The notes beneath the pieces are model-generated. The model was given only the letters and a program-made list of their open reading frames with translations, was not told the DNA's origin and searched no databases. This document shows positions 1 through 37,069 of a stretch of DNA of 37,069 bases, piece by piece. This DNA is from Methanosaeta sp. PtaU1.Bin060 (GTDB taxonomy: Archaea > Halobacteriota > Methanosarcinia > Methanotrichales > Methanotrichaceae), in assembly GCA_002067365.1 (NCBI GenBank), contig MVRK01000126.1:1-37069 (forward strand), given 5' to 3'. The first letter of the stretch is position 1. Each line of letters opens with the position of its first letter. Position numbers and translations under genes: made by a program.

Positions 1-1
1 G

Positions 2-853
2 CTGCTACCAGAAAACGGGAAGATCATGGTCTATGGCCGTTCAGGGGGCGGAGTTTTAGTCCAACAGTATTTGGACAAGTATGGAGATCATGTATCCTGT
101 GCTTTGATTGAGGCAAGCGGTAGCCCGAATCAGGCAAGAGTGCATAACACCACCTTCATGAAAAATACATATAATTCGAACCCGAGTCTTGCGAGCTCTT
201 ACTTCGCCCTGTCGCAAAAAGGAGACGCAGCTCCATCCATGGCATTCATGCTCTATATGATTGGCCAGAGAGGAGATACTGAATTGCAGAAGAAAATAGC
301 TAACAGCAAAATAGAGAGTCTTTCCCTGGTTGATAGACTCACCTATCTGAAAAACTGGCTTGTACCATCCAACAATTTTCCACTGGTATGCCTTCTGTTC
401 AATGCGCCAAGAGAGCTGGAGGTCAAGGTGCGCTTATACGAACTGATAGCGGACGATCTGGAAGACTATTATCCGGCATCTCATCAAGAGGTCTGCCTCG
501 GATACGAGTGGGCAAAAGTTCTTCTTGTCGATTTTATTGATGCCCGCAAAGAGGGCAGTATTCACACGATGCAGATATCACCGAACCATTCGAGCTATAG
601 AGGAGAAGTTATGGTGTGGTCGGGAACTGCAGATCAGGTTTTCTCAGTTGAAATGGGGCAGTGGCTCAGCAATGCTTATCCCAATTCCAGACTGGCTGTA
701 TTTAATGACAGCCATCAATTCCAGAGAGATCAGGATTATTATCGAGATTTCAGAAGAGCATTTTTTACAGCTGGATCGAACTCATCAGAGGTTCAGGCCT
801 ATTTTGAGGACCCCAGACAATTAAATGCAGAATCTAGAAGGATTTCTCTATGA
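2..853 (+). CDS. alpha/beta hydrolase-fold protein (5' partial)
   Basis: The reading frame is open to the left edge, so the N-terminus lies outside the window. Residue numbers here count from base 2. The nucleophile elbow G-R-S-G-G-G puts the candidate catalytic Ser at about residue 14. A late W-S-G-T-A-D-Q segment offers the acid (Asp about 211), and D-S-H-Q-F offers the His (about 238). Spacing and order match a Ser-Asp-His alpha/beta hydrolase with a helical lid between strand 5 and the acid. The substrate cannot be told. The stop overlaps the start of the next gene by 4 nt (ATGA), so the two are probably co-translated. The fold is well supported; enzymatic activity is inferred. Confidence 0.72.
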   Translation: MLPENGKIMVYGRSGGGVLVQQYLDKYGDHVSCALIEASGSPNQARVHNTTFMKNTYNSNPSLASSYFALSQKGDAAPSMAFMLYMIGQRGDTELQKKIANSKIESLSLVDRLTYLKNWLVPSNNFPLVCLLFNAPRELEVKVRLYELIADDLEDYYPASHQEVCLGYEWAKVLLVDFIDARKEGSIHTMQISPNHSSYRGEVMVWSGTADQVFSVEMGQWLSNAYPNSRLAVFNDSHQFQRDQDYYRDFRRAFFTAGSNSSEVQAYFEDPRQLNAESRRISL

Positions 854-2118
854 AATATGCCGAGGTCATGACACGTAAATGGATTATCTCGATTGCAGCC
901 TTTATCGCAGTAACGATAGCAATATTAACCGCAGTTATAACAAACTCCTCTCCTGCGGGTTATGCTTTTGATGTTGCCGCCTCAAGCGATGGCTATGTTT
1001 TTGCCGTAGAAGGGCACAAAGGAATGAAAGTATTCAAACTAGACTCAAATAAACCTGAACTGGATATGGTCTCAGTCTTGCACCCACCCGAGGGGCTTTA
1101 TTTCAGGAACATCAAATTAGCAGGCAATTATGCGTTTGTGGCATCTCTTTCAAAGGGAGATGATCCCTTATCGAGAGGAGAGCTCGTAATGATTAACATT
1201 TCAAATCCATATAAGCCAGAAGTTTCGGATATCAGCAATGATGGTGCAGGCTTTGGGCTATTCATAAAGGATAATTATGCGTATGTAGCTGCAGGTCAAG
1301 AAGGCCTTCACATATATGAGATCAGAGAACCGCCATCAGTAAGAATCGTGGGCAGATGCAAAACTCCAGGCACGGCTTGGGATGTATGGCTTTCAGGGAA
1401 TCATGCTTTTATCGCGGATAATGAAAACGGACTGGCAGTGGTGGATGTTTCCAGCCCTGCCTCACCTAAATATTTAGGGCAGGCATTATGGGCAGAAAGG
1501 AGTTACCTCTTTTCCATGGGCCTAGAGTCCGGGAAATATTTGATCAACGGAACAATAGTCAAAGAGATATTAAACATATTTCGTCAAAATGATTTTATTC
1601 TCAATGATTATGATTATATTGTTAAAGAAAATGATAGCTATTGGGCAATAATGGAAAATAGATCAAAACGCATAAGCATCGAAAAAGATGAAGAACAGCT
1701 AAATGTTTACCTGGAAGATCCCTGCGCGGAAATCGCTCGCGGTGAAGGGGACTATGTATATGTGGCTGCTGGACCGCAAGGCTTGATAATAGTAGATGTA
1801 TCCAATCCGTTAGAACCGAAGGTAATATCTCGATTCAAATCTGGGAATAATGCCTGTGTAGAAGGATTGGCCATAAGAGATAATCTTTTGTATCTGACTA
1901 ATGGGAACGAAGAAGATTCGAAGGATAATGGCCTTCTAGTAATCGACGTGTCAAATCCTTCAACTCCAAAATTAATCGGAAAATGTCCGCTCTCCGGATG
2001 GGTCGAGGGCGTGACATTATTCAAAGACGAGGCCATCGTAGCAAATACATATGCAGGTGTAGCGCTAATCGATATATCAGACGTTAGGAATCCTGTCTTC
2101 TTAGGTAGGGCGTCTTAA
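850..2118 (+). CDS. membrane-anchored LVIVD-repeat (beta-propeller-like) protein
   Basis: This protein has 422 residues. A hydrophobic segment at about residues 10-30 looks like a signal anchor, so the bulk is probably extracytoplasmic. The rest carries repeats of the LVIVD type, seen as L-V-M-I-N-I-S-N-P, L-A-V-V-D-V-S-S-P, L-I-I-V-D-V-S-N-P and L-L-V-I-D-V-S-N-P, each followed by a P-K or P-E strand. Such repeats form beta-propellers and are common in surface proteins of methanogens. A less regular stretch at about 215-285 interrupts the repeats. The start overlaps the hydrolase stop (ATGA), suggesting an operon and possibly a shared surface role. No catalytic motif is visible. Confidence 0.8.
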   Translation: MKYAEVMTRKWIISIAAFIAVTIAILTAVITNSSPAGYAFDVAASSDGYVFAVEGHKGMKVFKLDSNKPELDMVSVLHPPEGLYFRNIKLAGNYAFVASLSKGDDPLSRGELVMINISNPYKPEVSDISNDGAGFGLFIKDNYAYVAAGQEGLHIYEIREPPSVRIVGRCKTPGTAWDVWLSGNHAFIADNENGLAVVDVSSPASPKYLGQALWAERSYLFSMGLESGKYLINGTIVKEILNIFRQNDFILNDYDYIVKENDSYWAIMENRSKRISIEKDEEQLNVYLEDPCAEIARGEGDYVYVAAGPQGLIIVDVSNPLEPKVISRFKSGNNACVEGLAIRDNLLYLTNGNEEDSKDNGLLVIDVSNPSTPKLIGKCPLSGWVEGVTLFKDEAIVANTYAGVALIDISDVRNPVFLGRAS

Positions 2119-2225
2119 CTGTAGCAGTCCTGATATAACCAAGATTGCTAGATCGGATCGCTGTAATAATTGGGTGTGATGTTATTGGGCGCAAAATTAG
2201 CCACAGCTATAGCCAGCTCAACTAT

Positions 2226-2714
2226 TCAGGGACCTTGAAAAATCTCTTTATGCATATGGGTGGCCCCGCCTTCTTGGAACACTTCTTGAAATCCACTGCT
2301 CCGGTAAAATTCAATAGCTTTCAGATTTATCACTTGTACCGACAGTCTGAGATGACGTATGCCATGTGCCAGAGCTTCATGCTCTAGCCGCTTCATCGCT
2401 TGAGTGCCTATTCCCCGCCGTTGATAATCAAATTTAATTCGAATTGAATTTATAAATAGACGTTCTTCGTTATTAATTTCATTGAACCAGAAATAGCCTA
2501 TGATGAAACTGTTACTGTATATGGTTTTAACGGTGCCTACAGAGATCAAATTTTTAATAAAACATTCTTCATAATTCTGATCCCGAAGTGCTCCCCAAGT
2601 ATATCTAATAATCTCGCTCATATTTTCCTTTGTTATGGCAATAATATCAATGATATCACTATTGGTCATATCTCTGAATCTACATCGCTCCCTCCAATCC
2701 ATACAGCTCTCCAT
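2226..2714 (-). CDS. GNAT family N-acetyltransferase
   Basis: This 162-residue protein has the GNAT core. A beta strand with I-N-S-I-R-I is followed by the acetyl-CoA pyrophosphate-binding motif Q-R-R-G-I-G at residues 98-103 and a helix. Then come L-R-L-S-V-Q-V-I-N and A-I-E-F-Y-R-S-S-G-F at about 133-142, the classic motif B. It resembles RimI-like and small-molecule acetyltransferases, but the substrate cannot be read from the sequence. The gene stands alone, convergent with the LVIVD gene. The ATG at 2714 is the only sensible start, and length is normal for the family. Confidence 0.85.
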   Translation of the reverse strand: MESCMDWRERCRFRDMTNSDIIDIIAITKENMSEIIRYTWGALRDQNYEECFIKNLISVGTVKTIYSNSFIIGYFWFNEINNEERLFINSIRIKFDYQRRGIGTQAMKRLEHEALAHGIRHLRLSVQVINLKAIEFYRSSGFQEVFQEGGATHMHKEIFQGP

Positions 2715-2820
2715 ACGATTGACATATAGATAAAGATAATTGTAAAAGATATGCCAACCATTAAGGACCAGCCCCTCTGAATGTCAAAGATTTATATCAG
2801 TTAGTAAACTTATATCGCAG

Positions 2821-2859
2821 TGAAACAGATGCCCTAATTATCTGTTTCAAAAAAAAAAA
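2821..2859. repeat. perfect 10-bp inverted repeat next to an A11/T11 tract
   Basis: Bases 2821-2830 (tgaaacagat) and 2840-2849 (atctgtttca) are perfect reverse complements around a 9-nt loop. An 11-base A run spans 2849-2859. On the minus strand the T run comes first and lies directly downstream of the TPR fragment. It could act as a T-tract archaeal terminator with the hairpin behind it. The order is not that of a bacterial intrinsic terminator on either strand. Confidence 0.6.
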
Positions 2860-2863
2860 GAAC

Positions 2864-3115
2864 TTATGAATGTTCTATCCTCATTGCAGGAGCCAAGAAG
2901 AGTACTACTCCATGAGGTCCGCATGGGAATCCCAGATCTCTAGCCTTGCCGAAAGCCATCTCCGCTTCAGATTCACGACCAAATGCTTTGAGGATTAATC
3001 CTTTGTAATACCAGGGTCTATAATTGCCAGGGGATATCTCGCTGGACTTATTGAAACACGAAAGGTCCACCTCATACTCTCCCTGCTGCTGGAGCCAGCT
3101 TTTTCTATGAACCAC
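2864..3115 (-). pseudogene. TPR-protein fragment (likely gene remnant)
   Basis: This 83-residue frame opens with GTG at 3115. It contains one recognisable tetratricopeptide unit, roughly S-C-F-N-K-S-S-E-I-S-P-G-N-Y followed by W-Y-Y-K-G-L-I-L-K-A-F-G-R and E-A-E-M-A-F-G-K-A-R. TPR proteins normally carry several such units. Here only the end of one and the start of the next survive, and the N-terminal residues do not look like TPR. No good start or ribosome-binding site is seen upstream. It is most likely the 3' remnant of a larger TPR gene, though a short real protein cannot be excluded. Confidence 0.45.
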
Positions 3116-3190
3116 TTTTTTGCTCCTGCTAGCACATTTTGACTGTTCTCCAATACTTCCGTATGTCGTCAGCTCCTAATCATTGGAAAA

Positions 3191-4702
3191 TCATATCGCC
3201 TTGTCGCTTGCTTTCTCCGGAAATCCTAGGAGTTCGAGCGCCCTGTTCCTTATCATGATCATATCTCGATCCAGCGATGAACCGTCGTCTTCTTTCATAT
3301 CCTTAACGTAATTTAAGGTAAATGCAAGCTTGTCATTAAAGCCGATGCCTCCCAATATTAGTGAAACGAGTCTGACTGCAGGAGGAACGAAAAACATGCG
3401 ATCGAGCCTAAGGCAGCCGTAGGTCTCAGGGTAGTCCAGCCGCCCAAGATTTGTATTGAGGATAGGCAGAGTTCTGTTCTTGCGAGAAGCGGAGATCTTG
3501 AACGCAATGTTCGTTGTGTCGCGAGCAAATGCCGAAAGGTTATTCGTTCTTTCGAATGCCTCTGGAACGAACTGCATAAGATGTGCAAAACAGAAACATG
3601 CGTCTATCAATGTAGGATCAAAGAGTTCAAAGTCGGAGCCACCTGTATTGAGCCTCTCTATATCCTTGTGGATTATCTTGTGGATCTCCTGCGCATTTTC
3701 CCATATGGTTTTTTCCTGGTCATAGGCGATTGGAAAAGATGAGGCTCCAATAAAATAGCAGAATGCCGCTCCAACCTTCTCCCGAAGGCGCCTTCGCAGA
3801 TCATATGGGATGCCTATCATGTTCTGGTCCGCAGGGAACGGACCGATGATCTCCTGATACGCTGCCATGAATGCAACAGTAGTTGCTGAGATAATGGTGA
3901 CGCCATTTTCCCTGCATTTGGCGACCAGAGCGGATGTTTCCTGAGGCTCGAGCTGAAGAAGGATGATTTTATGCTGTGTCTTTTCCCAGTATGCCTTATG
4001 AACCTCAATAGAGTCAGCCTGGGAGAAGTAATGTGGCCTTTGCCTCCACTGATGATTGAAATCATTGATGGCATCTTTTCCGACAGAATTTGACGGGGAT
4101 GGATCTTCATTGCGATGGAGGTAGCCCGCGCTCAAAGGCGGCTCTATGACCTTGATCTCTTTTGCTGGCTCTGCATAGAAGCTAAGAATATCGCGGATCA
4201 GGTTTGCGAGGGCAACCCCATCGCAGATGCCATGATTTGAGAATGCGATCAGCTCCGAAACCTCCTGCGAATACACGAGTACAAACCTGATCAAAGGTCC
4301 AGTTTCCAGCTCAAAAGGTGCCAGATGTTCCCGTTGGATTTCATCGACCCACTGAGTATCCGATGATCTTGGTGCTGTACGAAGTATGATCTTTGGAACA
4401 TTATCTGTCGAAAACCAGGCGTCATGCTGGCTATCGAAAATAACTTTTGCCCCTAGCAGAGGGTGCATTCTTCGTGCCGCATTGATTGCACGTAAAAGAT
4501 CTTTCTCCGACACGTCTCCCGCAACACGGGCTGCCATAGATACATTAGATTGAATGTTCCATAGAAATATCCTCTCGAAATTCGAGAGACGGCGCACACA
4601 GCCAGGAATACCGGCACCATTGCTCTTTTGTTCATCAAGGTGCATCTTATCCCCCAAAATTCGTTCATTGTTACTCGTACATGCACAGTCTGTCCGGCTC
4701 AT
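3191..4702 (-). CDS. condensation-domain / PapA-like acyltransferase
   Basis: This 503-residue protein belongs to the CoA-dependent acyltransferase fold shared by NRPS condensation domains, PapA-type acyltransferases and alcohol acetyltransferases. The active-site motif HxxxDG is present as H157-G-I-C-D161-G162. The usual first His of HHxxxDG is replaced by Asn156. Upstream, A-I-N-A-A-R-R-M-H-P-L-L matches the helix that typically precedes the motif, and F-E-L-E-T-G-P-L-I-R the region just before it. No carrier or adenylation domain is fused. The ATG at 4702 overlaps the stop of the methyltransferase gene (ATGA), so the two are translationally coupled. A standalone enzyme of this type would transfer an acyl group to an alcohol or amine. 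The actual substrates are unknown. Confidence 0.78.
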   Translation of the reverse strand: MSRTDCACTSNNERILGDKMHLDEQKSNGAGIPGCVRRLSNFERIFLWNIQSNVSMAARVAGDVSEKDLLRAINAARRMHPLLGAKVIFDSQHDAWFSTDNVPKIILRTAPRSSDTQWVDEIQREHLAPFELETGPLIRFVLVYSQEVSELIAFSNHGICDGVALANLIRDILSFYAEPAKEIKVIEPPLSAGYLHRNEDPSPSNSVGKDAINDFNHQWRQRPHYFSQADSIEVHKAYWEKTQHKIILLQLEPQETSALVAKCRENGVTIISATTVAFMAAYQEIIGPFPADQNMIGIPYDLRRRLREKVGAAFCYFIGASSFPIAYDQEKTIWENAQEIHKIIHKDIERLNTGGSDFELFDPTLIDACFCFAHLMQFVPEAFERTNNLSAFARDTTNIAFKISASRKNRTLPILNTNLGRLDYPETYGCLRLDRMFFVPPAVRLVSLILGGIGFNDKLAFTLNYVKDMKEDDGSSLDRDMIMIRNRALELLGFPEKASDKAI

Positions 4703-5649
4703 TCGACCACCGCATGAGCAAACAATAGTAGACTGCTTACTGCCCTGTTTTCGTTTTTTCCATGGAAATAAGCTCTCTTGTAGTCCTCACTGGTCACATT
4801 GCAGACATGGGAAAATCCGCGCTTTGCAAGGAACTCTTCGAGCAATCCCTCTTCGATGCCGAACATCAATGGCTCTCCAATCCGCGCCAGGTAATCATGA
4901 GCAATTTTCCCCACTTCCAGCACAGAGCTTCCATCGACTACGGATTTCGGATAATAATCGAAGATTATGGCACTTCCCTTGCCCGAGTTCTTCGAGATAA
5001 AGTATAGTATTCTGTCTACTGTCTCGGGCTGAAGATACATGAGGAGCCCCTCCATGAGGAAGAGAGTTTGCTTGGATTTATCGTATCCAGCTTGTAGCAG
5101 CTTTTCGCCTAAATTTTCCGTCATTAAATCGAGCGGAACATACACGACATTCTCTCGAACAGCGCCAAAGATCTCCTTGATCTTCTCCGTCTTCACTTCT
5201 TGAGTGACAGGATGATCAACCTCGAACACCCTGATATTGTCCTCGCTACCTAGACCCTCGATCCGATACGCTCGGGTATCGTAGCCTGCCCCAAGAATGA
5301 CCAGCTGCGAAATCCCTTTGTCAATGGATGTCTTCACAAAATCATCAAAATATCTGACCCGCGCCCGAGTTGAGTTGCCCAACCCGAGAAGAAGCGTCCC
5401 AAGATCCCCGAGACTCTCGAGCATTGCCTTTGCCTTCTGTGGGTCCTTGTTCAGTTCCAGCACCTCTGGAGATACGAAATGGATTGCATATGGGTCGTAA
5501 CAAATCCTCTCATCCTCGGGCTTTTGCGATTCATCAAATCGATGGCCTGCAACTATTGCAGCTGTCTTGCTTCCTGGACCGGCTCTTTCCAATAACTTAT
5601 TGGATATTTCAAATAATTTCGTTGTGCTTGTCGGTTTTTCCATTTTCAT
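4699..5649 (-). CDS. SAM-dependent methyltransferase, leucine carboxyl methyltransferase-type
   Basis: This protein has about 316 residues. The LCMT/TIGR00027 hallmarks are in order: A-R-V-R-Y-F-D-D-F near residue 97, the SAM-binding G-A-G-Y-D-T-R-A-Y-R near 120, F-E-V-D-H-P near 143, and L-F-L-M-E-G-L-L-M-Y-L. Family members methylate carboxyl groups of proteins or of polyketide-like small molecules. Frames begin GTG-ATG-AAA-ATG. I chose the ATG at 5649 because a TATA-like element sits about 30 nt upstream, which suggests a leaderless message. It is the first gene of a two-gene unit with the acyltransferase, so the product may be an acylated and carboxyl-methylated compound (inference). Confidence 0.85.
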   Translation of the reverse strand: MKMEKPTSTTKLFEISNKLLERAGPGSKTAAIVAGHRFDESQKPEDERICYDPYAIHFVSPEVLELNKDPQKAKAMLESLGDLGTLLLGLGNSTRARVRYFDDFVKTSIDKGISQLVILGAGYDTRAYRIEGLGSEDNIRVFEVDHPVTQEVKTEKIKEIFGAVRENVVYVPLDLMTENLGEKLLQAGYDKSKQTLFLMEGLLMYLQPETVDRILYFISKNSGKGSAIIFDYYPKSVVDGSSVLEVGKIAHDYLARIGEPLMFGIEEGLLEEFLAKRGFSHVCNVTSEDYKRAYFHGKNENRAVSSLLLFAHAVVE

Positions 5650-5674
5650 CACTGATCAGCAGTTATACACAAAT

Positions 5675-5686
5675 GTATTTAAATTT
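5675..5686 (-). promoter_or_regulatory. TATA box for the methyltransferase/acyltransferase pair
   Basis: On the minus strand the sequence reads AAATTTAAATAC, centred about 30 nt before the ATG at 5649. This is the spacing expected for an archaeal leaderless transcript. The surrounding 220 bp between the divergent genes is strongly AT-rich. Confidence 0.5.
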
Positions 5687-5850
5687 TTCTTTCATATAGG
5701 TATAAAATGGTTTTCTAAGCATATATTTAAAAAATTCGCCTCCAAAAACATTCAGATTTTATAAAACACACCTCCCAGAATTCCCATATTCTCCTAACCG
5801 TGCCAGAAATAAGATAATAACAAAATACTAATTTACAAGTTTAGGAAAAC

Positions 5851-5858
5851 TTAAATTT
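5851..5858 (+). promoter_or_regulatory. TATA box for the 5876 gene
   Basis: TTAAATTT lies 18-25 nt upstream of the candidate ATGs at 5876 and 5882, and no Shine-Dalgarno sequence is visible. That fits a leaderless or nearly leaderless mRNA, divergent from the methyltransferase unit. Confidence 0.4.
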
Positions 5859-5875
5859 GAGAAAACTCTAAATTG

Positions 5876-6892
5876 ATGCTCATGGTAGAAAACAGCACTA
5901 CCGTACAGGATCTCAGCGCCATAGATGCTCTGACGCATATATTCAACCTGGGACTATCCCAGAAACCTCAGACTGCCTTAGGTGCCGCTGGTTACTATAT
6001 AAATTATATTAAATTATTTCCTGCCAATTTTGAAATGATCCTCAAGTTGGTCAAGAAGGACATCCCCGGTTTTAGCGGCAGCCGTTTGAGGTTGGGCCGC
6101 AGACAGCTATTGATCGATGGAGTTGTCGCCCAGATGCTGCCTCTGATAGAATATGAAAGGCCGATATTCAAGAAGGAATTCGGAAGAGAGCTTCTGCTGC
6201 CTGCTGATCCCAAGACAATCTGGGAAACTCACAAAAATATGCTGGATAGAGTATATATAAGCAAGCCTGAGCCAGGGACGGGGTTAGAAGGCTACTTCAA
6301 TAGTCTATCGAAAACGTATAATGAGAAATTCAGTCCTGCAAGTATGTACGAAAAGCTGGGAAAGTGTATGGAAGAGCGCTGTATTCCCATAAATTACAGT
6401 GCTCCCTGGATACTGTATAGCCTTCTGAGCAATGTGAACGATGGCAGCACTGTTTACATGATGATGAGCGGCACAAGGGCATTTGATGCCGTTCATAGGG
6501 GCTATTACGAGGGCATTTTAAGGAAGGGTGCCGGCATCGATATGCTTCTTGGGAGAAGAGATCAGAGACAATTGAACTACATAGGTGACTTAAAAGAGAC
6601 TTATGATAAGAACCTTCGTGTCAGATATACACCTGTTGAGAGCGGTGGAACAAAGAGGATGGCCATCCTGGATGATCTTTTTGCATTGGATGCCAGAAAA
6701 ATACTGCCTCAAACAAAGAGAGAGCCCTCATATATAGGCACACTTTACCAGGATAAAGACTGCATCGCCGATATTAAAAATACCTTCAAAGATATATGGG
6801 CCATAAGTCATGAGATCAGCTTAGAGGAGATAAGAGATATCAAGCCACCCTGGTGGAATCCTCTGAAGACCAGACACCCCCTCAGATGGTAG
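5876..6892 (+). CDS. hypothetical protein with TrmB/PLD-like C-terminal segment
   Basis: I do not recognise this protein of about 338 residues. It has no signal peptide or membrane segment and looks soluble. The C-terminal half has a run that loosely resembles the ligand-binding, PLD-like part of TrmB-type regulators: Y-Y-E-G-I-L-R-K-G-A-G-I-D, then L-R-V-R-Y-T-P-V, R-M-A-I-L-D-D-L-F-A-L-D, S-Y-I-G-T-L-Y-Q-D and F-K-D-I-W. No HKD catalytic motif and no N-terminal helix-turn-helix were seen. Frames open TTG-ATG-CTC-ATG. The ATG at 5876 or 5882 is preferred because of the TATA position. It is divergent from the acyltransferase pair, so a sensor or regulator role is possible but unproven. Confidence 0.6.
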   Translation: MLMVENSTTVQDLSAIDALTHIFNLGLSQKPQTALGAAGYYINYIKLFPANFEMILKLVKKDIPGFSGSRLRLGRRQLLIDGVVAQMLPLIEYERPIFKKEFGRELLLPADPKTIWETHKNMLDRVYISKPEPGTGLEGYFNSLSKTYNEKFSPASMYEKLGKCMEERCIPINYSAPWILYSLLSNVNDGSTVYMMMSGTRAFDAVHRGYYEGILRKGAGIDMLLGRRDQRQLNYIGDLKETYDKNLRVRYTPVESGGTKRMAILDDLFALDARKILPQTKREPSYIGTLYQDKDCIADIKNTFKDIWAISHEISLEEIRDIKPPWWNPLKTRHPLRW

Positions 6893-7044
6893 TACTGCAG
6901 CAGTCTTTTTCAGAGATTCAGATGCTTCTTTGACCTCTGATGCCAGAGCCCGAGAGATCAGGGCTGCATCTTCGATTCGGCCTCGATCATTTAGGGGCGG
7001 GGGCGCTCGAAGCAAAATGGTCGGGCGAAATCCTTTTGATTATT

Positions 7045-7065
7045 GTGTACTATAGTGTACTATGG
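7045..7065 (+). promoter_or_regulatory. tandem 10-bp repeat at the RHH start, candidate operator
   Basis: The 9-mer gtgtactat occurs at 7045-7053 and again at 7055-7063, exactly one helical turn apart. The second copy runs into the ATG at 7062. Ribbon-helix-helix repressors commonly bind two half-sites spaced 10 bp apart, so this may be the autoregulatory operator of the gene it overlaps (inference). Confidence 0.45.
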
Positions 7066-7418
7066 TTAACTGCATGGGCGCATCGAGCAAGGATAACGCC
7101 GCCCCCGCTTCGGTATCCATTGGTGCCAAGATCGGGATCGCAGAGGCGAGGCAGATACGAGAGTTGATCGAAGCCGGGTTATTCCTCAATGAATCTGACT
7201 TCGTGAGGGACGCCATCAGGCACAGGCTAGCCGATATCAAGGTGATCAAATGCCGGGATATTGATTACGAGACCGCCAAGAAAGAGGTTGCTGGCTATTT
7301 CAAGCGCATGGGAGAGGCATATCCCGATGAGGCTGCCGAGGATCTGGAGCTGGATTTCGACCTCGTGATGAAGATCACCGGGGAGCTGCGAAGGGACGGC
7401 ACACTGGAGGAAACCTGA
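7062..7418 (+). CDS. ribbon-helix-helix (CopG/ParD-like) protein
   Basis: This 118-residue protein has an N-terminal ribbon-helix-helix-like segment, roughly residues 16-58. A short strand (A-S-V-S-I-G-A-K-I-G) precedes helix I-R-E-L-I-E-A-G-L-F and N-E-S-D-F-V-R-D-A-I-R-H-R-L, the pattern seen in archaeal CopG/ParD-like antitoxins and regulators. The C-terminal half is acidic and helical and may bind a partner. The stop codon overlaps the ATG of a 57-residue gene (TGATG), so the pair is coupled. The tandem repeat over the start codon hints at autoregulation. Whether this is a toxin-antitoxin antitoxin or a plain regulator is open. Confidence 0.65.
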   Translation: MVNCMGASSKDNAAPASVSIGAKIGIAEARQIRELIEAGLFLNESDFVRDAIRHRLADIKVIKCRDIDYETAKKEVAGYFKRMGEAYPDEAAEDLELDFDLVMKITGELRRDGTLEET

Positions 7419-7591
7419 TGGATTACTACGAGGAAGGAGATGCAATCCATGGCTCCAGAATCTATGTCGAAACGAGGAAAGTTGAAGGGCACAGGGTAAT
7501 AGTTAAGACAGGAAGACACAAGGCCCAGAGCCTGAGACTGATTGATAATGCCAAAGCGGTCATCGTAAAAAAGCTGAAGTATGCCGGCTGA
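7418..7591 (+). CDS. 57-residue basic protein coupled to the RHH gene
   Basis: The ATG at 7418 shares its A with the TGA of the RHH gene. The frame runs 57 codons to a TGA at 7589-7591. The product starts M-D-Y-Y-E-E-G-D-A-I-H-G and ends K-K-L-K-Y-A-G, with a basic, strand-rich middle (V-E-T-R-K-V-E-G-H-R-V-I-V-K-T-G-R). Pattern and codon use look like a real gene, and the overlap implies co-translation. I know no family for it. Basic charge and partnership with an RHH protein would fit a small nucleic-acid-binding protein or toxin, but this is inference. Confidence 0.55.
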   Translation: MDYYEEGDAIHGSRIYVETRKVEGHRVIVKTGRHKAQSLRLIDNAKAVIVKKLKYAG

Positions 7592-7640
7592 TTCTGCAGC
7601 CGGGCGCGCTCCCGTCAAGCGGCTCTGCCGCAGTCGTTGC
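7584..7640. repeat. GC-rich hairpin repeat, copy A
   Basis: It contains two stem-loops: ccggctg (7584-7590) with cagccgg (7597-7603), and gcggc-tct-gccgc at about 7619-7631. The block gcagccgggc...gcggctctgccgcagtcgt recurs at 8749-8788. The first stem overlaps the stop of the 57-residue gene, so it may also be a 3'-end structure. No T run follows. Confidence 0.5.
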
Positions 7641-8076
7641 CCGCAATCCGGCGATGGCAGTCTGAGAATAAGATGGGAGAACTCCCATCATCACGATCAA
7701 CTAAAGACATTTCCCAGCTATAAACATACGCCGTAGCTTCAGGAATCTGACGAGGTAAGCCTGAAGGAGGTACTTGAAGCGATCAGAAAGAAGTTGAGGA
7801 AAGAGATCAGGATGAGAGTGAAAGAGGCGCTGAGATGAAGAAGAAATAGTTGCCTGAGTGACACCATCATGGCTGAATCCCGGCGTGGTCTCGTTTATAG
7901 GAGGCAACTCAGCACCATTGCGAAGAACTGGAATGTCAGCACTAATAAAAAGATAAATGCTGTTCGCATCATCTTGAAGTGAAACCTATCGTCTATTGCA
8001 CGTTGCGTTGTGTACATATACCATCATTGCTAACATTTAAGTACTATCAGAGGGATTAGGCATATTCGGTGCCACT
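7592..8076. other. gene-poor spacer with decayed sequence
   Basis: This 485-bp stretch has no intact gene on either strand that I can support. It holds repeat copy A at its left end, a coding remnant near 7740-7838, and about 200 bp in which I see nothing. The right end is AT-richer and probably carries the promoter of the 8077 gene. Confidence 0.5.
7740..7838 (+). pseudogene. short coding remnant with helical, charged tail
   Basis: In one frame this reads Q-E-S-D-E-V-S-L-K-E-V-L-E-A-I-R-K-K-L then R-K-E-I-R-M-R-V-K-E-A-L-R and a TGA. This is strongly protein-like, with an amphipathic helix. The frame is closed by TAG just upstream. A second short protein-like run (T-F-P-S-Y-K-H-T-P) sits in another frame at about 7708-7734, as if the gene had been truncated and frameshifted. 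The parent family was not identified. Confidence 0.3.
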
Positions 8077-8685
8077 TTGTCTAAGATAAATATCCTGCCA
8101 GAAGTGATCCTCATCACCAGTATGCTGTTTTGCATGCCCGTCTTGGCTTGGGGAGATTCATGGGATGATGGATCAACCCCGAAATTGAAGACATCAAGGG
8201 GTGTGGTAGATGCTGCACTACCAGATAATGTGATGGTAACTTCATTGAATGAATCAGAAAAAAATAGAATTGAAGTCGTTACATATATGTTTTTAGATAT
8301 GACCAAATACTTTGATTATATCAAAGCAGACATAGATGATAACGAGAATCTAAAAATATGGTTCGTTCCCGTGAAGGCGAACATAACGCTGAGAGAAATT
8401 ACCGCGCTTATTGCTGAATACAGAGCAATAGTTCAATTCTATCCCACTATATCAGATGCATATTTCTTCCATGGAGAGCAGGGCGATGAAGAAAGCTGCC
8501 TTTATTGCCTGAAATCTTGGGTGTCGTATGGCGATATTAGTGATGAGGAAGCTTACGAATTAATAATGAAGGTCCAGAGAACCTCCAAGGAGTGTAACTG
8601 TTCAGCCCACTTAAATCGGTCATCGGATGACGGATTTACTTTGAGTTTAATAAACAGGAAGGCGAGAGATTTAGCAGCTTCTTAG
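8077..8685 (+). CDS. secreted hypothetical protein with CxxC and CxC motifs
   Basis: This 202-residue protein starts with TTG at 8077; no ATG or GTG is available in frame after the upstream TAA at 8038. The first 25 residues form a convincing signal peptide (hydrophobic I-L-I-T-S-M-L-F-C-M-P-V-L-A, then W-G-D). The mature part is acidic with alternating helix and strand. Near the C-terminus are C-L-Y-C and, about 35 residues later, C-N-C, which could bind metal or form disulfides. It is a single gene between decayed sequences. I do not recognise the family; location outside the membrane is the best-supported statement. Confidence 0.6.
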   Translation: MSKINILPEVILITSMLFCMPVLAWGDSWDDGSTPKLKTSRGVVDAALPDNVMVTSLNESEKNRIEVVTYMFLDMTKYFDYIKADIDDNENLKIWFVPVKANITLREITALIAEYRAIVQFYPTISDAYFFHGEQGDEESCLYCLKSWVSYGDISDEEAYELIMKVQRTSKECNCSAHLNRSSDDGFTLSLINRKARDLAAS

Positions 8686-8748
8686 GCTCTGGCGATCAAA
8701 ATCTAGGACCTCCCAGACTACTTTTCCAGGGACTTGTTGGCAGCGGTG

Positions 8749-8788
8749 GCAGCCGGGCCCGCTATGCGGCTCTGTCGCAGTCGTAGCC
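8749..8788. repeat. GC-rich hairpin repeat, copy B
   Basis: It shares gcagccgggc-cgct and gcggctctg-cgcagtcgt with the block at 7596-7640, with a 4-nt length difference and a few substitutions. One change in the gcggc/gtcgc stem would still allow a G-U pair in RNA. It lies 3' of a short gene, as copy A does. Confidence 0.5.
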
Positions 8789-8937
8789 TGCGACACAAGG
8801 CGGCGGGCCAGCAGTTTGAGACGCGGAAGGCGAGATCGCTGCGATCAAGCGCAGGATTCCAGGCGTGCGTCTACAGAGATCCATTGAAGCAAAGCTATAT
8901 CCTTTTAAGATTGTTTATCTCTTGTGGCGGAAGTCGA

Positions 8938-9249
8938 ATGGCACTCCCCAGTCCAGAAGCTTCGGCAATGGAAAAGAACAAGGAGAATGCGGTTGACGAG
9001 TTCGTTAAAAGAGCCAATGATGCCTACGGAGACCGCATCAAGAGCATCACCATATTCGGATCGGTGGCCTGAGGGACGGCCAGAACGGATTCGGACATTG
9101 ACCTGCTGTTAGTGGTAGATAGAGAAGACTTTCGGCTCAGGCGAGAGCTGATAAGAATAGCCTTCGACACTGTCAAAGTCATATCAAACAGTGACTTCCA
9201 GACGCGCAAATCCTTTTATTTCCTGAAAACTCCCTCGCAGAGGGAGTAA
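8938..9249 (+). pseudogene. MNT-type nucleotidyltransferase broken by an in-frame TGA
   Basis: The frame from ATG 8938 (or 8968) encodes a helix, then I-T-I-F-G-S-V-A, and hits TGA at 9070-9072. The same frame continues G-T-A-R-T-D-S-D-I-D-L-L-L-V-V-D to TAA at 9247. The family signature is GSxARGxxxxxSDIDL, so the TGA replaces the conserved Arg; one C-to-T change in CGA explains it. MNT proteins are the minimal nucleotidyltransferase antitoxins of HEPN/MNT systems. The 3' end also looks frameshifted: the typical C-terminus F-L-E-N-S-L-A-E-G-V reappears in another frame from about 9225. Both lesions argue for a dead gene, unless the stop is a sequencing error. Confidence 0.8.
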
Positions 9250-9350
9250 GGACAGCAGAGCTGCGGTTGGAGGCTGCCCAGCATCTGCTGATAATGAGCT
9301 ACTACGCCTTATTCTGTGAGCGAACTCAGTTGTCACGCGACTGCCCCTAA
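9225..9350 (+). pseudogene. HEPN-domain toxin remnant
   Basis: This frame reads E-N-S-L-A-E-G-V-R-T-A-E-L and then R-L-E-A-A-Q-H-L-L-I-M-S-Y-Y-A-L-F-C before TAA at 9348. The Y-Y-A-L-F helix after an A-x-x-L-L helix resembles HEPN domains, and HEPN genes sit next to MNT genes. Only about 40 residues survive, without the RxxxxH catalytic motif, so it is a fragment. The first residues may instead be the frameshifted MNT tail. Confidence 0.5.
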
Positions 9351-9503
9351 CCCCTTGCTGTGGGAAAGGGTTTCAAATTATCTAATTATGTATGCAATAC
9401 GATTAGGAAGAAGGGATGTGACTGGAAATCACTCGATTTCTTGTAAGCTTTATGCAGGAAGTGATTAACCAACAGCAAAAGCTGATTCCTATGAAAGAAA
9501 GAA

Positions 9504-9533
9504 TAGCTAGCTATTTATATCAAAAGACTAGCT
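9504..9533 (+). promoter_or_regulatory. palindrome-flanked TATA box of the PIN/ASCH cassette
   Basis: TTTATAT at 9514-9520 lies about 33 nt before the ATG at 9553. It is bracketed by AGCTAG (9505-9510) and its reverse complement CTAGCT (9528-9533). TAGCTAGCTA at 9504-9513 is itself palindromic. The arrangement suits a promoter controlled by a dimeric repressor (inference). Confidence 0.45.
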
Positions 9534-9552
9534 GAAGATAAGAGGCTAAGGG

Positions 9553-11070
9553 ATGAGGATATTATTTGATACAAATGTATTAATCCATCGAGAAGATGAT
9601 CGAGTTATTTCGTCGGACGTTCAAGAATTACAGCAATTATTAAACAGAATCGGTGCTACTATATTAGTTCATCCGTTATCTTTAAACGATTTAGAAAACG
9701 ATAAAGACACTTTACGCAAAGAGAGAGTATCGTCTAAAATAAAGACGTATATCCCTCTCAGAAGCTATCCTGATCCACAAAACCCTGAAGACAATAGTTT
9801 TATAAATGCAGTAGGTATTGATTATAAAGGAAATGATAAAATCGATACAGCAATATTGTACTCAGTATATAAAAATGCCGTAGATTTTCTTATAACTGAA
9901 GATAGAGGGATCCATAAGAAGGCAGAAAAAGTCGGACTTGAGGATAGAGTTCTGCTAATTGCCGATGCATTACAAACCTTTAGAACATATCTGCCTGTAG
10001 ATGAATTAATATCTCCACCAGCACTAGAGAAAGTACCTGTTTATACACTCGATTTGAGTGATCCTATATTTGATTCGTTAAAGGGTCAGTACCCAGAGTT
10101 TGAATCGTGGTTTGAGAAAATTTCACGTCAAGGAAGGGAATGCTGGGTATATTATAGAGATGAGATTGGAGACAATAAGAAAATAGGTGCATTGCTTATA
10201 TATAAAGAGGAAAATGATCCAATTGATTCCCAACCTCCACTTTCTAACGAAAGACGATTAAAAATTAGTCTTTTTAAGGTAACCTATATTGGCCATAAAA
10301 TTGGAGAGTTATTTATTAAACTAACAATAGATTATTGTATAAAGAATAACATCGCATCTATATATTTAACGCATTTTACTGAAGACAACGATCAACTTAT
10401 CGAGTTAATATCTCAGTACGGATTCATGAAAATGTCCGTCAACTCTAGAGGCGAAGATATTTTTGTAAAGGAATTGGTTGTAGATAGCGAAATACTTAGA
10501 TCATTAACGCCATTAGATATTACTAGGCAGTTTTATCCAAACTTCTACGATGGACCTAAGGCAAAGAAATTCGTTGTCCCCATCTATCCTCAATATCACA
10601 ATAGGCTCTTTACAGACTTCTTGGAAAGACAGCCAACTCAGGAGGAAACTTCGGGGGAAATTCTTAGTGAGGGCAACGCGATCACAAAGGCATACCTATC
10701 CCATTCGCAGATAAGAAAAATAGATCCGGGTGATATACTATTATTTTATCGCACAAGCCCAGATCAAGAGATTACTTCTATTGGCGTAGTTGAATCGGTC
10801 CATCCTGGCACGTCAGACAATGAGGAAATAATGAAACTGGTAGCGAAGAGAACAGTATTTTCTAGGAAAGAGATCGAAGATATGAGGAAGCCTTTAATCA
10901 TTATTCTATTTAGGCACCATTTCCACTTAGAAGATTATTTAACATTAGATGAATTAACCGACCTGGGTGTTTTGGCTGGAGCACCACAATCTATATCGGA
11001 GATATCCCACGAAAACTATTTGCGTATAAAGGACATAGGACATATCGATGGACGTTATACTCTCGATTAA
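9553..11070 (+). CDS. PIN-GNAT-PUA-like multidomain protein
   Basis: This is a 505-residue fusion. Residues 1-145 form a PIN nuclease domain: F-D-T-N with D6, acidic residues near 46-48, D98 in N-D-K-I-D-T-A, and D117 in L-I-T-E-D-R-G-I, the usual metal-binding set. Residues about 185-310 look like a GNAT fold (strand L-K-I-S-L-F-K-V, G-H-K-I-G-E-L-F-I, then I-Y-L-T and L-I-S-Q-Y-G-F). Residues about 335-500 resemble a PUA/EVE-type nucleotide-binding barrel with D-P-G-D-I-L-L-F-Y-R. The gene is clearly AT-rich compared with the ribosomal genes, and its 3' end overlaps the ASCH gene by 23 nt. Role inferred: an RNA-cleaving effector, perhaps self-regulated. Domain limits are estimates. Confidence 0.75.
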   Translation: MRILFDTNVLIHREDDRVISSDVQELQQLLNRIGATILVHPLSLNDLENDKDTLRKERVSSKIKTYIPLRSYPDPQNPEDNSFINAVGIDYKGNDKIDTAILYSVYKNAVDFLITEDRGIHKKAEKVGLEDRVLLIADALQTFRTYLPVDELISPPALEKVPVYTLDLSDPIFDSLKGQYPEFESWFEKISRQGRECWVYYRDEIGDNKKIGALLIYKEENDPIDSQPPLSNERRLKISLFKVTYIGHKIGELFIKLTIDYCIKNNIASIYLTHFTEDNDQLIELISQYGFMKMSVNSRGEDIFVKELVVDSEILRSLTPLDITRQFYPNFYDGPKAKKFVVPIYPQYHNRLFTDFLERQPTQEETSGEILSEGNAITKAYLSHSQIRKIDPGDILLFYRTSPDQEITSIGVVESVHPGTSDNEEIMKLVAKRTVFSRKEIEDMRKPLIIILFRHHFHLEDYLTLDELTDLGVLAGAPQSISEISHENYLRIKDIGHIDGRYTLD

Positions 11071-11557
11071 ACCTAAGTATGTCGATGCAATATTACGAGG
11101 TGAGAAGAAATACGAATTTAGAAAAAATATATTTAAAGGAAAAAAGATAGATGATATCTATATATATTCAAGTTCACCTATAAAAAAGATAGTAGCTTCA
11201 TTTACGGTAAAGAGAATAATAGAGGATAGGCCAAACAACCTCTGGGATAAATTAAAGGATTATTCAGGTTTAGATGATAAAGAATTCTTCAACTATTTCA
11301 CCGATAATGGCAAAGGATTTGCCATAGAAATTGATAATTTAGAGAAGTTTAAAAATCCGATCGATCCAAAAACCCTTATTCCTGGATTTACGCCGCCACA
11401 ATCTTTTTGTTATTTAGAAGCATCTCTACTTCCAAAAAATAATATTAATAAATCTAAGGTAAGTCAAAAGAATAATTTTCAACCTACGAATAATCACACT
11501 AAGCAAAGCTATCAGGAAACGCTTTTTAAGTATAATAAGATCGCCCTAACTAAATAA
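11048..11557 (+). CDS. ASCH-domain protein
   Basis: This 169-residue protein begins M-D-V-I-L-S-I-K-P-K-Y and carries the ASCH signature G18-E-K-K-Y-E-F-R25 (GxKxxExR). I-Y-I-Y-S-S-S-P and I-V-A-S-F follow, forming the beta barrel of the PUA-like superfamily, predicted to bind RNA or modified nucleotides; some relatives are nucleases. Residues after about 130 are Asn/Lys-rich and probably disordered. It starts inside the 3' end of the PIN fusion gene, so the two are made together. AT-rich composition matches its partner. It could be an RNA-binding cofactor or antidote for the PIN enzyme (inference). Confidence 0.78.
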   Translation: MDVILSIKPKYVDAILRGEKKYEFRKNIFKGKKIDDIYIYSSSPIKKIVASFTVKRIIEDRPNNLWDKLKDYSGLDDKEFFNYFTDNGKGFAIEIDNLEKFKNPIDPKTLIPGFTPPQSFCYLEASLLPKNNINKSKVSQKNNFQPTNNHTKQSYQETLFKYNKIALTK

Positions 11558-11570
11558 TAAAAGATATTAG

Positions 11571-11667
11571 CGCCGAGGGTGAGATTCGAACTCACGAGAC
11601 CCTTGCGAGTCACCAGCTTTCCAGGAGTTCTCTCCAGGCTGGCGCCCTACCGCTAGACGACCTCGGC
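11571..11667 (-). tRNA. tRNA-Ser(GGA) with predicted 13-nt intron
   Basis: The minus strand folds as a class II tRNA: acceptor GCCGAGG/CCTCGGC with discriminator G73; D arm GTCT...GGGC; anticodon stem CCAGC/GCTGG; variable arm GACTC-GCAA-GGGTC; T arm GTGAG-TTCGAAT-CTCAC. The long variable arm with G73 points to serine. The anticodon loop is 20 nt instead of 7. Removing 13 nt (about 11619-11631) at the usual 37/38 site leaves CTGGAGA, giving anticodon GGA. The inner GGAG-AGAA-CTCC helix fits a relaxed bulge-helix motif for the archaeal splicing endonuclease. The exact cut sites are inferred. CCA is not encoded. It begins 4 nt after cbf5, so it is probably cut from the operon transcript. Confidence 0.88.
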
Positions 11668-11671
11668 ACAC

Positions 11672-12814
11672 TTAGCGCTTTTGCGGCTTTGCAGCCGCCG
11701 CGGAAGCATCTCTCTCTGCCAGCTTCCACGCTTTCGGATAGGTGCCCGGCTCCATTATTACCCTTTCGGTCTGAGCGACGATTCCAGTCTTTGTGGCGAG
11801 CATCTCGCGGCTCGTCAGCTGCGCCACACCAACGCCCACCGCCTCTCCTTTCAGTGTGAAGAGGGCGACGATATCCCCCTTGTTGATCTCCGTCTCAAGG
11901 GCGAGCAGCCCCGGGGCCGCCAGGGGCGCTCCGTGGCATATGGCATCCACTGCGTTGTCGGCGATGGTAAGACGTGGCAGGTGCCGCAAGGCCGCCTCGA
12001 CCGGCTGAACTGCGCGGCGCAGCGGTCCCTCGTCCCCTTTCTCCTTCCAGGCCACATAGGCGTCCTTCAGCTGGTGCAGCGTCACGAGCGTCCCGTCCTC
12101 CCTGAAAGGTCCCGACTTGGTGCGGCGCAGCTCCTCCATATTCGCCCCGACGGCGAGCGCGAGGCCGATGTCGTAGCAGAGCTTCCTGATGTATGTCCCC
12201 GCCTCGCATCCGACGCGAAAGAGCACATGCTGCCCCTCGATCTCCAGGACATCCAGATAGTAGATCGTGCGGGTGCGCAGCTGCTTGACCACAGACGACT
12301 TCAGCGGCGGCTTCTGGTAGATCACTCCCACGAACTCGCCGCATACCTCCAGGATCCTCCTGCGCGGCACAGGATGGTGCAGGCGCATGAGACAGATGTA
12401 CTCCTTTCCTGCCAGCAGAAGAGTATCCATAACCCGCGTGGCATCGCCGAGCAAGACAGGCAGAATCCCCGTCACCTTCGGGTCGAGAGTGCCGCTGTGC
12501 CCCGCCTTAGGGACATCAAGAATCCTCTTCACCCAGGCCACCACCTCGTGGCTCGTCGGCCCCGAGGGCTTGTCTAGGTTGATCGCCCCGAGGCGCAGGT
12601 GCATCTCAAGGCTGCGCCCCTCAGGCGGCAAGCCAAAAGAAGGATCAGTCTTGCCCGTCCTCTTCACCAGAAGGGACCTCCTCTTCTCGGACGGGAGCGC
12701 GCGTGCCGGGACGGCGGCCGCAGCAGGACTGGCTGTATTTGCACCCTCAGTCTTATCAGTGATATTGGCAGTATCGGCAGAAATGCCAGAATCCGAAGGC
12801 TCAGCCGACCTCAT
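11672..12814 (-). CDS. cbf5: tRNA/rRNA pseudouridine synthase Cbf5 (archaeal TruB)
   Basis: This is the catalytic subunit of H/ACA RNPs, also able to make pseudouridine 55 in tRNA. About 380 residues. The core begins with I-N-L-D-K-P-S-G-P-T-S-H-E-V-V. The catalytic Asp is in H-S-G-T-L-D-P-K-V-T-G. R-V-G-C-E-A-G-T-Y-I-R-K-L and E-L-R-R-T-K-S-G-P-F follow, then a C-terminal PUA domain (about 285-365). An Ala/Ser/Thr-rich extension of roughly 40 residues precedes the family's normal start. I prefer the ATG at 12814, which overlaps the cmk stop (ATGA); a GTG at 12832 is also in frame. It is the last protein gene of the operon. Confidence 0.95.
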   Translation of the reverse strand: MRSAEPSDSGISADTANITDKTEGANTASPAAAAVPARALPSEKRRSLLVKRTGKTDPSFGLPPEGRSLEMHLRLGAINLDKPSGPTSHEVVAWVKRILDVPKAGHSGTLDPKVTGILPVLLGDATRVMDTLLLAGKEYICLMRLHHPVPRRRILEVCGEFVGVIYQKPPLKSSVVKQLRTRTIYYLDVLEIEGQHVLFRVGCEAGTYIRKLCYDIGLALAVGANMEELRRTKSGPFREDGTLVTLHQLKDAYVAWKEKGDEGPLRRAVQPVEAALRHLPRLTIADNAVDAICHGAPLAAPGLLALETEINKGDIVALFTLKGEAVGVGVAQLTSREMLATKTGIVAQTERVIMEPGTYPKAWKLAERDASAAAAKPQKR

Positions 12815-13341
12815 TGTCCCTGGCTCTGGCACGCCCTCGCTGCCGCCAAAACTATCGAGAACGTTCCAGCCTCGTCGAACTTTCCAGTGTCCACAACCAG
12901 GTCGTAAACCGAGAGGTCGCCTATCTCTATGTTGTAGTACATCTTGTACCTGCGCGCCTCGCTCTCCTCCCTCGCCCTCGTCTCCTGTATCGCATCCTCC
13001 GAGAGCTTGGACTCACGCTTCGCAATGCGCTCAGAGCGCAGCCGCAGTTCCGTCTTGAGAAGCACCCTCAGATCCGCTGGGAGAAGATGTCCCGATAGCC
13101 TCCCCTCGAAGATCCCCTGCCCATCCTTGGCAAGGGCCTTCTGGGCGTCATCTATCAGGTAGTCTATCTCGGGACCCTTCTCCGCCAGCCGGTTCATCTC
13201 CTTCACGGAGACTCCCCTCTCGCTCGCGATCTTCCTGAAGAGCTCCCCCGAGTTCACCCACCTGATCCCGAGCGCCTGAGAGAGGCCGCGCGCGAGGGTG
13301 GTGGTGCCAGTCCCCGGTGCTCCGCTGATGGTTATTATCAT
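12811..13341 (-). CDS. cmk: cytidylate kinase, archaeal type
   Basis: This 176-residue enzyme phosphorylates CMP/dCMP with ATP. The N-terminal P-loop is G-A-P-G-T-G-T-T-T at residues 7-15. G-E-L-F-R-K-I-A is the nucleotide-monophosphate site, followed by F-E-G-R-L-S-G-H and the lid R-I-A-K-R-E with R-A-R-E-E-S-E-A-R-R. The size and the short lid match the archaeal CMP kinase family. It is commonly found next to cbf5 and the EMC3/DUF106 gene in euryarchaea, as here. It overlaps cbf5 by ATGA, with a 44-nt gap before it. Confidence 0.93.
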   Translation of the reverse strand: MIITISGAPGTGTTTLARGLSQALGIRWVNSGELFRKIASERGVSVKEMNRLAEKGPEIDYLIDDAQKALAKDGQGIFEGRLSGHLLPADLRVLLKTELRLRSERIAKRESKLSEDAIQETRAREESEARRYKMYYNIEIGDLSVYDLVVDTGKFDEAGTFSIVLAAARACQSQGQ

Positions 13342-13385
13342 CCTTTTACCGTTATTCCGTTATCCGAAGCTCGTGCATACATTTC

Positions 13386-13991
13386 CTAGCTCATGGCCCC
13401 GATGTTCAGAGCCTTGCGAATGATCTGCGAGACCGGCAGTGAGCAGACGAAGTACCAGTAGTACCAGAACAGGATCGGCCCCATGATAGTCGCGTTGATG
13501 TCATGCGTTCCCCAGAAGGGAAACGTCATCGTCATAGGGTTCTGCGAGATGTAGTTATAGGCCCATGCAAAGATCGGAATCGAGATTATGCCTATGTAGA
13601 GCATCGGCTTGAACTGCATCTGCATCATCTTTCCCTGCTCTGAGACCATCTTCATCTGCTCAGCCTGCAGCTGCTGCTGCCTTGTCTGATCTCCCGCTAG
13701 CTGCGCCTCCTTCATATCCCTCTGAAGCCTCTTCATCTTCTCCTGCTGCCTCATCAGGAAGTCCCAGTCCATGGTGTACTTCTGAATCAGGCTGGCATAT
13801 AGACCAGTCACGGCCGCGAGGACGAAGAGCACCACATGGAAGGGCAGGATGGCCGGCATCCACTCCAGAGCATAGCCTGTCGCCACGCCGATCAGGTGCC
13901 TGAGATCTGCGCTGACCATTATCCCGAAAAAGAGGAAGAAGCCGACTGCAAGAGCCAGGTTATCCAGGGTCTTGGTGAGCCCCGTGCTCAT
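13386..13991 (-). CDS. EMC3/TMCO1 (DUF106) family membrane insertase
   Basis: This 201-residue protein has three or more hydrophobic segments (about 14-35, 45-65, 125-145 and 165-185). A long charged coiled coil sits between the second and third segments (E-K-M-K-R-L-Q-R-D-M-K-E-A-Q and following), and F-K-P-M-L comes next. This is the archaeal relative of YidC/Oxa1/EMC3, which helps insert membrane proteins. It lies directly downstream of secY with a 4-nt overlap, which fits joint production of the translocation machinery. In many archaea adk lies between the two; here it does not. Confidence 0.9.
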   Translation of the reverse strand: MSTGLTKTLDNLALAVGFFLFFGIMVSADLRHLIGVATGYALEWMPAILPFHVVLFVLAAVTGLYASLIQKYTMDWDFLMRQQEKMKRLQRDMKEAQLAGDQTRQQQLQAEQMKMVSEQGKMMQMQFKPMLYIGIISIPIFAWAYNYISQNPMTMTFPFWGTHDINATIMGPILFWYYWYFVCSLPVSQIIRKALNIGAMS

Positions 13992-15601
13992 GTGGTCGCT
14001 CCGAAGAACTTCTGCATCATCGGGTACATCTCCTGAATCTGCTCGCTCGCTATCTGCTCATAGAGCCTATAGACGATTGAGACTGCCAGCAGTAGACCCG
14101 TTCCTCCAGCGCTTCCGAGAGTTCCAAGCATTGTGGCGACCAGGGTGAGAAGGCCGATGATGAAGCCACCTATCACAGTCACCTTCGGGATATATCTCTC
14201 CATCAGCCGCTCTATTGAGGCAGGATTTCTCCTGTACCCTGGAACCTGTAGCCCCGAGTTGTGTATCTTCGCTGCCACGCTCTTTGCGCCCATCCCCGTG
14301 GTATCAATCCAGAAGATGGCGAAGATGACGCCTCCGATGAGCAGGACGGTCGCATCGGTTAGCACATGCAGGACTATCTGCCAGTTTTGAACCGGCAGAA
14401 ATCCCAGATCCACCATGCCCGCGCTATTCTGAGAGACCATGCTCGGTATCCAATCGCTGGGACCATGAAGCGGTGAGAGGTAGTACATGAGCCCCGAGAC
14501 CGGCTGAGGCGACGAGCCGCTCAGAGCCGCGCCTGTGGTGGCATCGAACCTGGCAGTCGATATGAAGTTTCCAAGGAAGCTGGAATAGCCAGTGTAAACC
14601 GTCGTCACTCCCTGCCCAGTCACAGTAGCTGTGTTGATCGCGCCGATCTTGCTTGCCAGCACAGCCCCTACCATCTCAATGAATGCCTGCACAGACCTCA
14701 CAAGGATCATCGGCAGAACTGATGCATACACCAGCTTCACCGGGAACCTCCCGCGAGCGCCGCGCACACGGCTGTGGGCGAGTGGTATCTCAATCCTTGT
14801 GGCCTCCACAAGCACTACCAGCAGGATGATGATGATCGTCGTGAAGAGCGCGAGGATTCCGCCTGTGACGAAGATGAACCTTATGCCCTCCGCCGTGAAG
14901 ATGCTGTCGAAGCTGATGAGCTGAAGCCTGATGATATCTATCCACTTGGGAATGATTCCCACAGGCAGTCCAGCGTCTCCAGTGGCAGGATTGATGAGGC
15001 CCGTCACAATCTGCTGGCTGATCCCGGCAACAATGAAGAGGCCGACTCCTGAGCCGACGCCCCATTTGGAGACTACCTCATCCATGTAGACTATCAGGGC
15101 TCCGCCCAAAAAGACCTGCAGGAATATCAGCAGAGAGATCACGCCCGTTGCGACGCCCAGAGTCGTCGCAAGGCCGGAGTCCGGAAGCAGATATCCGCCC
15201 AGGACCTGAGGCAGCGCCTCCACTGCTATCATCACGAAGACCAGCATCTTCTGAGTTCCCTGGTAGATCGCCTGGTCACGGGGCTCGCTCAGATTGAGCT
15301 TGACGACCTCTGCACCCACGAGAAGCTGCAGCACGAGGGACGCCATCACTATCGGCCCGATGCCCAGAAGCATCATGGAGCCAAACGACCCTGCGAAGAA
15401 GGCCCTGTACGCTGCAAAGGCATCTACGGATGCCTGCGAGAGCCCGAAGAGGGGGATGTTCCCCAGGGCAAAGTAGAGCAGCAGCACTACAAGGGTCCAG
15501 CTCAGCTTCCTCTTGAAATGGACATGGCCCTTCGGCCTCTCCACCGAGGGGAGTCGGCGCACGAAGGGCTCTATCGCATAAAAGAAACTGTGCTGGTTCA
15601 T
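13988..15601 (-). CDS. secY: preprotein translocase subunit SecY
   Basis: This 537-residue protein forms the central pore of the Sec translocon. It has about ten transmembrane helices, including the plug region after W-T-L-V-V-L-L-L-Y-F-A-L and the conserved cytoplasmic loops (R-I-E-I-P-L-A-H-S-R-V-R-G). It is longer than many archaeal SecY proteins. Part of the excess is an outside loop of about 85 residues (about 325-410, Gly/Ser/Thr-rich) after helix 7. It sits between uL15 and the EMC3-like gene, overlapping both by 4 nt. Confidence 0.96.
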   Translation of the reverse strand: MNQHSFFYAIEPFVRRLPSVERPKGHVHFKRKLSWTLVVLLLYFALGNIPLFGLSQASVDAFAAYRAFFAGSFGSMMLLGIGPIVMASLVLQLLVGAEVVKLNLSEPRDQAIYQGTQKMLVFVMIAVEALPQVLGGYLLPDSGLATTLGVATGVISLLIFLQVFLGGALIVYMDEVVSKWGVGSGVGLFIVAGISQQIVTGLINPATGDAGLPVGIIPKWIDIIRLQLISFDSIFTAEGIRFIFVTGGILALFTTIIIILLVVLVEATRIEIPLAHSRVRGARGRFPVKLVYASVLPMILVRSVQAFIEMVGAVLASKIGAINTATVTGQGVTTVYTGYSSFLGNFISTARFDATTGAALSGSSPQPVSGLMYYLSPLHGPSDWIPSMVSQNSAGMVDLGFLPVQNWQIVLHVLTDATVLLIGGVIFAIFWIDTTGMGAKSVAAKIHNSGLQVPGYRRNPASIERLMERYIPKVTVIGGFIIGLLTLVATMLGTLGSAGGTGLLLAVSIVYRLYEQIASEQIQEMYPMMQKFFGATT

Positions 15602-15975
15602 ACCACTACTGCTTGACCACCAGCAGCCTCAATCTTGCTCTTGGCCGCAGCCGTGAATCCAGCCGCGCTCACGTTCAGCTTCCTGGTGACTCTGCCACGA
15701 CCGAGCACCTTCATACTGCCCAGTTCCAGGGTTCCCTCAGGGCCTGCCATCTGGTCCAGCACGTCCACATTGACGACCTCCTGCCTGGGAGCCCAGGGTT
15801 GGCGGGTGAAGCCGTGCCTGCCCATATCCGTGCCGAGAAGTACCGAGCGCATGAAATGGTGCTTGCACTTGCCCACATCTCCCCTGCCGCCGCGAGAGCC
15901 GCCTCCTCGGGCATTCTTATGCTTCCCGTGGTATGTGCGCTGTCCTCTGCGTTCTTTGGTCTTTGGTCTAACCAT
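15598..15975 (-). CDS. rpl15: 50S ribosomal protein uL15
   Basis: This 125-residue protein has the Gly/Arg-rich N-terminal extension (R-G-G-G-S-R-G-G-R-G-D) that threads into the large subunit core. A globular C-terminal part follows (V-L-G-R-G-R-V-T-R-K-L-N-V). Length is near normal for archaea. ATG 15975 has GAGGT about 6 nt upstream. The stop overlaps secY by ATGA. Confidence 0.95.
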   Translation of the reverse strand: MVRPKTKERRGQRTYHGKHKNARGGGSRGGRGDVGKCKHHFMRSVLLGTDMGRHGFTRQPWAPRQEVVNVDVLDQMAGPEGTLELGSMKVLGRGRVTRKLNVSAAGFTAAAKSKIEAAGGQAVVV

Positions 15976-15979
15976 GATC

Positions 15980-16432
15980 CTACCTCATCTTTTTGATGAG
16001 ATCCGCCAGATCCTGGCGGAATCCCAGATCTCCGCCCTGCTTTGCGGTCTTCTTGGTGGTCCTCAGCCCCTTGCGAGCCGGATGCAGCCGGAAGATGGGC
16101 TTTATCCCCAGATCCTTCAGATTGGTGGAGCCCGAGCTCACCGCAGCGGCCAGCTCCTTGAAGGACCCGTAGCCCTTCTCCTTCAGGAAAACGTCCGTCA
16201 GCCGCCTGTTCTTGCTCAGGCGTCCGCGCCTCTCCAGAAGCAGGGCCAAAGTATCATCGTCGACCTCTCCCCATGCCACATAATCCTTGACCTTCTGGAT
16301 CATGCCGCGAAAGTGAGGGTCCTCCTTGACCACTGCGCAGTGGTTGACCCTGTGGATGTGCAGCATCGCCAGAGTGTCCTTGATCTCGGGGCGCAGATTC
16401 ACCTCGCCCCTCAGCCTTACTACGGCGAACAT
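15980..16432 (-). CDS. rpl30: 50S ribosomal protein uL30
   Basis: This 150-residue protein is of the long archaeal/eukaryal form. It begins with F-A-V-V-R-L-R-G and contains L-H-I-H-R-V-N-H and G-M-I-Q-K-V-K-D-Y-V-A-W-G, all diagnostic. The bacterial form is only about 60 residues. The start lies one nucleotide after the uS5 stop. Confidence 0.95.
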   Translation of the reverse strand: MFAVVRLRGEVNLRPEIKDTLAMLHIHRVNHCAVVKEDPHFRGMIQKVKDYVAWGEVDDDTLALLLERRGRLSKNRRLTDVFLKEKGYGSFKELAAAVSSGSTNLKDLGIKPIFRLHPARKGLRTTKKTAKQGGDLGFRQDLADLIKKMR

Positions 16433-16433
16433 C

Positions 16434-17069
16434 TCAGGCCCTCACTACTATGGTGTTGATCAGGGCGTTGTAGGTGGCCTTGGCGAAGTTGAGGGTCGTC
16501 CTCGTCGAGCCTGCAGTCCTCGTCCAGACGTCCTTGATGCCTGCCATATCCATGACCTTCTTGGCGGTATCTCCCGCCGCGATCCCGAGGCCACGCGGGG
16601 CAGGGATGAGAGAGACCCTGACGCTTCCCGACTCGCCTACGACCTCGTAGGGCACTGTGTGGGGCTGGCCGCAGCCGCACTCCCAGCTTCCGCAGCCGCG
16701 CTTGACCCTCTTGACGTTCAATTTGGCATTGTCTATGCCCTTCCTGATGGCCATGCCCACCTGAACATCCTTTCCCTCGCCCAGACCAATGTAGCCGTCG
16801 CGGTTGCCCACGATCACAGTCGTTCTGAACTTGACCCTTCGGCCCGAGTCGGTCATCCTCTGAACCATATTGATGTCGAGAACCTCGTCCTCAAGGCCCG
16901 GGATGAGCACATCGATCAGGCCCGCCTCCTTTATGGGCAGGCCGGAGGCGATGGCCTCGTCGAAGGTGGTCACCTGACCCTCATAGACGAGCTTTCCAAG
17001 CCTCGTCTTGGGGACCCACTCCTCTTGATAATAATCTCGCTTCTGCTTCTGTTTCTGCTTCTGATACAT
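16434..17069 (-). CDS. rps5: 30S ribosomal protein uS5
   Basis: This 211-residue protein of the decoding-site region has the double-stranded RNA-binding-like N domain ([20 protein letters not shown]) and the C domain with [12 protein letters not shown]. The first ten residues are a Q-K alternation (Y-Q-K-Q-K-Q-K-Q-K). GGTGA precedes ATG 17069 by about 4 nt. Confidence 0.95.
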
Positions 17070-17073
17070 GCAC

Positions 17074-17583
17074 TCACCCCAGTATCTTCTCTCGTACCTG
17101 CTCGAACTGGGCCACTATCTCTGCGCCGGTGTGCTCCTTTATGTGCTCGCCTCGAATCCTCTCGTCATCGGGGAAGATCTCGGGGCTGTGAGGCACATCG
17201 ACGCCCGCATCCACAATGCCCTTTATTGCGGCGTAAATCCTGTTTCCGCGAGTGGAGGCGTGCAGGCCTATGTCCGCTATGCCCTCGGACTGTCCCAGGG
17301 CCAGCATCTTCTTTCCGAATAAAAGCCCAGTCAGATAGGCGGCTGGCAGGTTGCCTGTGCCGAAGGTGTAGCCCAGCTCTCGCAGCTCTCTCGAGTTCAC
17401 AGTCAGGAGAGTTTTGTCGCCCTTCATCTCTGCCACAACGAGCTGCAGCGTCGTGCTGGCGTTGCTCTTTCTGACGACGACCCTTGGTTTCTTCGATATT
17501 ATGAGCTTGTATCTAACGTGATAGTTTGTCCTGCCCTCTCTCCGTCTCCGGAAGGGCACCTTATATCTCGGTCCCGTAGCCAA
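17074..17583 (-). CDS. rpl18: 50S ribosomal protein uL18 (TTG start)
   Basis: This 169-residue 5S rRNA-binding protein begins [16 protein letters not shown] after the initiator, exactly the archaeal start. I therefore chose TTG at 17583, which has GAGGTGA 5 nt upstream, over an in-frame GTG at 17592 that would overlap eL19. N-Y-H-V-R-Y-K-L and the [11 protein letters not shown] segment support the call. Confidence 0.94.
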
Positions 17584-17584
17584 A

Positions 17585-18046
17585 TCACTCACCTCTGGCC
17601 AGACCCTTGGTCTTGATGTAGGCGTTGAGATGTGCAGTGCTCCTGTACTCTCCGCCCTTGGATTTTCTGTAGAGCAGCCGGTATGAGTGCTTGTCTATCT
17701 GGCCCTCTTCGCGGAGCTCCTTCAGCCTGCGCCGCAGAGCCCTGATCTTGGTCATCCACTGCTCCTTCCTGGGAGTGCGAGAGCCCTTAGCGCCCTTCCT
17801 GTGCCCCGCCCCTTTGCAGTGGCCGTAGGCCCGCTTCGCTGCCCTCGCCCTGATCCTGGCGCGGCTGTTGCCCTTTTTAGGCAGTGCCTTTATCTTTCCA
17901 GCCTCTATCTGGGCGCGGATGTCCTCCCTGGTGATGGCCTCGCCCAGATCCCCTGCTGCCTCGGGATCCGGATCGATCCACACCCTGCTCTGGCCGACGT
18001 TCAGCTCAGAGGCCGCGAGCCTGCGCTGTGTCGATAAGCCTGCCAT
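17585..18046 (-). CDS. rpl19e: 50S ribosomal protein eL19
   Basis: This 153-residue protein is found only in archaea and eukaryotes. It begins [11 protein letters not shown], then R-V-W-I-D-P, K-G-N-S-R-A-R and the basic C-terminal helix [10 protein letters not shown]. The frame is open 64 codons further upstream, but that part is antisense-like out-of-frame coding over eL32, so the ATG near 18046 is the start. Confidence 0.95.
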
Positions 18047-18048
18047 CT

Positions 18049-18423
18049 CTAGGCACCTCCCCGCGGGTTCAGCACCTTGAGGCTCATCTCGGCCGCCTTG
18101 GCCTCGATCTCCATGCGCTTCTTCCTGCCAACAGCGGAGGCGATGCGCACTGCGCATCCTTCGGTGCCCGCAAGCTCTGCTACGTTGTTCACCAGCACCT
18201 CTCTGAATCCTGAGGGATGGAATCCCCGCACAGCGCATGGGCTTCCAAAGCCTGGTCTGACCAGCTTGCCCTTGGCGGCAACCTGCTGCCGCAGCTTGTT
18301 ATGCAGGCCGCGAGGCTTTCTCCAGCTCGTGGGAAGCCTCTTCTTCTTGTGGGAATCGTGAAAGTTGAACTCGGGCTTCTTGGACTTCTGCCTGGCCCTG
18401 ACCCTCAACAGTCTCTGTGCCAT
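18049..18423 (-). CDS. rpl32e: 50S ribosomal protein eL32
   Basis: This 124-residue protein is archaeal/eukaryal specific. Diagnostic parts are [11 protein letters not shown] and V-R-P-G-F-G-S-P, followed by R-G-F-H-P-S-G-F. The ATG at 18423 has a strong GAGGTGA 5 nt upstream, preferred over a GTG at 18432 that overlaps uL6. It lies between uL6 and eL19, the normal archaeal order. Confidence 0.95.
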
Positions 18424-18428
18424 CCTCG

Positions 18429-18959
18429 TCACCTCTTCTCCACCAGGTATATTCCGTCCTGGAACACCCTGATATCGAAACCGTGCACTCGCGTTGCCTG
18501 CTCGATGTTGGCCATCGTCTGGCCAACGCTCTCCTTCTCGATGCCGCTGACAACTACCTCGTCCTTGCCTATATCGACCTTGGTGCCCGCAAGCACTTTG
18601 GCCGATCGGGGCCTCCTCTCGCCGAGGAAGTTGTTTATGATGAGCTCACCTGCAGCTGCCTTGAGCTGTATGGGGAAGTGAGAGTAGACCACCTTCATCC
18701 TGTACTCGTATCCCTTTGTGACGCCCGTGATCATATTGCTCACATGGGCTGCCAGCGTCCCCACCATCGCCCTCTGCTTTTTGCGGTCGAGCCTGGAATT
18801 CACGACCAGGCGGGAGTCCTCTCTCCTGATCTCGATCCCGGGGTATGAGAGCCTTCTTGAGACCTCTCCCTTAGGGCCCTTCACCGAGACGGTCTGTCCG
18901 TCCACGGAGACTGCGACCCCCTCCGGGATCTCCACCTGTCGTGCGATCTCTTTTACCAT
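18429..18959 (-). CDS. rpl6: 50S ribosomal protein uL6
   Basis: This 176-residue protein consists of two related uL6 domains. It starts M-V-K-E-I-A-R-Q-V-E-I-P-E-G-V, as in other archaea. I chose ATG 18959, with AGGTGG about 5 nt upstream, over an in-frame GTG at 18968. The second domain holds F-D-I-R-V-F-Q-D-G-I-Y-L. It contacts the sarcin-ricin loop region. Confidence 0.95.
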   Translation of the reverse strand: MVKEIARQVEIPEGVAVSVDGQTVSVKGPKGEVSRRLSYPGIEIRREDSRLVVNSRLDRKKQRAMVGTLAAHVSNMITGVTKGYEYRMKVVYSHFPIQLKAAAGELIINNFLGERRPRSAKVLAGTKVDIGKDEVVVSGIEKESVGQTMANIEQATRVHGFDIRVFQDGIYLVEKR

Positions 18960-18968
18960 TGCGACCAC

Positions 18969-19358
18969 CTAATAAACATATGCCAGAAGCTGGCCGCCGA
19001 GGGATTGGGTCCTGGCATCAGTGTGAGCCATGACTCCCTTGCTGGTGCTCAAGATCAGCACCCCGAAGTTCCTGGCCGGCAGGAACCTCATCTCCCATTT
19101 CTCCAGCTCTGCCACCTTGGTGGAGAACCTGGGCTTGATGACGCCGCAGCGATTGATCTTCCCCAGGAGCTTCACCTTGAACATTCCCGACTTTCCGTCG
19201 TCAACGAATTCGAACTCTCCGATGTATCCCCTGTCAGCCATAACCTTCAGAGCACGTCCAATGAGCTTCGAGGCTGGGTGGATGATACACTCGGGCTTGC
19301 CTACGCTCTCCGCATTCTTTATGACGGACATAGCATCGGCCAGTGGATCCAATAACAC
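18969..19358 (-). CDS. rps8: 30S ribosomal protein uS8 (GTG start)
   Basis: This 129-residue central-domain 16S rRNA-binding protein begins [15 protein letters not shown] after its initiator. That start falls on a GTG at 19358, 10 nt after the uS14 stop; a longer frame would overlap uS14. [12 protein letters not shown] is the conserved C-terminal core. Confidence 0.94.
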
Positions 19359-19368
19359 TTCTGATCCC

Positions 19369-19521
19369 TCACGAATGCTTTTCAAAGCCCATCTCAGGGG
19401 CGATCTCTCGGAAGCACTGCCTGCACAGATATATTCCGTACTTTCTCACGAGGCCGTTCTTGCGGCCACAGCGCTTGCATGTGCTCGCGCCTCTTCCGAA
19501 GACCTTCTTGCCTTTCTTCAT
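19369..19521 (-). CDS. rps14: 30S ribosomal protein uS14, zinc-binding type
   Basis: This 50-residue gene starts at ATG 19521, overlapping the uL5 stop (ATGA), and ends with TGA at 19369-19371. It starts [11 protein letters not shown] and holds two CxxC pairs, C-K-R-C at 16-19 and C-R-Q-C at 34-37, which bind one zinc. Y-G-I-Y-L lies between the pairs. Position between uL5 and uS8 is standard. Confidence 0.95.
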
Positions 19522-20033
19522 GCTGCCTCCGGGATCTCCACCCCGAACTTCTTCTGGACGTACGCGATGGTATCCTCTTTTCCGAGCCTCTGCCTTGCTG
19601 GAAGCTTCTTCTGGGCGACCCTTCTCTTGGCTATCCTGTAGCCAGCCCTCTTCAGGGCCACTGTGACGTCCATCCCGAAGATGCCTATCTCAGGGTCGTA
19701 TCTCATGCCTGGAAAGTCAGTGTGCTCCTCGATGCCGAAGGAGAAGTTGCCCTGCAGATCGAACTGGCTTCTCTTCAGGGTATTTCCTGCAGCCTTGAGG
19801 GCCACAGCCAGGAAATCCTCGGCCGCCTTCCCACGCAGGGTTAGCTTCGTGCCGATGGGCTCCTTCTTCTTGATCCCGAAGTTGGGAAGGGTCTTTTTGG
19901 CGACTGACCGAACCGGGTTCTGGTGAGTGATAGCCTTGAGGATCGTCTCGGCGTTGACCAGGCGCTGACCGCTCTCGCCCACGCCCACATGCACCACGAC
20001 CTTGTCGATCTTCGGCTCAAGCATGACATTCAT
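19518..20033 (-). CDS. rpl5: 50S ribosomal protein uL5
   Basis: This 171-residue protein binds 5S rRNA and the P-site tRNA. It starts near [12 protein letters not shown], the archaeal pattern, and carries Q-N-P-V-R-S and [21 protein letters not shown] completes the picture. It overlaps eS4 and uS14 by ATGA on each side. Confidence 0.95.
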
Positions 20034-20734
20034 CTGACCGCCCCCAGGCTGATGAGAGGCGCTTCGCGCCCGATCATGAAGACATACTCCTCGATCGTCT
20101 CGAACTCCTCGTTTCCGGAGATGATCACCCTGTTGGGCTGGGAGCTCTTCACTTTTATGATCTCCTTGATCTTGCCTGTCTGGCCCGTGTGCTTTCCGCC
20201 CACGACCATCGCCAGATTGCCGACCTTGAACTCGATCCTCTCCTCGATCGTCCTCTCGGGTATCGAGAGCAAGAGCGAATCGCCAGCCTTGAAGTCCCCC
20301 TCTGCAAGCCTGTTTGAGCCATCTGAGAGGTTGAGCTGGAGCCGGTTGCCCTTGAGGAAGGTCTTGTTCTCTATCCTGACCAGCTTCTTCGAGTCCGAGG
20401 ACTCGATGGGGCTTGGGTAGAACATGCCCCGAACATCCTTCATGATCCTGTACTGCTGGTTTGTCAGCGGAACTGATATGACGTCGAAGATGCCCACGGG
20501 CAGCTTGTAGTCCTTCTGGACGTGCCCGTCCACCAGCACCTTTCCCTCATATAGGACCCTCTTCGCCTCACGGGCGTTGTCCGTGAGCTTGAGCAGATCC
20601 CTGACCACAGTCAACAGGGGCATGCTTTGCCCGGCAGAATGCGGGCCGGGGCTGGTCTTGGCCACCCACTTCTTCGTCTTCCTGGCGATGGGCCAGCTTA
20701 CGGGAACCGTCACCCTCTTCTGATGCCTGCTCAT
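20030..20734 (-). CDS. rps4e: 30S ribosomal protein eS4
   Basis: This 234-residue protein is of the archaeal/eukaryal type, unrelated to bacterial uS4. It has H-Q-K-R-V-T-V-P, an S4-like RNA-binding segment ([15 protein letters not shown]) and a KOW motif near [12 protein letters not shown]. It overlaps uL24 and uL5 by 4 nt each. Confidence 0.95.
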
Positions 20735-21090
20735 TCGGATCGCCTCGTGAAGATCTTCTCTCTCTTTGCATCCTCTAAGTTGAGCTTTGTGATCATGACG
20801 TTGGAGGGATGCAGAGGTCGCGGAACCTCTGTCCCATCGGCACGGTAGTTGCTCACGCCCGAGACCTTAATGGTGCACCTCTTGAGGTCCACATCCTCCA
20901 CATCGCCCTCGGTGCCAGCGTGATCTCCGCGCATGACCTTGACGGTGTCCCCTTTTCGAACCTGTACATTGCGCTTCTTCAGCTCTTCCCGCAGATCCTT
21001 GCTCAGGGGGGCGCGCATGTACTTCTGACGCTTATGCAGCGGAGCATTGTACCTCTCCTTCCGCTGCTTTCTTGGTTGTGTGCTGTTCAT
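20731..21090 (-). CDS. rpl24: 50S ribosomal protein uL24
   Basis: This protein of about 119 residues starts at ATG 21090 with [18 protein letters not shown], the archaeal pattern. A GTG at 21099 overlapping the uL14 stop is also in frame. The KOW motif is [16 protein letters not shown]. It starts large-subunit assembly. Confidence 0.94.
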
Positions 21091-21095
21091 GATCC

Positions 21096-21494
21096 TCACA
21101 CTATCATGGACGCCGCTGAGGCGATCTTGCTAAAGCGCTCAGCCACCTCGCGGGCCACAGGTCCCTTCACCTCGGAGCCCTTGGGCACGCCCTCGTCATC
21201 CACTATGACTGCGGCATTGTCCTCGAACTTCACCCTGAGGCCGTCGGGCCTGCGGAACTCCTTCCTCTGGCGGATGATGACCGCTTTGAAGATCTGCTTT
21301 CGCATCTCAGGAGTCCCCTTCTTCACGGATACTATCACCATGTCCCCGATTCCTGCGCAGGGCTGTCTGTTTTTCACGCCACGGTATTTCTTGACTGCTA
21401 TGACGTGTAGCGTTCGCGCACCTGTATTGTCCACACAATCCAGGTATGCGCCAGTGTTGATCGCCCTTGGGATCTTGGCCTTGTGTCCTCTCAC
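21096..21494 (-). CDS. rpl14: 50S ribosomal protein uL14 (GTG start)
   Basis: This 132-residue protein has the family's usual archaeal length when started at GTG 21494. That GTG overlaps the uS17 stop (GTGA) and has GAGGT upstream; the longer frame would run into uS17. It contains [21 protein letters not shown] and A-V-I-V-D-D. It contributes to an intersubunit bridge. Confidence 0.94.
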
Positions 21495-21811
21495 TTCAAG
21501 ACCTCCACTACCACGTAAGACTTGGTCTTGGAGAGGGGCCTGCACTCCGCTATCCTGACACGATCCCCGGCCTTGGCATCAATGCAAGGGGGGTTGTGCG
21601 CATGAATCTTGGACCGTCTCCTCTCGAATCGTTCGTACTTCGTTGCCTTCTTCTCGAACTCTCGCAAAACTACCACGGTGTTTTCCATCTTGTCGCTTAC
21701 CACGGTGCAATCGAAGATCTGGCCGCGTACGGGCAAGATGCCGTGGAAGGGACACTTCGGATCGCTGCACTCCTTTTGGGGTGCTGCAACATCCAGTCCG
21801 ATATCCCTCAT
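21491..21811 (-). CDS. rps17: 30S ribosomal protein uS17
   Basis: This 106-residue protein starts M-R-D-I-G-L-D-V. The ATG at 21811 overlaps the rnp1 stop (ATGA) and has GGTGG upstream; a GTG at 21820 is also in frame. The OB-fold core has [17 protein letters not shown]. The N-terminal [10 protein letters not shown] is typical of the archaeal form. Confidence 0.94.
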
Positions 21812-22101
21812 AACTTCCACCTCGTCCTCTGCATTCTCTTGCTTATTCTGTTCTCGGGCTGCGAGATCAGGATTGTGCCCGCGACCCTCACCCTCTGCCC
21901 GTCGGGCAATGTGAAGATCAGGCTCGTGTATACCTTTTGGATGCGCAATGTTCTGCGCTCAGTCTCCACGAGCAGGGTATTCCTGGTCTCATCCACAACC
22001 CGGCCGGAGATGCCGACCAATCCCCGATCCGAGGACTCGTCCACTAGGACATGAAGTCCTATCAGCTCGTGCCTTGGAAGGTTCTCCGGCTTAGGGTTCA
22101 C
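21808..22101 (-). CDS. rnp1: ribonuclease P protein component 1 (Rpp29/Pop4)
   Basis: This 97-residue protein subunit of archaeal RNase P helps remove tRNA 5' leaders. The Sm-like barrel shows [22 protein letters not shown] and [11 protein letters not shown] start at 22101 overlaps the uL29 stop (GTGA). Its place between uL29 and uS17 is the usual archaeal location and links ribosome production with tRNA processing. Confidence 0.94.
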
Positions 22102-22298
22102 TGCTTTCGCTCCTGTTTAATTGTGTTGATCCTGGCAATCGTCTTGCGGATATCTTTGATCCTACCAGGCTTCTCAGGAGCGCCTCCGGCTGTGACGACG
22201 CCTCTCTCGCGGATGAGATCGCTTTCGAGCTTGCGCAGCTCCTCTGCGATCTCCTCCTCGTTCATGTTTCTGATCTCGTCGATCTTGAAGATGGCCAT
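22098..22298 (-). CDS. rpl29: 50S ribosomal protein uL29
   Basis: This 66-residue two-helix protein near the peptide exit tunnel contains I-R-N-M-N-E-E-E-I-A-E-E-L and a C-terminal R-I-K-D-I-R-K-T-I-A-R-I-N-T. It starts 6 nt after the uS3 stop and overlaps rnp1 by 4 nt. Confidence 0.95.
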   Translation of the reverse strand: MAIFKIDEIRNMNEEEIAEELRKLESDLIRERGVVTAGGAPEKPGRIKDIRKTIARINTIKQERKQ

Positions 22299-22304
22299 CT
22301 CGGC

Positions 22305-23162
22305 TCACTCCTCCTTCGGAGCGCTCTGCTCAGGAGCCGTCTCCTCTGCAGCAGGTGCTGGAGATTCCTTTGCTGGAGACTCCATTGCCACATCCTCTGC
22401 GAGGGGTTCAGGAGCAGGCTTCGTCTCGCCTGAGACTGCCTCGGCAGGGGCAGGCTCGAGCAGCTGGTCCAGATCGCTCTTCTTCTCCTCTGCAGCCGCA
22501 GGGGCCGAAGCGACGGGCGCTGGCGCTGGAGCAGCCTTTGGCGCTGGCTTCTCCTCTACAGGAGCCTGGGGCTGCTCGATCTGGAAGTCGTCCGGCAATC
22601 GAACGTCCGGTGGTATGATCCTCACCTGACAGCCGATCACTCCCAGCTTCTTCACAGCCACTGAGTACCCCTTGTCCACGAGGTCGATGGCGGGCTTCCC
22701 TGAGTGCTTGATGTACCCAGAGATGAACTTCTCTGTCCTCGACCGCGGACCAGTTAATTTGCCGCTTATGACTATCTCGCAGCCGAGAGCACCTGCGTCC
22801 ATCACGCGGCGCATCATGGACTGGCCTGCCTTTCGGAAGTACCAGCCGCGCTCCAGGGATGAGGCCAGGCGGTTGGCAACGACCCTGCTGTTCAGGTCGC
22901 CTCTTCCCACATCCTGCACATCGATCTGGGGATTATCGAGGTGGAACTTGCGGTCAAGGTCCCGGGTGATCTTGCGGATCAGCTTGCCGCCCTTTCCGAT
23001 GACCATTCCGGGCTTCTCCGCATAGACTGTGATCTGAGTGCCCATGGGCGTCCTGTTCATGACCATGCCGCCGTATCCCGCCCTCTCGAGCTCGGCTGTC
23101 AGGTACTCGTCGACCAGGGCCTTGGTGATTCCCTCAGCCACGAACTTCTTCTCGACTGACAT
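22305..23162 (-). CDS. rps3: 30S ribosomal protein uS3 with acidic C-terminal tail
   Basis: This is a 285-residue protein. The KH domain has the GxxG loop V-I-G-K-G-G-K-L, followed by the uS3 C-terminal domain to about residue 195. Beyond that lies a tail of roughly 85 residues made almost only of Ala, Pro, Glu, Ser and Lys, which is low complexity and presumably disordered. The start overlaps the uL22 stop by one nucleotide (TGATG). Confidence 0.95.
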
Positions 23163-23629
23163 CAGCTCTTCACCTCCGTCAGGACCATCTCGACTGATAC
23201 CGTCTCAGTGTTCTTCGGAGTGGCTCTGCCCATTGCTCTAGGCATCCATCCTCGGATGGTTCTGCCCTTCAGGGTGCCTGCATGGTAGATCCTCATCTTC
23301 TCGGACTCCATCCCCTTGTACTCAGCATTGGCAAGGGCGTTTTCCAATACTATGAGGACCGCCTTTGCGGCCTTCTCCGGATACCTGCCAGCGTCGGCTC
23401 CTACAAGCCCATGCCTGTGGGCCACGTTCCTTCTGTAGCGCTTGAAGGGCACAGGCTTCTTCAGGGCTATCACATCCTCCAGGTACGATCGAGCGCTGTC
23501 TGCCTTCATACCTCGCAGCGTTCTGCAGATCTCGCGGGCGTGCTTTGGCGAGATGTGAAGCTCCATCCCCATTGCCCTTGAAGAGCGTCCTGCAGGCGTA
23601 AGCGAATAATTCAATCTGCCCAATCTCAC
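23162..23629 (-). CDS. rpl22: 50S ribosomal protein uL22
   Basis: This 155-residue protein of the exit tunnel wall is of the archaeal length. Hallmarks are [25 protein letters not shown] and [11 protein letters not shown]. It uses a GTG start at 23629, 3 nt after the uS19 stop. Confidence 0.94.
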
Positions 23630-23632
23630 ACC

Positions 23633-24043
23633 TCACTTCAGCGGCACATACTTGCTCGATCTGGTAGCGCCGACGCCTGCTGCGCCGTGCTGCACGCGTC
23701 CGCGCGTCAGCGCGAACTCGCCGAAGAAGTGCCCTATCATCTCGGGCATGATCTCGACCTTCTCGAAGCTCTTGCCGTTATAGATCTCAAGGCTCTTGCC
23801 CACCATGTCAGGGAGGATTACCATGTTCCTGATGTGAGTGCGAACCGAGTCTTTGTTCTTCAGGCCACCGAGGAGCTTCTTGTTCTCCTTGGCGAGGCCC
23901 CTTTTTATCGATCTGCGCTGCCGCGCTGGAAGCAGCACGGCAAGCTCCTCTATGCTCATCTTGGCGAGGTCAGATACCTTCCGGCCCCGGTACAAGAACT
24001 CCTCCTTCCTCTTGGGAAGCTTGGACCCTGCTTTCTTAGCCAA
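23633..24043 (-). CDS. rps19: 30S ribosomal protein uS19 (TTG start)
   Basis: This 136-residue head protein has the archaeal N-terminal extension (E-E-F-L-Y-R-G-R), then [12 protein letters not shown] and [11 protein letters not shown]. The initiator appears to be TTG, with a G-rich stretch about 8 nt upstream. No ATG is available without losing conserved residues. Confidence 0.92.
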
Positions 24044-24055
24044 AACAATACCCCA

Positions 24056-24769
24056 CTAACGCTTACCGGTCTTCCTCGCGGCTATTGAACCAACTTTTCG
24101 CCCTGGAGGCGTGTTCCTGCTGACGGTCTTTGGCCTCCCCGGATGCTGCCGCCCGCCGCCACCGAAGGGATGGTCCACGGCGTTCATGGCGACGCCCCTG
24201 ACGATCGGCCACTTCTTGGCCTTGGACTGGAACTTGTAGAAGCTCTTCCCGGCTTTCACCAGCGGCTTGTCCAGGCGGCCTCCGCCGGCGACGACTCCTA
24301 TCGTCGCCATGCACTTCGGATTGAGCCATTTCATCTCGCCGCTTGGGAGCTGGACGACTGTGGCACCTGAATCGTGGGCCACAAGGATGGCGCAGACTCC
24401 TGAAGAGCGGGCGAACTGGCCGCCATGGCCGGGCTGTGACTCGACGTTGCAAATCGGTATTCCCTCTGGGATCTCCGCCAGGGGAAGGGTATTCCCGGGC
24501 TCTATCGGCGCTGATATGCCGCAGGCTATCTCCTGGCCCACGTATACGCCCTCTTGCACGAGGACATATCTCGTCTCGCCGCTATCCAGTGCCACAAGCG
24601 CCACGGGCGCGCTCCTGGCGGGATCGCGCATGATCTCCTGGACGACGCCCTTCACTGTTTCGTTGCTATCGACTTTTATGAGCTTGATGTCAGCCCTGTA
24701 CCTGTGAGAGGGGGCCCTATACGTAGGAGTCCCTTTTCCCCTGTTCTGAGAAATAATTCGATGTCCCAT
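24056..24769 (-). CDS. rpl2: 50S ribosomal protein uL2
   Basis: This 237-residue protein lies beside the peptidyl transferase centre. It begins M-G-H-R-I-I-S-Q-N-R-G-K-G-T-P. The catalytically important loop G-V-A-M-N-A-V-D-H-P-F-G-G-G carries the conserved His. Length is normal for archaea. It starts 11 nt after the uL23 stop. Confidence 0.96.
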   Translation of the reverse strand: MGHRIISQNRGKGTPTYRAPSHRYRADIKLIKVDSNETVKGVVQEIMRDPARSAPVALVALDSGETRYVLVQEGVYVGQEIACGISAPIEPGNTLPLAEIPEGIPICNVESQPGHGGQFARSSGVCAILVAHDSGATVVQLPSGEMKWLNPKCMATIGVVAGGGRLDKPLVKAGKSFYKFQSKAKKWPIVRGVAMNAVDHPFGGGGRQHPGRPKTVSRNTPPGRKVGSIAARKTGKR

Positions 24770-24780
24770 AGTCTTGCCCC

Positions 24781-25029
24781 CTACAGAAGTCCCAGCCTTG
24801 TGGCCAGCTCATTGGCGCTGTTCTCTCCGGCCATGGTCACCACGGCCTTCTTCTCTCCCCTGGAGGTGATCATAGTCCTGACGGATTCGACGCGGATCTC
24901 ATAAAGCTCCTCAAGGGCTTTCTTGATCTCTGGCTTCGTGGCCTTCATCTCGACCAGGAACTCCAGGGTGTTGTCGGAGTCGATCATGCCTGTGACCTTC
25001 TCTGTGATGTAGGGACTCTTGATGGTCAT
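24781..25029 (-). CDS. rpl23: 50S ribosomal protein uL23
   Basis: This 82-residue protein is the docking site for signal recognition particle at the exit tunnel. It has [23 protein letters not shown] and V-E-S-V-R-T-M. ATG 25029 overlaps the uL4 stop (ATGA). Confidence 0.95.
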
Positions 25030-25799
25030 TGCTTAGCCTCCTCGGCGCTCTTCTCCGAGAGCCTTTCGAGAGATGCCTCTGTCCAGAGAGTGAGCCTTCC
25101 GGCCTTCGTTCCAGGGGCCAGAAGCTCGGCGTTCAGCCTGTCCACTGTGACGAAGTCGACCCCTGCGAGGTTCCTCGATGCCTTCCCAAGGCCCCGGTCA
25201 TTCGCCGCGACTATAAGAAGGCTCTTTCTGCTCCTGTATTTCCTTCCCCGAAGCTTGCCCTTGCCAGCCCTGACCTTCCTCCCCAGCTTCGCCCTCAGGA
25301 TATCATCCCAGAGGCCCGAGGCCACCAGGAACTTCCTGACGTCGGAGGTCTTGTTCAGGGCTTCGAGGTCATTTTCCGCCACCAGAGGCAGCTCCCGCGA
25401 GAACTTGTGGCCGCGGGCAGCGACCAACTCGGCAGAGGCGGTGGCAGCGATCGCTGAGCGGATGGCTTTTCGCCGCTCCTTGGTGTTGATCTTCTCAGTC
25501 CTGTCGGCATTGGGGCTTGGCGGGTGCGACCTGCGCCCTCCGACCGCCATAGGTATTCCAGCTGCCTTGCGGCCGTTCTTCAATCTAGGAACCCTCGATA
25601 CCCCGTGTCCTGGCCCCCAGGACTGAGCCGAGGTGTTCATGCCCGCATAGAAATGAGGACCATAGGGCTGCAGCCTGTTGGCCTGCGCGGCCAGCACAGC
25701 TCTCTTGATTATGTCCGGCCTGTACTCCTCCTCGAAGACAAGCGGAAGATCGATCTGGCGTCCTGCATTTCCCGATAGATCCATGACATTGGCCTTCAT
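25026..25799 (-). CDS. rpl4: 50S ribosomal protein uL4
   Basis: This 257-residue protein has an exit-tunnel loop ([10 protein letters not shown], then G-G-R-R-S-H-P-P) and a globular domain with [11 protein letters not shown]. Order and length are standard for archaea. It starts 4 nt after the uL3 stop. Confidence 0.95.
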
Positions 25800-25802
25800 C
25801 GC

Positions 25803-26807
25803 CTAGACCCCCTGCTTGGACTCTTTGCTCACGTAGAGGAACTGCGGAGCCTTCACGAAGTTCATTCCCGGCCTGATCGCATGCCTCATCCGCACAAGCC
25901 TCTTGATGGGTCCGGGCAGGCTGCCCTTGATCAGGATGTACTGGTTTTTGACGAGGCCGTAGCCTGGGAATCCGCCCTCAGGCGTTATCTCGGCGCCGTC
26001 TGTCCCTATGAACATCAGCCTCTTGTTGTACTCTGTCCTCTGGTGGTAGCCCATCTGGCCCAGCTGCGGAATGCGCCAGGAGATGTGCGCCGGATGCCAG
26101 GGGCCGAGGTTGCCCACATGCCGCATCTTTCCTGTGCGGGAATGCTTTCTCTTCTGAATGGCAATGCCCCAGCGCCTGACAGGCCCCTGGGTGCCCTTGC
26201 CCTTGGTGACGGCTGTGACATCCAGAAGGTCACCCAGATCGAAGACGTTTCCGACGGGAAGCTGCTGGCCCAAGAGGCCGCTCGCGAAATTGAGCCTGTC
26301 GGCAGCTGAGCCGCCGTTCACCGGCATCTCCATTAGCTCTGGTGCCTTCTTCGGCACTCCTGTTATGAGGCCGGGGTTGGTGTGTGCCACTACTCTAACA
26401 TCGGCGATCTCGTCCCCCAGTGCCTGAAGGTCTTCCAGGGACGAGCCCCGCGTCTTTTTGGGGACGGTCAGGGACCTCGCCAGATCGGGGCTCAGGTTTT
26501 CTGCCCATGCCTCGCCCGCTGGGCGCAGGCCGCCATTGTAGTTTTCGTAGGCTCGAACTGCCACCACATTCATAGGTGGCACCTCAAGAACTGTCACCGG
26601 CACGGAGATCTCCATGCCCTCTGTGAGGCTTCTAGGTCTGTCGTCGATCATCATGACGTGGGTCATGCCGGCTTTGTATCCTGCAAAGCCCGCTATCCTG
26701 GCTTTGTCCTCCTCTGCCCAGCTTCTTACTCTGGGGACCTCGCTCTTCGCCCTCTTGCGCGGGCTGTAGGCCAGCGAACCTCGTCTAGGTCGGTGTATCT
26801 TTGCCAT
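25803..26807 (-). CDS. rpl3: 50S ribosomal protein uL3
   Basis: This 334-residue protein is of the archaeal/eukaryal form. It opens R-P-R-R-G-S-L-A-Y-S-P-R-K-R and contains G-Y-K-A-G-M-T-H and the long loop T-K-G-K-G-T-Q-G-P-V-R-R-W-G-I, which reaches toward the peptidyl transferase centre. A clear GGAGGA lies about 5 nt before ATG 26807. Confidence 0.96.
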   Translation of the reverse strand: MAKIHRPRRGSLAYSPRKRAKSEVPRVRSWAEEDKARIAGFAGYKAGMTHVMMIDDRPRSLTEGMEISVPVTVLEVPPMNVVAVRAYENYNGGLRPAGEAWAENLSPDLARSLTVPKKTRGSSLEDLQALGDEIADVRVVAHTNPGLITGVPKKAPELMEMPVNGGSAADRLNFASGLLGQQLPVGNVFDLGDLLDVTAVTKGKGTQGPVRRWGIAIQKRKHSRTGKMRHVGNLGPWHPAHISWRIPQLGQMGYHQRTEYNKRLMFIGTDGAEITPEGGFPGYGLVKNQYILIKGSLPGPIKRLVRMRHAIRPGMNFVKAPQFLYVSKESKQGV

Positions 26808-27647
26808 TTATTCCTCCATCTGCACCAGATTGAGAGCGGCCAGAGTCGCAAAGACAGCCTCTTCTACCCGAACCGTCTGTGTTCCCTGATGCGGAATGGT
26901 GTTGATCATCTCATACCTGCCCATGGCTTCCTTGCTCAAGAACGCATCAACGCCTCGTGCGGGTGAGCCGAATACCACCGCAAGGTCGCGCTTTTGGCCC
27001 TGGCGGCCCAGTTCCGAGAGGATTTCAGGCGTGACAGCCCTTCCCTTTCGGGAGGTGAGGATCACGAGGGAGTCCTTCCTCGACTCAAGAGCACTCTCAA
27101 GGCTCTGTGCCGTCTCCGTCTCGTACCCCCAGTAGTGAGGGATCTCACACTGGTCCACAGGCTCTGCGGCGAGCGGGTTCTGCGAATAGATTCTGACGTT
27201 CAGGCGTTGCCCCACCAGGTACCTGCCAACGGTTTGGAGGGGAATTGGGCGATCGACACCGATTTCCACCCAGACGCCACCATCAGATCCGACGCTTTCA
27301 ACGACTGCTCCGACGCGAAACTCGCCGATCTTGAGCGATTCTGATCTTGATTCTGTTGGATGATGCGCTGTGCGCAACGGCGGCAGCATTCCGACATGGC
27401 GAAGCTCAACCCTTCGCGGGATGAGCATCTTTCGCAGGTACTGCGGCGTCTCCATGTAGCCGAGCACCATCGATATGAACCTGGAATCGTTATGCTCCAA
27501 ATCGCGATAGATCACGATCCGGTTCATGCGGAAGACTGCTGCTGCCCTGGCGATGAGGCCAACCTTGAGCGTGTTGACACGCAGATCCCTGCTCTCCATG
27601 GTGAGAGAGGACGGGATGAGGATGGCTCTCTCGCGGCATCCGGTCAT
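26808..27647 (-). CDS. SPOUT-family RNA methyltransferase (C9orf114-like)
   Basis: This 279-residue protein belongs to the archaeal group of putative SPOUT methylases encoded just upstream of rpl3, related to eukaryotic C9orf114/SPOUT1. The N-terminal part begins with A-I-L-I-P-S-S-L and contains R-I-V-I-Y-R-D. A barrel insert follows (about 105-165). The C-terminal knot region has V-V-F-G-S-P-A-R-G-V and M-I-N-T-I-P-H-Q-G-T-Q-T-V-R-V-E-E-A. Its likely target is rRNA, which would suit its place as first gene of the ribosomal operon (inference). Confidence 0.88.
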   Translation of the reverse strand: MTGCRERAILIPSSLTMESRDLRVNTLKVGLIARAAAVFRMNRIVIYRDLEHNDSRFISMVLGYMETPQYLRKMLIPRRVELRHVGMLPPLRTAHHPTESRSESLKIGEFRVGAVVESVGSDGGVWVEIGVDRPIPLQTVGRYLVGQRLNVRIYSQNPLAAEPVDQCEIPHYWGYETETAQSLESALESRKDSLVILTSRKGRAVTPEILSELGRQGQKRDLAVVFGSPARGVDAFLSKEAMGRYEMINTIPHQGTQTVRVEEAVFATLAALNLVQMEE

Positions 27648-27673
27648 CAGATTCCATCCTCAGAAGAGGGTGG

Positions 27674-27684
27674 TTATATAAAAA
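27674..27684 (-). promoter_or_regulatory. TATA box of the ribosomal operon
   Basis: The minus strand reads TTTTTATATAA, centred about 31 nt before ATG 27647. This fits an archaeal promoter giving a leaderless or very short leader transcript. On the plus strand the same AT block could serve the UPF0212 gene at 27753 with a longer leader. Confidence 0.65.
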
Positions 27685-27752
27685 GGTTTGGAGATAACGG
27701 GCGGGCCTGGCCGGAAAAGTAAATATGATAAATGCTCCAACCCCGAGGCAGG

Positions 27753-28097
27753 ATGCCAAACTTCAATGTGCTGCTGGAGGGTGCATGGCTGGTCAGGGAT
27801 GTCAAGACAGAGGATGACGCAATAGGCGTCGCCATCTCCGAGGCCGGGAAGCGACTTAACCAGAGGAAGATGGATTTCGTGGAGGTGGAGGTCGGCCAGT
27901 GGGACTGCCCAATGTGCGAGGAGCCTCTTGATGGCGTCTTCCTCGTCGCGGGCACAGCCTTGGTCGCGCTCCTCTTCGAGATCAAGATATTCAATGCAGA
28001 GTGCGAGGAGCACGCTGGGCGCATCGCAAAATCGATAATAGGCAAGGCGCTTGGGCCAATTCCCCTCAGGGTGATGGAGATCGGCCAGATGGATTAA
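27753..28097 (+). CDS. UPF0212 (DUF555) family protein
   Basis: This 114-residue protein starts at ATG 27753 with P-N-F-N-V-L-L-E-G-A-W-L-V-R-D, the family's start; an upstream in-frame ATG would add seven unrelated residues. V-A-I-S-E-A-G-K-R-L-N is followed by a C-P-M-C pair that may bind metal, then R-I-A-K-S-I-I-G-K-A-L. The family is widespread in methanogens and other euryarchaea and has no known function. It is divergent from the ribosomal operon. Confidence 0.9.
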   Translation: MPNFNVLLEGAWLVRDVKTEDDAIGVAISEAGKRLNQRKMDFVEVEVGQWDCPMCEEPLDGVFLVAGTALVALLFEIKIFNAECEEHAGRIAKSIIGKALGPIPLRVMEIGQMD

Positions 28098-28214
28098 ACC
28101 GAATTCCGACGAGGCTTAAAACAGAGGTCTAACCTCTTCTTGGCAGCATCCTCCCATTCTCGTCATCGAGATATCGCTGTGGATTTCTGCAACTTCGAGG
28201 CTTCGACATCTCGT

Positions 28215-30557
28215 TCAAGGACTTCTGGTCCCGCCCTTCTCAGATACTGGCTTTTCGAGACCAAGAGACCTAGCCAGCTCTCTCAGATCTCTCTTCCTGG
28301 TGGCGGATTTTGTCCTCTTCTTCGGCGGCGAAGCAAGATCTCCGCCCTGAGGAGATGCTTCTGTTTCCTGATGTGAGGCCCTCCCCCCAAGCCTTAGAGG
28401 GCGGTCCTTGCGGCTGCTAGCAGCATCCTTACATTGGCCGCGGCCGATTCCCCACTCTTTCACCTTCTGCTGGATCAATCTTCTGCCCTCGAGGGCATCT
28501 GCTTCTATCAGATCCACCCTCACCCATTCCGGCAGGAACTGGTTCACTCCGCCGGAGATGCTCCCGAATCTCCTGTCGCAGAAGAGCAGAACCCCGCGCT
28601 CCGACTCGGCGCGGATAACCCGGCCTGCGGCCTGCAGCCCTCTGTTTATTGCCGGAAGGGTGTAGGCGATCAACATGCCCTTTGTCTTGCCATATTTTCG
28701 GGTATAGTAGGCGTTGATCTCCTTCTGGATCTCATCGTAGGCTGCGAGCGGCAGCCCGACAACGACGACGCCGTTCAGGGCATTGCCCCTGTAGTCGATG
28801 CCCTCTGCCAGCTTTCCGCCACAAACCCCCATCAGCACAGCGCCCTCGCCCTCCCCGGCCCGGAAGAAATCATCGAGCAGCCCGGAGACCTCATCTGCGC
28901 TCCTGGGCTCAAGGAAAAGCTCCTTGCCGGATCTGCGAGCAGAGGCCCTGCAAGTCTCTCGATAGTTGTTCATCATGGGGTAGGATGTGAAGAAGATGGC
29001 CACATTGCCCGGCACCTCCTCGATCACAGACCTGATATGGCCCGCAATCTCCCCCCTGTTGTCGGCATCCTCCCTCGATTCGAGCTGGGTGGTAGCCCTC
29101 TTAGCGACGAGAAGCAGCCGGTTTTCCTTCGGAAAGGGATTTGGGATGCTAAGCTTCTCGCCATGGTTCTCCTCCCCGAGGCAGTAGAGCTCGTAGGCTT
29201 CAAGGGGCGAGAAGGTGCCGCTGAACATCACAGTTGCGTTGACATTGTCTGTCACGCGCCTGATGGCCGGAGCCGGATCTATGTTGTTCACCTCGAGCCT
29301 GGCATGCCTCCGGCCACCGATGCTTGTTACTACTATCTTTCTCTGGAAGGCGGCATCCTTTTCGGCCTGCTCCACATCCCTGAGAAAGAGGAGAACCTGC
29401 GCAAGGCTGGGCTGAAGATCGCCCTGAAGGTTCTCCCTGTCGCCCTCTGCCAGATTCAGGTCAGCCACCGCCACAGCTATGTCCGAGAAATAGGAGAGGG
29501 CCTCATCAGGCTCCTTTATCCCATCGTAGAGAAACGACCTGAAGAGGTCAGAGTCGAGAAGGGTTTCACCCTCCTGTCCTCTCTCCTGGCGGCTTGACAG
29601 GAACCTCTTCAGCCTTGGCAGGAGGATGCGGATGACCTTTATGCCCTCGCGCCTCCACGATGCCTTCTCCCTCGACTCCTCGAGCCTCGCCTGGCCCAAG
29701 GACCCCTCGAACTTCTCAACCTCCCTCTCAGCCAGATCGAGCATCCTTGCCGTCAGGACCCTCGTGCTCATGGCCCGCACAGCATCGCCGAGGTTGTGTG
29801 CCTCATCCACTATCAGAGTCACCTTCTCCTGGTCTATCTCCAGCCACTGAAAGATTATGTCCTGAAAATCGGGGCTGAAGAGGTGAGAGTAGTTCATGAT
29901 CACAATCTCGCTGTTCTGGGCATACAGGCTCATGACCTCATAGGGGCAGATGTCACTGCATAACTCGGAGAGCTCTGTGGGCGATGCGGCTGTCTTCTTC
30001 AGGGCCTCCACCACGTCCAGGGCCCGCCCGGAGCGGCGGAAATGGACATTCCCATTCATCTCAAAGGCCTCGCGGCTCCTCAGGAAGTAAGGACAGAAGG
30101 TCCTGTGCCCCGGCTCCTCGTCAGGCACGCCGTCTGCTGTGGGATCGTATATGCTCTCCTTCATCCTGTTGAGCCTGGATGCCACATAGCTCTTCGTCCA
30201 TTCCTTGAGGCGCGAGCATCCGGCATAGACGCTCTCATTCCCGAACTCCCCTTGCAGAGGGCAGACCTTCTGCTTGCCCACCATGTAGGCTATCTCTGGA
30301 CTGTGCCTGGTCCTGGCCCGGATCTTCCTGATCTCATCGATGTAGATATCAATCTGAGAGACTGTCCTTACCGCCACAACGATCTTGCCCGGGGCAGCAG
30401 CGAGGGCCGCGCTGATGCAGCTCGTCTTCCCCGTGCCAGTGGGAGCATCTATCATGAGCACACGATGCTCACCCCTGCTGACTGCATCATAGACCGCATC
30501 CAGCATCCTGTCCTGGTTGGGCCTGAGGGACTCGTAAGGGAGATAATCCAGGTACAC
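28215..30557 (-). CDS. XPD/Rad3-family DNA helicase (Fe-S type)
   Basis: This 780-residue superfamily 2 helicase is likely a 5'-3' DNA helicase in repair. Walker A is A-P-T-G-T-G-K-T-S at residues 38-46, DEAH at 251-254, and motif VI is Q-A-A-G-R-V-I-R. Cysteines 99, 114, 155 and 204 (with 200) lie between motifs Ia and II, where XPD holds its 4Fe-4S cluster; the exact ligands are uncertain. The C-terminal 70 residues are Arg/Lys/Ser-rich and beyond the helicase core. The GTG at 30557 has a TATA-like CATTTATC about 30 nt upstream, suggesting a leaderless message. Confidence 0.9.
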   Translation of the reverse strand: MYLDYLPYESLRPNQDRMLDAVYDAVSRGEHRVLMIDAPTGTGKTSCISAALAAAPGKIVVAVRTVSQIDIYIDEIRKIRARTRHSPEIAYMVGKQKVCPLQGEFGNESVYAGCSRLKEWTKSYVASRLNRMKESIYDPTADGVPDEEPGHRTFCPYFLRSREAFEMNGNVHFRRSGRALDVVEALKKTAASPTELSELCSDICPYEVMSLYAQNSEIVIMNYSHLFSPDFQDIIFQWLEIDQEKVTLIVDEAHNLGDAVRAMSTRVLTARMLDLAEREVEKFEGSLGQARLEESREKASWRREGIKVIRILLPRLKRFLSSRQERGQEGETLLDSDLFRSFLYDGIKEPDEALSYFSDIAVAVADLNLAEGDRENLQGDLQPSLAQVLLFLRDVEQAEKDAAFQRKIVVTSIGGRRHARLEVNNIDPAPAIRRVTDNVNATVMFSGTFSPLEAYELYCLGEENHGEKLSIPNPFPKENRLLLVAKRATTQLESREDADNRGEIAGHIRSVIEEVPGNVAIFFTSYPMMNNYRETCRASARRSGKELFLEPRSADEVSGLLDDFFRAGEGEGAVLMGVCGGKLAEGIDYRGNALNGVVVVGLPLAAYDEIQKEINAYYTRKYGKTKGMLIAYTLPAINRGLQAAGRVIRAESERGVLLFCDRRFGSISGGVNQFLPEWVRVDLIEADALEGRRLIQQKVKEWGIGRGQCKDAASSRKDRPLRLGGRASHQETEASPQGGDLASPPKKRTKSATRKRDLRELARSLGLEKPVSEKGGTRSP

Positions 30558-30689
30558 ATCTCCCCAGAGACTCTCGAAAGAGATAAATGCTGCCCAAGGG
30601 GCGAAAGTAGAGCAATAGATACGAGATGGAAAAGTTGAAATTGTATCGACCCGACAAATATAAGGCAGCTACGAAGTGGGGGACGTAAA

Positions 30690-31256
30690 ATGATGTTGCA
30701 GATTATGAAGCAAGCAATATTTGTTTTTATAATTCTCCTCGTCTCAGCCTTGATGCCGGCTGTTGCCTCTGCATCGACGGATAATCCGTCCGTCGGCAAC
30801 CTCTGGCCAGAGGGGCCTCATCTCTGGTCATCGAATGCCAACTCCAGGAGCATGGAGGATAAGTTCGCTGAGGCCCTGCAGGCCCTCAAGGCCTCAAGGG
30901 AGGCGGGCACCCAAAAGAGCGCCAATGCGCCGAAGGCCGGCTCACCTCTCCTCGGGCAGGAACAAAAGGCCCTCAACAATTCGACATCCAAAGTGCCGCT
31001 GCTCAATTCGTCCAATTCCAGCGCCCAAGCCTCTCTCGCGAACAATTCCAGCATCGATGCCACGGAGGCAGCGCCTCTCCTGAACGGCTCTGATCAGCAG
31101 AAGGTCGGCGCCAGCTCCAGCGGCAGCTTCCAGGGCTTCTACGGCCTCACTGCCTCCAGGCATGAGATGGGAAAGAGCGACATCAGGTCCAGGATGTTTC
31201 TCAGCGGCGACTTTGATGTGGACAAGACTGTGAGCTTCACAGATCGAGGCGTCTAG
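30690..31256 (+). CDS. secreted sequon-rich hypothetical protein
   Basis: This 188-residue protein has a signal peptide (about 1-29, with hydrophobic I-F-V-F-I-I-L-L-V-S-A-L and A-S-A at the end). The mature part is low complexity and holds seven N-x-S/T sites, mainly in N-N-S-T, N-S-S-N-S-S, N-N-S-S and N-G-S, so it is probably N-glycosylated outside the cell. The C-terminal 45 residues are less biased. It lies 6 nt upstream of the propeller-like gene and is probably co-transcribed. Function unknown. Confidence 0.65.
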   Translation: MMLQIMKQAIFVFIILLVSALMPAVASASTDNPSVGNLWPEGPHLWSSNANSRSMEDKFAEALQALKASREAGTQKSANAPKAGSPLLGQEQKALNNSTSKVPLLNSSNSSAQASLANNSSIDATEAAPLLNGSDQQKVGASSSGSFQGFYGLTASRHEMGKSDIRSRMFLSGDFDVDKTVSFTDRGV

Positions 31257-31268
31257 ATCGAGGTGCCC

Positions 31269-32711
31269 ATGGGTTCCAGGGTCAAAGGAAGCATGATCTT
31301 CAGGACGGGCCTCATCCTCGCGATGCTCCTCATCCTCGTCTTTCCATCCTCGGGGGTCCAGATAGATCAGGAATGGTCGAGGACCTTTGGAGGGCACTAC
31401 GGAGATGGAGCGTGGTCGGTCCAGGCGACAGAGGACGGAGGATATGTCCTGGCCGGCTACACCTCCTCCCGGGGGGAAGGCAGCGACCTGTGGCTCGTCA
31501 AGACAGACTCCTATGGCAATGAGATCTGGGATAGAACCTTCGGCGGATCTGGGGAGGATGTGGGCACTTATGTCCTGGCGACAGAGGATGGAGGTTACAT
31601 CGTTGTTGGGAGCACAAAATCCTTCGGCATGGGCGAGGAGCGCCTCTGGCTTCTGAAGACAGACTCCAACGGAAGCCTGGAGTGGGATAGAACCTTTGGG
31701 GGCTTCGTATCTTCTTCTGGAGACGGCGGCTGGTCGGTCTGCGAGACGGGCGATGCGGGATATATCGTGACAGGTTACACGAAATCCTCGGGGGCAGGAG
31801 GAAAGGACCTCTGGATCATAAAGACAGACGGCAATGGCAACCAGGCCTGGGAGAGGACATACGGAGGGCCGAAGGACGACGTGGGCATGTCTGTGATCCG
31901 GGCAGACGACGGCTATGTTCTAGCAGGGCGCACAGCATCTTTTGGCTCAGGGGAGGATGACATCTGGCTCCTGAGAGTCGGGCCCGATGGGAGTGAGCTG
32001 TGGAACGCCACATACGGTGGCAAGCTTGATGAGACTGCTTTTCAGGTGATTGCGCGGCCGGACGGCTATGTGCTCGTAGGCAGGACGGAGTCGGACTCCG
32101 GCAAGAGGGCGACTCTCATCAAGACGGATCTCTTCGGGCGGAGGCTGTGGGAGAAGGCCTACGAGGAGGGGAGCACAGGCATATCTCTTCAGCAGACCGA
32201 AGATGGAGGATTCGTCATCGGAGGGCATATTGAATCCAAAGGTGCCGGCAGAGACGCCCTGCTGATCAAGACAGATTCCAGTGGCGTGGAGACGTGGGCG
32301 CTGCGCCTCGGCGGGCCGGGCGACGATACAGGCACGGCTATTGTGAAGAACGTGGGCGGTTTCGTGCTGGCTGGCATAACCAGCTCCGTAGGCGCTGGTG
32401 CTGAGGATGCCTGGCTCGTCAGGGTGAGCGAGCACAATGACGAGAGAGACAAAGCTCCTGTTCAGCAGAATGCCACCACAGAAAAGAACGAATCCAATGG
32501 CAATTTTTCTGTCAAAAAGACTCCCAACGACTTAGCCGATCAAGGCTTAGATGCATCCGGCTCTCTCGTCGCCGGCGACTCAGTCTTCGTCAGAGCTCCT
32601 GACAATCTCGCTGGAGGCAGCGGCGAAGATCAATCCCTCAGAGGCAGCCCTTCTCAAAGACTCATGGATATTGAGAATATTTTTAAACAGAGACAGCGTG
32701 CATCAACCTGA
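31269..32711 (+). CDS. secreted seven-repeat propeller-like protein
   Basis: This protein of about 480 residues has a signal peptide (hydrophobic G-L-I-L-A-M-L-L-I-L-V-F). Seven repeats of about 50 residues follow, each marked by W-x-R-T-F-G-G or a variant, then G-G-Y-V-L-A-G-x-T and D-x-W-L-V-K-T-D. Seven such four-strand units suggest a closed beta-propeller. The last 80 residues are charged and probably disordered. In-frame starts exist at GTG 31263 and at ATG 31269 and 31293; the choice is uncertain. The stop shares a base with the next ATG (TGATG). Likely a surface adhesin or sensor (inference). Confidence 0.8.
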   Translation: MGSRVKGSMIFRTGLILAMLLILVFPSSGVQIDQEWSRTFGGHYGDGAWSVQATEDGGYVLAGYTSSRGEGSDLWLVKTDSYGNEIWDRTFGGSGEDVGTYVLATEDGGYIVVGSTKSFGMGEERLWLLKTDSNGSLEWDRTFGGFVSSSGDGGWSVCETGDAGYIVTGYTKSSGAGGKDLWIIKTDGNGNQAWERTYGGPKDDVGMSVIRADDGYVLAGRTASFGSGEDDIWLLRVGPDGSELWNATYGGKLDETAFQVIARPDGYVLVGRTESDSGKRATLIKTDLFGRRLWEKAYEEGSTGISLQQTEDGGFVIGGHIESKGAGRDALLIKTDSSGVETWALRLGGPGDDTGTAIVKNVGGFVLAGITSSVGAGAEDAWLVRVSEHNDERDKAPVQQNATTEKNESNGNFSVKKTPNDLADQGLDASGSLVAGDSVFVRAPDNLAGGSGEDQSLRGSPSQRLMDIENIFKQRQRAST

Positions 32712-33418
32712 TGCCGCCTCTGGTCAGGATATCGGAGATTGGTCGGTACCTTCGCTGCCCCAGGCTGATTTATTACGGCAACCTGCCAAGAAAGAGAGAC
32801 CCGGAGCATTTGCTTCTGCACAGCCTGATGCTCTCCCTCTCAGACGATGAGAATCTGGCAGGCCATCTGAGGGCGGACCTCTCCAGGCTTGAGCAGGAGC
32901 TGCCCCTGGTATATGAGGTCGAGCCGCGTGAGATCGGGCTTGCGTGCAGCGATTTAGAAGGGCGGATTGACGAGATCGCACTATCTCTCCAGCCCTCATT
33001 AGGCCTTCTTCTTCCGTGTGAGGTGGAGGTGGACCTGCGCTCCGAGAGGCTGGGACTATCCGGCAGACTGGACCGTCTCGCACCAGGCCGGACCCCATCC
33101 CTAATCAGAACAGGCCGGGCACCTGAAGAGGGCGTGTGGAAGCGGGACCGCCTGATGCTCGCGGGCTACGCCCTGCTGCTCGGGGAGAAGTATCAAACGA
33201 AGATAGATCGGGGGCTCGTGGAGTACACGCGATCGGGAGCAGTGAGGGCGGTTCAGATCCACAGCGTCGATCGCGGCAGGGTTCTCAGGATTCGTGATAG
33301 GATCAGGGCGATAAAAGAGGGCCAGATGCCTGACAGGCCCGAGGGTGCGATGTGCGAGAGATGCGAAGTGCGGGAGAGATGCGAGACCAGCGTCACTCTG
33401 GCATCGAGATTTTTCTAG
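32711..33418 (+). CDS. Cas4-like PD-(D/E)XK family protein (DUF83)
   Basis: This 235-residue protein shows the Cas4 layout. A first Cys lies in Y-L-R-C16-P-R-L, and the C-terminal cluster C215-x2-C218-x5-C224 completes a 4Fe-4S site. The nuclease core has G-R-L-D121-R-L. The usual E-x-K is replaced here by [10 protein letters not shown], so activity is uncertain. No CRISPR array or other cas gene is in the window, so it is a standalone member. Coupled by TGATG to the propeller gene and followed by nreA, which hints at DNA repair. Confidence 0.8.
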
Positions 33419-33531
33419 CAGGATTTAGCAAAACAGAACACTATCAAGAGCATCAGGCTGAAGCGATTCGTACGTATTACTTTCACCCCGCCCACAGAAC
33501 GCCTTTATCTGGAGCCTGCGCCTCCTATCGT

Positions 33532-34698
33532 GTGATAAAGGGCAAGGAAGCCTACCTCAAGAAGCTCACAGCAAGCATGCACGTCCCATCCCTGGAGATA
33601 GGCAGGGAGCTTGAGGGGAGCACACCACCATCAGTCTTCATCGGAAGCTGGAACTATCCAAAAGTCTATGCCGGGCCGATGATAGCGCCTCTGCACGGCG
33701 ATACGGCTGTGATGGATCTGCCTGAGTCCTGGATACCCGAGGGAAAGAGCCAGGAGGAGATCATCGGCTACAGGCTGAACCTGGTGAGGGGAAAGCGGAC
33801 AGTCAAGGTCACAAACCTCGAAAACCGCTTTGTTGAGAAGCTGCAGGACATATCCCTGGCATCCTCATCGATCGAGAGCGAGGCGGAGTTCGACCGCCCC
33901 CCCAAGGGCATGACATTCAGCGACGAGCACACTCCTTTTGGTCCCAGCGCGCCCCTCGATAGATTCGACATAGGAAACGTCAGATGGGATCGCGATCTGG
34001 AGAAGGTTTATCATGACAGCGACCTGAAGGCATCAGACGCAGTTGCTGATCTTCATGCCAAAGGCGTTGCCTTTTCCAGCATCCAGAAGGCGTTTTCCGT
34101 CGGTGCCATCGGCACCAGGAAGCGAAGGCGTCTTGTTCCCACGCGCTGGTCGATCACCGCCTGCGACAGCACCCTGGCTGCCAGGCTTCTGCAGGAGGTC
34201 AGAGGCTACGACCCCATAGATTGCTGCCAGGTCAGGGAGTTCGCCAGCCTCAACAACTACTATTCTGTCTTGCTGCTGCCCACCGCCTGGCAGTACGAGT
34301 GGATGGAGGCATTCCTGCGCATCCTCGGAGGCGAGGAGCTGATATTCTCGGACTTCGAGGAGAACCGCGGCAAGAGGGGATACTCCCGAGTGGGCGGATG
34401 CTACTACGCCTGCAAGATGGCAGTGCTTGATGAGCTGGCCCGCGAGAAGAAGCAGGCAGGGGCGATAATCCTCAGGGAGGCCTACTCGGGATATGTTCCT
34501 CTTGGAGTCTTCAATGTTCGAGAGAATGTAAGAAATGCCATGAGCCAACCTCCGATGGAGTTCGATGAGATCAAGACGGCCCTTGGCTATATCTCGACAA
34601 GGCTTGAGCTCCCGATCAAGAGTTTCATCCAGCAGAGCGACCTTCTCAAGGAGAATATCAGATCCAGGCAGATGACTCTGAGCTGCTTTGAAAATTGA
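33532..34698 (+). CDS. nreA: DNA repair protein NreA-like
   Basis: This protein of about 388 residues is archaeal Nre (DUF650/651). Diagnostic parts are [25 protein letters not shown] and [12 protein letters not shown], then I-L-R-E-A-Y. The C-terminus has Q-M-T-L-S-C-F, matching a PCNA-interacting Q-x-x-L-x-x-F motif, as known for NreA. The frame is open to ATG 33352 but that part overlaps the Cas4-like gene and is not conserved-looking. GTG 33532 with a TTTATCT about 25 nt upstream is preferred. The N-terminal zinc finger typical of many NreA proteins is not seen. Confidence 0.85.
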
Positions 34699-34743
34699 GC
34701 CTAAACTCAATTCTCAATTCGTCATCACCTGGCTGGAGCGCCC

Positions 34744-35304
34744 TCAATAATATCCATTGTCCCAGTAATAGCCTGAGCCGTACCAGTAGGGGCTGACATA
34801 CCTATAAGGGCCGTAATAGGGCCAGAAATAATACGGCCTGCTGTAGGCTTCCGTCCCGAGGAGCTGATTGTTGAAATACTGGCCATAGTATGCACATGTC
34901 GAAGGATATTTCATGCAATAATACGCGTCCTGTATGGTCCGGCCGTTAAAGTAAACATCGCAGACCGGCCGTTTCAGGATATCGTGGCCTATGATATTGA
35001 ATTGGAGCTCTTTGCCATTGAAATACGAGAGGTCCGGCAGAGGCTGATTCAGGAGCACCTCCGTCTTCCCGAGGGCTATCGTGCTTGATTTTGTGACGTT
35101 CACATAGAGAGCATTGGGCTCTGAGACTCTGAAGACGACGCCGGTGAAATCGTATGTTTGAGCAGTGCTATCTGTGGCCATGGCGGACGCTGTGCTTGTG
35201 GTGTAGGGCTGTTGATATGTCACCTGGTACTGCCCGTTGACTCCGGACAGAGATGCCAGCATGATCAGGACCGCTAGGGCCAGAGATATCCTTATCTTCC
35301 CCAT
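34744..35304 (-). CDS. secreted Tyr-rich hypothetical protein
   Basis: This 186-residue protein has a signal peptide (residues 1-24, cut after V-N-G). The middle part, T-G-V-V-F-R-V then G-K-E-L-Q-F-N-I-I-G-H-D-I-L-K-R, loosely resembles an OB or nuclease-like barrel, but I cannot confirm it. The last 45 residues are extremely rich in Tyr, Pro, Trp and Gly. GGGAGAG lies about 8 nt before ATG 35304, and a TATA-like element near 35,332 is upstream. Surface-exposed material is likely; function unknown. Confidence 0.65.
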   Translation of the reverse strand: MGKIRISLALAVLIMLASLSGVNGQYQVTYQQPYTTSTASAMATDSTAQTYDFTGVVFRVSEPNALYVNVTKSSTIALGKTEVLLNQPLPDLSYFNGKELQFNIIGHDILKRPVCDVYFNGRTIQDAYYCMKYPSTCAYYGQYFNNQLLGTEAYSRPYYFWPYYGPYRYVSPYWYGSGYYWDNGYY

Positions 35305-35415
35305 AAAATCACTCTCCCAGTTTTGGGCACTTATAGAAGATATGGCGTTGAATGATTAAATAAATTTTGATGCTTTAGGATGTTCGGATTCTTTGATCAT
35401 CCGCCTTTTGTCCCG

Positions 35416-35466
35416 TGATGGCCTCCAAGCTGTGATGGCTTCCAACCTGTGATGCCCTCCAACAAT
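35416..35466. repeat. three degenerate 17-bp tandem repeats
   Basis: The units are tgatggcctccaagctg, tgatggcttccaacctg and tgatgccctccaacaat, with no gap. They lie in the 218-bp region between two secreted-protein genes. I saw no other feature there except AT-rich promoter sequence at the right-hand gene's side. Confidence 0.6.
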
Positions 35467-35522
35467 ATCTCGATTGATCCTTGCCCGTAGAAGCCCCTTT
35501 TCAAGAGATGCGCCCCAAAGAG

Positions 35523-35900
35523 CTACTTCGGCGCGACAAGCAGTCCGCCAGCTCCGCTCTCCTTGCTATTTCCGGGCACGAGCTGTGATGGCGTCTGCAT
35601 CACTGATTCATTGGGCTCAACTGAGGTGCCGGGAACTATCTTATTGCCGATCTTAGTATAGCCTGCAGGGATATCACCCCAACTCCAGAGACCTGAGAGG
35701 TTTCCAGTGGTATTGGTGGAATTCAGAGTCGTGTTGGTGGAGTTCAAAGTGCCATTCGATGAATTCGATGCAACGCCTGTGATGCTCGATAGGGTGGCCT
35801 TGCCTGCAGAGCCACTCAGATCTACTGCGCTGCAGGTTAACGCAAAGCATAGAAGGGCAAATCCCATTATTGCTATCTTCTGTCTTCTCAAGATATGCAC
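35523..35900 (-). CDS. small secreted sequon-array protein
   Basis: This protein of up to 125 residues has a signal peptide (hydrophobic I-M-G-F-A-L-L-C-F-A-L-T, cut near S-A-V). A middle block is packed with glycosylation sites: N-S-S, N-G-T, N-S-T, N-T-T, N-S-T, N-T-T and N-L-S within 26 residues. The C-terminus is Gly/Ser-rich. The start is uncertain: GTG 35900 is only 1 nt from AAGGAG, while TTG 35891 is 10 nt from it. Likely a heavily glycosylated surface peptide (inference). Confidence 0.6.
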   Translation of the reverse strand: MHILRRQKIAIMGFALLCFALTCSAVDLSGSAGKATLSSITGVASNSSNGTLNSTNTTLNSTNTTGNLSGLWSWGDIPAGYTKIGNKIVPGTSVEPNESVMQTPSQLVPGNSKESGAGGLLVAPK

Positions 35901-36080
35901 ACTCCTTCAAGACGGCATCTCTGGCATAAGAGAAAAAGACTTCCCTCTATGCGACAGGCCGTCCCGATCAACAGGTGTGCAACAGAATTAAAGCAAGACT
36001 GCTATGCGCCCTAATTCCTAGCGTTTGATTCAGGGCAGCGAGCGATGTATGCGCCATCTTTCGTTCGCGCTAAGGCTATC

Positions 36081-36386
36081 TTATGTGCTGTTATTCAAAA
36101 GCAGGGTCCCGTATGCTCTGCCATCCCAGGACGCCGTCTGGCCGTTGGGCGCTTTGGCGGTTATATGATATGTTCCACCTTCCCTCAAAAATGTCCAAAA
36201 AATGCCATCGTCATCCGCATTTCCGCTATCGATTTTGCTCTCGCCTTGCCAGATTTCGACGTATGCATTCGAGGCAGGGTTTCCATTTTGATATACAATA
36301 TAAATGGAAAACATTCCAGCCTGCACTGGCTGCATCACTATTGCAGACAGTATCAAGACGCCAAGGACTGCAACTGCTTTCATCAT
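36081..36386 (-). CDS. secreted protein with transthyretin/CarboxypepD-like domain
   Basis: This protein of about 101 residues has a signal peptide (A-V-A-V-L-G-V-L-I-L-S-A-I-V-M, cut after V-Q-A). The mature part, I-V-Y-Q-N-G-N-P-A-S-N-A-Y-V-E and D-D-D-G-I-F, then G-T-Y-H-I-T-A-K-A, has the pattern of carboxypeptidase regulatory-like beta-sandwich domains. It ends with N-N-S-T. ATG 36386 is preferred over GTG 36401 because AAGGA lies 5-6 nt upstream; TATA-like sequence is near 36,440. Confidence 0.65.
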   Translation of the reverse strand: MMKAVAVLGVLILSAIVMQPVQAGMFSIYIVYQNGNPASNAYVEIWQGESKIDSGNADDDGIFWTFLREGGTYHITAKAPNGQTASWDGRAYGTLLLNNST

Positions 36387-36522
36387 GAGCTTCCTTTCCA
36401 CAAATATTGCAGCAGGGGGACACTATCGTTTCCTGGCTTATTTATAAGTTATCCCACATCGAGCCCTCCCTGGAAAATTCGTTACGCGATCAGATGTTCG
36501 GATATGCCAGGCCGTCTCTCGA

Positions 36523-36846
36523 TTATTTCCCTACCAATTCATATAATATCTTCATGGACTTGGTGAAGGGAGGCATTCCAGAGGTCAGGAGAACCACTCG
36601 CAAGACATCGACTATCTCGTCTTTGGTTATTCCGAACTCCTTCATGGCGCTCATCATCTGTTTTTTCGTGGCCCGGTCATCTGAGGCGGCTGCATTGATG
36701 CCGAGGGCGATCAGCTTCTGAGTCCTGTAGTCAATGACCTTCCCTGTGTATGCGGCCTCGTTTAATCCCACAATCGCCTTGTATAGATCGGGATACTCTT
36801 CTTTCACCTTGGCCATGCCCTCTCCGAAAAATACTTCGTCTTTCAC
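36523..36846 (-). CDS. carboxymuconolactone decarboxylase-like protein without catalytic Cys
   Basis: This 107-residue all-helical protein has the CMD/AhpD family layout: L-N-E-A-A-Y-T-G-K, R-T-Q-K-L-I-A-L-G-I and E-F-G-I-T-K-D-E-I-V-D-V-L-R-V. The CxxC and His used by AhpD-type enzymes are missing; the protein has no Cys and no His at all. A redox role is therefore unlikely. Start is GTG 36846 with GGTGA about 9 nt upstream. Confidence 0.8.
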   Translation of the reverse strand: MKDEVFFGEGMAKVKEEYPDLYKAIVGLNEAAYTGKVIDYRTQKLIALGINAAASDDRATKKQMMSAMKEFGITKDEIVDVLRVVLLTSGMPPFTKSMKILYELVGK

Positions 36847-36943
36847 TCTAATTCACCCGTAATTAATTCTCTTTCCGATAACTTATAGCTTTTTACTATT
36901 GGGGTAGACGATAAGGAGCTACCATCCTGATACTTGCACATTT

Positions 36944-37012
36944 ATTTCCCAATGAAATCCTCATCAATTTCCCAATGAAATCCTCATCAATTTCCCAATG
37001 AAATCCTCATCA
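36944..37012. repeat. three perfect 23-bp tandem repeats
   Basis: The unit atttcccaatgaaatcctcatca occurs three times without spacers or mismatches, followed by 57 bp to the window end. It is not a CRISPR array since there are no spacers. The region 36847-37069 has no gene that I can support. Confidence 0.9.
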
Positions 37013-37069
37013 GATGCCGATTTTCACCACATGTGGATGGGTTAACTGATCATGGGAGTTTAACCAAAT

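Follow-up and report, generated by a model that had tools for sequence, protein, structure and literature searches.

Protein-spliced introns of archaeal tRNAs that interrupt the anticodon loop between nucleotides 37 and 38 occur within two related folds of the precursor: the strict bulge-helix-bulge (BHB, or hBHBh'), which has a second 3-nt bulge and an inner helix, and a relaxed form, termed hBH or bulge-helix-loop (BHL) in the nomenclature of Marck and Grosjean (cited in PMC6379350 and PMC4090602). The hBH motif has mostly been linked with heterotetrameric or epsilon2 splicing endonucleases, and published views conflict as to whether an alpha'2 enzyme can act on it. A review limits alpha2 enzymes to canonical BHBs and so denies such cutting (PMC4033280), whereas the Archaeoglobus fulgidus EndA has been reported to remove BHL introns at 37/38 from full-length pre-tRNA (PMC6379350), and homodimeric EndA has been reported to cut BHL-like motifs (PMC8707768).

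The locus described here lies in a Methanosaeta genome (a 136-contig assembly of 2.78 Mb), on contig C126, all 37,069 nucleotides of which were analysed and are called ‘the window’ below. It harbors a tRNA-Ser(GGA) gene that shares with the archaeal 37/38 introns their position, the 3-nt bulge at the 3' splice site, a possible helix between positions 32-35 and the intron, and the presence of an EndA. With the BHL form in particular, it has in common one clear 3-nt bulge, a possible helix, and a terminal loop where a strict BHB would have its second bulge and inner helix. It differs in that its intron is only 13 nt long (others in the genome measure 14-41 nt, and 11-nt cases exist in related lineages), and in that the host is a euryarchaeon with an alpha'2 enzyme. 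The best joint explanation of the locus, to which we assign a probability of roughly 0.93, is a functional tRNA-Ser(GGA) gene with an EndA-spliced intron at 37/38, most likely transcribed by read-through from cbf5. As a feature, the gene belongs to a known kind, of which it is an ordinary and unsurprising example.

The tRNA-Ser(GGA) gene and its intron

The gene, intron included, occupies positions 11571..11667 of the minus strand. Its match to the Rfam tRNA model RF00005 (44.7 bits, E 1.7e-6) runs from 11667 to 11571 on that strand, precisely the interval in which an earlier note on this DNA had placed a tRNA-Ser, and homologues are found in nearly all relatives. The mature part is an 84-nt, class II tRNA with a perfect acceptor stem (GCCGAGG/CCUCGGC, 5' to 3') and no encoded CCA; its anticodon, GGA, lies at 11633..11635 (minus strand) and is also called (gga) by ARAGORN in the homologues. 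The anticodon stem CCAGC/GCUGG closes a loop, CUGGAGAGAACUCCUGGAAA, of 20 nt, the same count as in the earlier note, which corresponds to a normal loop of 7 nt plus 13. ARAGORN, run without its intron option, called no tRNA in the window; with that option, tRNA-Ser(GGA) homologues were called. The closest cbf5 sequences to that of the window belong to Methanothrix/Methanosaeta MAGs.

The insert between 37 and 38, in a tRNA that is otherwise normal, is best read as a 13-nt intron, AGAACUCCUGGAA, at 11619..11631 (minus strand). In the Methanotrichaceae relatives checked, this tRNA, again behind cbf5, holds an intron of 12-18 nt in that position in every species except one, variable in sequence between nearly constant exons. 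In the one exception (L063/L089), the insert is absent, the loop reads CUGGAAA and the remaining tRNA is intact; because this species is nested, in a maximum-likelihood tree of cbf5, within a 20-row and otherwise intron-bearing set (support 97/94), its intron was lost exactly. Three changes are needed to account for the presence and absence of the intron on that tree. The outgroups (Methanosarcinaceae, Methanoperedens and ANME-2) lack an intron in tRNA-Ser(GGA), a separate clade of MAGs (L115-L119) has one of 11 nt, and introns of 12-20 nt or 29 nt are found in this tRNA in other families of the phylum. The 29-nt case (L175, from genome G076 of family f11) lies behind cbf5 and could form a long inner hairpin, and a second genome of the same family (G068) has no intron in its tRNA-Ser(GGA).

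These comparisons leave next to no probability for the view that there is no intron at all, and that the 20-nt loop either functions as such or marks a decayed gene: almost unchanged exons surround an insert of variable length and sequence, that insert is missing exactly in one species, eight further tRNA genes of the genome have inserts in this position, and the window copy is the sole complete tRNA-Ser(GGA) found there (a second copy, on contig C81, is partial), as required for UCC and UCU codons. A splice at 36/37, or shifted by one, deserves a little more attention, since the window taken by itself would allow it: removal of 13 nt after nucleotide 36 leaves the 7-nt loop CUGGAAA, the commonest loop of the intronless homologues. 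Applied to the relatives, the same cut yields U37 in 11 of 28 distinct introns, although intronless homologues have a purine at 37, whereas a cut at 37/38 leaves G or A in all 28, and this difference places the splice at 37/38. The latter position also agrees with cleavage after the second base of the 3-nt bulge, and both loops that it produces (CUGGAGA and CUGGAAA) are seen in intronless homologues, CUGGAGA in L130. Opposite C32, all 28 introns have a G. A cut at 36/37 is accordingly quite improbable. The variable-length introns at a single place, the one exact loss and the purine at 37 together support the proposal, put forward in the earlier note, that a relaxed fold holds a 13-nt intron at 37/38, which is the best reading of the sequence.

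That note had also called the intron very small. It is indeed the smallest in the genome, but its size is not unusual for the lineage, as seven further introns of 14-27 nt accompany it. Introns at 37/38 were found in the genes for Arg(GCG) (14 nt), Gly(TCC) and Arg(TCG) (16 nt each), Lys(TTT) (17 nt), Asn(GTT) (18 nt), Thr(CGT) (21 nt) and a tRNA with a CAT anticodon (27 nt), each of which forms all four central-helix pairs, and in the gene for Ser(TGA) (41 nt). Several ARAGORN isotypes (tRNA-SeC and tRNA-Gly(GCC), and tRNA-Pro or tRNA-Thr among the homologues) were rejected as artefacts of intron placement; with the intron set at 37/38, the tRNAs are Arg(TCG), Arg(GCG) and Ser(GGA). Counting Rfam matches and one gene found via similarity, introns thus occur in nine or more of the genome's roughly forty tRNA genes, which exceeds the ‘less than 10%’ given for Euryarchaeota (PMC4090602). 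A literature search found no paper discussing tRNA introns of Methanothrix. We presume, nonetheless, that those of Methanosaeta thermophila PT probably stand in tRNA databases already. The ground for that presumption is that this strain is one of the 45 genomes covered in PMC2237900.

Precursor fold and splicing endonuclease

The predicted fold of the precursor is a bulge-helix-loop, a relaxed BHB with an AAA bulge on the 3' side and a loop at the 5' splice site. The bulge (11618..11620, minus strand), which adjoins the anticodon stem and contains the 3' splice site (AA^A38), is kept in the minimum-energy fold, and a 3-nt bulge at this place suits the relatives too. The central helix would pair CUGG of tRNA positions 32-35 (11634..11637, minus strand) with CUGG of the intron (11621..11624, minus strand). 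Its four possible base pairs (C-G, U.G, G.U and G-C) include two adjacent wobbles, and of the genome's eight introns measuring 13-27 nt, this one has the weakest central helix. A shifted register, pairing GGAG (34-37) with CUCC of the intron, is more stable in ViennaRNA calculations on the window sequence (-10.7 versus -6.7 kcal/mol for CUGG/CUGG); it likewise keeps the AAA bulge, and the 5' cut then adjoins a tetraloop, such that the 3' site is clear while the 5' site has an uncertain geometry. The second 3-nt bulge and inner helix of a strict BHB were not found in the window intron, where the inner stretch GAACUC can form at most one pair. An inner helix becomes possible in longer introns of relatives: in those of 16 nt, three inner pairs (GAG/CUC) are possible, and the GAG-UUU-CUC form is a strict BHB. 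In the M. harundinacea group, mismatches take up two of the four pairs in the central helix.

The only splicing endonuclease found in the genome is encoded on contig C46 by a single fused open frame of 356 codons with two tRNA_int_endo domains; no second EndA gene was found in the genome. The protein is closest to the alpha'2 EndA of A. fulgidus (1r0v/1rlv, 2gjw), with which it aligns over about 310 residues and which (1rlv, 2gjw) likewise carries two tRNA_int_endo domains in one chain. It differs from the A. fulgidus enzyme in being longer, and the genome that encodes it has at least nine intron-bearing tRNA genes. Aligned to 3p1y, the Methanothrix EndA shows a gap where that AFU-like chain has extra residues, at the site of the specificity loop, and this alignment reveals no specificity loop of the crenarchaeal or ARMAN type inserted ahead of LSLVES in the catalytic half. 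Judging from the EndA alignment and PMC6379350, 3p1y would be a loop-grafted form. By its sequence, the Methanothrix EndA is an alpha'2-type enzyme devoid of the crenarchaeal specificity loop.

A plausible sequence of events can be outlined. RNA polymerase would most likely read through cbf5 into tRNA-Ser(GGA), the ends of which would be released by RNase P and a 3' end-processing enzyme. The single alpha'2-type EndA would then recognize the BHL, with its anticodon stem, AAA bulge and helix between 32-35 and the intron, and would cut after G37 and before A38 (the exact cut sites being predicted), whereupon a tRNA ligase would presumably join the halves to give the loop CUGGAGA. The restriction of alpha2 enzymes to canonical BHBs asserted in PMC4033280 counts against such cutting at the window tRNA.

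Gene order and transcription

The gene directly upstream of the tRNA is cbf5 (11672..12832, minus strand), which encodes the archaeal tRNA/rRNA pseudouridine synthase (Pfam TruB_N, TruB_C_2, PUA and DKCLD). Its stop codon and the tRNA are separated by a spacer of 4 nt (GTGT, 11668..11671, minus strand), which has no room for a promoter. The same spacing had been reported in the earlier note, and the position behind cbf5 proves to be kept in relatives. At 71 of 80 cbf5 loci, ARAGORN found a tRNA gene, mostly tRNA-Ser(GGA), in a few cases several hundred nucleotides off; the median spacer is 11 nt (61 loci measured, drawn from two overlapping sets and not all independent). In a sample of 40 genomes from 24 of the phylum's sampled families (which are numbered f1 to f26), cbf5 is followed by tRNA-Ser(GGA) in 14 families and by tRNA-Pro(GGG) in three, and no tRNA was found after it in the remaining families sampled, including four of the four sampled members of f6. 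The distribution marks cbf5 followed by tRNA-Ser(GGA) as an old arrangement in the phylum, and a literature search found no paper describing the linkage. The loci at which tRNA-Pro(GGG) replaces tRNA-Ser downstream of cbf5 (L173, L179 and L182) represent three other families, which we guess to be haloarchaeal.

The 400 nt upstream of the window tRNA hold no TATA-like 8-mer that has at most two mismatches. The best match to TTTATATA near its start has mismatches at five of eight positions, as compared with a median of three for the best matches upstream of 38 other tRNAs of the genome; a good TATA-like box is also missing at L001 and L032, two tRNAs situated directly behind another tRNA. Because the gene has no such box of its own, it probably depends on read-through from cbf5, a reliance to which the 4-nt spacer also points. 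The alternative, that a promoter within the 3' end of cbf5 drives transcription of the tRNA apart from the cbf5 cluster, can appeal to the fact that archaeal promoters may sit within genes and that a TATA-like box stands about 31-38 nt ahead of many other tRNAs of the genome. The poor matches just described speak against it, as does the conservation of short cbf5-tRNA spacers across the lineage, and we regard it as unlikely, though the most serious of the alternatives. How far upstream a common transcript might extend is a separate matter. The RNase P p29 subunit Rnp1 (21838..22086, minus strand; PF01868, 73.4 bits) is encoded about 10 kb upstream of the tRNA in the same unidirectional ribosomal-protein cluster, and it is possible that both lie on one transcript, a suggestion that goes further beyond the data than does co-transcription with cbf5. 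Elsewhere in the window, the minus strand at 27193-27286 matches the Rfam model of the L4-Archaeoglobi ribosomal leader (59.7 bits), the host of this copy being a Methanothrix.

The tRNA might also owe its surroundings to an integrated element for which it served as the attachment site, the low-GC genes downstream and the tRNA-Ser copy on contig C81 being the remains. The genes downstream are indeed AT-rich (a pair on the opposite strand, at 9553-11557, with a weakly EVE-like domain and an ASCH domain), and C81 starts within the 3' part of a tRNA-Ser(GGA). However, C81 (L069) matches a contig of the M. soehngenii-like genome G004 along all of its 9.8 kb at 98.7% identity, whereas the cbf5 genes of the two species are 81% identical, and C81 is therefore most likely a cross-binned contig; its tRNA-Ser(GGA) fragment was rejected as the far attachment site of an island. 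Moreover, no repeat of the tRNA of 14 or more bases occurs elsewhere in the window, and no integrase was found on C126. The attachment-site view is very improbable, a shade more so than a splice at 36/37. The idea that integration had given the intron a chimeric origin was dropped too, as C81 is most likely cross-binned and the nearest species have matching introns.

Integration and defence-like genes do adjoin serine tRNA genes at other loci. In the window's own genome, a 16.1-kb stretch of contig C135 (51890-68036; L203) lies between direct repeats, 64 nt long and perfect, of the 3' part of tRNA-Ser(GCT), and a tyrosine integrase (67068-67565) lies beside that tRNA; these features mark the stretch as an integrative element that occupies a second tRNA-Ser gene. 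Directly behind tRNA-Ser(GGA), L069 (189-8784) encodes defence-like proteins (a long PLD/helicase-like, a large methylase-like and a Fic-like protein) and L070 (760-2163) a defence-like, restriction-like protein, as judged from translations only.

Significance for Methanothrix and its phylum

A broader proposal may be drawn from these observations: that in Methanothrix and its neighbours, a euryarchaeal lineage, an alpha'2 endonuclease lacking a specificity loop routinely removes tiny BHL introns (11-27 nt), and that, ever since an early stage of the phylum, a tRNA-Ser gene has been expressed solely at the tail end of the cbf5 transcript. Taken as a whole, this proposal is tentative, with odds that we would put slightly below even. 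Methanothrix nevertheless offers a set of natural substrates, all in the same tRNA, that range from a near-strict BHB (16 nt, of the M. soehngenii type) to a minimal BHL (12-13 nt) and that come with one type of enzyme, and this set amounts to a natural test of the action of alpha'2 endonucleases on BHL introns. The conserved order of cbf5 and tRNA-Ser(GGA), for its part, provides a clear test case for the dependence of an archaeal tRNA on read-through from a protein-coding operon.
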